Assembly: GCF_010093345.1 (NCBI RefSeq)
Contig: NZ_PDWT01000001.1
Span: 930,001 to 994,000, forward strand
Reading direction: 5' to 3'
DNA length: 64,000 nucleotides
From: Pseudoxanthomonas yeongjuensis
GTDB taxonomy: Bacteria > Pseudomonadota > Gammaproteobacteria > Xanthomonadales > Xanthomonadaceae
Part shown: one piece after another, positions 1 through 64,000 of the stretch
Numbering within the stretch: the first letter of the stretch is position 1
Layout: each line of letters opens with the position of its first letter
Position numbers and translations under genes: made by a program
Notes under the pieces: model-generated
Told to the model about the DNA's origin: nothing
What the model saw: the letters and a program-made list of their open reading frames with translations, nothing else
Databases searched by the model: none

Positions 1-66
1 TTAACTCAGGCGTCAGGCCCTGTTGATCAGCTTCCGATATTCCGCACGCCAAAGGAAATGACGCAA

Positions 67-1080
67 ATGCACCCCTTACGTCTTCCCATATTGAATGCCG
101 TCTTTCTGTTGTCCATTTCTTCTGCGGTTCTTGCCTCAAGCAGCGAACGGCCTTTGGTAGAGAGCCCAGCCGGCGCATCGCAGCCAGCGGGCGCTTCCGC
201 GGACACCTCGCCTACGGCGGGCTATCCGCAAGAGGTGCCGTTATGGCCCGAAGATTCCCGGGTCATTCAGAGCGGAATCAAGGCGCTAGCCCACGAAAAA
301 TGGTCTATACCCCATCCGTCCTTTCTACTTTATCCGCCACAAGTGAATTCAGCACGATCCGCTGTCCTCGTTTTCCCGGGAGGCGGATACAAGGCTCTGG
401 CAATCGGGCCGAAGAGCACGCTCGGACTTCGGGGAGCCGATGTATGCAAGTGGTTGACCGATTCGGGCATCACCTGCATTCTCGTGAAGTATCGCGTCCC
501 CAATACCGGATGCAATTGGAACGACAAAACCAAGAGGCACGAGACGCCCGGGATTCCAATGGCTCTGCAAGACGCGCAGAGGGCGATTTCCATCGTTCGA
601 TACAACGCAAACAAGTACGGCATAGACCCGCATAAGATTGGCGTCATGGGGTTTTCAGCCGGAGGAAACCTGGCGGTCCTTTCGTCAACGGCTTTCAAAG
701 AGCGATCTTATGAGCCGATCGATGAAATCGATCATGTGAGCAATCGTCCCGATTTTGCGATACCCGTTTATCCAGGGCACCTGACGATGGAGCACAAGAA
801 CAAGACTCCAAAAGAAATCGCTGCGCAAGAACTGAATACCGATATTTCGATTTCAAAGGAAGTGCCGCCAACTCTTCTCATACACGCCAAAGATGACCCG
901 GTCGATCCAGTTTATTATTCAGAGGTGTATGAAAGAGAGTTGAAGAAGGCTGGCGTAAATGTGGAACTCTTCATCTATGAAAGCGGCGGGCATGCTTTTG
1001 GGGTCAGGAAGCAGGGCAAAGACACTGATCGATGGACTGTTGATGCACTCCGGTGGCTAAAGAAAATCAAGGTCCTTTGA
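67..1080 (+). CDS. secreted alpha/beta hydrolase (acetyl-esterase-like)
   Basis: Predicted exported esterase of the alpha/beta hydrolase fold, 337 residues. An N-terminal hydrophobic stretch ending near LASSS looks like a signal peptide. The nucleophile elbow GFSAGG puts the serine at about residue 197; an Asp in AKDDPVD (about 276) and His in SGGHAFG (about 309) complete the triad. The FPGGGY segment supplies the oxyanion-hole region, as in BD-FAE/xylan-esterase-like enzymes. ATG 67 is preferred because AAAGGA lies 10 bases upstream; ATG 58 has that site only one base away. The GC content is visibly lower than in the following genes, which suggests acquisition by transfer. The substrate is unknown. 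Confidence 0.8.
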   Translation: MHPLRLPILNAVFLLSISSAVLASSSERPLVESPAGASQPAGASADTSPTAGYPQEVPLWPEDSRVIQSGIKALAHEKWSIPHPSFLLYPPQVNSARSAVLVFPGGGYKALAIGPKSTLGLRGADVCKWLTDSGITCILVKYRVPNTGCNWNDKTKRHETPGIPMALQDAQRAISIVRYNANKYGIDPHKIGVMGFSAGGNLAVLSSTAFKERSYEPIDEIDHVSNRPDFAIPVYPGHLTMEHKNKTPKEIAAQELNTDISISKEVPPTLLIHAKDDPVDPVYYSEVYERELKKAGVNVELFIYESGGHAFGVRKQGKDTDRWTVDALRWLKKIKVL

Positions 1081-1190
1081 CGATCTTTATCTTCCGACGC
1101 ATCGCTCGATCACCGAATGGGGCCCAGCAATTCATTCGAGCCGAACCGGTTCTCCACCCGCACCAGCGACTTCAACCAGACGGCCGATCC

Positions 1191-2420
1191 ATGCCCCGGC
1201 GTAAAAGCAGAAAACCCGAAACGCCCATCGCCGACGACCTGCGCGGCCTCAATCACCTGGCGATCGACAGCGTTACCGGCATCACCGACCTGATCGAGGC
1301 CATGCACGCGGCGATCACCCATCTGCCGTCGGCAATAGGGCGACCCGCTCCGACGGCAACCACTGGCATCACCGGATTCGTCTACCGCAGCGTGCGCGGG
1401 GTGACCAAACTCGTCGGCTCCGGCGTCGATGCTTCGCTGTCGAAAGTTGCGCCCATGCTGGGCGGCAGCAAGCTGTCGCCGCAGCGCGAAGCGGTACTCG
1501 CCGCCGCGAATGGCGTGCTCGGCGATCATCTGGAAGCCACCGGCAACCCGCTCGCGCTCCGCATGGAATTCCGCCGCGACGGGCAGGCGCTGCCGGTGAC
1601 ACGCAAGCAACTGGCATCGCACCTGCCGAAAGCCAGCGGCAAATTGCTGGTGCTGGTGCACGGCCTGTGCATGAACGACCTGCAGTGGAAATACGCCGGC
1701 CACGATCATGGCGAAGCCCTGGCGCAAGACCTCGGTTACACACCGGTGTACCTGCACTACAACAGCGGCCGGCACATCTCGACCAACGGCCACGATTTCT
1801 CGCGATTGCTGGACAAGCTGGCCAAGGCGTGGCCGGTGCCGATGGAGGAAATCGTCCTGCTCTGCCACAGCATGGGCGGACTGGTGGCGCGCAGCGCGCT
1901 CGATGACGCCTTCGGCAACGAACTGGCGTGGTCGGAACTCCCGATCAGGATCGTCTTCCTCGGCACCCCGCATCACGGCGCGCCGCTGGAGCGCGCCGGA
2001 AGCTGGGCCGATCTGCTGATCGGCATCAGCCCCTACAGCGCGCCCTTGGTACGCCTGGGCAAGGTCCGCAGCGCCGGCATCCAGGACCTGCGCCACGGCA
2101 ATGTCCGCGATTCCGACTGGCAGGACCGCGACGGCGACGGCCGCGCCGATGGCCGCACTCCCCTGCCCTTGCCTAGGCGGATCGCGGCCTACGCCATCGC
2201 CGTGACCACGCAGGACGCACGCGAGGACGGCGACGACAGCAAGCTACGCGGCGACGGACTGGTGCCGATCGCCAGCGCACTGGGCGAACACGCCGATCCC
2301 GCCTTCGACCTGCGCATCCCCAAGTCGCGCCGCTGGGTGGGACATGGCATCAATCATCTGGAGATGCTGGGCAGCGACGAGGTATATGCGCGGATCGAAC
2401 GCTGGCTGCGCGCAGCGTAG
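1191..2420 (+). CDS. alpha/beta hydrolase (PGAP1/lipase-like)
   Basis: Predicted intracellular lipase/esterase-type hydrolase, 409 residues. The chain has LVHGLCMND (oxyanion region), the nucleophile motif CHSMGGL (Ser about 227), FLGTPHHGAPLE, an Asp in DGLVPIAS and a C-terminal His in GINHLEML; this order is typical of PGAP1-like and triacylglycerol lipase-like proteins. The reading frame is open back to 1053, but that would overlap the previous gene and adds a low-complexity Arg-rich leader, so ATG 1191 (MPRRKSRKPE) was chosen. No signal peptide is evident. A DRDGDGRADGR segment near residue 310 resembles a calcium-binding Asp loop. The substrate cannot be named. Confidence 0.8.
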   Translation: MPRRKSRKPETPIADDLRGLNHLAIDSVTGITDLIEAMHAAITHLPSAIGRPAPTATTGITGFVYRSVRGVTKLVGSGVDASLSKVAPMLGGSKLSPQREAVLAAANGVLGDHLEATGNPLALRMEFRRDGQALPVTRKQLASHLPKASGKLLVLVHGLCMNDLQWKYAGHDHGEALAQDLGYTPVYLHYNSGRHISTNGHDFSRLLDKLAKAWPVPMEEIVLLCHSMGGLVARSALDDAFGNELAWSELPIRIVFLGTPHHGAPLERAGSWADLLIGISPYSAPLVRLGKVRSAGIQDLRHGNVRDSDWQDRDGDGRADGRTPLPLPRRIAAYAIAVTTQDAREDGDDSKLRGDGLVPIASALGEHADPAFDLRIPKSRRWVGHGINHLEMLGSDEVYARIERWLRAA

Positions 2421-2524
2421 GCCGGGAATCGACTCGCACCCGTCTCGATCCACGCATTGCTTCCATGGCCCGTGGCATGCGGATTGGGAGATGATGGGTC
2501 GAAGTTCACCCAGAGGATGACGAC

Positions 2525-2962
2525 ATGACCGCACCCACCGTCCGCGCAATCACGGGCACCACTCCCTATGCGGTGACGCTGGCCGATGACGCCGGGCACG
2601 CCTGGCTGGCCGACGAGCCGCTCGATGCCGGCGGCGCCGATACCGGCCCGACACCCGAGCAACTGCTGCTGTCGGCGCTGGGCGCGTGCACGTCCATCAC
2701 CCTGGAGATGTATGCGGCACGCAAGCAATGGCCGCTGGAAGGTGTGCAGGTCGAGTTGCAGTTCAACCCGGACGGCAAGCCCGCCGCCGGCACCGACATC
2801 ACCCGCGCGATCGCCTTGCAGGGGCCGTTGAGCGGCGAACAACGCGAACGTCTGCTGCAGATCGCCAATGCCTGCCCGATCCACAAGGTCCTGAGCGGCG
2901 AGGTGCGCATCGCCACCCGACTCGAGGATGATGCAGCCACCCCCTCGGGAAACCAGCCATGA
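2525..2962 (+). CDS. OsmC family protein
   Basis: OsmC/Ohr-fold protein of 145 residues; members are thiol-dependent peroxide reductases. Both expected redox cysteines are present: one in [16 protein letters not shown] and one in [12 protein letters not shown]. The Pro-His after the second Cys and the helix around the first match the YhfA-like OsmC subgroup rather than Ohr. A purine-rich stretch (AGAGGATG) precedes ATG 2525. It overlaps the next gene by 4 bp (ATGA), so the two are translationally coupled, which fits a joint role in redox defence (inference). Confidence 0.9.
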
Positions 2963-3522
2963 TCAAGCTCCTCGGCATCTCCGGCAGCCTGCGCGCGCAG
3001 TCGTACAACACCGCGCTTCTGCGCGCCGCGCAGGCGCAGGCCGGCGACGGCTTCACCCTGGACGCGGCCACCCTCCACGGCATCCCGCTGTACGACGGCG
3101 ACGCGGAACAACGCGACGGCCTGCCCGCGACGGTCGTGGAGCTGAAGGAACGCATCGTCGCCAGCGATGGCGTGCTGCTGGTGACGCCGGAATACAACAA
3201 CGGCATCCCCGGCGTGTTCAAGAACGCGATCGACTGGCTGTCGCGCCCGGCCGCGGACATCGCGCGCGTGTTCGGCGACCGCCCCTTCGCGGTGATCGGC
3301 GCCTCGCCCGGCGGCTTCGGCACGATCCTCGCCCAGAACGGCTGGCTGCCGGTATTGAAGACGTTGGGCACGCAGCAATGGTCAGGCGGACGCCTGCAGG
3401 TCTCGCGCGCCGGCAAGGTGTTCGACGAGCAAGGCGAGCTGGTGGACGAAGCGGTGCGCAAGCAGTTGGGGGATTTCCTGCAGAGATTCGCGGGTCACAT
3501 CGGCCGCCACAGGTCAGGGTGA
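2959..3522 (+). CDS. NADPH-dependent FMN reductase family protein
   Basis: Flavodoxin-fold NAD(P)H:FMN reductase of 187 residues, close to the ChrR/ArsH-like quinone/chromate reductase family. The FMN-phosphate loop is [18 protein letters not shown] near the N terminus, and the second signature is [18 protein letters not shown] at about residues 76-93. Its start overlaps the stop of the OsmC gene, so both probably share one transcript. It would reduce quinones or other oxidants with NAD(P)H in the cytoplasm. The exact substrate cannot be read from the sequence. Confidence 0.88.
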
Positions 3523-3547
3523 CCGGGTAGCCTGGGAGCTGGAGCAT

Positions 3548-3621
3548 TGTGGGAGCGACGTCAGTCGCGATGCCGCCAAGTCCACTGCTCCCAACCCTCC
3601 ATCGCGACTAACGTCGCTTCC
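3548..3621. repeat. REP pair (inverted palindromic repeats)
   Basis: Two inverted 22-base arms, 3551-3572 and 3600-3621, match at 20 of 22 positions around the core GAGCGACGTYAGTCGCGATG. Each arm also contains its own small palindrome (CGAC..GTCG). The layout is that of a REP doublet and lies just past the FMN reductase stop. It may act as a transcript 3' end. Confidence 0.75.
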
Positions 3622-3685
3622 AAAAAAGCCTTCTCAACGATTGCTTTGCTTTCCGGAAGGCTTGTTTGCTGCAAGCAAGGATTAC

Positions 3686-3775
3686 GTCGGGTGGGCCTTG
3701 GCCCACCCGACCCATCACCCCGATCCACGCGGCCGCGATGATTTCGGCAAGCATGGTGGGCGAAGCTCGCCCCAC
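3686..3775. repeat. two further hairpins in the 3.5-3.8 kb gap
   Basis: 3686-3697 and 3700-3711 form a perfect 12-bp stem (GTCGGGTGGGCC and its complement) with a TT loop. A second, bulged hairpin built from GTGGGCGA lies at 3756-3775. Both sit between the convergent FMN reductase and the small secreted protein gene; no coding potential is visible in the rest of this gap. Confidence 0.65.
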
Positions 3776-3816
3776 GGCTTCAGCCCTTCCTCGCGAGGTC
3801 GCGCAGCCGGATACCG

Positions 3817-4188
3817 TCATTCGGCGCCAACGTCGATCTTCACGCCCTGCACGCTGTTCTCGACCACGGTGATGACGAAATCGCGCTCGCCCTCGTGCTT
3901 CTTGACCAGCACGTCCTCGCCATCGTCCATCTCGACGTCATAGCGCTTGCCCGCCGCCGCCTGCAGTGCAGTGCGGACATCCCTGGCCACGTCGTTCTCG
4001 CCGCGTCCCTCTGGAATCGCGGCGGTCGCTGTGATCGGATAGCCCTCCGCCGGCGCCAGCTGCAACACTATGCGACCCGCCGACTCGGCGTTGCCGCTGA
4101 CTTCCAGGCGCCACTTGTTCTGCACGCCATCCGCGCTGGCGACCGAGGCCATCAGTCCCAGGCACAGTCCAAAAATGAGTTTGCGCAT
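3817..4188 (-). CDS. hypothetical secreted protein
   Basis: Small protein of 123 residues with a clear Sec signal peptide (MRKLIFGLCLGLMASVASA, cleavage expected after ASA). ATG 4188 was chosen because AGGAG lies 7 bases upstream; an upstream ATG at 4209 would place charged residues in front of the signal. The mature part is about 100 residues, rich in Glu, Asp and Val, with no Cys and no motif I recognise. It probably acts in the periplasm. Function unknown. Confidence 0.7.
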   Translation of the reverse strand: MRKLIFGLCLGLMASVASADGVQNKWRLEVSGNAESAGRIVLQLAPAEGYPITATAAIPEGRGENDVARDVRTALQAAAGKRYDVEMDDGEDVLVKKHEGERDFVITVVENSVQGVKIDVGAE

Positions 4189-4363
4189 GAGTTCGCTCCT
4201 TTCCGGCACGGGAGAGGAAAAATAGCCATGGCGCGGTTAATCGCTGGTGAGATATACGCGTAGGCCGCCGGACGCATTCAGGATCGGTTACCCCGAATGC
4301 GCCGGTCGCCTGCGTCTTTCGGGAGACGCCCGCAGGACGGGCTGGAATCCAGTTCTGCGAGGG

Positions 4364-6088
4364 TCAGCGCAGGAACCGCTCGCGCCGCGATTCCTCTTCG
4401 TGCAATTGCCGGGCCGGCTTCAGCAGGTCGCTGCGGCTGACCACGCCGACCAGCTTCAGCGATTCGGCCGATTCGACGACCGCGAGCCGTTCCAGCCCCA
4501 GCGCCGCCATCCGCGAAGCGACCGCACGGCAGGTTTCATTCGCCAATGCATAAGTGATCGCGATGCCCTGCAGCAATTCCGCTACCGGCTGTACGGGATC
4601 CTGCGCCACTTCCGGCGGCAATTCGTCGCGGACCAGCATGCCGAGCAGGCGATCGCCGTCGACCACGGGATACGCGCGCTGCTTCTGGGTCGCGCCGAAG
4701 TAGCGCGCCTGTACCTCCGGCACCGGCATCGCGGCCGGAATCGAAATCACCGCGCCGGTCATCACCTCGTTGACGAAATGCCGCTCCAGCGGGTCGACGC
4801 CGTATTCGCGATACACATGCAGGCCGCGGCGGGCGATCTTCTCGGTCAGGATCGAACGCGGCATCGCCACCACCGAGAATCCATAGGCGACCACGCAGCC
4901 GAGGATCGTCGGCAGCAGCGCATTGGTGTCGAAGGTCAGTTCGAACGCGAACACTACCGCCATCAACGGCGCGCGCATGGTGCCGCCGAGGGTCGCCGCC
5001 ATGCATACCAGCGCCCACAGGCGCACGTCGCCGCCCGGCAGCCAGGGGCCGATAACGCAACCGAGTCCCGCACCGATCATCAGCAGCGGCGCGAGGATGC
5101 CTCCCGACGTGCCGGAACCCAACGCCACCGCCCAAATGACCGCCTTCACCAGCACCAGCGCGACCACCACCGACAGAGCGAGATGATTGGCGAGCAGGTC
5201 GCCGATCACGTCGTAGCCGACGCCCAGCGCGCGCGGTTCGAACCAGCCGCCGATGCCGACCACCAGCCCGCCCAGCGCCGGCCACCACATCCAGTGCAGC
5301 GGCAGGCGGCCAAAGCCATCCTCGACCGTGTACAGCACCCTGGTCATCAGCGTGCACAGCATCCCTGCGGCAAGGCCGGCGACGACGCACGACAGTAGTG
5401 CGATCGTGTCCGGCGCCGGCGTCTGCATCGCGAACAGCGGGCCGGGCTCGGCCCATAACGGCCGCAGGAAGCCGGCCACGGTGCAGGCCAGCGCTACCGG
5501 CAACAGACTGCGCGGGCGCAATTCGAACAGCAGCAGTTCCACCGCCAGCAGGATCGCCGCCAGTGGCGTGCCGAATACCGCGGTCATGCCGGCGCAGGCA
5601 CCGGCGACGAGCAAGGCCTTGCGTTCGGCCGAGGTCAGGTGGAAGGCCTGGGCCAGCAGCGACGCCGCCGCGCCGCCGGTCATGATCACCGGACCTTCCG
5701 CACCGAACGGTCCGCCACTGCCGATGACCACGCCCGACGACAATGGCTTGAGCAACGCGACCTTCGCCGACATCTGGCTCTTGCCGAACAGGATCGCTTC
5801 CAGCGCCTCGGGAATGCCGTGGCCGCGGATCTTGTCGCTGCCGTAGCGCGCCATCAGGCCGACGACCAGGCCGCCGAGTGCGGGCACCAGGATCACCCAT
5901 GCGCCGAGCTGGTTGTCGGCCGGCGTCGATTGCGCAAGGGAGAACGTCTGGTAGAAGAACAGATTGGTGAAGAAGCGGATCATCGCCAGCAGCAACCACG
6001 CGCCGAGCGTACTCAGGCCGCCGATCGCCACGGCGAAAGCGGACAGCATCAGCAGGCGGTTGCTGCCGGAAAAATCGCGCTTGTGCAT
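4364..6088 (-). CDS. ClC-type chloride channel/transporter with CBS domains
   Basis: Inner-membrane anion channel or H+/Cl- exchanger of the ClC family, 574 residues. Pore motifs in order: GHGIPEA (position of GSGIP), GSGGPFGAEGP (the gating glutamate is kept), and GTSGGILAP (GxFxP position). Around ten hydrophobic segments are followed by two CBS domains from about residue 430 (VMTGAVISIPA, RSDLLKPARQ). The Ser of GSGIP is replaced by His, as in some bacterial ClC members. The gene starts 3 bp after the MarR stop, so the two form an operon. The ion preference cannot be settled from sequence. Confidence 0.9.
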   Translation of the reverse strand: MHKRDFSGSNRLLMLSAFAVAIGGLSTLGAWLLLAMIRFFTNLFFYQTFSLAQSTPADNQLGAWVILVPALGGLVVGLMARYGSDKIRGHGIPEALEAILFGKSQMSAKVALLKPLSSGVVIGSGGPFGAEGPVIMTGGAAASLLAQAFHLTSAERKALLVAGACAGMTAVFGTPLAAILLAVELLLFELRPRSLLPVALACTVAGFLRPLWAEPGPLFAMQTPAPDTIALLSCVVAGLAAGMLCTLMTRVLYTVEDGFGRLPLHWMWWPALGGLVVGIGGWFEPRALGVGYDVIGDLLANHLALSVVVALVLVKAVIWAVALGSGTSGGILAPLLMIGAGLGCVIGPWLPGGDVRLWALVCMAATLGGTMRAPLMAVVFAFELTFDTNALLPTILGCVVAYGFSVVAMPRSILTEKIARRGLHVYREYGVDPLERHFVNEVMTGAVISIPAAMPVPEVQARYFGATQKQRAYPVVDGDRLLGMLVRDELPPEVAQDPVQPVAELLQGIAITYALANETCRAVASRMAALGLERLAVVESAESLKLVGVVSRSDLLKPARQLHEEESRRERFLR

Positions 6089-6091
6089 GGC

Positions 6092-6541
6092 CTACCCCTG
6101 TCCGGCCGTGTCGACCTTGCGGTGTGGCGTGCGGCGTCCGACCCTGGCGCCAGCGGCGCTGGCCGCGCTGAAAACCAGGTCCATCTGCGCCAGTGCCTCC
6201 GCGTGGCGCTTTGCGATCCGCTGCACCAGCCCGCGCGCACGCGGTGTCAGACGGATCTCGACGCATCGCGCATCGGTGCGGCTGCGCCGCTTGCTGACCA
6301 GCCCATTGCGTTCGCAACGCTGGACCAGCGCGACCGTGCCCTGGTGGCTGGCCTGCAGGCGCTCGGCCAACTCGCCCACCGTGCCCCATTCGCGCCCGGG
6401 GAACCCGCGCAGGTGCAGCAGCAACAGGTATTGCGCCGGGGTGATGCCCGCGGCCTGCGCCGCCGATTCGCTGAAATGCAGGAATTCGGCCAGCCGGAAG
6501 CGGAACTCAGAAAGCGCCTGGTATTGCTGCTTGCCGATCAT
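6092..6541 (-). CDS. MarR family transcriptional regulator
   Basis: Winged-helix MarR regulator of 149 residues. The recognition region is GTVGELAERLQASHQGTVAL followed by the wing (KRRSRTDARCVEIRLT). ATG 6541 is preceded by GGGAGGAAGGA, a strong ribosome site; longer in-frame starts run through the promoter and operator. The gene is cotranscribed with the ClC channel, so it probably represses both itself and the channel through the palindrome just upstream. Its ligand is unknown. Confidence 0.88.
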   Translation of the reverse strand: MIGKQQYQALSEFRFRLAEFLHFSESAAQAAGITPAQYLLLLHLRGFPGREWGTVGELAERLQASHQGTVALVQRCERNGLVSKRRSRTDARCVEIRLTPRARGLVQRIAKRHAEALAQMDLVFSAASAAGARVGRRTPHRKVDTAGQG

Positions 6542-6568
6542 TCCTTCCTCCCGGTGCGGCCGGGAAAT

Positions 6569-6587
6569 ATACAACATCGTGTTGTAT
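6569..6587. promoter_or_regulatory. palindromic operator upstream of marR-clc
   Basis: A perfect 8-bp inverted repeat, ATACAACA-TCG-TGTTGTAT, sits 28 bases upstream of the marR start. Its right half on the minus strand runs into TATATT, a likely -10 element, so a bound dimer would block RNA polymerase. Size and position are typical of MarR autoregulation. The identity of the binding protein is inferred from adjacency. Confidence 0.7.
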
Positions 6588-6651
6588 TTGGAGCGGTACG
6601 GCATGCGCATCGATGATCGATACGGGCATCGGGCCATACCTGCGGGCAAAG

Positions 6652-6676
6652 AAAAAGCGGGCCGAAGCCCGCTTTT
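6652..6676 (-). terminator. rho-independent terminator of pnp
   Basis: On the minus strand AAAAGCGGGC-TTCG-GCCCGCTTTT forms a 10-bp stem with a stable TTCG tetraloop and continues into a T tract. It lies 27 bases past the pnp stop. Confidence 0.9.
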
Positions 6677-6703
6677 CCGCAACTCCCGCGATGACGCGAC
6701 GGC

Positions 6704-8812
6704 TTACTCGGCCGCGACGCCCTCGCCTTCTTCGACGGCCTTCATCGACAGGCGGATGCGGCCCTGCTTGTCGACTTCCAGCACCTTGACCTTGACGATG
6801 TCGCCTTCCTTCAACACGTCGCTGACCTTCTCGACGCGGTCGCTGGAGATCTGCGACACGTGGACCAGGCCGTCCTTGCCCGGAGCGATGGTGACGAACG
6901 CACCGAAGTCCATCAGCTTGGCGACCTTGCCCTCGTAGATGCGGCCCGGCTCCACGTCGGAGGTGATCTGCTCGATGCGGGCCTTCGCGGCCTGGCCGGC
7001 GGCGCCGTTGACCGAGGCGATGGTGATGGTGCCGTCGTCCTGGATGTCGATCTGGGTGCCGGTTTCCTTGGTGATCGCCTGGATCACCGAACCGCCCTTG
7101 CCGATCACTTCGCGGATCTTGTCGGGGTGGATCTTGATCGTGATCAGGCGCGGCGCGAACTCGCTCAGCTCCTGGCGCGGCGCGTTCATCGCGTTGGCCA
7201 TCTCGCCGAGGATGTGCAGGCGGCCGGCCTTGGCCTGCGACAACGCCTGCTTCATGATCTCTTCGGTGATGCCTTCGATCTTGATGTCCATCTGCAGCGC
7301 GGACACGCCGTTCTGGGTACCGGCCACCTTGAAGTCCATGTCGCCCAGGTGGTCTTCGTCACCCAGGATGTCGGACAGGACGACGAAGCTCTCGCCTTCC
7401 TTGACCAGGCCCATGGCGATACCGGCGACGGGCGCGGTGATCGGCACGCCGGCATCCATCAGCGCCAGCGAGCTGCCGCAGACCGAGGCCATCGACGAGG
7501 AACCATTGGACTCGGTGATTTCCGAGACCACGCGGATCGTGTACGGGAAGGCTTCCATGGTCGGCATGACGGCGAGCACGCCGCGCTTGGCGAGACGGCC
7601 GTGGCCGATTTCGCGACGCTTCGGGCCCATCATGCGGCCGGCTTCGCCCACCGAGTACGGGGGGAAGTTGTAGTGGAACAGGAAGTGGTCCTTGTACTCG
7701 CCGGAGACCGCGTCGATGACCTGGCCATCGCGGGCGGTGCCCAGGGTGACTGCCACTATCGCCTGGGTTTCACCGCGGGTGAACAGCGCCGAGCCGTGCA
7801 CGCGCGGCAGCACGCTGACCTTGGAGCTGATCGGACGCACGGTGTCGAGCGCACGGCCGTCGATGCGGACCTTGGTGGCCAGGACCGAACCGCGCATGGT
7901 CTGGTATTCCAGCTCGCCGAATTCCTTGGACAGGTCGCCATTGCTCCAGCCATCGGCTTCGGCGCGGCCGGCCAGGCCCTGCAGCACGTCGCTCTTGATC
8001 GCGGCGATGGCGTCGCGGCGCTGCAGCTTGTCGCGCACCTGGAAGGCGGAATCCAGCTGGGTGCCGACGGCTTCCTTCAGTGCGGAGACCAGCGCGTCGT
8101 TCTTGGCCGGTGCGGCCCAGTCCCAGTTCTTGGTACCGGCCTCGGTGACCAGTTCGTTGATGATGTTGATGACCTTCTGCATCTCGCGATGGCCGAACAT
8201 CACCGCGCCCAGCATCACGTCTTCCGACAGCTCGGCGGCTTCGGATTCGACCATCAGCACGGCGTTGGAGGTACCGGCGACGACCAGCTCGAGCTTGGAA
8301 TCCTTCAACTCGCTGACGGTCGGGTTCAACACGTATTCGCCGTTGATGTAGCCGACCTTGGCCGCGCCGATCGGGCCGTTGAACGGCGCGCCGGTCAGGG
8401 CGACGGCGGCGGAGGCGCCGATCAGGGCCGGGATGTCGCCGTCGATTTCCGGGTTCAGCGACATCACCGTGGCGATGACCTGCACTTCATTGCGGAACTC
8501 TTCCGGGAACAGCGGGCGCAGCGGACGGTCGATCAGGCGCGAGATCAGGGTCTCCTTCTCCGTGGCGCGGCCTTCGCGCTTGAAGAAACCGCCCGGGATG
8601 CGGCCACCGGCGTAGAAACGCTCCTGGTAGTCGACGGTCAGCGGGAAGAAGTCCTGGCCTTCGCGCGCCTTGCGGGCGGCGACTGCGGAAACCAGCAGCA
8701 CGGTATCGTCGAACTTGACGATGACGGCGCCGCCCGCCTGGCGGGCGATCTCGCCGGTTTCCAGGGTGACCTGGTGCTTGCCGTACTGGAAGGTCTTGGT
8801 GATTTTTGCCAC
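6704..8812 (-). CDS. pnp: polynucleotide phosphorylase
   Basis: Polyribonucleotide nucleotidyltransferase, 702 residues, the usual length. It degrades RNA 3'-5' using phosphate and is a core part of the degradosome. Two RNase PH domains are visible ([13 protein letters not shown] in the second), then a KH domain ([15 protein letters not shown], about residues 560-575) and an S1 domain ([18 protein letters not shown]). The start is GTG 8812 with AAGGA upstream. It follows rpsO in the conserved rpsO-pnp order, 178 bases away, with a hairpin in between that may attenuate read-through. Confidence 0.98.
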
Positions 8813-8953
8813 GTTGTCTGATCCTTGGTGATGCGCTATCGGTTGAACCGGATGCGACCCTTGCCGCAGGCGGATGGCCGGGTTGGTCCGGCCGGGTGTT
8901 GCACTGGTGGAAACTCTTCAACGCCGGGACATTTTCACTTCCCGGAAATGCAA

Positions 8954-8979
8954 ACCGCGGCGCATCGCTGCGCCGCGGT
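8954..8979 (-). terminator. hairpin between rpsO and pnp
   Basis: Perfect 11-bp stem ACCGCGGCGCA with a 4-base loop, 11 bases after the rpsO stop; on the minus strand it is followed by TTTGCATTT. It is a likely partial terminator or processing site in the rpsO-pnp transcript. Confidence 0.75.
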
Positions 8980-8990
8980 CGGTATTCGGT

Positions 8991-9251
8991 TCAGCGACGC
9001 AGGCCGAGTTTCTCGATCAGGGTCTTGTAGCGCGCGCCGTCCTTCTTCTTCAGGTAGTCGAGCAGGCTGCGGCGGCGGTTCACGAGCTGGAGCAGGCCAC
9101 GGCGGCTGTGGTGGTCTTTCTTGTGGGTCTTGAAGTGGCCGCTGAGCTGTTCGATGCGGGCGGTGATCAGGGCGACCTGGACTTCCGGCGAACCGGTATC
9201 GGCGGGACCGCGCTTGTTGTCTTCAATGACTTTCTGGGTATCGATGGGCAT
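8991..9251 (-). CDS. rpsO: 30S ribosomal protein S15
   Basis: Primary 16S rRNA-binding protein of the small subunit platform, 86 residues as expected. The conserved segments [28 protein letters not shown] and [20 protein letters not shown] are intact. The frame extends upstream, but ATG 9251 ([13 protein letters not shown]) matches the family start. It sits between truB and pnp. Confidence 0.98.
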
Positions 9252-9436
9252 TTTGTTTTCTCTTGAGATGCGTGGCCTGCAGGAACGCGCTGGATCCCTG
9301 GGAAGGGATGCGGTGCGCACCGCCGGGCTCGCCGTTTACGATGGGATGTTGCGAAGGTGATCGGTGAAGATCGAGGATGCCGAAAAGGCCGCGGCATTGT
9401 AGTCGCCGAGGCCTTGCGGAACAAGGGCTTACTTGG

Positions 9437-9632
9437 GCGAGGAGTGAGTGGGGAGGAGTGAGAAGTGAGGTAAGGACGGGCGGAGCACGGGGGCAATATC
9501 AATGGAAACAAGGGCCAGGACGTTCGTACTTCCACTGAAAACACCTGCAAAGGCGCCTTTCTTGCTCAAAAAAGCAAGAATCCCGCCCCCCACTCACTCC
9601 TCACTCCTCACTCCTCCCCACTCACTCCTCGC
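9437..9632. repeat. long inverted repeat, GAGTGAG-type (truB-rpsO gap)
   Basis: Arms at 9437-9470 and 9599-9632 are inverted copies, 33 of 34 bases identical, separated by 128 bases. Each arm carries three GAGTGAG modules with a TGGGGAG spacer after the first. The right arm ends on the first base of the truB stop codon. The spacer has a perfect 8-bp hairpin, TTCTTGCT-CAAAAA-AGCAAGAA, at 9559-9580. The rest of the 9252-9590 gap shows no gene and must hold any rpsO promoter. Confidence 0.85.
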
Positions 9633-10564
9633 TATTGCCAGTTGAACAGGCGCTGCGGCGCCAGCACCCTGCCCTCGTCCAATTGGGCCAGGCCCAGCAC
9701 CCGCCCGGCCGTGTCGTAGACCGCGCACGGGCCCACGGAGCCTGGGATGCCTGGCAGGCGCTGGCCCTGGCTGAAGCGGCGGGCCGCGTCGTCGGTCAGG
9801 TCGATGCGGCGGAAACCGATCAGGCCCGCGTCCAGCGGCAGCAGGCAGGCGTCCAGGCTGCGCTCGTCGCGCTGGGCCAGGGCCTGCAGGGCTTCCAGCG
9901 TCCACATTCGCGGCTCGCGGAACGGCTCCACCCACAGGCGGCGCAACTCCACCACGTGCGCGCCGCAGCCGAGCAGCTCGCCCAGGTCGCGGACCAGGCT
10001 GCGCACATAGGTGCCGGAGCCGCACTCCACCTGCAGGCGCAGCAGCGGGACCTCGCCGTCGAGCAGGTCGGCCGCGGACTGCAGTTCGAAGCGGTGGACT
10101 TCGACCTCGCGGGGTTCCACTTCCACGATCTCGCCGCGCCTGGCCTTGGCGTACAACGGCTCGCCGCCGCGTTTGAGCGCTGAATAGATGGGCGGGCGTT
10201 GCTGGATGCGGCCGGTCAGTTCGCGCAAGGCGGCGTCGATCTGCGGCAAGGTGTATTTGCCGACCGGGCGCTCGCGCAAGGGCTGGCCTTCGGCGTCGTC
10301 GGTATCGGTGGTGACGCCCAGGCGCGCGACCGTGTCGTAGGCCTTGCGCGCGCCGAGCAGGTTGCCGGCGATCTTGGTGGCCTCGCCGAAGCACAGCGGC
10401 AGCAGGCCGGTGGCCAACGGATCCAGGCTGCCGGTATGCCCGCCCTTCTGCGCGCGGAACAGGAACCGCGCCCGCTGCAAGGCCTGGTTGGAACTCAGCC
10501 CCTGCGGCTTGTCCAGCAACAGGATGCCGTCGAGGCGGCGGAATTTGACCTTGGGCAGCGACAT
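9632..10564 (-). CDS. truB: tRNA pseudouridine(55) synthase
   Basis: Makes pseudouridine 55 in the T-loop of elongator tRNAs; 310 residues. The N-terminal signature [18 protein letters not shown] and the catalytic motif [15 protein letters not shown] (Asp about 47) are intact, as is the C-terminal PUA-like region. It follows rbfA in the operon, separated from it by a perfect 29-bp REP hairpin. No strong ribosome site is visible upstream of ATG 10564. Confidence 0.97.
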
Positions 10565-10582
10565 CGGAGGTGCACGCGATCC

Positions 10583-10659
10583 TTGTAGGAGCGGGCCTTG
10601 CCCGCGATGCTCTTGGTTGCCCGGGGGAAAAGCATCGCGGGCAAGGCCCGCTCCTACAA
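10583..10659. repeat. REP doublet, perfect 29-bp inverted repeat (rbfA-truB gap)
   Basis: Arms 10583-10611 and 10631-10659 are identical inverted copies of the GTAGGAGCGGGCCTTGCCCG family, with a 19-base spacer. Each arm also has an internal stem (CGGGC..GCCCG). The doublet fills most of the 106-bp gap between rbfA and truB, so it lies inside a transcript. Confidence 0.9.
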
Positions 10660-10670
10660 TTCCCGCACCG

Positions 10671-11051
10671 TCACTTCGCTTCGGTTTCGCCTTCGTCGTC
10701 CACCGGCGGCGGCGGCAGGTCGCGCAGCAGGTTCTCCATGCGCTCGCCGCGATCCACCGAATCGTCGTAATGGAAATGCAGTTCGGGTACGTGACGCAGT
10801 TTCATCGCCTTGCCCAGCTGGTAGCGGATCTGCGGAGACAACTCCTTCAGGTCCTTCACCGCTTCGGCGGACTTCTCCTGCATCAAGGCAGTGACGAATA
10901 CCTTGGCGTGGGCCAGGTCGCGGGTGACTTCCACGTCGGACACGCTGACCGACGGCAAGCCGTGCTCGCGCACGAACTCGTGCACCAGCTTGCCCAGCTC
11001 GCGGCGGAGCTGGGCGGAGACGCGGTCGCTGCGGTGGAAAGTCTTGTTCAT
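10671..11051 (-). CDS. rbfA: 30S ribosome-binding factor A
   Basis: Late-stage 30S maturation factor with a KH-like fold that binds near 16S helix 1, 126 residues. Conserved features are the N terminus ([19 protein letters not shown]), [11 protein letters not shown] and the end of the fold, [19 protein letters not shown] short acidic tail (DDEGETEAK) follows. The gene is downstream of infB, with a perfect 32-bp inverted repeat in the 100-base gap. Confidence 0.97.
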
Positions 11052-11056
11052 AAGTC

Positions 11057-11144
11057 AGGAACGAGCGGAGAGGAACGAGGAACGAGTGAAAGCGGGGAGG
11101 AACGGTGAAAACCACTCGTTCCTCGTTCCTCTCCGCTCGTTCCT
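11057..11144. repeat. long inverted repeat, GAACGAG-type (infB-rbfA gap)
   Basis: Arms 11057-11088 and 11113-11144 are perfect inverted copies (32 of 32), spaced by 24 bases. Each arm has three GAACGAG modules with a CGGAGAG spacer after the first. The element starts 5 bases from the rbfA start codon and ends 7 bases from the infB stop, so it fills the gap and may hide the rbfA ribosome site. Confidence 0.9.
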
Positions 11145-11151
11145 CGCTTCA

Positions 11152-13770
11152 TCACAGCGTGCGCTGCACTTCGATGCGCTCGAAGCACTCGATCTGGTCG
11201 CCCGGCTGCACGTCGTTGTAGGCCTTCACGCCGATGCCGCACTCGGTGCCGTTGCGCACTTCGTCCACGTTTTCCTTGAAGCGGCGCAGCGATTCCAGTT
11301 CGCCCTCGAACACGACCACGCTGTCGCGCAGCACGCGGATCGGCTTGTTGCGCTTGACCGTGCCCTCCACGACCATGCAGCCGGCGACCGCGCCGAACTT
11401 GGAGCTGCGGAACACGTCGCGCACTTCGGCGATGCCGATGATCTCTTCGCGGATCTCCACGCCCAGCAGGCCGGAAGCCACCTGCTTCACCTGGTCGATC
11501 ACGTCGTAGATGATCGAGAAGTAGCGCAGGTCGACACCGTTGGATTCGACGATCCGGCGCGCGGCCGCATCGGCGCGCACGTTGAAGCCGATCATGGTGG
11601 CCTTGGAGGTCAATGCGGAATTCGCATCGGACTCGGTGATGCCGCCCACGCCGGAATGGATGATGTTGATCCGGATCATGTCGTTGGACAGCGCGACCAG
11701 CGCATGCTTCAGCGCTTCCACCGAGCCCTGCACGTCGGCCTTGATCACCAGGTTCAGGACCAGTTGCCCATCGCCCTTGCCGAGCTGCGACATGATGTCT
11801 TCCATGCGGCTGCCGGCGGACTGGACCAGGCGCGACTCGCGGCGCTTGGCGTCGCGCTGCTGGGCCACGTCCTTGGCCAGGCGTTCGTCGGCGACGACGA
11901 CGAAATCGTCGCCCGCGTCCGGCACGCCCGACAGGCCGAGCACCTGCACCGGGATCGACGGGCCGGCTTCGGCCGGCTGGCTGCCGGTTTCGTCGAACAG
12001 CGCGCGCACGCGGCCGTACTGGGTTCCGCAGACCAGGTAATCGCCCTTGCGCAGCGTGCCCTGCTGGACCAGCACCGTGGCCACCGGGCCACGGCCCTTG
12101 TCCAGCGAGGATTCGATGACCACGCCGCTGGCGCGGCCTTCGACCGCGGCCTTGAGTTCGAGCACTTCGGCCTGCAGCAGGATCGAATCGAGCAGGTTGT
12201 CGACGCCGGCGCCGGTCTTGGCCGAGAGCTCGACGAACTGGGTGTCGCCGCCGAATTCTTCGGCGACCACGTCATGGGTCAGGAACTCGTTCTTGACCCG
12301 GCCTGGGTCGGCGTCGCTCTTGTCCATCTTGTTCACCGCCACGATCAGCGGCACGTTGGCCGCCTTGGCCAGCTTCACCGCTTCGATGGTCTGCGGCATG
12401 ACCCCGTCGTCGGCGGCCACCACCAGCACCACGATATCGGTGAGCTTGGCGCCGCGCGCGCGCATTTGGCTGAAGGCGGCATGGCCTGGCGTATCCAGGA
12501 AGCTGATGACGCCCTTCTCGGTTTCCACATGGTAGGCACCGATGTGCTGGGTGATACCGCCGGCTTCGCCGGTGGCGACCTTGGTCCGGCGGATGTAGTC
12601 CAGCAGCGAGGTCTTGCCGTGGTCGACGTGGCCCATGATGGTCACCACCGGCGGACGCGGGCGCAGTTCGCCCTGGTCGGTCTCGGTGTGCGCGATCAGG
12701 TGGTCCTCGACGTCGCCGCTGTCGGCGCGCACCACGTTGTGGCCGAGTTCCTCGGTCACCAGCGCGGCGGTGTCATGGTCGATGCTCTGGGTGATGGTGG
12801 CCATCACGCCCATCTTGAACAGCGCCTTGACCACGTCGCCGCCCTTCAGCGCGAGTTTCTGCGCCAGGTCGGCCACGGTGATGGTTTCGCCGATGGCGAC
12901 GTCGCGCACGACCGGTGCGGTGGGACGCTCGAAGCCATGGGTGCCGGTGCCGCCACGGGATTGTTCCTGGCGGCGCGGCTTGGGCTTGCCGCGGGTGGTC
13001 GTGCGGCGCGCGCGATCGGCGGCGGAAAGGTGCAGCTGCCCGGCGAAACGCTGGGTGCTGTCGTCGTCTTCCACGCTGGCGACCATCGCGTGCGAACCGC
13101 GGGTCTTGTGCTTGGCCGCGGTGGCGTTGCGGTCGTCCGCGCGCGGCGGGTCCTTGCGTACCGGCGGCTTGGGAACGTGGTGCCCGCTGGGCTTGGCCGG
13201 ACGCGCGGTCTCTTCGCCATCGGCAGGCACGGCGCCGGTGGCGGCGGCGACAGCCTCGGCCTCAGCCTGGATGCGCTCGGCTTCCGCCTGCAGGCGCACG
13301 GCTTCTTCCGCCTGGCGCGCGCGTTCGCGTTCGTCGGCACGCTTCTTGTCGGTTTCGGCGAGGCGCTGCTGTTCTTCGAGATTGCGCTGCCTGGATTCCT
13401 CCAGCTTGCGCAGCGCATCGGCGCGCTCGTCGCTCGGCGGCGCTTCGACTTCGTCGGGCTTGACGTAGGTGCGCTTCTGCCGGACCTCGACGTTGACCGT
13501 GGTCTTGCTGCGACCCGCGGCGACCGTCACTTCCTGCACCTTGCGGCGGTTGAGCGTGATCTTCTTCGGTGCGGCCGCGTCATCGGCGGGCTGGTCGGCC
13601 TTGCCATGGGTGCGGCGCAGGAAACCGAGCAGTTTCATCTTCTCGGTGCTGGTCACGGCCTGGTCTGGGCCGCTGAAGCTCATGCCGGCCTCGGCCAGTT
13701 GCTCCAGCAGTTTCTCGACCGGCGTATTGACCAGTTCGGCAAGCTTGCGGATGGTGGTTTGCTGCGTCAT
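11152..13770 (-). CDS. infB: translation initiation factor IF-2
   Basis: GTPase that delivers formyl-Met initiator tRNA to the 30S subunit, 872 residues. Order: IF2_N domain ([20 protein letters not shown]), a second short N domain (RRKVQEVTV), a long charged coiled coil rich in Glu, Arg and Ala (about residues 110-200), a basic linker, then the G domain from about residue 375 with [19 protein letters not shown] and [10 protein letters not shown]. Domains II-IV follow to the end. It lies between nusA and rbfA as in Escherichia coli. Confidence 0.98.
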
Positions 13771-13890
13771 TCGGATCCCGTGACCTTCGTAGGCGTCCCC
13801 CGCCTATTGCGAAGGGAACGCGGATTCTAGCCCTGTATTCTGCAGGGCGGCGTTCATTGCCGGCTCATTCGCCGCGTTCCAGGCGTGCCC

Positions 13891-13912
13891 GCGTGGCGCT
13901 CATGCGCCACGC
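13891..13912 (-). other. hairpin enclosing the nusA stop codon
   Basis: GCGTGGCGC and its complement flank a 4-base loop containing the nusA TGA. Just downstream the segment coding for ARLERGA-stop is repeated in altered form (ARLERGE-stop), so a short tandem duplication of the gene end probably created this structure. The rest of the nusA-infB gap shows nothing else. Confidence 0.5.
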
Positions 13913-15411
13913 TCCAGGCGTGCGATCTCCTCGGCCCGGGCCGCCAGGATCAGCGCCTTGGCTCGATCGGCGTCGATGCCTTCGATGCCGAAATCGACGA
14001 TTTCATCGGCGCCCAGGTCGGAAAGATCCTCGCTGGTGCGCACGCCATGCGCAGCCAGCGCATAGGCGGTTTCGTCGTCCATGCCCTCCAGCGCCAGCAG
14101 GTCGGCGGCCGGCTGGTTCTCGTCGGCCTCCTCTTCCTCGGCCAGCGCCTCGTTGAGCAGGGCGTCGCGGGCGCGGGCGCGCAGTTCCTCGACGATGTCC
14201 TCGTCGAAGCCCTCGACCGCCAGCAGTTCGCCGACCGGCACATAGGCGATTTCCTCGACCGTATTGAAACCTTCCGAGACCAGGATCGCGGCGATTTCCT
14301 CGTCCACTTCCAGCTTGTCGACGAACAACTGGCGGGCGATGGCCTGTTCGCCCTCGGACTTGGCCGCGACCTGGTCCTGGGTCATCACGTTGAGCTGCCA
14401 GCCGGTCAGGCGGCTGGCCAGGCGCACGTTCTGGCCGCCCTTGCCGATCGCCTGGGCCAGGCGGTCTTCGGCCACGGCCAGGTCCATGGAGTGCTTCTCT
14501 TCGTCGACGATGATCGACTGCACTTCCGCCGGCGCCATCGCGTTTATGACGAAATTGGCGGCGCTGTCGTTCCACAGCACGATGTCCACGCGCTCGCCAT
14601 TGAGCTCGTTGGACACGGCCTGCACGCGCGAACCGCGCATGCCGATGCAGGCGCCGATCGGATCGGTGCGGGTGTCGTGGGCGAGCACGGCGATCTTGGC
14701 GCGGTCGCCCGGATCGCGTGCGCAGGCCTTGATCTCGACCAGGCCCTGGCCCACTTCCGGCACTTCCAGCTTGAACAGCTCGATCATGAATTCCGGGGCG
14801 GCGCGGCTGATGAACAGCTGCGGGCCGCGCGGCTCGGTGCGCACGTCGAACAGGTAACCGCGCACGCGGTCGCCGGCGCGCAGGGTGTCGCGCGGGATGC
14901 CCTTGTCCTTGGGAATGAAGGCCTCGGCGTTGCCGCCCAGGTCCACGTAGATATTGCCGCGTTCGGCGCGCTTGACGATACCGGTGACCAGCTCGCCGAT
15001 GCGGTCCTTCCACGCGTCCACGACCTGGGCGCGCTCGGCTTCGCGCACGCGCTGGACGATGACCTGCTTGGCGGCCTGGGCGGCGATGCGGCCGAAGTCG
15101 GGATTCTCGATCTGTTCTTCGACGTAGTCGCCCACTTCGGCGCCATCGCTTTCGTCCAGGGCGTCCATCAGGCGGATCTGGAAGTCGGGCGACTCCATGA
15201 CCACGTCGTCGGCCACCACTTCCCAGCGGCGGAAGGTTTCGTACTCGCCGGTCTTGTGGTCGATGGTCACCCGGGTCAGCACTTCCTGCTCGGGGTAGCG
15301 CTTCTTCGCAGCCGAGGCCAGCGCGGCCTCGATCGCATCGAAGATGACTTCGCGCGGCACGCCTTTCTCGTTGGCGACCGCGTCGACTACCAGCAACAAT
15401 TCCTTACTCAT
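13900..15411 (-). CDS. nusA: transcription termination/antitermination factor NusA
   Basis: Binds RNA polymerase and nascent RNA, modulating pausing, termination and antitermination. 503 residues. The N-terminal domain (SKELLLVVDAVANEKGVP), S1 domain (RAERGNIYVDLGG), KH1/KH2 region (IGACIGMRGSRVQAV; AIGKGGQNVRLASRLTGW) and two C-terminal acidic helix-hairpin repeats (LLAVEGFDEDIVEELRARA; LLALEGMDDETAYAL) are all present. It starts 3 bases after rimP. Confidence 0.98.
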   Translation of the reverse strand: MSKELLLVVDAVANEKGVPREVIFDAIEAALASAAKKRYPEQEVLTRVTIDHKTGEYETFRRWEVVADDVVMESPDFQIRLMDALDESDGAEVGDYVEEQIENPDFGRIAAQAAKQVIVQRVREAERAQVVDAWKDRIGELVTGIVKRAERGNIYVDLGGNAEAFIPKDKGIPRDTLRAGDRVRGYLFDVRTEPRGPQLFISRAAPEFMIELFKLEVPEVGQGLVEIKACARDPGDRAKIAVLAHDTRTDPIGACIGMRGSRVQAVSNELNGERVDIVLWNDSAANFVINAMAPAEVQSIIVDEEKHSMDLAVAEDRLAQAIGKGGQNVRLASRLTGWQLNVMTQDQVAAKSEGEQAIARQLFVDKLEVDEEIAAILVSEGFNTVEEIAYVPVGELLAVEGFDEDIVEELRARARDALLNEALAEEEEADENQPAADLLALEGMDDETAYALAAHGVRTSEDLSDLGADEIVDFGIEGIDADRAKALILAARAEEIARLERGA

Positions 15412-15414
15412 CTT

Positions 15415-16092
15415 TCACTCCGCGCGCGGCCGCTTGGCGGCCGGTTGGTTGGTTTTTACCCGACCCGGTTGTCCCGGGCCCGCTTTCTTCGTGGCCGTTC
15501 TACCGGCCGGTTTCTTCTTCGCCGCCTTTTTCGCCGGCGCTGTTTTCTTTGCGGCGGGCTTGGCCGGCGCCGCCTTGGCGGCCGCTCCCTTCTTCGGCTG
15601 CGGAGCCAGGCCCAGCGCCACCCAGTCGGGCATCAGCCTGGCCTTGTCCACGTTCTCGAACGCCACCGTCATTTCGGCGTTGTCGACCAGGAACACGATG
15701 CCGTTGCCTTCGATACGGACGATCGACCCCTGCAGCCGGCGACGACCCTCCTGCGGAATCCTCAGCACGACCTTGGCCGATTCGCCCTGGTGGCGCACGA
15801 ACTGGGCCAGGGTGAACAGCGGGCGATCGATGCCGGGCGATGATACTTCCAGGGTGTAGTTGCCGGTGATCGGATCCTCGACGTCGAGCTGCGCGGAAAC
15901 CTCGCGGCTGACCGCTTCGCAATCCTCGATGTTGACCATGCGCGTGGCCAGTTCGGCCTCGGGCACGTCGATGTACAGGCGCAGCGTGGCGCTGCCCGGC
16001 GCGGGCAGGTATTCGGCGCCCAGCAGCTCCAGGCCCAGGGCCCGCACCGTTGGCGACAGCAGGTTAGCGATTTGTTTTGCCTTGTCGCTCAC
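15415..16092 (-). CDS. rimP: ribosome maturation factor RimP with basic C-terminal tail
   Basis: 30S assembly factor, 225 residues from GTG 16092. This start gives the family N terminus ([19 protein letters not shown]) and removes a poor leader that an upstream start would add. Conserved parts include [35 protein letters not shown] and [15 protein letters not shown]. The RimP core ends near residue 163; about 60 residues of Lys/Ala/Pro-rich sequence follow, like a histone H1 tail, making the protein longer than most RimP. Cotranscribed with nusA. Confidence 0.95.
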
Positions 16093-16143
16093 GTGGTGAC
16101 GATCCGCCCGCTGGAGTGGAAAAACGATGGCCCGGAAACAGCA

Positions 16144-16164
16144 AAGGGCCCCGATGGGCCCCTT
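16144..16164 (-). terminator. imperfect hairpin upstream of rimP
   Basis: AAGGG and CCC arms pair with GGG and CCCTT around a GAT loop, with one C-C mismatch. It lies 52 bases upstream of the rimP start, downstream of the initiator tRNA. There is no good T tract, so it may be a leader structure instead of a terminator. Confidence 0.4.
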
Positions 16165-16232
16165 GTCCGATACTGCTGGATTCCGGTGTGCAGGCGGGAA
16201 CATTCGCCTTCACGAGCCCAGGCCTTGGTCAG

Positions 16233-16257
16233 CAAAAAAGCCTCTTTGGGAGGCCTT
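16233..16257 (-). terminator. terminator after tRNA-fMet
   Basis: On the minus strand AAGGCCTC and GAGGCTTT form an 8-bp stem with one G-U pair and a CCAAA loop, followed by a run of T. It lies 20 bases past the tRNA 3' end and would separate the tRNA from rimP or attenuate read-through. Confidence 0.75.
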
Positions 16258-16276
16258 CCAGTCGAACCGAAAAGCT

Positions 16277-16353
16277 TGGTAGCGGGGGCAGGATTTGAAC
16301 CTGCGACCTTCGGGTTATGAGCCCGACGAGCTGCCAGACTGCTCCACCCCGCA
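16277..16353 (-). tRNA. initiator tRNA-fMet (CAT)
   Basis: 77 bases including an encoded CCA. The anticodon stem has the three consecutive G-C pairs (GGG..CCC) that mark initiator tRNAs, around a CAT anticodon, and the T arm reads GGTTCAAATCC. Position 1 is T and position 72 is T, so the top of the acceptor stem is unpaired, as required for formylation; E. coli uses C1-A72. It sits directly in front of rimP-nusA-infB, like metY in E. coli. Confidence 0.95.
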
Positions 16354-16412
16354 TCAGAAGCGGAATTATGGTGACTCGGGTCGTTTAATGCAAGCCCGAA
16401 TCGTTTTCAGGT

Positions 16413-17864
16413 TCAGCCGGCGAAGGCCTGTTGGCACCATGCCATGAGCGGATTCCATGCGAGGCCCAATGCCAGCAGGGCCAGCGCATTGACGGTCAAC
16501 ACCGCCGGGGCCACACGGTCCTTGCGCGGCGGCGGCAGTTCGCCGACCGGTTCATCGAAATACATCACCTTGATCACGCGCAGGTAGTAGAAGGCGCCGA
16601 TCACCGCGCAGACCACGCCCAGGACCGCCAGCCAGGTCATCCCCGCCTCCACCGCCGCGCCCAGCACCAGCAGCTTGGCCCAGAAGCCCAGGAACGGCGG
16701 CACGCCGGCCAGCGAGAACATCGCGCACATCACCAATCCCGCCTGCCAGGGATTGCGCGCGTTGAGACCCTTGAAGTCGTCGATCCTGTCGGCCTCGAAA
16801 CCCTGCCGCGACAGCACCACGATGGCGCCGAAGGCCGCGGTGGACATCAGCGCATAGGTGATCGCGTAAAACAGCGCGGCGGCGTAACCGCGCTCATCGC
16901 CGCCGGCCAGGCCCACCAGCAGGAAGCCGATGTGCGAGACCGTGGAATAAGCCAGCATGCGCTTGAGGTTGGTCTGGGCGATGGCGATCACGTTGCCGAT
17001 GACCAGCGACACGGCCGCCAGCCCGCCCAGCAGCAACTGCCATTGCTGCGACATCGGGCCGACCCCGGCTTCAAGCAGGCGGTAGGCCATGCCGAATGCG
17101 GCGAGTTTCGGGCCGGCGCTGATGAACAGGGTGATCGGCGTCGGCGCGCCCTGGTAGACGTCCGGCAGCCACATGTGGAACGGCGCCGCGCCCAGCTTGA
17201 AGGCGATGCCCGCGACCAGGAACACCACGCCGGTCAGCAGCAGGGTCCTGTCGGCGACGTTGCCCGAAGCGGCATGGATGCCGGCCAGGTCCAGGGTGCC
17301 GGTGGCGCCATAGACCAGCGACATGCCGTACAGCAGCAAGCCCGAAGCCAGCGAACCGAGCACGATGTACTTCATGCCCGCTTCGGTCGAAAGCCCGTCG
17401 TCGCGGTTCAGTGCGACCAGCGCATAGGAACACAGCGCCAGCAATTCCAGGCCCAGGTAGATCATGACCAGGTTGCCGGCCGAGACCAGCATCATCATGC
17501 CCGCCGTCGCGAACAGGATCAACACCGGCACTTCGCCCGGATACAGATTGCGTTCGCGCAGGTACGGCCAGGCGTAGAGCAGCGACAGCGCGCTGGTCAG
17601 CAGGATCGCCACCTTGCTGACGTCGGCCATCACGTCGCGCACGAACATGCCGTGGAATACCGTGCCGTGCCCGCCCGTTCCACAGAGGATCATGGCCATC
17701 ACCACGGCCAGCAGGGCCAATCCGAGCGCCTGGGTGACGTAGCGGCGATTCGCGTCCAGGAACAGGTCGAGCATCAGCAGGGCGAAGGCACCCCCGATCA
17801 GCACCAGTTCCGGCAGCAGCGGCATCAGGTCGGCGGTGGTGGATAACATCGGCGTGGTCATCAT
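16413..17864 (-). CDS. nuoN: NADH-quinone oxidoreductase subunit N
   Basis: Antiporter-like proton-pumping membrane subunit of complex I, 483 residues, about 14 hydrophobic segments. Recognisable regions are GLELLALCSYALVAL, the Lys-bearing AFKLGAAPFHMWLPDVYQGA and LKRMLAYSTVSHIGFLLVGL. It is the last gene of the 14-gene nuo operon, 6 bases after nuoM. Confidence 0.97.
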   Translation of the reverse strand: MMTTPMLSTTADLMPLLPELVLIGGAFALLMLDLFLDANRRYVTQALGLALLAVVMAMILCGTGGHGTVFHGMFVRDVMADVSKVAILLTSALSLLYAWPYLRERNLYPGEVPVLILFATAGMMMLVSAGNLVMIYLGLELLALCSYALVALNRDDGLSTEAGMKYIVLGSLASGLLLYGMSLVYGATGTLDLAGIHAASGNVADRTLLLTGVVFLVAGIAFKLGAAPFHMWLPDVYQGAPTPITLFISAGPKLAAFGMAYRLLEAGVGPMSQQWQLLLGGLAAVSLVIGNVIAIAQTNLKRMLAYSTVSHIGFLLVGLAGGDERGYAAALFYAITYALMSTAAFGAIVVLSRQGFEADRIDDFKGLNARNPWQAGLVMCAMFSLAGVPPFLGFWAKLLVLGAAVEAGMTWLAVLGVVCAVIGAFYYLRVIKVMYFDEPVGELPPPRKDRVAPAVLTVNALALLALGLAWNPLMAWCQQAFAG

Positions 17865-17870
17865 TCTTCC

Positions 17871-19379
17871 TTACAGCTTGCTGTTGGCGAGCTGCATCGC
17901 CAGTTGCGCGATCGCGGGCTCCATCAGGTCGGTGAGCGGCTTCGGCCAGAGGCCGATCGCCAGCACGCCGATCGCGAACACCCCCAGCACCAGGATCTCG
18001 CGACCGTTCAGGTCCTTCATTCCGGCGACGTGCGCGTTCGCCACTTCGCCGTACATCACCCGCTTGGTCAGCCACAACGTATAGGCCGCGCCGGTGATCA
18101 GGGTGGTCGCCGCGACCAGGGCCATATACGGGTTGCGCTGGAACGCGGCCACTATCACCATGAATTCGCCGACGAAGCCGCTGGTGCCGGGCAAGCCGGA
18201 GTTGGCCATGGCGAAGAACACGAACAGCACCGCGAACCACGGCATCACGTTCGCCACCCCGCCGTAATCGCGGATCATGCGCGTATGCATGCGGTCGTAG
18301 AGCACGCCGACGCAGGAGAACATCGCGCCCGATACCAGTCCGTGCGAAATCATCTGCACCATCGCGCCCTGCAGGCCCAGGCGGGCGCCGTCGAAGTTGC
18401 CGTCGCTCATCATCCCGAACGAGATGAAGATGCCCAGGGTCACGAAGCCCATGTGCGAGACAGACGAATAGGCGATCAGCTTCTTCATGTCGTCCTGGAC
18501 CAGCGCCACCAGGGCCACGTAGACCACGCCGATCAGCGACAGCACGATCACCAGCAGGGCCCACTCGCGGCCCGCATCGGGCAGCATCGGCAGGGTGAAG
18601 CGCAGGAAGCCGTAGCCGCCGATCTTCAGCATGATCGCCGCCAGGATCACCGAACCGGCGGTGGGCGCCTCGACGTGCGCGTCCGGCAGCCAGGTATGCA
18701 CCGGGAACATCGGCACCTTGACCGCGAACGCGATCAGGAAGGCGAAGAACAGCCAGGTCTGTTCCTTCGCGTTCAACGGCAACTGGTACAGGTCGGCGAA
18801 CTGGAAGCTGCCGCCCTTCAGATACAGATAGATCAGGCCGACCAGCATCAGCACCGAGCCGAGGAAGGTGTACAGGAAGAACTTGACCGAGGCGTAGATG
18901 CGGCGCGGCCCGCCCCAGACGCCGATGATCAGGAACATCGGGATCAGCATGGCCTCGAAGAACACGTAGAACAGCATCGCGTCGGTGGCGCAGAACACGC
19001 CGATCATCATCCCTTCCAGGAACAGGAACGCGGCCACGTACTGGCTGACGCGCTTCTCGATCACCGTCCACGCGCCGATCAGGGCCAGCACCGTGGTCAG
19101 CGAGGTCAGCACGATCAGGGCGATGGAAATGCCGTCGGCGCCGAGGTTGTAGCCGATCTTGTAGGCGGGGATCCAGGCGCGCGTCTCGACGAACTGCATG
19201 TTCGGGTCGGCGTGGTCGACGCCGGCCAGCAGTCCGATGCTGGCGACGAAGGTCAGCAGCGCCACGCCCAGCGCGGTCCAGCGCGCGGCACTCGGCCGGG
19301 CATTGCCCAGGGCGAGGACCAGCGCGCCGCCCAGCATGGGCAGCCAGATCAATACACTCAATAAAGGCCAGTTCGACAC
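17871..19379 (-). CDS. nuoM: NADH-quinone oxidoreductase subunit M
   Basis: Second antiporter-like subunit of complex I, 502 residues, largely transmembrane. The conserved proton-channel Glu lies in FYVFFEAMLIPMFLIIGVWG, and the Lys-containing segment is AFAVKVPMFPVHTWLPDAHV. The broken-helix region KKLIAYSSVSHMGFVTLG is intact. It is 34 bases after nuoL. Confidence 0.97.
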   Translation of the reverse strand: MSNWPLLSVLIWLPMLGGALVLALGNARPSAARWTALGVALLTFVASIGLLAGVDHADPNMQFVETRAWIPAYKIGYNLGADGISIALIVLTSLTTVLALIGAWTVIEKRVSQYVAAFLFLEGMMIGVFCATDAMLFYVFFEAMLIPMFLIIGVWGGPRRIYASVKFFLYTFLGSVLMLVGLIYLYLKGGSFQFADLYQLPLNAKEQTWLFFAFLIAFAVKVPMFPVHTWLPDAHVEAPTAGSVILAAIMLKIGGYGFLRFTLPMLPDAGREWALLVIVLSLIGVVYVALVALVQDDMKKLIAYSSVSHMGFVTLGIFISFGMMSDGNFDGARLGLQGAMVQMISHGLVSGAMFSCVGVLYDRMHTRMIRDYGGVANVMPWFAVLFVFFAMANSGLPGTSGFVGEFMVIVAAFQRNPYMALVAATTLITGAAYTLWLTKRVMYGEVANAHVAGMKDLNGREILVLGVFAIGVLAIGLWPKPLTDLMEPAIAQLAMQLANSKL

Positions 19380-19413
19380 GTGTTCTTAGTCCGTCAGTTC
19401 AACGCCGCGGCGT

Positions 19414-21597
19414 TCATTGCCAGAAACGCATGAGCACGGCCAGGAGTGCAATCAGGCCGATGATCATCGCGAAGGCGTAGTGGTAGAGGAAACCCGATTG
19501 GGTGCGTCGCAGCAGGTTGGCGGCCAGGTCGACCAGCCGGGCGCTGCCGTTGACCGCGACGCCATCGATAACGTTGCTGTCGATCTTCCGCGACAGGTCG
19601 CCCAGGGCCAGACCGCCGCCGGCCAGGCCGCCGATCCAGATCGTGTCCATCCAGTACTTCTTGTCGAGGATGTTGGCCAGGAACCCGCCGACCCGGCTGT
19701 TGCGCATGCGCGCCGGCCATTCCGGCGACAGCACGATGTACAGCAGCGTGGCCAGGGCGAAGCCGGCGAAGGCCAGCCAGAACGGCCAGGCCTTCAATCC
19801 ATGCAGGGCGAAAGCAACGGGGCCGTGGAACTCTTCCTTCAGCGCCATCACCGTATCGCGACCCGGGTTGATGAAGTCGATCGCGCCGAGGAAGAACGGC
19901 AATTGCTCGTGGTGGCCGCTCCAGTCGGTGCCGAACAGCATCGGCCCGATGGTCAGGAAACCGATGCCGATCGACGGGATGGCCAGCAGGATCAGCGGTA
20001 TGGTCACGACCCAGGGCGATTCATGCGGCTCGTGCACGCCGTGATGGCCATGGTCGTCATGCGCGTGCTCGTCATGGCCGTGGCCATGATCGTCGGCCTG
20101 CGCATCGCGGAAGCGCTCCTTGCCATGGAAGGTCAGATACAGCAGGCGGAAGCTGTAGAAGCTGGTGACGAACACGCCCAGCAACACCGCCCAGTAGCCA
20201 TAGGTCGCGATCCAGCTGCTGGCGCCATGGATGCCTTGCGGCGCCATCGCGCCCATTTCGGCGAGCTTGTGCGCGGTTTCGACAGCCTGCTCCTGATGGT
20301 GCGCTGCCGCCTCGATGATCGTGTCCTTCGAATAGAAGCCGGAGAAGAACGGCGTGCCGACCAACGCCAGCGTGCCGACCAGGCTGGTGATCCAGGTGAT
20401 GGGCATGTACTTGCGCAGCCCGCCCATCTTGCGCATGTCCTGCTCGTGGTGCATGCCGATGATCACCGAGCCGGCGGCGAGGAACAGCAGCGCCTTGAAG
20501 AAGGCGTGGGTCATCAGATGGAATACCGCCGCCGAATACGCCGACACGCCCAGGGCCACGGTCATGTAGCCGAGCTGGGACAGCGTGGAGTACGCGACCA
20601 CCCGCTTGATGTCGTTCTGCACGATGCCGATAAGGCCGGTGAACAACGCGGTGGTGGCGCCGATGAACAGCACGAAATCCAACGCGGTCTGCGACATCTC
20701 GAACAGCGGCGACATGCGCGCCACCATGAAGATGCCGGCGGTGACCATGGTTGCGGCATGGATCAGCGCCGAGATCGGGGTCGGGCCTTCCATCGAATCC
20801 GGCAGCCACACATGCAACGGCACCTGCGCCGACTTGCCCATGGCGCCGATGAACAGGCAGATGCAGATGATGCTGGCGATAGACCACACCGCCGGCTGGT
20901 CCAGCACCTGCCAGCTTCCGATCGAGCCCGTCCACACCTGCACCATCTTGCCCGCGAGCAGCGGCGCGTTGGCGAACACCTCGGCATAGTCCAGCGTGCC
21001 GAACATGCTCAGCACCGCGGCGATGCCGAGCAGGAAGCCGAAATCGCCGACCCGGTTGACCAGGAACGCCTTGAGGTTGGCGAAGATCGCGCTGGGACGC
21101 TTGAACCAGAATCCGATCAGCAGGTACGAGACCAGGCCGACCGCTTCCCAGCCGAAGAACAGCTGCAGGAAGTTGTTGCTCATCACCAGCATCAGCATGG
21201 AGAAGGTGAACAGCGAAATGTAGCTGAAGAACCGCTGGTAGCCCGGATCGTCGGCCATGTAGCCGATCGTGTAGATGTGCACCAGCAGCGAGACCAGGGT
21301 CACCACCACCATCATCATCGCGGTCAGCTTGTCGATCATGAAGCCGACATGGGCGTGGATGTTGCCGACCTCGAACAGCGTGTACAGGTTCTGGTTGAAC
21401 GGCGAGGCGCCCTGCCCGACCAGCTGGTACAGCACCCAGCACGACAACGCGCAGCTGGCCGCCACGCCGAGGATGGTGACCCAGTGCGCGCCGGCCCTGC
21501 CGACCTGGCGTCCGAACAACCCGGCCACGATGCTGCCCAGCAATGGCGCCAGGACCACGGCCAGAAGTAGATTCTTGGAAATTTCCAGACCTGTCAT
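19414..21597 (-). CDS. nuoL: NADH-quinone oxidoreductase subunit L
   Basis: Distal antiporter-like subunit of complex I carrying the lateral helix HL, 727 residues. Signature segments are FFGWEAVGLVSYLLIGFWF, AMGKSAQVPLHVWLPDSMEG and KRVVAYSTLSQLGYMTVALG. At about residues 499-526 there is a soluble loop packed with His, Asp and Glu (about 13 His), longer and more His-rich than in E. coli NuoL. It starts 7 bases after nuoK. Confidence 0.97.
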   Translation of the reverse strand: MTGLEISKNLLLAVVLAPLLGSIVAGLFGRQVGRAGAHWVTILGVAASCALSCWVLYQLVGQGASPFNQNLYTLFEVGNIHAHVGFMIDKLTAMMMVVVTLVSLLVHIYTIGYMADDPGYQRFFSYISLFTFSMLMLVMSNNFLQLFFGWEAVGLVSYLLIGFWFKRPSAIFANLKAFLVNRVGDFGFLLGIAAVLSMFGTLDYAEVFANAPLLAGKMVQVWTGSIGSWQVLDQPAVWSIASIICICLFIGAMGKSAQVPLHVWLPDSMEGPTPISALIHAATMVTAGIFMVARMSPLFEMSQTALDFVLFIGATTALFTGLIGIVQNDIKRVVAYSTLSQLGYMTVALGVSAYSAAVFHLMTHAFFKALLFLAAGSVIIGMHHEQDMRKMGGLRKYMPITWITSLVGTLALVGTPFFSGFYSKDTIIEAAAHHQEQAVETAHKLAEMGAMAPQGIHGASSWIATYGYWAVLLGVFVTSFYSFRLLYLTFHGKERFRDAQADDHGHGHDEHAHDDHGHHGVHEPHESPWVVTIPLILLAIPSIGIGFLTIGPMLFGTDWSGHHEQLPFFLGAIDFINPGRDTVMALKEEFHGPVAFALHGLKAWPFWLAFAGFALATLLYIVLSPEWPARMRNSRVGGFLANILDKKYWMDTIWIGGLAGGGLALGDLSRKIDSNVIDGVAVNGSARLVDLAANLLRRTQSGFLYHYAFAMIIGLIALLAVLMRFWQ

Positions 21598-21604
21598 CGG
21601 TGCA

Positions 21605-21910
21605 TCAGCCTTTCAAACTATCGACTTCGGCCACGTTGATCGTGTGCCGGGCGCGGAACAGGGCGACCAGGATGGCCAGGCCGATGGCGGCTTCCGCGGC
21701 AGCCACGGTCAGGATGAAGAACACGAAGATCTGCCCGTCCGGATCGCCGAACTGGCGCGAGAACGCGACGAAGTTGACGTTCACCGCCAGCAGCATCAGC
21801 TCGATCGACATCAGCAGCACGATGACGTTCTTGCGGTTGAGGAAGATGCCGGCGACGCTGATGCAGAACAGCGCCGCGCCCAGCGCGAGCAGGTGGCCCA
21901 GGGCGATCAT
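21605..21910 (-). CDS. nuoK: NADH-quinone oxidoreductase subunit K
   Basis: Small membrane subunit with three helices and two buried Glu residues in the central proton path, 101 residues. The Glu-bearing helix reads [19 protein letters not shown] and the second [18 protein letters not shown]. Its start overlaps the nuoJ stop (ATGA). Confidence 0.97.
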
Positions 21911-22566
21911 GGCTTGGCCTCCGGGTCGGCCGCGGCCGGCACGATCAGGGTCTCGCGGACCGGGTTTTCAACCGCCACGTCGACCATGCGCAGGCGGTCC
22001 GATGCCTTGACCCGCGCCTGCTCGGCCGGCTTCTGGGTCTTGGTGCCCGGGCGCTTGCGCAGGGTCAGCATGACCGCGGCGATCACCGCCACGGTCAGGA
22101 TCACCGCGGCGAACTCGAACGGCAGCAGGAACTTGGTGAACAGCGTGTGCGCCAACCACCTGGTGTTGGAGACATCGGCCGCCGCCGACGCGGCATTGGC
22201 CGCATACGGCGCGGCCAGCTTGGCCTTGAAGCCGATCAAGGCGAGGATTTCCACCAGCATCACCACCGCCACCAGCAGGCCGACCGGCAGGTAGCGGACC
22301 CAGCCTTCGCGGATCTTGACGATGTCGATGTCCAGCATCATCACCACGAACAGGAACAGCACCATCACCGCGCCCACGTACACCAGGATCAGGGCCACGC
22401 CGAGGAATTCGGCGCCGACCAGCAGCCAGACGCAGGCGATGGAGAAGAAGGTAAGGATCAGGCACAGCACCGCATGCACCGGATTGCGCACGCTGATCAC
22501 CCCGCCGGCGGCGACGACCGCGATGGTGGCGAATGCGTAGAAAGAGAGGAGCAGCAGATCCATCAT
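21907..22566 (-). CDS. nuoJ: NADH-quinone oxidoreductase subunit J
   Basis: Membrane subunit of complex I with five predicted helices, 219 residues. The pi-bulge helix region [20 protein letters not shown] is present. ATG 22566 (or the adjacent ATG 22563) follows the nuoI stop by 4 bases; the longer frame overlaps nuoI. The last 50 residues are a hydrophilic tail. Confidence 0.96.
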
Positions 22567-22570
22567 GACC

Positions 22571-23059
22571 TCAGCGGAAGGCGGCGTCGGCAGCGCGGCG
22601 CTCGGCGATCTCGGCTTCCAGCCGGTCCCCGATCGCCAGCAGCTGCGGCTTGGTGACGATGTTCTCGCCACGGTTCTCGAAGTGGTATTCCAGGATGTGG
22701 GTCTCGACGATGGAATCCACCGGGCAGCTTTCCTCGCAGAAGCCGCAATAGATGCACTTGAACAGGTCGATGTCGTAGCGCGTGGTGCGGCGGGTGCCGT
22801 CCTCGCGCTTCTCCGAATCGATGGTGATCGCCAGCGCCGGGCACACCGCCTCGCACAGCTTGCAGGCGATGCAGCGTTCCTCGCCGTTCGGGTAGCGGCG
22901 CAGCGCGTGCAGGCCGCGGAAACGCGGCGACTGCGGGAACTTCTCCATCGGGTACATCACCGTGTACTTCGGCTTGAACGCGTACTTGAGCGTCAGCCAC
23001 ATGCCCTGGACCAGCTCGACCAGCAGCAGGCTCTTGAAGTAATGGAAAACCTTGTTCAT
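22571..23059 (-). CDS. nuoI: NADH-quinone oxidoreductase subunit I (2 x 4Fe-4S)
   Basis: Ferredoxin-like subunit that carries clusters N6a and N6b in the Q module, 162 residues. Both binding motifs are intact: [12 protein letters not shown] (about 62-73) and [12 protein letters not shown] (about 101-112). Its start lies 3 bases after the nuoH stop. Confidence 0.98.
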
Positions 23060-23062
23060 CGC

Positions 23063-24154
23063 TCAGACGCCCTTCTCGAACACGCCAAAGAACACCATCA
23101 ACGCGGTGACCGCGATCCAGGCGATGGTCAGCGGGATGAATACCTTCCAGCCCAGGCGCATGATCTGGTCGTAGCGGTAGCGCGGGAAGGTGGCGCGGAA
23201 CCAGATGAAGGCGCTGGCGAAGAAACCCACCTTCAACAGCAACCACGGCCAGCCGCCCTGCCAGATCCAGTCCACCCACGGCGACACGTCGGCGACGATC
23301 AAGCCCTGCAGCGGGCTGAGCCAGCCGCCCATGAAGAACAGCGACACCAGGAAGCTGACCAGGATCATGTTGGCGTATTCGGCCAGGAAGAACAGCGAGA
23401 AAGCCGCGCCCGAATATTCCACCATGTGCCCGGCGACGATTTCCGATTCGCCCTCGGTCACGTCGAACGGCGCGCGGTTGGTCTCGGCCACGCCGGACAC
23501 CCAGTACACGATGAACAACGGGAACAGCGGCAGCCAGAACCACTCGAACGGCCCGGCGTTGCCGGCCTGGGCCATGACGATGTCGGTGAGGTTGAGGCTA
23601 CCCGAGGCGATCAGCACGCCGACCAGGGCGAAACCCATCGCGATCTCGTAACTGACCACCTGCGCGGCCGCGCGCATCGCGCCGAGGAAGGCGTATTTCG
23701 AGTTCGACGCCCAGCCGGCGATGATGATGCCGTACACGCCCAGCGAGGTCATCGCCAGCAGGTACAGCAGGCCGGCATTGGCGTTCGACAACACGATCTT
23801 CGCATCGAACGGCACCACCGCCCACGCCGCGAATGCGGGCGCGAGCGCGATCAACGGTCCAAGGAGGTACATGGTCTTCTGTGCCTTGGCAGGCATCAGG
23901 ACTTCCTTGAACAGCAGTTTGAATACGTCGGCGAAGGCCTGGAAGACGCCCATGCCCACGTACATCGGCCCATGGCGGACATGCATCCAGCCGATCAGCT
24001 TGCGTTCCCAGACCACATAGAAGGCGACGGCGACGATCACCGGCACCGCGATGGCCAGGATCTTCAGCACGATCCACAACACCACGCCGATATTGCCCAG
24101 CCCGAGGAACCATTCGCGCAACGGGTCGATGGCGTTCAACAGCAGCTCGTTCAT
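23063..24154 (-). CDS. nuoH: NADH-quinone oxidoreductase subunit H
   Basis: Membrane subunit that forms much of the quinone chamber and joins the peripheral arm to the proton pump, 363 residues. The conserved acidic loop is [20 protein letters not shown], and [19 protein letters not shown] is near the N terminus. ATG 24154 overlaps the nuoG stop by 4 bases; the long upstream open frame is a shadow of nuoG. Confidence 0.97.
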
Positions 24155-26403
24155 GCGCCCACCACCGTCACGTTGCCGGCGCCCAGCGGCGCGGTGGCGC
24201 CATGGCCGCTTTCGATCCAGGCCGCACCGCGCGCGACGCGCGCATCGATGAAGACCGGCAAGGTGGCCGTACCGTCGGGAGCGCCCACTTTCGCGACCGC
24301 GCCTTCGGCCAGGCCCGCCGCCTGGGCATCGACCGGATTGAGGGTGATGCGCGGCGACAGGTTGAGGGGATGTTCCTGCAGTGCCCGGGCACGGCGGACG
24401 ACGCCGTCGGTACGATAGATCGCGGCGGTCGCGGCGAGTTCCAGCCCGCCCGTGGCGGGCGCAGGCGCAGCCGACTTCGCGATCGAAGACGGCGGCAACG
24501 CCGCACCCGAGGCACGGGCACCGGCCAGGTCGATGAATTCGAAAGCCGGCAATTGCAGCTCGCCGCCAAGCGCCCGCAGTACCGTCCAGCCCTCTCGCGC
24601 CTCGCCCGGCAACTTGCCGCCGGCCTGGGTGCGCTGGTCGCTGCCGTCCAGGTTGGTCAGGGTCGCCTCGATTTCCGGCAACGCGCCGATCGGCAGGATC
24701 ACGTCGGCCACGTTGCGCGTGGACTTGCAGGCGAAGTGGCTGAAGGCTACGACCTTGGCGGCCTTCAATGCCTTCTGCGCGGCGGCGCCATCGGCGAAAT
24801 CCAGGCCCGGTTCGATGCCGTAGATGACGTAGGCGGAACGCGGTTCCGCAAACATGCCCGCGACATCGCGCTTGGCTGGCAGTACGCCATTGCGCGTAAG
24901 ACCGAGCGCATTGGCGCCCTGCGGGATGCGGCATAGCGCGGCACCCGTGGCGGCAGCGAAGGCTTTCGCGGCGGCGCGGAGGGAAGCGGCTTGCGGGTGG
25001 TTCTCGGCGAGCGCGCCGACGATCAGTACGGGGCGGCTGGCGCCCTTCACTGCTTCGATCAGTGCGGCATCGTTCAAGGCGTTGGCCAATTGCGACGGCG
25101 CGACGATCTGCTTGCCGGCCAACGAGAACGCAAAATCGAAGTCGACGGGGTTGACCGCATAGACCTTGGCATTGCGCTGCGTATTGGCCTTGCGGATGCG
25201 CTGGTGCAGCAACGGCAGCTCATGGCGGATATTGCTGCCGAACAGGACGATGACGTCGGCCTGTTCGATCTCGGCCAGCGGCATGGCGAACGGCTCGGCC
25301 ACGGCGCCATCGGAAAAATCGCGATTGAAGATACGGTGGTCCAGGTTGCCGCTGCCCAGCCCCTCGGCCAGGCGCGCGAGCAGGCTGCCCTCGTCGTTGG
25401 GCGTGGCCGGATGCGCGAGCACGCCGAGATCGTCGCCCTTGTTGGCGCGCAGGATTTCCGCGGCGGCGGCCAGGCCTTCGGCCCAGGACACCTCCTTCCA
25501 GTCGTTATCGGTACCGCTGTCGCCCACTTTCAGCAGCGGCTTGACCGCGCGGTCCTCGGCGTACAGGCCCTGGTGCGAATAGCGGTCGCGATCCGACAAC
25601 CAGCATTCGTTGACCGCTTCGTTGTCGCGCGGGACCGTGCGCAGGATCTCGCCACGACGCACGTGGGTGAACAGGTTGGAACCCATCGCATCGTGATAGC
25701 CGATCGATTCGCGCGCGACCAGTTCCCACGGACGCGCGCGGAACTGGAACACCTTGTTGGTCAGCGCGCCGACCGGGCATACGTCGACGACGTTGCCGGA
25801 CAGTTCGGTGGTCAGCGGCTTGCCGTCGTAGGTGCCGATCTGCAGGTTCTCGCCGCGATACATGCCGCCCAGTTCGTAGGTACCGGCGATGTCCGCGGTG
25901 AAGCGCACGCAGCGCGTGCACTGGATGCAGCGGGTCATCTCGGTGGCGACCAGCGGGCCGATGTCCTCGTCCGGGACCACGCGCTTGCGTTCCTGGAAGC
26001 GGCTGACCGAACGGCCGTAACCCAGCGACAGGTCCTGCAGCTCGCATTCGCCGCCCTGGTCGCAGATCGGGCAGTCCAGCGGATGGTTGATCAGCAGGAA
26101 CTCCATCACGTTGCGCTGCGACTTCAAGGCCTTGTCGCTGCGTGTGGCGATCTTCATGCCGTCCATCACCGGCGTGGCGCAGGCCGGCGCGGGCTTGGGC
26201 ATCTTCTCAACTTCCACCAGGCACATGCGGCAGTTGGCGGCGATGGCCAGCTTGTCGTGGTAGCAGAAGCGCGGGATCGGGATGCCGGCCTTGTCGGCGG
26301 CCTGGATGATCATCGAGCCCTTGGGTGCGGCCAATTCCACGCCGTCGATGAAGACGGTGACATGGTCGGGCGCCAGGTTCGGGTTGACGGGCTGCGCGCT
26401 CAT
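24151..26403 (-). CDS. nuoG: NADH-quinone oxidoreductase subunit G
   Basis: Large iron-sulfur subunit of the NADH-oxidising arm, 750 residues. Cluster ligands appear in order: [16 protein letters not shown] (2Fe-2S, N1b), [18 protein letters not shown] (N5 region with its His), [10 protein letters not shown] with VDVCPVGAL (N4). A molybdopterin-oxidoreductase-like fold fills the rest. ATG 26403 (MSAQPVNPN) was chosen; the open frame upstream runs through a repeat. It is separated from nuoF by 232 bases, the largest gap in the operon. Confidence 0.97.
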
Positions 26404-26444
26404 GCTTTGGCTCCCATGGGAACCAGCAATGCGACGATTTTCCC

Positions 26445-26593
26445 CTCTCCCCTTGTGGGAGAGGGTGGCCGAAGGCCGGGAGAGGGTTCGGCTTTTCGCG
26501 CAAGTCCAATCATAGCGGCGAGAGCAAAAGCACGCTTCGCTACGCTCGCGCCCCCTCTCCTGCCCTGCGGGCATCCTCTCCCACAAGGGGAGA
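26445..26593. repeat. paired palindromic element (nuoF-nuoG gap)
   Basis: Perfect 20-base inverted arms (CTCTCCCCTTGTGGGAGAGG) at 26445-26464 and 26574-26593. Each arm is itself palindromic and is followed inward by a second small stem: GGCC-GAA-GGCC on one side and GCCC-GCA-GGGC on the other, then GGAGAGGG. The inner stems differ in sequence but both stay paired. The element fills the only large gap in the nuo operon. Confidence 0.85.
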
Positions 26594-26635
26594 GGAGAGA
26601 ATCCAAAAACCCTCTCTCGATTCTCACGGCCGCAT

Positions 26636-27967
26636 TCATGCCGCTACCTCCAGCTTCGCATCGACAATGGAACGGCCGTTGAGGATGAAGTATTCGAATT
26701 CGTTCCAGTAGTGGCGCAGCATGCCTTGCACCGGCCACGCCGCGGCTTCGCCGAAGGCGCAAATGGTGTGGCCTTCGATCTGGCCCGCGGAGGCCTTCAA
26801 CGTATTGAGGTCTTCCAGCGTGGCCTTGCCTTCGACCACGCGGGTGATCATGCGGTACATCCAACCGGTGCCTTCGCGGCACGGCGTGCACTGGCCGCAG
26901 GATTCGGCGTAATAGAAACGCGCGATGCGCTGGCAGGCGCGGACCATGCAGGTGGTTTCGTCCATGACGATGACCGCGCCCGAACCCAGGCCGGAGCCCG
27001 CCTTCTGGATGCTGTCGTAGTCCATGGTCAGGCCCATCATGGTTTCGCCCGGCAACACCGGCATCGAGGAACCACCGGGGATCACCGCCTTCAGCTTGTG
27101 GCCGTTGCGGATGCCGCCGGCCATTTCAAGGAGCTCGGAGAAAGGCGTGCCGAGGCGGATTTCGTAATTGCCCGGGCGCGCGACATGGCCGGACACCGAG
27201 AAGATCTTCGGACCGCCGTTGTTCGGCTTGCCGAGGTTGAGGAACCATTCGGCGCCATTGCGGATGATCGCCGGCACCGAGGCATAGGTCTCGGTGTTGT
27301 TGATCGTGGTCGGCTTGCCGTACAGGCCGAAGTTGGCCGGGAACGGCGGCTTGAACCGCGGCTGGCCCTTCTTGCCTTCCAGCGATTCCATCAACGCGGT
27401 CTCTTCGCCGCAGATGTAGGCGCCTGCGCCGAGCGCGTTGAAGATGTCGATGTCGATGCCCGAACCAAGCACGTTCTTGCCCAGCCAGCCGTGCTTGTAG
27501 GCCTCGGCGGTGGCTTCTTCCAGGTGCTCGAACGGCTCGTGGTGGAATTCGCCGCGCAGATAGTTGTAGGCGGTGCTGGAACCGGTGGCATAGCAGGCGA
27601 TGGCCATGCCCTCGATCACCGAATGCGGGTTGTAGCGCAGGATGTCGCGATCCTTGGCGGTGCCGGGCTCGGATTCGTCCGAGTTGCAGAGGATGTACTT
27701 CTGCATGTCGCCCTTGGGCATGAAGCTCCACTTCAGGCCGGTGGGGAAGCCTGCGCCGCCGCGGCCGCGCAAACCGGACTGCTTGACCATCTCGACCACG
27801 TCGGCCGGCGCGATCTTCTCTTCGATGATCTTGCGCAGCGCGCTGTAACCGCCGGTCTTCAGGTAGTTTTCGTACGACCACGGCTTGTCGAAGTGCAGCG
27901 TGGTGTAGACCACCTGGTGCTCTTTCGGGGCCGGGCCCACGGGGCCCATCGTTTCGTGGTGTGCCAT
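26636..27967 (-). CDS. nuoF: NADH-quinone oxidoreductase subunit F
   Basis: NADH- and FMN-binding catalytic subunit of complex I, 443 residues. [16 protein letters not shown] binds nucleotide, [20 protein letters not shown] lies at the FMN site, and [15 protein letters not shown] plus a later Cys bind the N3 4Fe-4S cluster. It starts 3 bases after nuoE. Confidence 0.98.
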
Positions 27968-27970
27968 CGT

Positions 27971-28498
27971 TTATTCCAACCCGTCCAGCAGTTCGTCCAC
28001 CTTCGCGGGCGTGAGCTTCTCGTGGTAATGGCCGTTGATGACGACCACCGGCGCGCCGCAGCAAGCGGCGACGCACTCTTCTTCGCGCTTCAGGTAGACG
28101 CGACCGTCGGCGGTGGATTCGCCGAGCTTGCAGCCGAGCTTCTTCTCCGCATGCGCGACCAGGTCCTCGGCGCCGTTGAGCCAGCAGCTGATGTTGGTGC
28201 AGAAGGCGACGTTGTTGCGGCCGACCTGCTTGGTCTCGAACATCGAATAGAAGCTGGCGACCTCGTAGGCCCATACCGGCGGCAGATCGAGGTACTTGGC
28301 GACCGCCGCGATCAGCTCGTCGCTGAGCCAGCCATCGTTCTGCTCCTGCGCCGCATGCAGGCCCTGCAATACGGCCGAACGCTTGCGGTCCGGCGGGAAC
28401 TTGGTCAGCCAATGGTCGATATGCGCGCGCGTCTTGTCGTTCAACGCGACCAGCGGATCGACATTGCGTGCCGCTTCGAAATTACCCGTGGCCCTCAT
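27971..28498 (-). CDS. nuoE: NADH-quinone oxidoreductase subunit E
   Basis: Thioredoxin-like subunit with the N1a 2Fe-2S cluster, 175 residues. Ligands are CTNISC and CVAACC, the usual C-x4-C and C-x3-C pair. Its ATG overlaps the nuoD stop by 4 bases. Confidence 0.97.
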
Positions 28499-29799
28499 CG
28501 GTCCACCTCACCAAAAACGAGATCGTAGGTGCCGATCATGGCCACGACGTCCGGCAGCATGTGCCCGCTGACGACGTGGTCCATCGACGAAAGATGGGCG
28601 AAGCCGGGCGCGCGCAGGTGCACGCGGAACGGCTTGTTGGCGCCATCGGAAACCAGGTAGCAGCCGAACTCGCCCTTGGGCGCCTCGACCGCGGCGTAGG
28701 TTTCGCCGGCGGGCACGCAATAGCCTTCGCTGAACAGCTTGAAGTGGTGGATCAGCGCTTCCATGTCGTCCTTCATCTCCTCGCGGGACGGCGGCGCGAC
28801 CTTGAAGTTCTGCACCATCACCGGGCCCGGATTGGCTTTCAGCCACTTCACGCATTGCTTGATGATCAGGTTGGACTGGCGCATCTCCGCCACTCGCACC
28901 AGGTAACGGTCGTAGCAATCGCCATTGGTGCCGACCGGGACCTCGAAATCGACGGTGTCGTATTTGGCATAGGGCTGCTTCTTGCGCAGGTCCCAGGCGA
29001 TGCCGGAACCGCGCAGCATCGCGCCGGTCATGCCCCAGGCGCGCGCCTCTTCCGGCGAGATCACGCCGATGCCGACGGTGCGTTGCTTCCAGATGCGGTT
29101 TTCGGTGAGCAGGGTTTCGTACTCGTCGACGCGCTTGGGGAATTCGTTGGTGAAATCCTCGAGGAAATCCAGCAACGAGCCTTCGCGCGCGGCATTGAAC
29201 CGCTTCAGCGCCTTGCCCTTGCGCCAGGGCGATTCCTTGTACTTGGGCATGTGGTCCGGCAGGTCGCGATAGACGCCGCCCGGACGGTAATAAGTGGCGT
29301 GCATGCGCGCGCCGCTGACCGCCTCGTAGCAGTCCATCAATTCCTCGCGCTCGCGGAAGGCGTACAGCATCACCGCCATCGCGCCCAGGTCGAGGCCGTT
29401 GGAGCCGATCCACATCAAGTGGTTCAGGATGCGGGTGATCTCGTCGAACATGGTGCGGATGTACTGCGCGCGCTCCGGCGCCTGGATGCCCATCAGCCGC
29501 TCGATCGCAAGCACGTAGGCGTGCTCGTTGCACATCATCGACACGTAATCCAGGCGATCCATGTAGCCGATCGACTGGTTGAACGGCTTGCTCTCGGCCA
29601 GCTTTTCGGTGCCACGGTGCAACAGGCCGATGTGCGGATCCGCGCGGACCACGGTTTCGCCGTCCATTTCCAGGATCAGGCGCAGCACGCCGTGCGCGGC
29701 CGGGTGCTGCGGGCCGAAGTTCAGGGTGTAGTTGCGGATTTCCTGGCGGCTTTCGGCAGCATTGCTGGCGAAGGCGACACCGGATTGCTGGACGCTCAC
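28495..29799 (-). CDS. nuoD: NADH-quinone oxidoreductase subunit D
   Basis: 49-kDa-type subunit that forms the quinone pocket with NuoB, 434 residues. It has [15 protein letters not shown] (quinone His), [10 protein letters not shown] and [16 protein letters not shown]. Start is GTG 29799, overlapping the nuoC TGA in a GTGA; the longer open frame is a shadow of nuoC. Confidence 0.97.
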
Positions 29800-30524
29800 T
29801 TGGCGGGCTCCCTTTGTGCGGCCTCGCCGGCCGCCGTCGCATAACGCGCATCGTCGCGGATCACGCGCGGCACGCCGACGCGGGGCTCGACCGAGGTCAC
29901 CGGTTCGTAGATCACGCGCTTCTTCTCTTCGTCGTAGCGCACTTCCACGTTGCCGATCAGCGGAAAATCCTTGCGGAACGGATGGCCGACGAAACCGTAG
30001 TCGGTGAGGATCCGGCGCAGGTCCGGGTGGCCTTCGTAGAGGATGCCGAACAGATCGAAAGCTTCGCGTTCGAACCAGTTGGCGCCGGGCCAGATACCGG
30101 TGACCGAAGCGATCATCGGCAATTCGTCGTTCGGCGCATAGCAGCGCACGCGCAGCAGGCGGTTGTGCTGGTAGGAACGCAGGTGGACCACGGTGGCGAA
30201 ACGATGCACCGGGCCTTCGCCGCGCGGGCGGTTTTCCCAGGTGAAGCGCCCCGGACCGAAGCCCAGTTCCACGCCACGGCTGAAACCTTCGGAGGAAACG
30301 TTGGCCGTTTCCCACTCGTCGCTGCCATGGCCGAGATAATCGACGCCGCACAGATCGACCAGTTGCTCGAAACCGAAGTCGTCGCGCAGCGAAAGGCAGG
30401 CGGCATGCCAGGTCGCGGACGGCACTTCCAGCGTCACTTCGCCACGGGCTTCGGCGATGCCGAGGATCGCGTCGGGAAAACGCGCCTGCAGTTGTTCGAT
30501 GTAGGTTGCAGCTTGCTCGGCCAT
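29796..30524 (-). CDS. nuoC: NADH-quinone oxidoreductase subunit C
   Basis: 30-kDa-type subunit of the peripheral arm, 242 residues, separate from NuoD (fused in E. coli). The family signature is [20 protein letters not shown], followed by [20 protein letters not shown]. Coupled to nuoD by overlap and 84 bases from nuoB. Confidence 0.97.
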
Positions 30525-30608
30525 GGGGGCGTGGCGTGCTCGGTAGTTAAGTGGGTGGAATCGTCTTGAAACTGGATCGTTTGAAGCTTGTCTTGTCTCG
30601 AAGCCGGA

Positions 30609-31163
<555 letters not shown>

Positions 31164-31167
31164 AGGA

Positions 31168-31524
31168 TCACTCCCATTCCAGGGCTCCCTTCTTCCAGAC
31201 GTAGATGAATCCGAGGAACAGCATGCCCACGAACAGGCCCATGGTGACCAGCGCGCGCGCGCCCAGCTCCTGGAACACCAGGGTCCACGGCATGATGAAG
31301 ATGATTTCCAGGTCGAAGACGATGAACTGGATGGCGATCAGGTAATAGCGCACGTCGAACTTCATGCGCGCGTCCTCGAAGGCCTCGAAACCGCACTCGT
31401 AAGGCGAGAGCTTCTGCGCATCGGGACGACGGGGACCGATCAACCGTCCTATCACCATCAGCGAGATGCCGATGCCGGTAGCGACGATCAGGAATAACAG
31501 GGTCGGCAGGTATTCGGCCAGCAC
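31168..31524 (-). CDS. nuoA: NADH-quinone oxidoreductase subunit A
   Basis: Small three-helix membrane subunit at the entrance of the quinone site, 118 residues. The conserved loop [11 protein letters not shown] and the helix [14 protein letters not shown] are present. First gene of the nuo operon; its promoter must lie in 31525-31605, between it and the tRNA-Leu terminator, though no clear -35/-10 pair can be assigned. Confidence 0.97.
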
Positions 31525-31605
31525 GCGTGGTCCTCGGTTGGTTTCCCCGCAGGAAACGCGCCGGTCAGGCGCGTGTTCCGCAGGCTTCTCGCGTCTCCCA
31601 ATTGT

Positions 31606-31634
31606 AAAGTCCGCGCCTTGCGAGCGCGGGCTTT
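31606..31634 (-). terminator. terminator of tRNA-Leu
   Basis: On the minus strand AAAGCCCGCGC pairs with GCGCGGACTTT (11 bp with one G-U) around a 7-base loop, 18 bases past the tRNA. It would insulate nuoA from the tRNA. Confidence 0.75.
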
Positions 31635-31651
31635 CATAAGGATTCGCATCT

Positions 31652-31736
31652 TGGTGCCCAAGAGGGGACTCGAACCCCTACGACTTTCGCCGCTACCACC
31701 TCAAGGTAGTGCGTCTACCAATTCCGCCACCTGGGC
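31652..31736 (-). tRNA. tRNA-Leu (GAG)
   Basis: 85 bases with encoded CCA, a long variable arm and an anticodon stem CTACC/GGTAG around the loop TTGAGGT, which gives anticodon GAG. It lies downstream of secG, as leuU does in E. coli. Confidence 0.96.
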
Positions 31737-31744
31737 AAACATAT

Positions 31745-31766
31745 GCGTCGGGGCATGCCCCGACGC
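31745..31766. terminator. perfect palindrome after secG
   Basis: GCGTCGGGGCA and its complement form an uninterrupted 22-bp palindrome, 20 bases after the secG stop and 8 bases before the tRNA-Leu 5' end. Possible secG terminator or processing site; no T tract follows. Confidence 0.5.
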
Positions 31767-31786
31767 GCTGACTATTGTAACCGGCT

Positions 31787-32284
31787 TCAGCCGCCTTGCG
31801 CGGGTGCGGCGGGTTGCGGCGCGGGCTTGGCGGGCGTGCTTTCCACTTCGGTATTTTCCACTTCCGCCGGAGTCGCTTGCGCGGGCGTGGTCGCGGCGGG
31901 CGCCGTCGGCACTGTCGGGCTGGCGGAGGGAATGCCGGCCGGAGCGCTGGGTACCGTGGACGGCTGCGCTTGCTTGGGCAATTCGCCCGCCGCCGCAGGC
32001 ACGGGTTGTTCAGCCATCACGCCGAGATTCTGCTCCACCACGGGACGCGCCCTGTGCGCTGCGTTCCAGGCCATGAACAAGCTGATGGCGAAGAAGGTGA
32101 TTGCCAGCCACTTGGTGCTCTTGGACAGGAAGTTGGACGCGCCGCGCGCGCCGAATACCGTGCCCGAAGCGCCCGCGCCGAAGCCCGAGCCGGCGGCCGC
32201 GCCGCTACCGCGCTGCATCAGCACCAGGGCGATGATCGCGATGGCGATCAGCACGTAGATTACATTCAAGGTCAACATCAACAT
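31787..32284 (-). CDS. secG: preprotein translocase subunit SecG
   Basis: Auxiliary subunit of the SecYEG channel, 165 residues from ATG 32284 (ATG 32278 is an alternative). Two membrane helices are visible: LTLNVIYVLIAIAIIALVLM and KWLAITFFAISLFMAWNAA, joined by a Gly/Ala loop with SGTVFGARGASNFLSKST. About 80 residues of Pro/Ala/Gln/Thr-rich, low-complexity tail follow, longer than in E. coli SecG. It is downstream of tpiA. Confidence 0.93.
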   Translation of the reverse strand: MLMLTLNVIYVLIAIAIIALVLMQRGSGAAAGSGFGAGASGTVFGARGASNFLSKSTKWLAITFFAISLFMAWNAAHRARPVVEQNLGVMAEQPVPAAAGELPKQAQPSTVPSAPAGIPSASPTVPTAPAATTPAQATPAEVENTEVESTPAKPAPQPAAPAQGG

Positions 32285-32366
32285 TTCATGGATCTCGATC
32301 GAAATTGGAGAAGTCCGGCGAACCGCACCGGACTTGCAAGTGGCGCTCTGACAAGCAGTGTCGTGG

Positions 32367-33119
32367 TCAGCCCGCCGCTGCCCGGGCGATGGCCAGGAAG
32401 TCGCCAGCGACCAGGGAGGCGCCGCCGACCAGCCCACCATCGACATCGGCTTGCGCGAACAGTTCCGCGGCGTTGTCGGGCTTGACGCTTCCGCCATACA
32501 GCAGCGGCAGCGAGTCGGCGATTCTAGCATCGCGGCCCTTGACCACGCCACGGATGAAGGCATGCACCGCCTGCGCCTGCTCCGGACTGGCGGTGCGGCC
32601 GGTGCCGATGGCCCAGACCGGTTCATAGGCCACCACCGCCCCGGCGAAGGCCTCCACCCCGACCAGATCCAGTACCGGCTCCAGCTGGGCCGAGATCACG
32701 GCCTCGGTCTGTCCGGCCTCGCGCTGCTCCAGGGTTTCGCCAACGCAAAGGATGGGAACGAGCCCGGCATTCTTCGCCGCCCGGAACTTCGCGGCCACCA
32801 GTTCGCTGCTTTCGGCATGGTACTGGCGGCGTTCGGAATGGCCGACCAGGCCATAGCGCGCACCCACGTCCACCAGCATGGCCGCGGAAACCTCGCCGGT
32901 GTAGGCGCCCTTTTCGTTGCTGCTGACATCCTGCGCGCCGAAGGAGATAGCGTGGCGCTCGAAGTCCTCGATCAGGTCGCCCAGGTAGGGCAACGGCGGC
33001 AACACGACCATCTCGACCCCTTCAAGGGGTAGGCCGGCCACCAGCTCCGCCACCAGCCGGGTGGCGAAATCGCGGCTGCCGTGCAGCTTCCAGTTTCCGG
33101 CTACGATCTTGCGGCGCAT
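32367..33119 (-). CDS. tpiA: triosephosphate isomerase
   Basis: Interconverts dihydroxyacetone phosphate and glyceraldehyde 3-phosphate in glycolysis; 250 residues. Catalytic parts are AGNWKLHG (Lys), VGHSERR (His) and AYEPVWAIGTG (Glu and loop 6), with the phosphate site LYGGSVKPDNA. It is followed by secG after 82 bases. Confidence 0.98.
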   Translation of the reverse strand: MRRKIVAGNWKLHGSRDFATRLVAELVAGLPLEGVEMVVLPPLPYLGDLIEDFERHAISFGAQDVSSNEKGAYTGEVSAAMLVDVGARYGLVGHSERRQYHAESSELVAAKFRAAKNAGLVPILCVGETLEQREAGQTEAVISAQLEPVLDLVGVEAFAGAVVAYEPVWAIGTGRTASPEQAQAVHAFIRGVVKGRDARIADSLPLLYGGSVKPDNAAELFAQADVDGGLVGGASLVAGDFLAIARAAAG

Positions 33120-33266
33120 CGTTTTTTTCCTGTCGGGCCTGCCTCGGAGGCCGCAAAGGATAGCCGATACCCCTCCCCGACCCCAGCCGACAGATAGCTT
33201 CCTGGTTTCCGGCGCCTCCGTTGGCCACTTTCTTCGGATCGAATCCGGACGGGCCCGGCCACGAGG

Positions 33267-34220
33267 TTACTTGAGCTTGATCTCGCGCAGGCGTTCTTCC
33301 AGATAGCCCTGCGCGGTGATCGGCTCGGGATAACGCTTGGGGTTTTCCGCGCTGATCGTGGAAGGCAGCACGTCGATCAGGAAATCCGGGTTCGGGTGCA
33401 GGAAGAACGGCACCGAATAGCGCGGCTTGCGCGCCTGTTCGCCCGGCGGGTTGGTGACCCGATGGGTGGTGGACGGATACACGTGATTGGTCAGGCGCTG
33501 CAGCATGTCGCCGATGTTGACCACGATGGTGTCGGCATCGGAAGTGAACGGCACCCACTCGCCCTGCTTGGACTTCACTTCCAGGCCCGCCGCGCTGGCG
33601 CCGACCAGCAGGGTGATCAGGTTGATGTCCTCGTGCGCACCGGCGCGCACGTTGGGGATATCGTCGGCGGTGATCGGCGGATAATGGATCGGGCGCAGGA
33701 TGGAATTGCCGGAATCGGTCTTGTCGGCGAAATAGTTCTCCGGCAATTGCAGATGGAGGGCCAGCGCCGACAGCACGCGCGAACCGAGCTGGTCGAGCGC
33801 TTCGTACAGGCCATAGCCATGCTCGCGGAAACCCGGCACCTCGTCCGGCCACAGGTTGGGCGGCATCACCCCGGCGTACTTCGAATCGCGCGGAATCTCG
33901 CGGCCGATATGCCAGAACTCCTTCAGGTCGAAGTGCTTGGAATCCTTCGCCGTTTCCACCCCGAACGGGGTGTAGCCGCGCGCGCCGCCGCTGCCGGGCA
34001 CGTGGTACTTGAGCTTGGTTTCATCAGGCAGGGCGAAGAAATTCCTGAACACCTCGTAGGCGGCATCGATCGCCGGTTGCGGGATGCCGTGGTTGCGGAT
34101 GCCGGCGAAACCCCACTCGCGATAAGCGGCGCCGAGTTCGGCCACGAAGGCCTCGCGGTCGCGGCTGTCCGACGGATTGCTGAAGCGGGTGATGTCGAGG
34201 GTGGGGATTCTTGCTGTCAT
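33267..34220 (-). CDS. 2-oxoglutarate/Fe(II) dioxygenase, isopenicillin N synthase family
   Basis: Cytoplasmic non-haem iron oxygenase of 317 residues. An N-terminal DIOX_N-type domain (WGFAGIRNHGIP) precedes the double-stranded beta-helix core, with the iron ligands in RAGAHEDINLITLL (H-x-D) and a distal His in YPSTTHRVTNPPGEQ, where the Arg would bind the co-substrate acid. The substrate is unknown. It is separated from glmM upstream by a paired palindrome. Confidence 0.9.
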   Translation of the reverse strand: MTARIPTLDITRFSNPSDSRDREAFVAELGAAYREWGFAGIRNHGIPQPAIDAAYEVFRNFFALPDETKLKYHVPGSGGARGYTPFGVETAKDSKHFDLKEFWHIGREIPRDSKYAGVMPPNLWPDEVPGFREHGYGLYEALDQLGSRVLSALALHLQLPENYFADKTDSGNSILRPIHYPPITADDIPNVRAGAHEDINLITLLVGASAAGLEVKSKQGEWVPFTSDADTIVVNIGDMLQRLTNHVYPSTTHRVTNPPGEQARKPRYSVPFFLHPNPDFLIDVLPSTISAENPKRYPEPITAQGYLEERLREIKLK

Positions 34221-34243
34221 GCGAAGGCTCTGGTTTGTTTGTT

Positions 34244-34376
34244 CCCTTCTCCCACCGGGAGAAGGTGCCCAACGGGCGGATGAGGGAATGTGCTCTCAGA
34301 TCGCCGAACAATGCCGATACGGATGACTCCCTCCCTCATCCGGCGCTACGCGCCACCTTCTCCCGGCGGGAGAAGG
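34244..34376. repeat. paired palindromic element (glmM-dioxygenase gap)
   Basis: Inverted arms at 34244-34286 and 34333-34376. Each has an outer palindrome (CTTCTCCC-N3-GGGAGAAG) and then an inner stem: GCCC-AAC-GGGC in one arm and GGCGC-GTA-GCGCC in the other, ending in GGATGAGGG. The plan is the same as in the nuoF-nuoG element. It fills nearly all of the 162-base gap. Confidence 0.85.
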
Positions 34377-34382
34377 AAAGCT

Positions 34383-35738
34383 TCATGCAACCGCACGCAC
34401 CGCATCGGCCAGCTTGTCCAACGTGTTCTGCATCAAGACATCGTCATCAGCTTCCACGGTAACCCGCACCACCGGCTCGGTACCGGAAGGTCGCAGGAAA
34501 GCGCGGCCACGACCGGCGACCGCGGCCTGCGCTTCGGCCAGTGCGGCTTTCACGCTTTCGGCTTCGGTAGGCTTGGCGCCGTTGGCTAGTCGCACGTTGA
34601 TGGTTTTCTGCGGCACCATCACCAGCCCGGCCAGCGCCTCGCGCAACGACCTGCCGGTGCGGCTCAGCACCTCCAGCACCTGCAGCGCGCTGATGATGCC
34701 GTCGCCGGTGCTGGTGCGGTCCAGGCACATCAGGTGCCCCGAAGCTTCGCCGCCGAGGATGCCCTGCCCTTCGACCAGGGCCTGGTGGACGTAACGGTCG
34801 CCGACCTTGGCCCGCTGGAACGCGATGCCGGCCTCGGCGAAGGCGCGTTCCAGGCCGTAATTGCTCATCAGGGTACCGACCACGGGCCCGCGCAGGCGCC
34901 CGCTTTGCTTCCAGTCGTTGGCCAGCACGTAGATCAGGCCGTCGCCATCGACGATGCCGCCATCGCCATCCACGAACAGGACCCGGTCGCCATCGCCGTC
35001 GAAGGCGATGCCGAGGGCCGCGCCCGATTCGCGCACGCGCGCCGCCAGCGCTTCCGGATGGGTGGAACCGACGCCATCGTTGATGTTCACGCCATTGGGT
35101 TCGGCGCCCATCGCTTCCACGCGCGCGCCGAGTTCGCGCAGCACGATCGGGCCGACCTGGTAGGTGGCGCCATTGGCGCAATCGACCACGATGCGCATGC
35201 CGCCAAGATCGAACAGGCGCGGCACCGAATTCTTGCAGGCCTCGACATAGCGGCCGATCGCATCGCGGGTGCGTACCGCCTTGCCCAGTTGTTCCGAAGG
35301 CACGGTACTGAAGGGCTGTTCCAGCGCCGCTTCGATGGCGAGCTCGGCGGCGTCGTCGAGCTTTTCGCCCTGCGCCGAGAAGAACTTGATGCCGTTGTCG
35401 TAGTGCGGGTTGTGCGAAGCGGAGATCACGATGCCGCCGTCGGCAAGCAGCGAGTGGGTCATGTGCGACACCGCCGGGGTCGGCATCGGCCCCATCAGCT
35501 CCACGTCGACACCGGCCGCGACCAGCCCGGCCTCCAGTGCGGCCTCGAACATGTAGTTGGAAATGCGCGTGTCCTTGCCGATGATCACCCGCGGCTTGCG
35601 CCAGTCGCCCGCACTGCGCACCGAAGCGCGCAGCGCGTGGCCGTAGGCGTTGCCCAGGCGCAGCATGAAATCGGCCGAAACCGGGCCTTCGCCCACGCGT
35701 CCGCGGATGCCATCGGTGCCGAAATACTTGCGGCTCAT
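34383..35738 (-). CDS. glmM: phosphoglucosamine mutase
   Basis: Converts glucosamine 6-phosphate to glucosamine 1-phosphate for peptidoglycan and lipopolysaccharide; 451 residues. Signatures are [14 protein letters not shown], the active-site phosphoserine loop [17 protein letters not shown], the metal loop DGDGDR and [11 protein letters not shown]. Its ATG overlaps the accD stop. Confidence 0.98.
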
Positions 35739-36631
35739 GCGGCCTCCACCAGCGGGCTGTCGCCCGGCTTGGATTGCCTCATCATCAGCGCCAGCAGGTC
35801 GGCGAGCCGGTCGCGCATCTCGCGGCGGTCGCAGATCTGGTCGATCGCGCCATGCTCGACCAGGAACTCGGAACGCTGGAAGCCTTCCGGCAGGGTTTCG
35901 CGCACGGTCTGCTCGATCACGCGCGGGCCGGCGAAGCCGATCAACGCCTCGGGCTCGGCCAGGTTGATGTCGCCGAGCATGGCGAACGAGGCCGAGACGC
36001 CACCGGTGGTCGGATGGGTCATGACCGAAATGTAAGGCAGGCCGGCTTCACGCAGGCGGCCGAGCGCCGCCGAAGTCTTGGCCATCTGCATCAACGAGAA
36101 CAGGCCTTCCTGCATGCGTGCGCCGCCACTGGCGGAGAAGCATACGAACGGGGAGCCGATCTCGAGCGCGCGCTCCGCGCCCAGGGCGAAACGTTCGCCG
36201 ACGACCGAGCCCATCGACCCGCCCATGAAGGCGAAATCGAACGCGGCGGCGACCAGCGGGCGCTCCTTCAATTGCCCCTGCAACACGACCAGGGCATCGC
36301 GCTCGCCGGTCGACTTCTGCGAAGCCTTGATCCGATCGGCGTATTTCTTCTGGTCCTTGAACTTCAAGGCATCCACCGGACCCAGCGCGGCGCCGACTTC
36401 CTGCAGGTTGCCGGCATCGAACAATGCGGTCAGTCGCGCCCGCGCGCGGATCGCCATGTGGAAGTTGCACTTGGGGCAGACCTCCAGGTTCTCTTCCAGT
36501 TCGGGACGGTAAAGAACGGAGCCGCAGCGCTCGCATTTCTCCCACAGGCCTTCCGGCACGCTGCGCTTGTTCTTGTTGGTCCCCGCCTGGGTGCGGATGC
36601 CCGACGGCATCAATTTGCTAAGCCAGCTCAT
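35735..36631 (-). CDS. accD: acetyl-CoA carboxylase carboxyltransferase subunit beta
   Basis: Transfers carboxyl from biotin to acetyl-CoA in fatty-acid synthesis, with AccA. 298 residues. The N-terminal zinc ribbon shows C-x2-C (KCERCGSV) and C-x2-C (VCPKCNFH), and the crotonase-like core has [14 protein letters not shown] and [11 protein letters not shown]. It follows trpA by 85 bases; folC, often next to accD in related bacteria, is replaced here by glmM. Confidence 0.97.
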
Positions 36632-36716
36632 GCGTTTGCCATAGTGTTTGCGATGCCCCGTTCAGTTTCGGCGCTGGAATCAGCCTGAGAGTTTAGCCCA
36701 GCCGCCGTTTTTGGGT

Positions 36717-37517
36717 TCAGGCATCCAGCGCCTGGCGCAACGGCACCAGGAAGGCCGCAGCCCGCGACGCCGCCTCTTCCGGGGTCGCGGCGTCCGCCAG
36801 GCAAGCTACCAGCGCACTGCCGACCACCACGCCATCGGCCTCGACTGCCATGGCCGCGGCGCTGGCCGCGTCCTTGATGCCGAAGCCGGCCACCACCGGC
36901 ACCCGTGACTGCGCGCGCAGGTCGTGCAGGCGCAGACCCGCCGCCTGAGTATCCAGATGACCGGCACCGGTGACCCCGGCAAAGCTCACGTAGTACAGGT
37001 ACCCCTGCGCGGAGCCGCAAAGCATGGCCATGCGCTCGGGCGTGGTGGTGGGCGATGCCAGTGCGATCAGGTCCAGGCCCTGGCGGGTGAATGTTTCGCG
37101 CGTCTCCGCGGCTTCCTCGGGCGGCAGGTCGACCAGCAGGATGCCGTCCACGCCGGCCTGCACGGCTTCCTCGGCAAAACGCTGGTTGCCATGGATCTCG
37201 ACCGGGTTCAGATAGCCCATCAGCACCACCGGGGTATCGGCATCGCGCTGGCGGAATTCACTGACCACCTGCAGCACATAGCGCAGGCCCGCACCACGCC
37301 GCAGCGCCTGTTCGGAACTGCGCTGGATGACCGGGCCGTCGGCCATGGGATCAGAGAACGGAACGCCGAGCTCGATCACGTCAGCGCCGGCTTCGACCAG
37401 TGCGTGCATCACCGGTACGGTGGCTTCCAGCGAGGGATCGCCGGCAGTGATGAAGGGGATCAGGGCCTTGCGGCGGGTGGATTCAAGCTGGGAAAAACGC
37501 TGGGCAATCCGGCTCAC
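36717..37517 (-). CDS. trpA: tryptophan synthase alpha subunit
   Basis: Cleaves indole-3-glycerol phosphate to indole, which passes to TrpB; 266 residues from GTG 37517. Catalytic Glu lies in [18 protein letters not shown] and Asp in [12 protein letters not shown]; the phosphate site is [13 protein letters not shown]. The start overlaps the trpB stop (GTGA), giving coupled, equimolar synthesis. Confidence 0.98.
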
Positions 37518-38731
37518 AGCTCGAAGCCCTCGCGCGCGGCGATGGTATGCACGTCCTTGTCGCCACGTCCCGACAGGTTGCACAGCACCAGTGCGTCCTT
37601 CGGCAGATCGCGCGCGAGCTTGATCGCCTGGGCCACGGCGTGGCTGGATTCCAGCGCCGCCAGGATGCCTTCGGTGCGCGCCAGCGTGTGGAACGCCGCA
37701 AGCGCTTCGTCGTCGGTGACGCCGACGTACTGCGCACGCCCGGCATCGCTGAGGAAGGAATGTTCCGGTCCTACGCCCGGGTAATCCAGGCCGGCGGAAA
37801 CCGAATGGGTCTCGATGATCTGGCCATCATCGTCGCAGATCACGTAGGTGCGGTTGCCATGGAGCACGCCCGGCCGGCCAGCGGCGATGGACGCGGCATG
37901 GCGACCGGTGTCGATGCCGTCGCCCGCCGCTTCGGCACCGACGATCTTCACCTCGGCATCATTGAGGAAAGCATGGAACAAGCCGATGGCGTTGCTGCCA
38001 CCACCGACGCAGGCGGTGATGACATCCGGCAGGCGGCCGTAGTCGGCCAGCATCTGCGCACGCGCCTCGCGCCCGACCACGGCGTTGAAATCGCGGACCA
38101 TGCGCGGATACGGATCCGGGCCGGCGACCGTGCCGATGATGTAGAACGTGTCGCGCACGTTGGTCACCCAGTCGCGCATGGCTTCGTTCAAGGCATCCTT
38201 CAAGGTCTGCGAACCCGAGGTCACCGGCACCACGGTCGCACCCAGCAGTTTCATCCGGTAGACGTTGATCTTCTGCCGCTCGATATCGGTGGCGCCCATA
38301 TAGACCACGCATTCCAGGCCCAGGCGCGCGGCCACGGTGGCGCTGGCCACGCCGTGCTGGCCGGCACCGGTCTCGGCGATGATCCGGGTCTTGCCCATGC
38401 GGCTGGCCAGCAGGGCCTGGCCGATGGTGTTGTTGATCTTGTGCGCGCCGGTGTGGTTCAGGTCCTCGCGCTTGAGCAGGATGCGGGCGCCGCCGACTTC
38501 CTTCGACAGACGCTCCGCTTCGTAGATCGGACTGGGCCGGCCGACGTAGTGCTTCAGGTCTTTCTCGAACTCGGCGATGAAGGCCGGGTCCACGCGCGCC
38601 GCGTCGTAGGCAGCCGCGAGTTCCTGCAACGGACCGATCAGGGTTTCGGCGACGAATCGACCGCCGTAGCGCCCGAAGTGGCCGTTGGCGTCCGGATAAG
38701 CGTGGTAGTCGGAAATGCGGGCTTGGTTCAT
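37514..38731 (-). CDS. trpB: tryptophan synthase beta subunit
   Basis: PLP enzyme that joins indole and serine, 405 residues. The PLP lysine is in [15 protein letters not shown], the phosphate loop in [10 protein letters not shown], and the catalytic Glu region in [15 protein letters not shown] 38731 matches the family; the longer frame runs into the promoter. It is divergent from a LysR gene. Confidence 0.98.
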
Positions 38732-38831
38732 GGCGTGATCAACGGAGCACATCGGGGCCAGCACTTTAACGCACACAAAATCCGCCATAAAGCTATAAAA
38801 TATCAATGACACGTCAGTAAAACTCACCTAT

Positions 38832-39728
38832 ATGAGCAGAATACTGCCCTCGCTCAATGCCCTGCACGCCTTCGAGGCCGCCGCCCGCCTTGAAAGCGTG
38901 ACCCGCGCGGCGGGCGAGCTGCATGTCACCCATGGCGCGGTGAGTCGTCAGATAAAGGCGCTGGAAGGTGAGCTGGGCAAAGCCTTGTTCGCGCGCCAGG
39001 GCCGCGGCCTGACCCTGACCCCTGCCGGCCTGCGCCTGCGCGACGCGGCCGGCCAGGCCTTCCAGCAACTGGAGGAAACCTGGTCGGATCTGCGTCGCGA
39101 CAGTGCGCCTTCGGCACTGGTGTTGGGTTGCCCGGGCAGCGTGCTGGCCCGCTGGGTTATTCCGCGCCTGCCACGCCTGGGGCGGGAACTGCCGGAACTG
39201 AACCTGCATCTGGTCGTCCACGAAGGCGAATTCGACACGCGCCTGAGCGGCCTGGATGCTGCGTTGTTGCTTGCCGAGCCGCCCTTTGCCGAAGGATGGG
39301 AGGTACATGAACTGGCCACCGAAAGGATTGGTCCGGTGGTGAGTCCGCGCTATGCGGGCTTCGACTCGCTGCGCGATCAGCCGCCTGCGGCATTGCTGGG
39401 CGAAGCATTGCTGCATACCAGCTCGCGACCGCAGGCGTGGCCGGCGTGGGCGTCAAGTAATGGCCTGCAAGCGGACAGCCTGGGCTTCGGCACGGGTTTC
39501 GAACACCTTTACTACCTGCTGGAAGCGGCGGTGGCCGGACTGGGCGTGGCGATCGCGCCGCAACCACTGGTCAGCGAGGATATCGAGTCAGGACGTCTGG
39601 CGGCGCCATGGGGTTTCGTGGAAGCGCCAGCGCGATGGGTACTCTGCGCCCGCCGTAACGAGGCCGATGCGCGCACCACCCAGCTGGCCGAATGGCTGCG
39701 GCGCGAACTGACCGGCGATGCGCCGTGA
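38832..39728 (+). CDS. trpI: LysR family regulator (TrpI-like)
   Basis: LysR-type regulator of 298 residues: N-terminal winged helix ([33 protein letters not shown]) and a periplasmic-binding-like effector domain. It is transcribed away from trpBA across a 100-base AT-rich gap, the arrangement of Pseudomonas trpI, which activates trpBA with indoleglycerol phosphate. That role is inferred from position; a GcvA/AmpR-like protein is the alternative. It ends 9 bases from the convergent trpF with no terminator in between. Confidence 0.85.
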
Positions 39729-39737
39729 TGCAAACGC

Positions 39738-40373
39738 TCAATCGGGCCGCGCGTCGGCGCGCCGGGTCTCGTCCAGGAACAGGCGCATGCGATCGGGGCT
39801 CTTTATTCCGGGCGCCGATTCGATGCCGCTGGATACATCCACGCCCCAGGGGCGTGCCGTGCGAATAGCAGTCGCCACGTTTTCGCTGCTCAGGCCACCC
39901 GCCAGAAAGAACGGTTTTTCGAGCTGCGGCACGCGTTTCCAGTCGAAGCGCTGGCCACTGCCTCCTTGCTCGCCCCTGGCGTGGCCGTCTAGCAAGTAGC
40001 CGTAAGCGGAAGGAAATTCAGCGGCCCGCACAGACGCGTCTTCGTCTTCGCTGGCCATGGCGATGGCTTTGAGGAAAGGCAGGCCGAACCCGGCGCAATA
40101 GGCGTCGGTTTCGCCGCCATGGAACTGCAGCAGATCCGGCCGCACGTTTTCGATCAGCGCTTCGATTTCTGCGAGCGTGTTGTCCATCACCAGAGCGACG
40201 ACCGCTATTTCTTCCGGCACCAGTTCACGCAGCATGCGCGCCTGCCCCAGCAGCAACTTGCGCGGACTCCGCGGCGCGAATACCAGGCCGACGTAGTCCA
40301 CGCCCAGCTCCACTGCCAGGCGCACGTCTTCGGCGCGGGTCAGGCCGCAGAATTTGATCCGGGTATGGGTCAT
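39738..40373 (-). CDS. trpF: phosphoribosylanthranilate isomerase
   Basis: Third step of tryptophan synthesis, an Amadori rearrangement, by a TIM barrel of 211 residues. IKFCGLTRAEDV holds the catalytic Cys, LLDG the Asp, and GGLSSENVATAI and VDVSSGIESAPGIK the phosphate site. ATG 40373 is used; the longer frame crosses repeats. It is cut off from trpBA by the LysR gene. Confidence 0.97.
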   Translation of the reverse strand: MTHTRIKFCGLTRAEDVRLAVELGVDYVGLVFAPRSPRKLLLGQARMLRELVPEEIAVVALVMDNTLAEIEALIENVRPDLLQFHGGETDAYCAGFGLPFLKAIAMASEDEDASVRAAEFPSAYGYLLDGHARGEQGGSGQRFDWKRVPQLEKPFFLAGGLSSENVATAIRTARPWGVDVSSGIESAPGIKSPDRMRLFLDETRRADARPD

Positions 40374-40380
40374 AGGAGCA

Positions 40381-40598
40381 GGAGCGAGAAACGAGTGGAG
40401 AGAAACGAGGAACGAGTATTTGTCATTCCAGCGCGCATTGGAATTCATTTTTACTTTTGTATTTCTACGCACTATAGACAAACAGGGAAAAGGGAAAGTC
40501 AAAATGGATGACCCCCCTTCGCTGTTATAAGGCGCTTTCGGCGTTCGCCGGGATGACGAACACTCTTTCCTCGTTTCTCCCTACTCGTTTCTCGCCCC
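40381..40598. repeat. long inverted repeat, AAACGAG-type (truA-trpF gap)
   Basis: Arms 40381-40429 and 40550-40598 are inverted copies, 42 of 49 bases identical, 120 bases apart. The outer part has AAACGAG, AAACGAG and GAACGAG modules as in the elements at 9.4 and 11.1 kb; the inner ends read GTCATTCC/GTCATCCC, and palindromes ATTCCA..TTGGAAT (40424-40444) and GGCG-TT-CGCC follow inside. The right arm codes for the last residues and the stop of truA. The remaining spacer is AT-richer and shows no gene. Confidence 0.85.
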
Positions 40599-41378
40599 CT
40601 CCGTCACTTCCCCCGGCAGCCCCCACAACGCCGGATACAGCGGCCCCAGGAACACCAGCCCATCCGCGGGCGCCGTCGGTCCCGCCAGCGTGCGGTCGCA
40701 ACCTGCGAGCAGTTCTGCGATCCAGGCTTGCGGCCGCTCTCCCCGGCCCACCATCAGCAGTGAACCGACGATGTTGCGGACCATGTGGTGCAGGAACGCG
40801 TTGGCCTGCACTTCGACGATCACCTGTTCGCCTTCGCGCACGATGGAAATCGCCTGCAGGTCGCGCACCGCGTGCGGGGCCTGGCAATGCACGGTGCGGA
40901 AGGCGTTGAAGTCGTTTTCGCCGAGCAGCGCCTGCGCCGCGCGATGCATGGCGTCGGCGTCCAGCGGCAGGCGTTCCCAGCTTAGCTGCTCCCGGCCCAG
41001 GGCCGGGCGCACCGCGCGGTTGAGGATGCGATAGCGGTAACGCCGCGCACGTGCGGAAAAACGCGCGTTGAAGTCTTCCGCCACCGGCAAGCACCAGCGC
41101 ACGCACACCGAAGGCGGCAGGCGCGTGGTCGTGCCCAGGCTCCAACTGCGCGGCGTGCGCGGTGCGTCGCTGTCGAAGTGCACCACCTGGCATTGCGCAT
41201 GCACCCCGGCATCGGTGCGGCCGGCGCAGACGACCTGGACCGGCATCGCGGCGACCGAAGACAAGGCGTCCTCCAGCGTGGCCTGCACGGTCGGTTCGCC
41301 GGGCTGCCCATGCGGACTGAGCCGTTGCCAGCCGCGGAAATCGCTACCGTCGTACTCGACGCCCAACGCGTACCGCAT
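40581..41378 (-). CDS. truA: tRNA pseudouridine(38-40) synthase
   Basis: Modifies uridines 38-40 in the anticodon arm of many tRNAs; 265 residues. The catalytic Asp is in [11 protein letters not shown], with [12 protein letters not shown] at the N terminus and [16 protein letters not shown] near the C-terminal third. ATG 41378 (MRYALGVEY) is the family start. The C-terminal GARNE and stop are encoded by the adjoining repeat arm. Confidence 0.97.
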
Positions 41379-41400
41379 CAGCAGCGTTTCATTGCTAAGG

Positions 41401-43134
41401 TCAGCCGATCTCGCGCAGCAGCTGCGTCGCTTCGTTGCGCGCGACGGCATCGCCGCCGGCGACCACTTCGTTGAGCAGGTCGCGCGCGGTCTCCAGGTCG
41501 CCCAGGTCCAGGTAGGCGATGGCCAGCTCCAGGCGCTCGCGTCCCGCCGGCGCGGCGTTCAATGGCGCCACGTTCAGGCCGCCATCGCCGGTATGCCAGG
41601 TGGGATTGATCGCGGCCGTGGTCCAGGCCTGCGGAGCCGGGGTGGGAGTTGCCGCGAATCCGGGCTGGTCATCGTCTTCGGCGAGCGTCGCCGGAATTTC
41701 GTCTTCTTCCTGGGCTTCGAGGGTTGCATCCACGGTCGCGGCGGCTTCCTCGCGCGCGCTTCCGGCCGCCGGCATCGCCGCGGCCAACGCCGCGCTGTCG
41801 TAGCCGGAACGCTTGGGGGCGACCGCCACCGACGGCTTGCGGCGGCTGATCAGCCAGCCCACCACCAGGCCGGCCACCAGCAGGCCCAGCCCGGCCCACA
41901 TCCACAACGGCTGCGAAGCATCGCCCTGCGACTTGGCCAGGCGCTGCTGCGCGGCGGCCAGTTCGCTGTCCTTCATCGCGATCAGCTTGCCCTGCTGCTG
42001 CTTGATGCTTTCCAGTTCGGCGACCTGGGCGCGCAGTTCCTGCACTTCCGATTCGCGCGCCGCCAGCTCTTCCTTGGTCAGCGTCAATTGTTGGTTCGCC
42101 AGCATGTCACCCTCGCCTTCGGCATCGATGCCGGATTGTGTTCCCGCCCGGGTCGCCGCACTGGCGGCGGGCGGTGCGATCTCGAGCCTGGCCTCGGCGA
42201 CCTTCGAAGCCGTGGCCGGCGCGCGCGTGGGCGCCGGGGCGGCCATCGATTCGACCGGTTGCGGGATCGGCCTGCGCGCCTGGCGCCATTCGGCCATCTG
42301 CTCGCGGACCAGTGCGGCGGCTTCGGACCTGCCAAGCTGCGCCTGTTCCGCCGACTGCGGTACGCGCAGCACCGCACCCTGCTTCAGGCGGTTGATGTTG
42401 CCGTTGATGAACGCCTCGGGATTGGCCCGCAGCAGCGCCAGCATGGTCTGGTCCAGGCTGTAATCCTGGCCCAGGTCGCGGGCGATCTGCGACAGGGTCT
42501 GTCCGCGTTGCACTTCGATCCGGCCATTGATGGCAGCCGGGACCACGGGCGTCGGGGCCGGTGCGGCCGGGACAGCAGCGGGCGCTGGGGCAGCGGGAGC
42601 GGGAGCGGGAATTTCAGCCGGAGGAGCAACCGGCTCGCCCGCAATGGCGGCTTCCGGTTCGCGAATGATGGTGTTGGAAGGCGGCGGCAACGGCGCTTCG
42701 ATGATCGGCTGGCTGGCCGCGGCCAAGGCACCGGGCGTATCCACCAGCGCCGAATATTCGCGCACCAGGCGGCCCTGGCCCCAATCCACTTCGATCAGGA
42801 AATTGAGCGCCGCGACCTGCACCGGCTCCTGGCTGGTGACCCGCACGACCGCACGGCCATCGTCGCTCAGGCCCACGGCGAAGCTGAGGTTGTTGATCAG
42901 GCCTTCCGGCCGCGCCAGGCCCACGCGTTCGAAGGTGACCGGCGAAGCCAGGCGTACCTGCAGCTGTTCCAGTTCGCCCGGTTCGCTGGAGATGATCGGG
43001 ATTTCCGCCACCAGCGGCTGGCCGGGCTGCGATTTGACCCGGATTTCGCCCAAGCCGAGGGCCATGGCCGCGCCACTGAGCAGCAGCAGCGCCACGCCGG
43101 CCAACCCGCGCAGGCCCCATGAACGGAATTTCAT
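41401..43134 (-). CDS. fimV: FimV/HubP family polar protein
   Basis: Pole-organising, peptidoglycan-binding inner-membrane protein linked to type IV pili, 577 residues (Pseudomonas FimV is over 900). Parts: signal peptide ([15 protein letters not shown]), FimV N-terminal domain ([18 protein letters not shown]), Pro/Ala linker, a LysM motif ([15 protein letters not shown], about residues 205-255), a Gln/Glu coiled coil near 365-395, a membrane helix ([17 protein letters not shown], about 405-425) and the C-terminal FimV domain ([20 protein letters not shown]). Short because the acidic cytoplasmic region is reduced. It is in the conserved asd-fimV-truA order. Confidence 0.92.
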
Positions 43135-43220
43135 CCCGCCCTGCCTCATCACCATGTCGCAGCCTGTGTCATGGGCATTCCCCTTTCCTCGCGGTGCCGA
43201 ATATAGCCCTAGCGGTCCGA

Positions 43221-44249
<1,029 letters not shown>

Positions 44250-44280
44250 TTCTTCTTCGACAGGTGGGGGTGGGGTTTCG

Positions 44281-44356
44281 TGTAGGAGCGGGCCTTGCCC
44301 GCGATGCTCTTACGCGATCTGGCCGAAAGGCATCGCGCCCAAGGGGCGCTCCTACG
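44281..44356. repeat. REP doublet upstream of asd
   Basis: Arm 44281-44306 (TGTAGGAGCGGGCCTTGCCC...) faces 44331-44356 in inverted order. The inner stems differ: GGGC-CTT-GCCC in one arm and GCCC-CTT-GGGC in the other, so each arm keeps its own fold. Confidence 0.85.
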
Positions 44357-44387
44357 TGGACGTTGAAGGATAACGGAACGCGGGCGC

Positions 44388-45371
44388 TTACGCGCCGATC
44401 TGATTCGGCGGCGAACCCGCATCCGGTCCGAAGCCCATCGCCGCGATCAAATTATCCACCGCCAGCGACACCATCGCCCGTCGGGTCGCCAGGCTGCCGC
44501 TGGCGATATGCGGGGTCAGGACCACGTTGCGCAGCGCCAGCAACCGCGGATCCACCGCGGGCTCGCCTTCGAATACATCCAGTCCCGCCGCCGCCAGCCT
44601 GCCATTGCCCAGCGCATCGGCCAACGCGCCTTCATCGACGATGCCGCCGCGGGCGATGTTCACCAGCGTGGCGGTAGGTTTCATCTGCAACAGTGCGCGT
44701 GCATCGATCAGATGGTGGTTTTCCTTCGAGTAAGGCAGCACCAGCACCAGGTGATCGGCCTGGGCAAGCAGCGCGTCGAAACCGACGTATGAGGCACGTG
44801 TCTGGCGCTCGACGGCTTCCGGCAGGCGGCTGCGGTTGTGGTACAGCACCTTCATGTCGAACCCGGACGCGCGCCGGGCGATGCCCTGCCCGATCCGGCC
44901 CATGCCCAGGATGCCCAGGGTGCTGCCATGCAGGTCTGCGCCGAGCAGGTTCTGGAACGACCATTGCCGCCAGTGCCCTTCGCGCAGCCAGCGCTCGGCC
45001 TCGGTGATGCGGCGCGCGGTGGCCATCAGCAGGGCGAAACCGAAATCGGCGGTGGTCTCGGTCAGCACGTCCGGTGTGTTGGTGGCGATGATCCCCGCCG
45101 CCGACAGTGCCGGGACATCGAGGTTGTTGTAGCCGACGCCGACATTGGCGATCGCCCGCAGCCGCTGCGCACCTGCGATCTGTTCGCTACCGATGCGCTC
45201 GTTGAGGGTGATCAGCGCGCCATCGACTTCGGCGAGCGCGGCTGAAACCTGTTGCGGGGTGTATTCGGAGACTTGCGACGTCGAAACGACTTCGAAATAT
45301 TCCCCCAGCCTGGCGATGACGTCATCGAACAGGGGTTGCGACACCCAGACGCGCGGGCGCGATTCAGCCAT
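44388..45371 (-). CDS. D-isomer 2-hydroxyacid dehydrogenase
   Basis: NAD(P)-dependent reductase of 327 residues, close to glyoxylate/hydroxypyruvate reductases. NAD site [16 protein letters not shown], then the catalytic Arg in [13 protein letters not shown], Glu in LDVFEGEP and His in [12 protein letters not shown] 45371 overlaps the aroC end by 8 bases, so it is read in the same operon. Substrate is not determined. Confidence 0.9.
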
Positions 45372-46476
45372 GGCCGCTGTCTGCGGGCGCGTTGCCGGGA
45401 ATCAACGGAACGACCGGACCGACATCGCCGCACTGGGCACGGTGGCGCAGGGCCTGGTCGATCAGCACCAGCGCCATCATCGCCTCGGCGATCGGGGTGG
45501 CGCGGATGCCGACGCAGGGATCGTGGCGGCCGGTGGTGATCACTTCGGTCGCGTTGCCTTCGATGTCCACCGTATTGCCCGGCAGGCGCAGGCTGGAAGT
45601 CGGTTTCAACACGATCGAGGCGGTGACCTGCTGGCCGGTGGAAATGCCGCCGAGGATGCCGCCGGCATGGTTGGAGAGGAAACCGTCCGGGGAGATCTCG
45701 TCACGATGCCCGGTGCCTTTCTGCGCCACCGCGGCGAAACCGTCGCCGATCTCCACGCCCTTGACCGCGTTGATGCTCATCAGCGCCGCCGCCAGTTCGC
45801 CGTCGAGCTTGCCGTAGATCGGCTCGCCCCAGCCGGGCGGCACGCCATCGGCGACCACGTTGACCCGCGCGCCGACCGAATCGCCGGATTTGCGCAACGC
45901 GTCCATGTAGCTTTCCAGCACCGGCACCTGTTCGGCCGAGGGCCAGAAGAACGGATTGTCCTCGACCGCGTTCCAGTCGAAGCCCTGCGGAGTGATTTCG
46001 CCCAGCTGCGACAGATAACCGCGCACGTGCACGCCGTGATGCAGCGCCAGCCATTTCTTGGCGATCACCGCCGCGGCCACGCGCATGGTGGTCTCACGTG
46101 CCGAGGAGCGCCCGCCACCACGCGGGTCGCGGATGCCGTATTTCTGCCAGTAGGTGTAGTCGGCGTGGCCGGGACGGAACTGGTCGGCGATCCTGCCGTA
46201 GTCCTTGCTGCGCGCGTCGGTGTTGCGGATCAGCAGGGCGATGGGCGTGCCTGTGGTCCTGCCCTCGTACACGCCGCTGAGGATTTCCACTTCATCGGCT
46301 TCGTGCCGTGCCGAGGTATGCCGCGACTTGCCGGTGGCGCGACGATCCAGGTCGTGGCGGAATTCTTCCACCGCGATCTCCAGTCCAGGCGGGCAACCAT
46401 CGATCACGCAGCCGATAGCGGGGCCGTGTGATTCGCCGAAGGTGGTGACGCGGAACAGATGGCCGAAGGTATTCAC
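45364..46476 (-). CDS. aroC: chorismate synthase
   Basis: Last step of the shikimate pathway (EPSP to chorismate, reduced FMN needed), 370 residues. The signatures [38 protein letters not shown] and [17 protein letters not shown] are intact. GTG 46476 is preferred, with AAAGGCAAG just upstream; the ATG at 46500 lies inside the inverted repeat that bounds the GIY-YIG element. Confidence 0.96.
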
Positions 46477-46493
46477 TTGCTTGCCTTTTTTGC

Positions 46494-46914
46494 TCGTCAT
46501 TCCCGCGAAGGCGGGAATCGCTCTTCGCTCTACTGCTTTTTACGTTGAGACCAGAACCCTACCCAACAATGTCATCCCACAAATCCCGCCACTCCGGATT
46601 GAACTCCTGCACCAGCCGCAACTTCCATTCGCGGTTCCACTTTTTCAGCTGCTTCTCGCGAAGGATTGCCGACTCCATCGTGCCGTGCAACTCGTACCAG
46701 GCGAGCATCGTCACGTTGTAACGTCTGGTGAAGCCTTCGACGATATGCTCGCGGTGTTGCCAGGTACGGGCGACCAGGTCGCTGGTGACGCCGATGTATA
46801 ACGTCCCTCGTTTCCCGGTTGCAAGCATGTAGACGGCGGGCTGTTTCACGAGCAACTCACAGGTCACCCGAAAGTCAAAAGCAGGAGCGATTCCCGCCTT
46901 CGCGGGAATGACGA
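46494..46914. mobile_element. 421-bp unit with 30-bp terminal inverted repeats carrying a GIY-YIG gene
   Basis: 46494-46523 and 46885-46914 are perfect 30-base inverted repeats. Each contains ATTCCCGC and GCGGGAAT as a palindrome, the pattern known as dRS3 in Neisseria and common in Xanthomonadaceae. CTGCTTTT next to the inner edge recurs on both sides. The only gene inside is a small GIY-YIG nuclease. No target duplication is visible. Whether the unit moves is inference. Confidence 0.6.
46559..46849 (-). CDS. small GIY-YIG nuclease family protein
   Basis: Stand-alone GIY-YIG domain of 96 residues, the size of UPF0213/YhbQ-like proteins. Core VYMLATGKRGTLYIGVTSDL gives the GIY and YIG elements; Arg in LVARTWQH, Tyr/His in the middle and Glu in TMESAILREKQLKKW are the expected catalytic positions. 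GTG 46849 (VKQPAVYML) fits relatives; an in-frame GTG at 46867 would add six residues. It lies between prmB and aroC inside perfect inverted repeats. Confidence 0.88.
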   Translation of the reverse strand: MKQPAVYMLATGKRGTLYIGVTSDLVARTWQHREHIVEGFTRRYNVTMLAWYELHGTMESAILREKQLKKWNREWKLRLVQEFNPEWRDLWDDIVG

Positions 46915-46946
46915 CCTTACTCTTTCATGCCCGCGCACTTACTTTT

Positions 46947-47876
46947 TCAGCCTCGCGCATTCGCCAATTCGCGGATCCGCGGGTGGTGCACGATCAGCTC
47001 CGCGCATTCGACCGCGAAGATGCCCATCTGCCCGACCTTGAACTCGATCCAGGCGAACTCGACGTCCGGCAGCAGCTTCACCAGCGCGTGTTCGGATTCG
47101 CCGACCTCGCAGATCAGCAGGCCGTCCTGACTCAGGTGCAGCGGCGCGTCGCGCAGGATCTTCAGCACCAGGTCCAGGCCATCGTCGCCGGCGCGCAGGC
47201 CCAGTTCCGGCTCGTAGGAATATTCCTGCGGCAGCGCGTCGGTTTCCGCATCGGTCACGTACGGCGGATTGGTGACGATCAGCTGGTAATGCTCGCCCGA
47301 GAGGCCGGCGAACAGGTCCGACTTGAAGAAACGCACGTTGTCGGCGTGCAGGCGCGCCTTGTTTTCGGCCGCCAGGGCCAGCGCATCGTCGCTGAGGTCC
47401 ACGCCGTCCACGTGCCAGTCCGGGTGGTAGTGGCCCATGGCGATGGCGATGCAGCCCGAACCGGTGCACAGGTCCAGCGCGCGGCGCACCTCGCGGCCGC
47501 CCAGCCACGGCTCGAAGCCGCTCTCGATCAACTCGGCGATCGGCGAACGCGGCACCAGCGCGCGGGTGTCGCTCTTGAAGTTGAGGCCCGCGAACCAGGC
47601 TTCGCCGGTCAGGTAGGCGACCGGCACGCGCTCCTCGATGCGCCGCTCGAACAAGGCCAGGATCTCGGCCTTCTCCGCCGTGGTCACCCGCGCCTGGCCA
47701 TAGGCCGGGCCCAGATCGGGTGGCAGATGCAGGGTGTGCAGGACCAGGTGCGTGGCTTCGTCCAGCGCGTTGTCGTAGCTGTGCCCGAAGGTCAGGTCGG
47801 AGGCGTTGAAACGGCTGGCGCCGTAGCGGATCAAGTCGATGATCGTATGCAGTTCGGCGGCCGGGTCGGCAGTCAT
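46947..47876 (-). CDS. prmB: ribosomal protein L3 N5-glutamine methyltransferase
   Basis: SAM-dependent methyltransferase of 309 residues that methylates a Gln of L3. The N-terminal helical domain precedes the SAM motif LDLCTGSGCIAIAMG and the substrate motif VTNPPYVTDAE. VPVAYLTGEAWFAGLNF is characteristic of the PrmB branch. It is divergent from the SCO gene across 99 bases and is followed by the GIY-YIG unit, then aroC. Confidence 0.95.
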   Translation of the reverse strand: MTADPAAELHTIIDLIRYGASRFNASDLTFGHSYDNALDEATHLVLHTLHLPPDLGPAYGQARVTTAEKAEILALFERRIEERVPVAYLTGEAWFAGLNFKSDTRALVPRSPIAELIESGFEPWLGGREVRRALDLCTGSGCIAIAMGHYHPDWHVDGVDLSDDALALAAENKARLHADNVRFFKSDLFAGLSGEHYQLIVTNPPYVTDAETDALPQEYSYEPELGLRAGDDGLDLVLKILRDAPLHLSQDGLLICEVGESEHALVKLLPDVEFAWIEFKVGQMGIFAVECAELIVHHPRIRELANARG

Positions 47877-47975
47877 GGCAAGGCTTTCGCAGGGTCGGCC
47901 CCGGATTATAGGGGGCGTGAAGCGGATGCGCCGGTATCATGGGCGCTTGCCAAGACGGATTGCCCGGATCACCCC

Positions 47976-48629
47976 ATGTTCAACCGCAGAATCGGCTTCA
48001 TCCTCGTCATCGCCCTGGCCGCCGGCCTGGGCCTGCTCGCCGCCCAGAAGTATTTCGGGAGCACTGCCAGCAGCCCGCGCTGGCCGGAAACGAAGAGCAT
48101 CACGATGTTCCCGCAGGCGCGCGCCCTGCCCGCCTTCTCCCTGCGCCAGTCCGATGGCACGCAGTTGGCCTCAGGCGAATTGAACGGGCACTGGACCCTG
48201 GTGTTCCTGGGCTTCACCTACTGCCCGGACGTGTGCCCGACCACCCTGGCCGAATTGGCCCAGGCCCAGAACCAGTGGAAGTCGCTGCCCGACAGCACCC
48301 GCCCGCGCGTGCTGTTCGTGTCGGTCGACCCGGAGCGCGACACCCCCACCCGGATCGGCGAATACGCCCACGCCTTCCATGCCGATACGCTGGCGGCGAC
48401 CGCCGACGTGCCTACCCTGGAGAATTTCGCCAGGTCGATGATGTTCGTGTTCCAGAAGATGCCGGGGAAGAATTTCGACCAGAATCCCGACGACTACACG
48501 ATGGATCATTCGGCGAATATCGCCGTACTCGACCCGCAGGGACGCATGGTCGGCTTCATCAAGCCCCCCTTCCAGCCCAAGGCCATCGCCGACGACATGA
48601 CTGCCCTGACCAGGGCCTCGATGCAATGA
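47976..48629 (+). CDS. SCO1/SenC family copper chaperone
   Basis: Membrane-anchored thioredoxin-fold protein that helps load copper into cytochrome oxidase, 217 residues. An uncleaved N-terminal helix ([18 protein letters not shown]) precedes the copper motif [12 protein letters not shown] and a distal His in [14 protein letters not shown] 47976 gives the proper membrane anchor. It overlaps psd by 4 bases. Confidence 0.94.
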
Positions 48630-49480
48630 GTCTGGTCACCCGCCTGACTTACCTGCTGCCGCATCGGCTGGCGTCCTCGCTGGCACGGCGACTGGCGTAT
48701 TCGCCCTCGCCGCGGACCAAGCAATGGCTGATCGACACGGTGACCCGCAAGTTCGGCGTCGACCTGGGCGAAGCCGCGCAGCCGGACCCGACCGCCTACC
48801 CGACCTTCAATGCCTTCTTCACCCGCGCGCTGAAACCGGGCGCGCGCCTCGCCGACCCGGACCCGCGCACCCTGCTGATGCCCGCCGACGGCCGCATCAG
48901 CCAGTGCGGTCCGATCCGGTCCGGACGCATTTTCCAGGCCAAGGGCCGTTCGTTCACCGCAGCCGAACTGCTGGGCGATGCGGAAGCCGCCAAACCTTTC
49001 GAGAACGGCCTGTTCGCCACCGTGTACCTGTCGCCGAAGGACTATCACCGCGTGCATATGCCGTGGACCGGCACCCTGCGCGAAACGGTGCATGTGCCAG
49101 GCCGGCTTTTCAGCGTAGGCACGGCCGCGGTGGCGACAGTCCCGCGCCTGTTCGCGCGCAACGAACGCCTGGTCTGCCATTTCGACACCAGCTTCGGGCC
49201 GATGGCCTCGGTGATGGTCGGCGCGCTGTTGGTATCCGGCGTGGAAACGGTGTGGAGCGGCGTGGAAATCCCGCGCTACGGCGATGCGATCACGCGCAAG
49301 GACTGGCGTGGGAAGGGAATCGTTTTGGAACGCTTCGCGGAGATGGCCCGTTTCAACTACGGCTCGACGGTGATCGTGCTGCTGCCGCCGGGGGTGGCGG
49401 AGCTTTCACTGGAGTTGGTTGCAGAAGCTCCGGTACGACTCGGGCAAGCCTTGGCCCGGCGCATTCCAGGCACTGTCTGA
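48626..49480 (+). CDS. psd: phosphatidylserine decarboxylase proenzyme
   Basis: Makes phosphatidylethanolamine at the inner membrane; 284 residues. The proenzyme cuts itself at the Ser of FNYGSTV (LGST motif) to create the pyruvoyl group, leaving a short alpha chain. Other signatures are [22 protein letters not shown] and [13 protein letters not shown]. Translationally coupled to the SCO gene. Confidence 0.97.
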
Positions 49481-49561
49481 CCGCAAGCCCCAGGCGCGTT
49501 GCGACGCGCTCATTGCCATCAGTTCCCTGTTTTCGCGCGGCGCGGCCCGGATTCCAGCTTC

Positions 49562-49627
49562 TGTGGGAGGGGCTTCAGCCCCGACGCTTTAATCACCAAA
49601 GCAGTCGGGGCTGAAGCCCCTCCCACA
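49562..49627. repeat. perfect hairpin between convergent psd and mltD
   Basis: 24-base arms 49562-49585 and 49604-49627 are perfect complements (TGTGGGAGGGGCTTCAGCCC core), and the first spacer bases GCTTT pair with AAAGC. It lies between two convergent genes and probably ends transcription both ways. No other feature is seen in 49481-49640. Confidence 0.85.
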
Positions 49628-49640
49628 TTCGTGGCTACTG

Positions 49641-51212
49641 CTACTTCTTGCACCCCTGCAACTTGATCTCCTGCCCAGGCCGCACGCTATAGCCTGGCGC
49701 CTTCAATCCGTTCGCCTTCGCCAGCTGCTTCATGTCGCAATCGAACTTCCGCGAAATCTTGCCCAGGTTATCGCCGCGCGCCACCCGGTAATCGCGCACC
49801 TGCTGGGCCTTGGGCTTGGCCGGCTTGGGTTCGCCGGTGGCCACGGTGGTGGGCACGCCGGGCACGGGGGTGACGTCGCCGACCGCAACGCTGCCGGCCA
49901 AGGGCGAACGGGTGATCGCAGACTCCACGTTCGCCGCGATCAGGGTCCGGGCCAGGTCGGCGCGCGGGCCATTGACGCAATTGCGCGCATACAGGCTGGC
50001 GATCTTGGTGGTGCCCTTGAGCATGGTGTTGGCGGGAATCCAGCCATCGGCCTCGTAACGCGGATTGAGGTTGCGCAGCGCGCGCATATAGCCGTCGCGG
50101 GTGCCGCCATTGCCCAGGCAGATGGTCAGCTCATAGATGGAAGCGGCTCTGGCCAGCCTGAACGAGGCCGGCTGCGCGTCGACTTTCGGAAAGGTCAGCC
50201 CGTACTGCTTGGGATGCAGGAACAGCCACGCCGCCGCGATCACCATCGGCACGTAGTCCTTGGTTTCGCCGGGGAACTGGTTGTAGACCACCTCGTCCCA
50301 GAAACTGCGGCCGGCGAACTGGTTGTAGACGCGCTGGGCCCTGCCCTCGCCGCCGTTGTAGGCGGCCAGCGCCAGTTCGATGTTGTTGTTGAGCGCGCCC
50401 ATGCGCTCGTTGATGTAGTCGGCGCTGGCCATGCCCACCGCCTGCGGATCGAAGCGGGTATCGAAACCGGTGCCATCCGGACCCAGGCCGAAGCGGCGGC
50501 CGGTGGCCGGCATGAACTGCATCAGGCCGGCGGCGCCGGCTCGTGAGCTGGCGTGGACACGGCCGTTGGATTCCTTGGCCATGATCCCGAACAGCAGCGC
50601 TTCGGGCAGTCCATCCCGCTGCCACGACGGCCACATCGACGGACGCACGTACTGGTAATTTTCGTAACTGGTGATCAGCGACACGCGCATGTCGGTCAGC
50701 CAGCGGCGGATGCCGGCCTGCACCGCCGGGTTGTATTCCACCATCCGGTCGAAGGCGTGGCGCTGGTCGTTGAGCAGCGCGGCGGCGCGCTCGGCTTCCG
50801 GCAGGTTCGCCACCACCACGGCATGGTCGGTGCCGTCGTCGAGCAGGTCGACCTCGGCATCTTCCTCGGAAGCGGAGGATTCCGCATCGACGTTCTGCTT
50901 GAGCAGGCGCTTGTACGCGGTCAGCAGGGTATGCATCTGGCAACCGCGCTGTTTGGTGCAGGCGTCCAGTACGTCTTCCATGTCCTCCAGCGCCGCGTCG
51001 CCTTCGGTGCTGCCCTTGGGATCGCTGTTGGCGCTCAGCACCAGCGCGGCCCGGTAGCGCTTCTCGGCCGCCTCCATGCGCTGGTTGAGGGCTTCCGCGG
51101 CTTGCTGGTCGCGTGCGGAGACGCGCTGGGCCAGGACGGAAGGAGTGATGAACAGAAGCGGCAGCGCTGCCAGCAACGGCCAGGCGCGGGAAAGGAAAAT
51201 CCGGGAAGGCAT
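49641..51212 (-). CDS. mltD: membrane-bound lytic murein transglycosylase D-like
   Basis: Periplasmic peptidoglycan-cleaving enzyme of 523 residues. Signal peptide (WPLLAALPLLFITPSVLA), long helical region, SLT domain from about residue 200 with catalytic Glu in MAKESNGRVHA and GAAGLMQFMPATGRRFG, then NIELALAAYNGGEGR. A single C-terminal LysM (VARGDNLGKISRKFDCD) binds glycan; MltD often has two or more. No lipobox is seen, so it may not be a lipoprotein. Confidence 0.92.
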   Translation of the reverse strand: MPSRIFLSRAWPLLAALPLLFITPSVLAQRVSARDQQAAEALNQRMEAAEKRYRAALVLSANSDPKGSTEGDAALEDMEDVLDACTKQRGCQMHTLLTAYKRLLKQNVDAESSASEEDAEVDLLDDGTDHAVVVANLPEAERAAALLNDQRHAFDRMVEYNPAVQAGIRRWLTDMRVSLITSYENYQYVRPSMWPSWQRDGLPEALLFGIMAKESNGRVHASSRAGAAGLMQFMPATGRRFGLGPDGTGFDTRFDPQAVGMASADYINERMGALNNNIELALAAYNGGEGRAQRVYNQFAGRSFWDEVVYNQFPGETKDYVPMVIAAAWLFLHPKQYGLTFPKVDAQPASFRLARAASIYELTICLGNGGTRDGYMRALRNLNPRYEADGWIPANTMLKGTTKIASLYARNCVNGPRADLARTLIAANVESAITRSPLAGSVAVGDVTPVPGVPTTVATGEPKPAKPKAQQVRDYRVARGDNLGKISRKFDCDMKQLAKANGLKAPGYSVRPGQEIKLQGCKK

Positions 51213-51348
51213 CAGCGGATACGACTACAGGAAAAAGGCAGGTTAGCCTCGCGACGCTGCATGGGGCAAGGTTGACAAGCGCCGCCATTGCCCTGAGCGA
51301 CAGGTTCAACCGCTAGAATCCCCGCTCCACTTCATCATCAGGAACGAC

Positions 51349-52854
51349 ATGGATCCCATCCTGCTAGGCAAAGGCATCACCGACGAGGTCGCGGTCACGC
51401 TTCTGCCCAAATTCGGCAACCGCCATGGACTGGTCGCCGGCGCCACCGGCACCGGCAAGACCGTGACCCTGATGACCCTGGCCGAAGGTTTCTCGAAGCT
51501 GGGCGTGCCGGTATTCATGGCCGACGTGAAGGGCGATGTGTCCGGCCTGGCCGTGGCCGGCGACGGCAATGAAAAGATCCTGCAGCGTGCCAGGGACCTC
51601 GGCGTCGCCGACTACGCGCCCGGCGCCAGCCCGGTGATCTTCTGGGACCTGTACGGCAAGAAGGGCCACCCCGTGCGGACCACGGTCAGCGAAATAGGCT
51701 CGCTGCTGCTGGCCCGCATCCTGGAACTGAACGACACCCAGAGCGGCGTGCTCGACATCGTGTTCAAGCTGGCCGACGACCGCGGCCTGCTGCTGCTGGA
51801 CCTGGACGACCTGCGCGCCCTGCTCGCCCTGGTCGCCGACGAACGCAAGGACATCGCCACCGAATACGGCCTGGTCAGCACCGCCTCGGTCGGCGCGATC
51901 CAGCGCTCGCTGCTGCGCCTGGCCCAGAACGGCGGCGAAGGCTTCTTCGGCGAACCGGCGCTGGAACTGGCCGACCTGATGCGCACCACCACCGATGGAC
52001 GCGGGGTGATCGGCATCCTCGCCGCCGACCAGTTGGTCCTCAATCCGCGCTTGTATTCCAGCTTCCTGCTGTGGCTGCTCTCGGAACTGTTCGAGCAGTT
52101 GCCGGAAGTCGGCGACCTGGACAAGCCCAAGCTGGTGTTCGTGTTCGACGAAGCGCACCTGCTGTTCGACGATTCCCCGCCGGCGCTGGTACAGCGCGTG
52201 GAACAGGTGGTGCGGCTGATCCGTTCCAAGGGCGTGGGCGTGTATTTCTGCTCGCAGTTCCCCGACGACGTGCCCGACAACATCCTCGGCCAGCTCGGCA
52301 ACCGCGTGCAGCACGCGTTGCGCGCGTTCACCCCGCGCGACCAGAAGGCGGTGCGCACCGCCGCTGAAACCTTCGTACCCAACCCCAAGCTCGACGTAGC
52401 CGAAGCCATCTCCAAGCTGGGCACCGGCGAGGCGCTGGTCTCCACCCTGCAGGACAAGGGCGTGCCGATGCCGGTGCAGCAGACCCTGATCGCACCGCCG
52501 CGTTGCCGCATGGGCTCGATCAGCGATGCCGAACGCGCCCAGGTGCGTGCCGGCAGCCCGGTGGGCGCGAAATACGACAACGCCATCGACCGCGAATCGG
52601 CCTCGGAAATGCTGGCCAAACGCGCCGAAACCGCGGCGGAGAAAGCCGAAGCGCCGCCGGCCAAGACCCGCGCGCAGGACGACAGCCAGGAAGGCGGCTT
52701 CGGCCAGTCGGTGAAGGACGCGGTGTTCGGCACCAAGCGCCGCCAGGGCATGGTCGAGACCATGGCCAAGCAGACCGCGCGCACGGTCGGCAACCAGGTC
52801 GGCCGGCAGATATTGCGCGGCCTGCTTGGCGGCATCTTCGGCGGAAAGCGCTGA
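51349..52854 (+). CDS. helicase HerA-like ATPase (DUF853)
   Basis: FtsK/HerA-superfamily P-loop ATPase of 501 residues, DUF853 family. Walker A GATGTGKT at 31-38, Walker B LVFVFDEAHLLF at about 262, and an arginine-finger region near ALRAFTPRDQKAVR. The C-terminal 90 residues are Ala/Lys-rich and end in GGIFGGKR. No NurA partner gene is next to it. Biological role is not established. Upstream 51213-51348 is shared with the divergent mltD. Confidence 0.92.
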   Translation: MDPILLGKGITDEVAVTLLPKFGNRHGLVAGATGTGKTVTLMTLAEGFSKLGVPVFMADVKGDVSGLAVAGDGNEKILQRARDLGVADYAPGASPVIFWDLYGKKGHPVRTTVSEIGSLLLARILELNDTQSGVLDIVFKLADDRGLLLLDLDDLRALLALVADERKDIATEYGLVSTASVGAIQRSLLRLAQNGGEGFFGEPALELADLMRTTTDGRGVIGILAADQLVLNPRLYSSFLLWLLSELFEQLPEVGDLDKPKLVFVFDEAHLLFDDSPPALVQRVEQVVRLIRSKGVGVYFCSQFPDDVPDNILGQLGNRVQHALRAFTPRDQKAVRTAAETFVPNPKLDVAEAISKLGTGEALVSTLQDKGVPMPVQQTLIAPPRCRMGSISDAERAQVRAGSPVGAKYDNAIDRESASEMLAKRAETAAEKAEAPPAKTRAQDDSQEGGFGQSVKDAVFGTKRRQGMVETMAKQTARTVGNQVGRQILRGLLGGIFGGKR

Positions 52855-52945
52855 TATACGCTGGATATGACCCAGGGAATATCCGTCGAGAAGTGACCGC
52901 CCGGGCAAGTCGCTTCTGGCCGGAAATCCACAACACACACAACTC

Positions 52946-53014
52946 TTGGACCCGTCGACTCCCTGCTAGTATGCAGGGCGAGCAGGCAGCTCGAACCCAT
53001 TACATTAAGGAGGA
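52946..53014 (+). promoter_or_regulatory. promoter and strong ribosome site of the 53-kb orphan gene
   Basis: TTGGAC at 52946-52951 and TAGTAT at 52967-52972 (15-base spacing, short) may be -35 and -10. A near-complete Shine-Dalgarno AAGGAGGA lies at 53007-53014, 9 bases before the ATG. This is the strongest ribosome site I saw in the window. The rest of 52855-53023 shows nothing else. Confidence 0.5.
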
Positions 53015-53023
53015 TGTAGTTTC

Positions 53024-54250
53024 ATGAAAATTGAAGCAGTGGTTATCGGATTACTCGCTTGCACGATTTCCCCGTCGAATGCGCAGGGGCACCCCGCCAC
53101 CAACGGCGCATCGGCCGACGATCGGAACACCCCCGACGGAGTCCTCCAGGTTGCGGGCATCGAGCAACCGCGGAATCAGGACGGCAATCCCGTACCGAAG
53201 CGCAGGAAATGGCGGCTGAGCAAAGCCGAAAAGGCCGCCGAAAAACAAGAGCAGGCGAGGCAGGCGCTGCTTGATGCCACCGACATGCTTTTCCTGGGCG
53301 CGCTTTCTTCGGGGAAGTCCATCGTTGTGACCACAACGATCAACCTGGACAGCAAGTATGTCGGACCAGACGCGGTGACGGAAAACAACGCGATGTATGT
53401 GACCAGCAAATCCGGCATATTCATAACCGACCTGACCTCGACAAGCGAATGGAAAAACACGCAGGTTTCCGGAGCCACCTTCAAGGTCGGCAATGAGGCC
53501 CAGGCCGAGAAAATAGGGTTGGAAGGCTCGTTCTACCGATTCGCCTCGGGCGGCACGCTGTACCAGGTCTATATCGTGGAGCCTGGCGTCTATTCGCTCT
53601 CCGGCAGCAGCTATGAAGTACGCCGCATGAAAGCGCCGCCCGTCGGCGGCGGCAGTCCAGCCGGGAGGCCGGGCCTGGGGCGAGTGACTTTCCTGGAAAC
53701 AAAAAACTCCGAGTACGAACGGGGCCAGGAATGGCGCGGCGAGCAGTACACGACCGAAACCGTCCAGAGCAGTTATTGCAACCTGGTCATTGCCGGATCC
53801 GACCAGTGCGTGTCGTGGGGGACGAGGACCGACGAGGTGCCACGACAGACACGCGCGGCGGGTTATTACCCAACGATAGAGGAATACAAGGTCGACGGAG
53901 TGACAGCCACTGCAAGGCTTTCGAAGAACTTCGCCTCCTTCACTGTCGGTCCCGGGGAAGCCGTATTGGTGGACGGGTTGTTCGCGGCGTATCCCGTGAT
54001 GAATTTCGACGATGGCTCCTGCCAGCGCATCGACGCTAACAAGGTCGATTGCGAGATCACCGATTACGCCTTGACCCGCATGCCGGCTTCCATCGAAGAG
54101 GTCAGGAAAAACAATCCTGCAGCCAGGGGCTATCCGAGGTTGGCCCAGGTTCTTTCCACGATTCAATACCGCCCCCTGGATATCCTGGCAAAACCGGAGT
54201 CTTCCAAAACCGAAGGGGCGCAGAGTTATGTTTTATCGGCTGGAGAATGA
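53024..54250 (+). CDS. orphan secreted protein
   Basis: 408 residues, no family recognised. A signal peptide (VVIGLLACTISPSNA) is followed by a Lys/Glu/Ala-rich stretch at about 63-88 (RRKWRLSKAEKAAEKQEQAR). The rest is beta-rich in appearance, with Thr/Ser/Gly-rich strands and four Cys in two pairs (SSYCNLVIAGSDQC; DGSCQRIDANKVDC) that could form disulfides in the periplasm or outside. Lower GC than its neighbours and strong ribosome site suggest a recently gained, well-translated gene. The downstream region holds a frameshifted gene remnant. Confidence 0.8.
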   Translation: MKIEAVVIGLLACTISPSNAQGHPATNGASADDRNTPDGVLQVAGIEQPRNQDGNPVPKRRKWRLSKAEKAAEKQEQARQALLDATDMLFLGALSSGKSIVVTTTINLDSKYVGPDAVTENNAMYVTSKSGIFITDLTSTSEWKNTQVSGATFKVGNEAQAEKIGLEGSFYRFASGGTLYQVYIVEPGVYSLSGSSYEVRRMKAPPVGGGSPAGRPGLGRVTFLETKNSEYERGQEWRGEQYTTETVQSSYCNLVIAGSDQCVSWGTRTDEVPRQTRAAGYYPTIEEYKVDGVTATARLSKNFASFTVGPGEAVLVDGLFAAYPVMNFDDGSCQRIDANKVDCEITDYALTRMPASIEEVRKNNPAARGYPRLAQVLSTIQYRPLDILAKPESSKTEGAQSYVLSAGE

Positions 54251-54354
54251 GATTCAGGGAGCGTCTGCAACAATCCGACCCCTTCCGGTCAGCCGCGCTC
54301 TACTCGCTCCACGGCACTCGCTGTGCATTCTCGACGGCAAGCGAGAGACGACCA

Positions 54355-54728
54355 ATGAGAGCATGCATGCCGCTCCTGGCAACGGCGTTATTGGGCGTAG
54401 CACAATCCGCCTACGCCCGGAGCGCGACCGAGAACGGCGGTTATGGGCCGATCGCGCGGTCCAAGGAGCGCCTGCCTGATTCTCGACAAGGAAAATGGTG
54501 GACCGGAGATGTTCGGCTTCCGCGTCGGCGATGCCGCGAACCAACTGTCGCTGGATGGAGGCGACTGCACCGCGGCCGATGGACTCGATGCTCCTCACCG
54601 GCCCAGGCGCACGCGAAGCGGGCGATGGCCATCGGATTGCATCGCTGAACGGCCGCCCGGAGGATTTGGTTCTACTATTCGCATTTGCTGCACTCCAGAT
54701 GTTCCAGAAGAAACTCACAGGAAGCCAG
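54355..54728 (+). pseudogene. frameshifted remnant of a small secreted protein
   Basis: ATG 54355 opens a signal peptide (MRACMPLLATALLGVAQSAYA), but after about 35 codons the coding-like sequence moves to the next frame (ACLILDKENGGPEMFGFRV, DAANQLSLDGGDC) and then to the third (MLLTGPGAREAGDGHRIASL, GRPEDLVLLFAFAALQMF). Two shifts within 370 bases indicate a broken gene. It could be chance frames; no homolog is recognised. The 54251-54354 stretch before it shows nothing clear. Confidence 0.4.
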
Positions 54729-54732
54729 ATCA

Positions 54733-55185
54733 ATGACCCGTCGAACACTACTTCTGCTTGCGCTCGTCGCCGCATCGGCGACCGCCTGCAAACCCGAAGA
54801 GCCTGCGGCACCGGCTGAACCCGTCGCAACCCCAGCCACCACGCCTGCGGATGCCGCCAATCCGGTCGATGCCAGCGCCGCGGTCGAGAACACGCCCGCA
54901 ACGGATGCGAGCAGCGCCACGCTCGATAGCAAAGCGCTGGCCGGCAAGTTCGACGACGGCGAATCGGTGCTGGAACTGCGCGCCGACGGCAGCTACGTGC
55001 AGACATTGCAGGCCGGCGGCAATCCGATTTCCACCGATGGCAGCTGGAGCGCGGCGGACGGCGGCGGCTTGTTGCTGGACCCCAACAGCAAGTCCGCCGA
55101 AGACGTCCGCTTCCAGGTCGTCTCCAACGACGAATTGCGCAGCGGCGACGGCACCCGCACCTTCCGCCGCGTCGCCGGCCAGTAA
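54733..55185 (+). CDS. small lipoprotein
   Basis: 150-residue lipoprotein: signal peptide with lipobox ATAC (Cys 19), an Ala/Pro/Thr-rich linker to about residue 63, then a small domain (GKFDDGESVLELRADGSYVQ ... TDGSWSAADGGGLLLDP) that resembles NlpE-like or other short beta-barrel lipoproteins. ATG 54733 gives the lipobox; an earlier ATG does not. It ends directly at the greB start (0 bases between), so they are probably cotranscribed. Confidence 0.75.
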   Translation: MTRRTLLLLALVAASATACKPEEPAAPAEPVATPATTPADAANPVDASAAVENTPATDASSATLDSKALAGKFDDGESVLELRADGSYVQTLQAGGNPISTDGSWSAADGGGLLLDPNSKSAEDVRFQVVSNDELRSGDGTRTFRRVAGQ

Positions 55186-55695
55186 GTGAGCCGTTGGCGT
55201 CCGCCCGGGGAGAAAAGCACCGCCCTGATCACGCGCCAGGGCCATGACCGCCTGAAGGCAGAACTGGACGACCTGTGGCGGGTGCGGCGTCCGGAAGTGG
55301 TCGTCGCGCTCACCGCAGCCGCCGCCGAAGGCGATCGTTCGGAAAACGCCGAGTACCACTATCGCAAGAAGCAACTGGGCGAGATCGACCGCCGCGTGCG
55401 CTACCTGACCAAGCGCCTGGAGGTATTGCGCGTGGTCGATACGCCACCCGCCGACCCGGAGGCGGTGTTCTTCGGCGCCACGGTCGAACTCGAGAACATC
55501 GCCAATGGCGCCCTGTCGCGTTACCGCATCGTCGGACCCGACGAAACCGATGCCTCGCGCGGCTACATCAGCATCGATTCGCCGCTGGCGCGGGCCTTGC
55601 TGAAGAAGCACATCGACGATGAAGTGGAAGCCAGCCTGCCCGGCGGCATCCAGTCGTTCGCGGTCATCGGCGTGGACTACATCGACCTGTCCTGA
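55186..55695 (+). CDS. greB: transcription elongation factor GreB
   Basis: Rescues backtracked RNA polymerase by stimulating transcript cleavage, 169 residues from GTG 55186. The coiled-coil tip carries the acidic pair in [20 protein letters not shown], and the C-terminal domain contains [10 protein letters not shown] and [16 protein letters not shown]. The [20 protein letters not shown] segment supports GreB over GreA. Confidence 0.95.
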
Positions 55696-55777
55696 GCCGC
55701 GCCTACCTCCTCCCTTGCGCGCAGCGCAGGGAAGGAGCATGAAGCGCGAGCTGTTGACCTCCTCCCATGCGTAGCAG

Positions 55778-55862
55778 GGGAGGATTGAGGAGGGGTGCTT
55801 GTGATCTTGATCTTGATCTTGATCTTGATCTTGATCCTGCTTCCAACCTCCTCACTCCTCAC
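55778..55862. repeat. short inverted repeat, GAGTGAG-like, probably decayed
   Basis: 55778-55793 and 55847-55862 are inverted arms matching at 14 of 16 bases (GTGAGGAGTGAGGAGG and variant). The modules resemble the 9.4-kb element. The spacer is filled by a hexanucleotide tandem repeat. Confidence 0.5.
55802..55837. repeat. TGATCT hexanucleotide tandem repeat, six units
   Basis: Five perfect TGATCT units and a sixth TGATCC. Because the unit is six bases, copy-number change would not shift any frame. It lies upstream of the dienelactone hydrolase gene, in its open frame as an Ile-Leu run, but the likely start is 189 bases later. Confidence 0.9.
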
Positions 55863-55887
55863 GAAAAGCTCTGGCTTCAATGCGAAA

Positions 55888-55959
55888 GCATCGCGGGCAA
55901 GGCCTGCTCCTACAAAGCCGGAAGCATCGTGGGCTGGGTCCGCTCCTGCAAGGCCGGAA
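55888..55959. repeat. tandem 36-bp direct repeat of REP sequence
   Basis: 55888-55923 and 55924-55959 are direct copies (GCATCG..GGGC..GCTCCT.CAA.GCCGGAA) differing at several bases, and a third partial copy begins at 55960. They belong to the GTAGGAGC family in reverse orientation. With the two repeats above they fill most of the 330-base gap between greB and the hydrolase; no gene is seen there. Confidence 0.8.
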
Positions 55960-56025
55960 GCATCGCCTGTGCGAGGGAGCCCGCCCGAGGGATTAAACTC
56001 GCCTCCTCTCGTCGAGGAGCCGGAC

Positions 56026-56685
56026 ATGGGCCAGTGGATCGATCTGCACACCGCGCACGGCGACATCGCCGCCTGGCGTGCCGAACCGGCGGGCAAGCCG
56101 CGCGGCGCGATCGTGGTGATCCAGGAGATCTTCGGCGTCAACCCGCATATCCGCAGCGTCGCCGGGGATTTCGCCAGCGAAGGCTACGTGGCCCTGGCGC
56201 CCGCGTTCTTCGATGTACTGGAACCCGGGGTCGAACTCGGCTACGACGATGAAGGCATTGCCAGGGGCCGTGACCTGATCACCCGGCTTGGCCTGGAAAA
56301 AACGGTGGGCATCGTGGACGACGCGGCCAGGTCGCTTTCCGGTATCGGCCCCATAGGCACGGTGGGCTACTGCTGGGGCGGCACCGTCGCCCTGCTCGCC
56401 GCGCTGCGCCTGGGATTGCCCTCTGTCAGCTACTACGGCTCGCGCGACGTGCCGTTCCTGGGCGAAGCGCCGAAGGCTCCGCTCATCTTCCACTTCGGCG
56501 AGCGCGACAAGTCGATCCCGCCGGAAATGGTCCAGCAACATCGCGATGCGTTGCCGCAGATGCCGGTGTACACCTACCCCGCCGATCATGGTTTCAATTG
56601 CGACGCACGCGCCAGTTACGATCCAGCCAGCGCGAAACTCGCCCGCCAGCGCACCCTCGCTTTCTTCGCCGACCATCTCGCTTGA
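56026..56685 (+). CDS. dienelactone hydrolase family protein
   Basis: Alpha/beta hydrolase with a Cys nucleophile, 219 residues, cytoplasmic. Conserved parts are VIQEIFGVNPHIRSVAG (Glu), TVGYCWGGTVAL (Cys), an Asp in GERDKSIPPEM and His in YPADHGFNCD. ATG 56026 has GAGGAG 8 bases upstream; an in-frame extension through the repeats is judged spurious. It precedes the HIT gene by 10 bases. The natural substrate is not known. Confidence 0.92.
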   Translation: MGQWIDLHTAHGDIAAWRAEPAGKPRGAIVVIQEIFGVNPHIRSVAGDFASEGYVALAPAFFDVLEPGVELGYDDEGIARGRDLITRLGLEKTVGIVDDAARSLSGIGPIGTVGYCWGGTVALLAALRLGLPSVSYYGSRDVPFLGEAPKAPLIFHFGERDKSIPPEMVQQHRDALPQMPVYTYPADHGFNCDARASYDPASAKLARQRTLAFFADHLA

Positions 56686-56695
56686 GGCACAACCC

Positions 56696-57103
56696 GTGAC
56701 CGATTTCCTCCTCGACCCGCGCCTGGCCGCCGACAGCGCGTTCATCGCCGACGGGCCGCTGTCGCAGGTGCGGCTGATGGACGACACGCGTTTCCCGTGG
56801 CTGCTGCTGGTGCCGCGCGTGACCGGTGCCTCCGAATGGCTGGAACTGGACGGCGCGCAACAACGCCTGTTGCTGGCCGAGGTCAACCGGGCCGGCAACC
56901 TGGTCCGCGCATTGCCCGGCGTGGAAAAACTCAACATCGGCGCGCTCGGCAACATCGTGCGCCAGTTGCACGTGCACCTGGTCGGCCGCCATGCCGGCGA
57001 TGCCGCGTGGCCGGGACCGGTATGGGGTAGCGGCACCGCGCAGCGGCACGCACCGGAGGCGCTGGCCACGCAGGTCGAATTCTGGCGCTCGCGGCTGCAA
57101 TGA
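56696..57103 (+). CDS. HIT domain protein
   Basis: Histidine-triad nucleotide hydrolase or transferase of 135 residues from GTG 56696. The HIT motif reads QLHVHLVGRHAGDAAWPGPV; the third His of the triad is Val, as in a known proteobacterial subgroup, while the catalytic His is kept. It overlaps pxpB by 4 bases, so it opens the pxp transcript. Role in that pathway is unclear. Confidence 0.88.
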   Translation: MTDFLLDPRLAADSAFIADGPLSQVRLMDDTRFPWLLLVPRVTGASEWLELDGAQQRLLLAEVNRAGNLVRALPGVEKLNIGALGNIVRQLHVHLVGRHAGDAAWPGPVWGSGTAQRHAPEALATQVEFWRSRLQ

Positions 57104-57792
57104 CCCCGGCATTCGAAGCGCTGGCCGACGATGCGCTGTTGCTGCGCTTCGGCAACGCGATCGAGCAAATCCACAACACCCGGGCCCTTGCCGTTGCGCG
57201 GCGCCTGCGCGAACGGCAACCGCCGTGGCTGCGCGACGTGGTGCCGGCCTACGCCAGCCTCGCGGTGTTCTTCGATTGCGACAGCATCGACGACGCCGAT
57301 CCGCACGCCTTGGTGGCTGCGGTCTTGCGCAACTGCCTGGATGCGGGCACGGAAGCGGACGAAGCCCATGCGCGCACCGTCGACATACCGGTCTGCTACG
57401 ACCACAGCATGGCTCCCGACCTGGCGGAAGCCGCCGACGAACTCGGTCTCGGCATCGAGGAGCTGATCCATCGTCACTGCGCCGCGGATTACACCGTAGC
57501 GATGATCGGTTTCGCACCGGGATTCCCCTATCTGCTCGGCCTGCCGGAATCGCTGACGCTACCGCGCCTGGCCACGCCGCGCACGCGCGTGCCCGCTGGT
57601 TCGGTCGCCATCGGCGGCAACCAGACCGGCATCTATCCTCGCGAAAGCCCGGGTGGCTGGCGTTTGCTCGGACGCACGCCGTTGGCGTTGTTCGACCCCG
57701 CGCGCACTGCGCCCTCGCTGCTCGCGCCCGGCGATCGCGTGCGTTTCCAGCGCATCGGCCTTGCAGCATTCGAACGCATGGCATCGTCATGA
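57100..57792 (+). CDS. pxpB: 5-oxoprolinase subunit PxpB
   Basis: AHS1/KipI-family subunit of the prokaryotic ATP-dependent 5-oxoprolinase, 230 residues. Signatures are VAMIGFAPGFPYLLGLP and VPAGSVAIGGNQTGIYPRES. Acts with PxpA and PxpC to open 5-oxoproline to glutamate. It overlaps both neighbours by 4 bases. Confidence 0.95.
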   Translation: MTPAFEALADDALLLRFGNAIEQIHNTRALAVARRLRERQPPWLRDVVPAYASLAVFFDCDSIDDADPHALVAAVLRNCLDAGTEADEAHARTVDIPVCYDHSMAPDLAEAADELGLGIEELIHRHCAADYTVAMIGFAPGFPYLLGLPESLTLPRLATPRTRVPAGSVAIGGNQTGIYPRESPGGWRLLGRTPLALFDPARTAPSLLAPGDRVRFQRIGLAAFERMASS

Positions 57793-58757
57793 CTTCTGTT
57801 TCGATTACCCATTGGGAAGTGATCGCCCCCGGCGCACTGACCACGGTCCAGGATCGAGGACGCGAGGGCTGGCGGCACCTCGGCGTCGCGCGCGCAGGAG
57901 CGCTGGACCTGGACGCAGCGATGCTGGCGAACGAACTGCTCGGCAACAGTCCCGATGCGGCGGTGCTGGCACTGAGCCTGCAGGGGCCAACGCTGCGGCT
58001 TCCACAGGCTGCCATGATCGCCATCACCGGAGCGATGGTGGTGGCTACGTCGAATGGCATTGCGTTGCCCGGTCATCGGCCTATCGCGGTGCCGGCGGGA
58101 GAACTGAAGCTGACCGGGATCCGTGCGGGCATCCGTGCCTGGCTGGCGGTGGCCGGCGGCTTCGATGCGCCGTCCTTGATGGGCAGCCGCAGCACCGATC
58201 TGCGTGGTGGTTTCGGCGGCATGGAAGGTCGCGCCCTACGTGTCGGCGATCGACTGCCGGTAGTCGCCTCGACCATCGCGGAAATCGCGACACCGCGGAT
58301 CGCCGCCTGGTGGATCGGCAATGACGATCCCGCTTTCGACGACCACCGTCCGATCCGCTTCGTTGCCAGCGCATCCGTGCACGCGAAAGCGCTTGCCAAG
58401 CGACCCTGGCAGGTCAGTCCGAACAGCAATCGACAGGGCATACGGTTGCAGGGCGAAGCATTGGCCGGCGCCGGGCCTGGCCGTGTTTCAGAACCCGTGG
58501 CCATCGGCAGCATCCAGTTGCCGCCCGATGGCCAGCCCATCGTCCTGCTGGCCGACGCCCAGACCATGGGCGGCTATGACCTGCTCGGCCACGTGATCGC
58601 CGCCGACCTGCCACGACTGGCGCAAGCGGGACCCGGCGCCACTCTGGCGTTCGCGCCGGTGGATATCGACGAAGCACGCAGGATCGGCCTGCGGCATCGG
58701 CAACAACAGGCCCGCACCGCGCTCGCGATACGGCAACGCCTGGCCATGCCTTCGTGA
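57789..58757 (+). CDS. pxpC: 5-oxoprolinase subunit PxpC
   Basis: AHS2/biotin-dependent carboxylase-like subunit, 322 residues. Signatures are TTVQDRGREGWRHLGVARAG near the N terminus and ADAQTMGGYDLLGHVIAADL near the C terminus. ATG 57789 overlaps the pxpB stop; the longer open frame is a shadow of the upstream genes. A 171-base gap separates it from pxpA. Confidence 0.94.
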   Translation: MTSVSITHWEVIAPGALTTVQDRGREGWRHLGVARAGALDLDAAMLANELLGNSPDAAVLALSLQGPTLRLPQAAMIAITGAMVVATSNGIALPGHRPIAVPAGELKLTGIRAGIRAWLAVAGGFDAPSLMGSRSTDLRGGFGGMEGRALRVGDRLPVVASTIAEIATPRIAAWWIGNDDPAFDDHRPIRFVASASVHAKALAKRPWQVSPNSNRQGIRLQGEALAGAGPGRVSEPVAIGSIQLPPDGQPIVLLADAQTMGGYDLLGHVIAADLPRLAQAGPGATLAFAPVDIDEARRIGLRHRQQQARTALAIRQRLAMPS

Positions 58758-58762
58758 CCTGC

Positions 58763-58790
58763 CTTCATGAACGGATAAAAGCTGCATAAT
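58763..58790 (+). promoter_or_regulatory. possible promoter ahead of the pxpA half of the operon
   Basis: CTTCAT at 58763 and CATAAT at 58785-58790 (16-base spacing) lie just after pxpC. The -10 is good, the -35 weak. It would give pxpA-DUF969-DUF979-pcp its own start and include the small frame that follows. Confidence 0.35.
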
Positions 58791-58824
58791 CGCCGCTGCT
58801 TTTTTCGCGGGCAGGAAGCTTTCC

Positions 58825-58911
58825 ATGAGCACCGATCTTCTCCCGACCCCGACCCCGACCCCGGCCTTGGCCGCGCCCGGCGTGCCATGCACGCGTGATC
58901 TCGCGATCTAG
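58825..58911 (+). CDS. possible 28-residue peptide between pxpC and pxpA
   Basis: ATG 58825, with AGGAAG 9 bases upstream, opens 28 codons ending in TAG: MSTDLLPTPTPTPALAAP then GVPCTRDLAI. A (CCGACC)n-like run codes for the Pro-Thr repeat. It ends 17 bases before the pxpA start. Proline-rich leaders can stall ribosomes, so a regulatory leader peptide is possible; a chance frame is the alternative. Confidence 0.35.
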   Translation: MSTDLLPTPTPTPALAAPGVPCTRDLAI

Positions 58912-58928
58912 GTGCCCTCGGCAAGCGC

Positions 58929-59690
58929 ATGGCGACAGCACCGCACATAGATTTCAACTGCGACCTGGGCGAAGGCGTCGGCGATGATGCGGCGATCCTG
59001 CCTTTCATCAGTTCGGCCAGCATCGCCTGCGGTTTCCACGCCGGTGGCCCGGCCCTGATGCAGCGCAGCGTGGCCTTGTGCGGCGAACATGGGGTGGCGA
59101 TCGGTGCGCATCCTTCGCACGACGACCGCAAGAACTTCGGACGCATCGCATCTCCCCTTTCGCCCGCCGATGCCTATGCCCTGACTCTGTACCAGGTCGG
59201 CGCGCTGGATGCGTTCGTGCGCGCGGCGGGATTGCGCATGAACCACGTCAAGCCGCACGGCGCCCTTTACAACCAGGCCGCACGCGACCGCGTGTTGGCC
59301 GATGCCATCGCCACCGCGGTGCGCGACCACGACCCCGGGTTGATCCTGTACGGTCTGGCCGGCAGCGCCCTGACCGAGGCCGGCACGGCGCTCGGACTGC
59401 AGGTGGCGCATGAAGCCTTCGCCGAACGCCGTTACGAAGCCGATGCCACGCTGACTCCGCGTAGCCACGCCGATGCGGGCATCGGGGATCCCGCCGATGC
59501 CGCAAGCCAGGTGACGGGCATCCTGCGCGATGGCGTGGTGATCGCGCGCACCGGCGAACGCGTTGCGCTGCAGGCGGACAGCATCTGCCTGCACGGCGAC
59601 CGCGCCGATGCGGCCGGCTTTGCGCAAGCGCTGCACGCCGCCATCGGCGCTGCGGGCTTCCGGATCACGGCACCGGAGCGGCGCGCATGA
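58929..59690 (+). CDS. pxpA: 5-oxoprolinase subunit PxpA (LamB/YcsF)
   Basis: LamB/YcsF-family subunit, 253 residues. Hallmarks are IDFNCDLGEGVGDD, SIACGFHAGGP, IGAHPSHDD and MNHVKPHGALYN. It completes the PxpABC enzyme. The order B-C-A here differs from the E. coli B-C-A block only by the gap with the small frame. It overlaps the next gene by 4 bases. Confidence 0.95.
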   Translation: MATAPHIDFNCDLGEGVGDDAAILPFISSASIACGFHAGGPALMQRSVALCGEHGVAIGAHPSHDDRKNFGRIASPLSPADAYALTLYQVGALDAFVRAAGLRMNHVKPHGALYNQAARDRVLADAIATAVRDHDPGLILYGLAGSALTEAGTALGLQVAHEAFAERRYEADATLTPRSHADAGIGDPADAASQVTGILRDGVVIARTGERVALQADSICLHGDRADAAGFAQALHAAIGAAGFRITAPERRA

Positions 59691-60388
59691 ACTACTGGCC
59701 GCTGCTAGGCATCGCGGTGGTGGTGGCCGGCTTCGTGCTGCGCTTCAATCCGGTGCTGGTGGTGGTGGTCGCCGGATTGACCAGCGGACTGCTGGCCGGG
59801 ATCGCCCTGCCCGACCTGCTCGCGTTGCTGGGCACCAGTTTCGTCGAGAACCGCGCGCTGCTGATGTTCCTGCTGACCCTGCCGGTCATCGGACTGCTCG
59901 AGCACTACGGTCTGCGCGAACGCGCCAAGGAATGGATCGCCAGCTTCCGCGGGCTGACCCTGGCGCGTTTCCAGATCGCCTACCTGGCCATCCGCCAGCT
60001 CGCGAGCATGGCCGGCCTGACCCATGTCGCCGGTCCCGCGCAGACGGTGCGTCCGCTGGTGGCGCCGATGAGCGAGGCCGCCGCCGAACGCACGCTGGGC
60101 GAACTGACCGACAGCGAACGCGAACAGGTGCGGGCCAGCGCCGCGGCGACCGACAACATCGGCCTGTTCTTCGGCGAGGACGTTTTCGTCGCCATCGGCG
60201 CGGTGCTGCTGATCCAGGGCTTTTATGCGCGCAACGGTATCGAACTGGAGCCGTTGACCATCGCGATCTGGGCCCTGCCTACCGCGATCGCCGCCTTCGT
60301 CATCCATTCGATCCGCCTGAAGCTGCTGCAGCGCCGGCTCGAGCGCACGCGCGCCGCGGCGACCGGAACGGCCGATGCTGAAGATTGA
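59687..60388 (+). CDS. DUF969 membrane protein, probable 5-oxoproline transporter subunit
   Basis: Integral membrane protein of 233 residues with about five hydrophobic segments and conserved LEHYGLRERAKEWI and MAGLTHVAGPAQTVRPLVAP. DUF969 and DUF979 proteins occur together and are associated with 5-oxoproline use. Here the pair sits inside the pxp-pcp operon, which supports uptake of pyroglutamate. Direct transport is inference. Confidence 0.88.
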   Translation: MNYWPLLGIAVVVAGFVLRFNPVLVVVVAGLTSGLLAGIALPDLLALLGTSFVENRALLMFLLTLPVIGLLEHYGLRERAKEWIASFRGLTLARFQIAYLAIRQLASMAGLTHVAGPAQTVRPLVAPMSEAAAERTLGELTDSEREQVRASAAATDNIGLFFGEDVFVAIGAVLLIQGFYARNGIELEPLTIAIWALPTAIAAFVIHSIRLKLLQRRLERTRAAATGTADAED

Positions 60389-61343
60389 TTACTTCTACTG
60401 GCTGGTCGCGGCCTTCCTGCTGGTCGCCGCGGGCTACAACCTGCGCGAACGGCGTTACGCCACGGCGGCGTTCTGGCTGATCCTGACCGGTCCGTTCGCA
60501 TTCGGGGCGCAGATCCTCGCCGCGGCCAGGACGGGCGTGCAATGGCCGGCGCAGGCGATGGGCGCCGGCGTGATCGCATTGGGCGCGCTGGCCGCGCTCA
60601 GCCGCCTGGGCACGCCGCCCGACAACGCCGAGGCGCTGGCGCGACGCCAGGCCCTGGCAGCGACCCTGCGCAACCGGCTGTTCCTGCCGGCACTGCTGAT
60701 TCCCGTGCTGACCCTGGTGTTGTTCGTCGCCAGCAAGTGGCTGCCGGGCATGGACCGGTTGATGGATCCCAAGGCCCTGACCCTCAGTTCGCTGGGCATC
60801 GCCAGCCTGCTCGCCTTGATCGCCGGCTTGTGGGTGACACGCGCCCGATCGACCGAACCGCTGGCGCAGGGACGCCGCCTGCTGGATTCGCTGGGCTGGG
60901 CGGTATTGCTGCCGATGGTGCTGGCGACACTGGGCGGCGTGTTCGCCGCGACCGGCGTGGGCGAAGTCATCGCGGCACTGGTGGGACAGGTGATCCCGAT
61001 CGAAAACCGCGTCGCCTGCTTGCTGGCGTTCGCGCTGGGCATGGTCCTGTTCACCGTGATCATGGGCAACGCCTTCGCCGCGTTCCCGGTGATGATGGCC
61101 GGCATCGGCCTGCCGCTGCTGATCCGCAAGCATGGCGCCGATCCCGCCAGCCTCGGCGCCATCGGCATGCTCACCGGTTATTGCGGCACCCTGCTCACGC
61201 CGATGGCCGCCAACTTCAACATCGTGCCGGCGGTGCTGCTGGAGTTGAAGGACCCGTATGCGGTGATCCGTTCGCAGGCGATGACGGCTTTCGCACTGAT
61301 GGCGGTCAATGTCGCCTTGATGCTGGTGTTGTGTTTCCGATGA
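60375..61343 (+). CDS. DUF979 membrane protein, probable 5-oxoproline transporter subunit
   Basis: 322 residues with about nine hydrophobic segments (LIPVLTLVLFVASKWLPG; TVIMGNAFAAFPVMMAGIGL; IGMLTGYCGTLLTPMAANFN). It overlaps the DUF969 gene by 14 bases and pcp by 4 bases. It is the expected partner of the DUF969 subunit. Confidence 0.88.
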   Translation: MLKIDYFYWLVAAFLLVAAGYNLRERRYATAAFWLILTGPFAFGAQILAAARTGVQWPAQAMGAGVIALGALAALSRLGTPPDNAEALARRQALAATLRNRLFLPALLIPVLTLVLFVASKWLPGMDRLMDPKALTLSSLGIASLLALIAGLWVTRARSTEPLAQGRRLLDSLGWAVLLPMVLATLGGVFAATGVGEVIAALVGQVIPIENRVACLLAFALGMVLFTVIMGNAFAAFPVMMAGIGLPLLIRKHGADPASLGAIGMLTGYCGTLLTPMAANFNIVPAVLLELKDPYAVIRSQAMTAFALMAVNVALMLVLCFR

Positions 61344-61993
61344 AGAAGTTGCCCACGATCCTGCTGACCGGTTTCGCGCCGTTCGATGGCCAATCGCTCA
61401 ATCCCAGCTGGGAAGCGGTCCGCGCACTGCAGGGCAAGCGCATCGCGGGCCACCGTATCGTCGCGCGCTGCCTGCCGGTCGCGTTCGATGCTTCGTTGAA
61501 ACAGTTGCGCGCCGCCCTCCGCGAAACATCGCCGGAGATGGTGATCTGCGTGGGCCTTGCCGGCGGGCGCGAACGGATCTCGCTGGAGCGCATCGCGATC
61601 AATGTCGATGACGCGCGCATAGCCGACAACGAGGGTCGCCAACCGATAGACGAAGCCATTGTCGTCGACGGGCCCGCCGCGTATTTCTCGACCCTGCCGA
61701 TCAAGTCGATGCTGGCCGGATTGCGCGATGCCGGATTCCCGGTCGAGGTTTCCCAGACCGCCGGCACCTACGTCTGCAACCACGTGTTCTACGGGCTGAT
61801 GCACGCCCTGCGCAGCCGTCGCAAGGTCCGCGCCGGATTCATCCACGTTCCTTATTCTCCGGAACAGGCGGCCGCCATCGCCGGTGCGCCGGGCCTTGCG
61901 CTGGAAACCGTCATCGACGCGCTGCGGCTGGCGCTGCGCATTGCCATGGATACTCCTATCGACCAGCGCATAGGCGCGGGCACCGAGCACTAG
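61340..61993 (+). CDS. pcp: pyrrolidone-carboxylate peptidase (pyroglutamyl-peptidase I)
   Basis: Cysteine peptidase (C15) that removes N-terminal pyroglutamate, 217 residues. Motifs: LLTGFAPFDGQSLNPSWEA, catalytic Glu in GRERISLERIAIN, Cys in AGTYVCNHVFYG and His in AGFIHVPYSPEQ. Last gene of the pxp operon; its product is the substrate of PxpABC. Confidence 0.96.
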   Translation: MKKLPTILLTGFAPFDGQSLNPSWEAVRALQGKRIAGHRIVARCLPVAFDASLKQLRAALRETSPEMVICVGLAGGRERISLERIAINVDDARIADNEGRQPIDEAIVVDGPAAYFSTLPIKSMLAGLRDAGFPVEVSQTAGTYVCNHVFYGLMHALRSRRKVRAGFIHVPYSPEQAAAIAGAPGLALETVIDALRLALRIAMDTPIDQRIGAGTEH

Positions 61994-62105
61994 TCCATTC
62001 CTTGAGCGTGATTCACGCAGGACGGATTCGACAACGACTAGGATTGCCGCACGATCGCGTTACCGCTCCTCGAACAACCCTCCCCTTCCGGCCTGGATCC
62101 ATACG

Positions 62106-63890
62106 ATGCGCTCACTGGACAAACCTTCCCGACTGTTCCTGGCAACTTCCGTCCTCGTCGCGTTGCTGACGGGTTGCAAGCAGCCCGCCGCTCCCGCCGC
62201 CGATACCGCTGCCGTTCCGGCAACTGCCGCGCCCGCTGCCGGCGACGCCACCTGGCAACCGGCCGTGGACGATTTCATCTCCGGTTTCTTCCAGCATTTC
62301 CCCACCTGGGGCGCCAATGCGGGCAAGCATGAATTCGACGGCAAGCTGCCCGACTTCAGTCCGGAAGGGTTGAAGGCGAACATCGACTGGCTGCATGCGC
62401 AACGCGACCGCCTCTCCGCTTTCGGCCAGGACAAGCTGGACGCGACCCAGGGCTTCCAGCGCGACTACGTGCTGGCGGTGATCGATGCGCAGTTGTTCTG
62501 GCTGGAGGATTCCGGTTTCGCCAGGAACAATCCGGGCTTCTACACCGGCGACCTGTCGCCCAGCATGTACCTGACCCGCCCATACGCGCCGCTGCCGCAG
62601 CGCATGGCCGCGTTCGTCGCCTACCAGGAAGCGCTGCCCAAGGCGATCGAACAGATCCGCGGCAACCTCACGGGCCCCTTGCCCGCGACCTATATCGACC
62701 TCGGTGCCAACAGCTTTGGCGGCTACGCCAGCTTCTTCAAGGACCAGGTGCCTGCCATCTTCGCCGAGGTGAAGGACGAGGCCTTGCAGGCGCGCTTCAA
62801 GGCCTCCAATGCCGCCGCGGTGAAAGCCACGCAGGAGATGGCCGACTGGTTCACCGCGCAGAAACCCAAGGCCACCCAGGATTTCGCCCTGGGCGCGGAG
62901 AAGTTCTCGAAGATGCTCTACGCCACCGAGCGCGTGGACCTGCCGCTGGACCAGCTGAAGGCGATCGGCGAGGCCGACCTGCAGCGCAACCTCGATGCCT
63001 TGAAGGCGGCGTGCGACCAGTTCGCCGCCGGCCAGACCATCAACGCCTGCATCGCCAGGGTCGATGCCCACAAGCCCGAAGGCGGCGCGGTCGAAGGCGC
63101 GCGCAAGCAATTGGTCGGGTTGAGGCAGTTCATCCTCGACAAGGACCTGGTGACGATCCCGGGCACCGAGGAAGCCAAGGTCGACGAAGCGCCGCCGTTC
63201 AACCGCTGGAACTTCGCCTACATCGAGATCCCCGGCCCCTACGAAAAGAACCTGCCGTCGGTGTACTACATCGCGCCGCCGGATCCGAAGTGGCCCAAGG
63301 CCGAACAGGAAGCCTACGTGCCGGGCCAGGCCGACCTGCTGTTCACCTCGGCGCATGAAGTCTGGCCGGGCCACTTCCTGCAGTTCCTGCACGCCAACCG
63401 CGCCAAGTGGTCGTTCGGCCAGTTGTTCGTCGGCTACGCCTATGCCGAAGGCTGGGCGCACTACACCGAGGAGATGATGTTCGACGCCGGCGTGGAAGGC
63501 GCGACCCCGGAAGTGCACATCGGCCAGCTGACCAATGCGCTGCTGCGCGACGTGCGTTATCTGTCGGCGATCGGCCTGCATACCGGCGGCATGACCGTGG
63601 CCCAGTCGGAACAGATGTTCAAGGACAAGGCCTACCAGGACCCGGGCAACGCGCGCCAGCAGGCCGCGCGCGGCACCTACGATCCGGCCTACCTCAACTA
63701 CACCATGGGCAAGCTGATGATCATGCAGCTGCGCCAGGACTGGACCGCGAACCATGGCGGGCGCGAAGGCTGGAAAGCCTTCCACGACCAGTTCCTGAGC
63801 TACGGCGGCCCGCCGATCCCGCTGGTGCGCGCGCAGATGCTGGGAGGCAAGGCGGAAGCGAAGCTGTGGCAGGCGCCTGCGAAGGACTGA
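62106..63890 (+). CDS. DUF885 family zinc metallopeptidase-like lipoprotein
   Basis: 594-residue lipoprotein: signal with lipobox LTGC (Cys 24), Ala/Pro linker, then a long helical DUF885 domain. The zinc motif is TSAHEVWPGHFLQF with a further Glu in YAYAEGWAHYTEEMM. It is anchored in the outer or inner membrane facing the periplasm. DUF885 proteins are presumed peptidases; the substrate is unknown. Nothing else is seen in the 112-base gap before it. Confidence 0.9.
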   Translation: MRSLDKPSRLFLATSVLVALLTGCKQPAAPAADTAAVPATAAPAAGDATWQPAVDDFISGFFQHFPTWGANAGKHEFDGKLPDFSPEGLKANIDWLHAQRDRLSAFGQDKLDATQGFQRDYVLAVIDAQLFWLEDSGFARNNPGFYTGDLSPSMYLTRPYAPLPQRMAAFVAYQEALPKAIEQIRGNLTGPLPATYIDLGANSFGGYASFFKDQVPAIFAEVKDEALQARFKASNAAAVKATQEMADWFTAQKPKATQDFALGAEKFSKMLYATERVDLPLDQLKAIGEADLQRNLDALKAACDQFAAGQTINACIARVDAHKPEGGAVEGARKQLVGLRQFILDKDLVTIPGTEEAKVDEAPPFNRWNFAYIEIPGPYEKNLPSVYYIAPPDPKWPKAEQEAYVPGQADLLFTSAHEVWPGHFLQFLHANRAKWSFGQLFVGYAYAEGWAHYTEEMMFDAGVEGATPEVHIGQLTNALLRDVRYLSAIGLHTGGMTVAQSEQMFKDKAYQDPGNARQQAARGTYDPAYLNYTMGKLMIMQLRQDWTANHGGREGWKAFHDQFLSYGGPPIPLVRAQMLGGKAEAKLWQAPAKD

Positions 63891-63916
63891 TACCCGAACG
63901 CAATTCGAGCCTGACC

Positions 63917-63996
63917 GTAGGAGCGTCCATGGGCGCGAGCTCTTGGGCGGGAGCCTCGAGGCGTTACGAAGAGCTCGCGCCCATGGGCGCTCCTAC
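63917..63996. repeat. REP doublet at the window end
   Basis: Inverted 28-base arms, 63917-63944 and 63969-63996, match at 27 of 28 (GTAGGAGCG...GCGAGCTCTT). It lies just after the DUF885 stop and may end its transcript. Confidence 0.85.
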
Positions 63997-64000
63997 AGAT

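Follow-up and report, generated by a model that had tools for sequence, protein, structure and literature searches.

Dispersed heptamer hairpins at gene junctions of Pseudoxanthomonas yeongjuensis: matching arms in compact elements and probable replacement of elements as units

Three long inverted repeats in the window (the whole stretch of P. yeongjuensis DNA analyzed here, 64,000 nucleotides) are copies of one family in which the two arms are tied within each copy, as had been proposed from the letters alone (below, the sequence-only reading). Family members are built of 7-nt modules with a fixed polarity and a characteristic placement between genes; the arms of compact elements match, the heptamer words differ between species, elements are present or absent at otherwise intact sites, and at some shared sites the whole element is different. 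On balance, we think it probable that copies 1–3 represent a family of short dispersed hairpin elements, similar to non-autonomous mobile elements, which are replaced as units.

Inverted repeats in the window

A search of the window for inverted repeats of at least 30 bp, at least 85% paired and within 300 nt, gave four, three of which are copies 1–3; in 20 dinucleotide shuffles of the window the same measure gave no inverted repeat of 30 bp. The copies lie at the rpsO/truB (copy 1), rbfA/infB (copy 2) and trpF/truA (copy 3) junctions, with genes named using NCBIfam, as listed here.

8991–9260, minus strand: rpsO (30S ribosomal protein S15), TIGR00952
9437–9470, plus strand: copy 1 left arm, purine-rich, GAGTGAG modules with TGGGGAG spacer
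9471–9598: copy 1 loop, 128 nt
9599–9632, plus strand: copy 1 right arm, pyrimidine-rich
9632–10564, minus strand: truB, TIGR00431
10671–11051, minus strand: rbfA, TIGR00082
11057–11088, plus strand: copy 2 left arm, GAACGAG modules with CGGAGAG spacer
11089–11112: copy 2 loop, 24 nt, with inner box tgaaagc at the border
11113–11144, plus strand: copy 2 right arm, ending 7 nt short of position 11152, where infB stops on the minus strand
11152–13770, minus strand: infB, TIGR00487
39738–40373, minus strand: trpF (phosphoribosylanthranilate isomerase), best match NF002296, slightly under the model cut-off
40381–40433, plus strand: copy 3 left arm and inner extension, AAACGAG modules with TGGAGAG spacer
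40434–40545: copy 3 loop, whose borders hold halves of another inverted repeat (gtcattccagcg / cgggatgacgaac)
40546–40598, plus strand: copy 3 right arm, which runs into the end of truA
40581–41450, minus strand: truA, TIGR00071

Pairing of the arms bears out the earlier figures for copy 1 (33 of 34 positions) and copy 2 (32 of 32). Copy 3 is likewise an inverted repeat, but its reported 42 of 49 becomes 43 of 50 on recounting (arms 40384–40433 and 40546–40595). The right arm of copy 1, together with adjoining bases, supplies the truB stop codon (minus strand, the TAG of TAGCGAG), and truB thereby stops early: in its nearest relatives, Pseudoxanthomonas sp. CF125 and P. sacheonensis, with TruB 96–97% identical, the gene continues for about 10 more codons. 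The folds are very stable, with z = −10.3 for copy 1 as RNA (9420–9650, minus strand) and z = −11.5 for copy 2 as DNA (11040–11160). At the gathering score, Rfam families in the whole window comprise only two tRNAs, with no match on the hairpin copies.

Other dispersed inverted pairs occur in the window. A second family, of the GTAGGAGC type, is found at 10583–10659, 44282–44355 and 63917–63996, and we take it by resemblance to be REP-like. A further kind, of the CTCTCCC and CTTCTCCC types, lies at 26436–26603 and 34242–34379, and CF125 has sequence similar to it in the place that corresponds to heptamer element C11:506175. Inverted repeats of the GTCATTCC...GGGATGAC type lie at 46494–46914 and at 40420–40562, around the copy 3 loop, which is bordered by their halves; in CF125 this type is found at three junctions that carry heptamer elements in the window genome (C11:746825, 855538 and 1209287).

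The family in the window genome

With copy 1 as query, 85 matches were found in the window genome, in many places and on both strands. A census of stretches picked by sequence matches and of one 400-kb block, excluding loci of fewer than three modules, gave at least 52 heptamer loci (39 paired and 13 solo), none of them inside a gene as called by a codon-usage script that was compared with the window open reading frames. Solo arms are less common than pairs, as the sequence-only reading implied, although they are still not rare. The continuous 400-kb block holds 11 loci, eight of them paired, which corresponds to about 108 loci per genome if this block, chosen around the window, is typical. 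In a sequence-blind scan of the same block, 15 of 16 strongly periodic stems (at least 0.6) have a period of 7; the period-7 stems fall in six places.

Elements measure about 60–260 bp. The module spacing that had been proposed for the copies (module, YGGRGAG spacer, module, module) holds in the compact ones and defines the compact form. The purine-rich strand of each arm is directed at the loop: the purine-first order is seen in 36 of 36 neighboring arrays of at least three modules, a count in which some places appear twice as loci overlap. Boxes like gaaagc are frequent at the inner ends, bordering the loop, and aaagc occurs at 15 of 91 arm ends compared to 1.7 expected from single-base shuffling. 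A small palindrome like AAAGCG-TTACGCTTTC is found just before several solo arrays, in more than one genus (L061:3840, L072:3775, L076:3340, L249, L264 and L270); it could belong to the inner portion of the element or represent a promoter −10 sequence (TACGCT).

Among the 38 paired elements with both neighboring genes called, 30 lie between genes of the same direction and eight between convergent or divergent genes. For 25 of the 30 tandem pairs the stop codon upstream is no more than 10 nt from an arm, with overlap of the gene end in 11; the start codon downstream is equally close to an arm in seven of the 30. Most solo arrays adjoin a start or stop codon.

Matching of the two arms

The sequence-only reading held that the two arms change together. 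Comparison of arm-to-arm with copy-to-copy identity agrees with this for compact elements: both arms could be parsed in 18 of the 39 pairs, and for these the Hamming distance, out of 21, is 1.67 to the own partner and 4.30 across elements, a difference reached in none of 20,000 shuffles. For one of the 18 (C22:232152) the parse took the wrong spacer, an error that counts against the result. For the spacer alone, shuffled within module type, one of 20,000 shuffles reaches the own-arm match. The correlation of module type across the two arms is r = 0.86 for the 20 compact elements but r = −0.02 for the 19 that have an expanded arm, so that the matching of arms is confined to compact elements, and the earlier claim does not extend to expanded arms. 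When whole arms of all 39 pairs are compared, the own sum exceeds that of 9,994 out of 10,000 shuffles, a modest effect, and in this weak test just two of the 39 pairs have their own partner as the sole best-scoring 3′ arm, with four ties.

Two spacers, TGTGGAG and TTAAGAG, are each private to both arms of one element among the loci searched, which implies that one arm was once copied from the other. Conversion, or copying at birth, therefore remains part of the picture. On the mRNA strand, arm mismatches show no excess of G.U (transitions, 35 G.U and 48 A.C, p = 0.19). A G.U bias is the prediction of selection for an RNA fold, and its absence argues against such selection.

Heptamer words in related species

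Pattern matches were counted in 47 genomes; overlapping windows were counted apart, and the numbers are hence not counts of elements. The pattern GAG(NARYGAG)2 (below, NARYGAG) has 355 matches in the window genome, none in CF125 or P. sacheonensis and 422 in the P. composti genome, while GGGANTS has 5, 61, 85 and 44 respectively. GTGANTS has none in these four genomes, and between 46 and 237 in five Luteimonas genomes and one Thermomonas MAG. Backwards controls gave zero or nearly so for GGGANTS and GTGANTS; for NARYGAG the window genome gave 77 and P. composti 25, so not all of these counts are specific, and in the P. gei genome the control is about equal to the count (27 vs. 26). The dominant heptamer differs between close species.

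Numbers for NARYGAG, GGGANTS and GTGANTS are 35, 0 and 0 in P. kalamensis, 21, 32 and 0 in spadix, and 197, 206 and 215 in Luteimonas suaedae; in other Luteimonas they are 0, 147 and 85 (saliphila), 0, 79 and 105 (marina) and 0, 93 and 94 (cucumeris). A rule of one word per lineage fails in places, since several Luteimonas carry two or three words; in four of these genomes (G025, G021, G022 and G012) the numbers are similar, and words can coexist. Heptamer arrays also lie at contig ends, where the assembly breaks, in L. suaedae (G025:C1:1–59 and G025:C8:2–60), and P. broegbernensis has one long CAGCGAG array (G041:C12:43743–43829).

The infB–rbfA spacer, which holds copy 2 in the window, was read in 80 loci of the bacterial family, 45 of them with spacers shorter than 70 nt. 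We tested 28 spacers of at least 70 nt (the window and 27 others), leaving out eight (L146 onward, seven of them Stenotrophomonas). The best period is 7 in 20 of the 28, and the words include GAACGAG, GGGATTC, GGGAATC, GGTGAAG, GGGACTC, GTGATTC and GGGACCC. At this junction both arms differ together across species: the own-arm scores sum to 477, compared to 248 ± 21 on shuffling and a highest value of 353 in 10,000 shuffles. The trpF–truA junction, surveyed in 30 loci, mostly has overlapping genes or an array-free spacer; informative loci are those of CF125 and P. sacheonensis, with solo GGGAATC arrays, and of two Luteimonas, also with solo arrays.

Shared and empty sites

In the 1.2 Mb of CF125 that was searched, 14 of the 52 window-genome elements could be placed; most of the other 38 are probably unplaced because only this 1.2 Mb was covered. 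The 14 face two heptamer arrays of another word, four different inverted repeats (judged by eye) and neither of these in eight cases. We considered whether other inverted repeats tend to occupy the same junctions in CF125, and rejected this: four of 14 is not clearly above the base rate, as 148 of 478 CF125 spacers of 60–400 nt contain an inverted repeat of at least 16.

Two CF125 elements are present in P. sacheonensis and absent from the window genome, gei, the MAG CAN_BIN34 and composti. The spadix genome has GGGACTC words in both arms at the first site, at the same nucleotide, and GGGACCC in both arms at the second, at the same junction a few nucleotides off. At one junction the element is of the GGGATTC, GGGAATR or GGGACCC type in three species, and four others lack it. 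Where sites are empty, the flanks overlap by 10, 8 and 0 bp at one site and by 4, 4, 4 and 5 bp at the other. To explain why CF125, P. sacheonensis and spadix have elements here and the window genome, composti, CAN_BIN34 and gei lack them, either clean loss or repeated insertion is required.

For a comparison with CF125, 32 P. sacheonensis loci were chosen, mostly by likeness to the two CF125 elements; 10 of these mapped to a CF125 stretch, giving 13 comparisons. Nine show the same element, three a different element at the same place, and one no element. Eight two-arm elements were aligned, a set that does not include L326, in which arrays lie either side of a long insert. Five are 92–100% identical, and the other three only 59–66%, with both arms and the loop all different between flanks that are 93–97% identical. 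This two-peaked identity points to replacement of whole elements rather than stepwise compensation, on a small sample; because the loop differs too, the change of both arms at these three sites would be an exchange of the entire element.

In the five near-identical elements, 185 of 194 predicted pairs are unchanged. The other nine, a small sample of which seven lie in one element, comprise six broken pairs, two kept by a one-sided change and one changed on both sides. At L326:1753–2025 (CF125 C6:1438136) a mixed array has different numbers of GGGAGTC units in the two species, indicating slippage at one locus.

Interpretation

The interpretation that we think probable, of hairpin elements replaced as units, can be set out as follows. 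Elements would settle in the junctions between genes, as a rule directly at the stop codon of the gene upstream, and each would spread or be replaced as one unit whose arms already match, which we propose is why arms match. Source elements would differ between lineages, giving different dominant heptamers in close species. After settling, arms would decay mostly without compensation, and single arms may lengthen by slippage, which would explain why the match is lost in long arrays. We infer a copying or exchange process in which arms are matched at birth. The genes lying between clustered elements at six loci gave no mobilizing gene: all nine are host genes with ordinary Pfam domains. The varying flank overlaps are unlike the action of one transposase, and the private spacers would also fit conversion after insertion. 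A bolder version is decidedly unlikely in our estimation: a class of hairpin cassettes distinct from REPINs and MITEs, swapped whole at fixed junctions, with dominant words that differ between close relatives as if written from changing templates, by an enzyme that would also make the arms complementary.

The sequence-only reading offered two causes for the covariation, a conserved fold and arm-to-arm conversion. An RNA hairpin kept by selection in the transcript, with arms covarying by compensatory change, would account for the very stable folds, the matching arms of compact elements and the location of 30 of 38 paired elements between genes of the same direction. It is at odds with the lack of a G.U excess, with arm changes that mostly break pairs in shared elements (six of nine), with the loss of the match in expanded arms, and with the 13 solo loci and the eight pairs between convergent or divergent genes; we regard it as quite improbable, and the closest comparison does not point to a conserved fold as the cause. 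Conversion fares better in part. A continuing DNA-level process, such as template switching within the palindrome, that keeps arms alike after insertion is consistent with mismatches that have no strand bias, and the private spacers keep it partly alive. However, elements shared by P. sacheonensis and CF125 retain uncompensated arm changes, and the loop differs too in all three cases where both arms differ, so that conversion does not explain the whole-element difference; as the continuing cause we consider it rather unlikely.

The remaining alternatives concern what moves or maintains the element. Elements of REPIN type moved by a REP-associated tyrosine transposase (RAYT) would also be paired inverted units between genes, and the window genome has 11 Y1_Tnp matches. 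However, none of the 10 stretches around these matches holds a heptamer array, seven of them have GTAGGAGC repeats instead, P. kalamensis has its 35 NARYGAG matches with no Y1_Tnp match, and inspection by eye of 91 arm ends showed no common GTAG/CGTC tag, making a RAYT origin very improbable indeed. Simple repeats kept because they form G-quadruplexes, like the GGGAATC repeats of Xanthomonas, would share the period, placement and convergent pairing described in the passages of PMC4692102 on those repeats, and in arrays of GAGGAAC or GAGGAGT a GG doublet returns every 7 nt, which might allow a weak two-tetrad form. Against this, the modules lack GGG, the window genome has five GGGANTS matches against 355 for NARYGAG, and the (GTGATTC)n arrays of Luteimonas lack even GG; we find this explanation highly unlikely. 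Finally, the hairpin, however it moved, might be tolerated as a bridge at operon junctions, its fold keeping stop and start close and allowing translational coupling without a Shine-Dalgarno site. A Shine-Dalgarno-like 4-mer occurs in one of 22 genes that start within 25 nt after an arm, compared to 121 of 277 others (p = 1.6 × 10^−4), and the CF125 element C6:1060758 falls between a GGTGG site and the ATG when placed on the empty site. The pyrimidine-rich arm beside the start, however, excludes such 4-mers almost by construction; CF125 allows a comparison for only four of the 22 genes, in one of which the start codon is not aligned, and one of the four has a Shine-Dalgarno-like site there; pairs also occur between convergent and divergent genes. 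We strongly doubt this explanation.

The empty sites make the mobility of elements directly testable, and different words at shared sites of close species constitute a natural experiment on the turnover of repeated DNA.

Comparison with known repeat systems

MITEs are small, non-coding elements with inverted ends. The hairpins resemble them in their inverted ends, in presence or absence at intact sites (four genomes have empty sites for the two CF125 elements) and in a flanking direct repeat at one site. They differ from MITEs in that the arms are tandem heptamers that vary between species. Flank overlaps, taken as a sign of target duplication, vary at the empty sites, and no related transposon was found among the genes between clustered elements at the six loci.

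REP and REPIN elements (PMC3733652) are likewise short inverted units present in many copies between genes. In contrast to them, the window family has tandem 7-nt modules rather than a 20–40 nt palindrome and lacks a common GTAG/CGTC tag, and no heptamer array lies beside genes for Y1-type transposases in the 10 stretches with their 11 Y1_Tnp matches.

The sequence-only reading knew no named family with this consensus, which is nearly right. For the consensus itself, and for words that differ between species, we also found no description in the open-licence literature; array strings gave no matches in open-licence papers, in which long strings are seldom printed unbroken. GGGAATC is reportedly mentioned in strain-typing papers. 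Heptamer repeats as such are nevertheless published. Those with the unit GGGAATC (GGGNATC) were described in Xanthomonas campestris and X. axonopodis pv. citri by Rehm et al. (2015, PMC4692102), whose passages on them report 70 and 75 convergent pairs in the two Xanthomonas and show that GGGAATC oligonucleotides form quadruplexes; there the unit is treated as a simple repeat and its function is left open. The same passages describe GGGGAYT tandem repeats in Nostoc, which are also intergenic with a 7-nt unit and have few inverted pairs (PMC4692102).

The Xanthomonas repeats as presented there are similar to the window family in their 7-nt tandem period, intergenic position and convergent pairs, and in the placement of the G-rich strand next to a stop codon or, in antisense, ahead of a start (PMC4692102). 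By the definition used for Xanthomonas in those passages (at least two tandem units, at least one of them GGGAATC; PMC4692102) the window modules, which are NARYGAG, fall outside, and they likewise lack the four G-tracts of three: GAGTGAG, GAACGAG and AAACGAG contain no GGG. Runs of GGGG are limited to TGGGGAG spacers, which stand singly. Words differing between relatives, matching of arms, spacer modules, empty sites and whole-element replacement are features of the window family that do not appear in the passages of Rehm et al. on the repeats (PMC4692102). Xanthomonas heptamer repeats have so far been linked in that source to quadruplex formation, without known function (PMC4692102). Seen family-wide, the repeats can do without the G-tract but keep their period, polarity, pairing and placement at junctions; the explanation should therefore lie in the hairpin element and its spread, and hairpins whose words vary cast doubt on G-quadruplex formation as the reason for such repeats.
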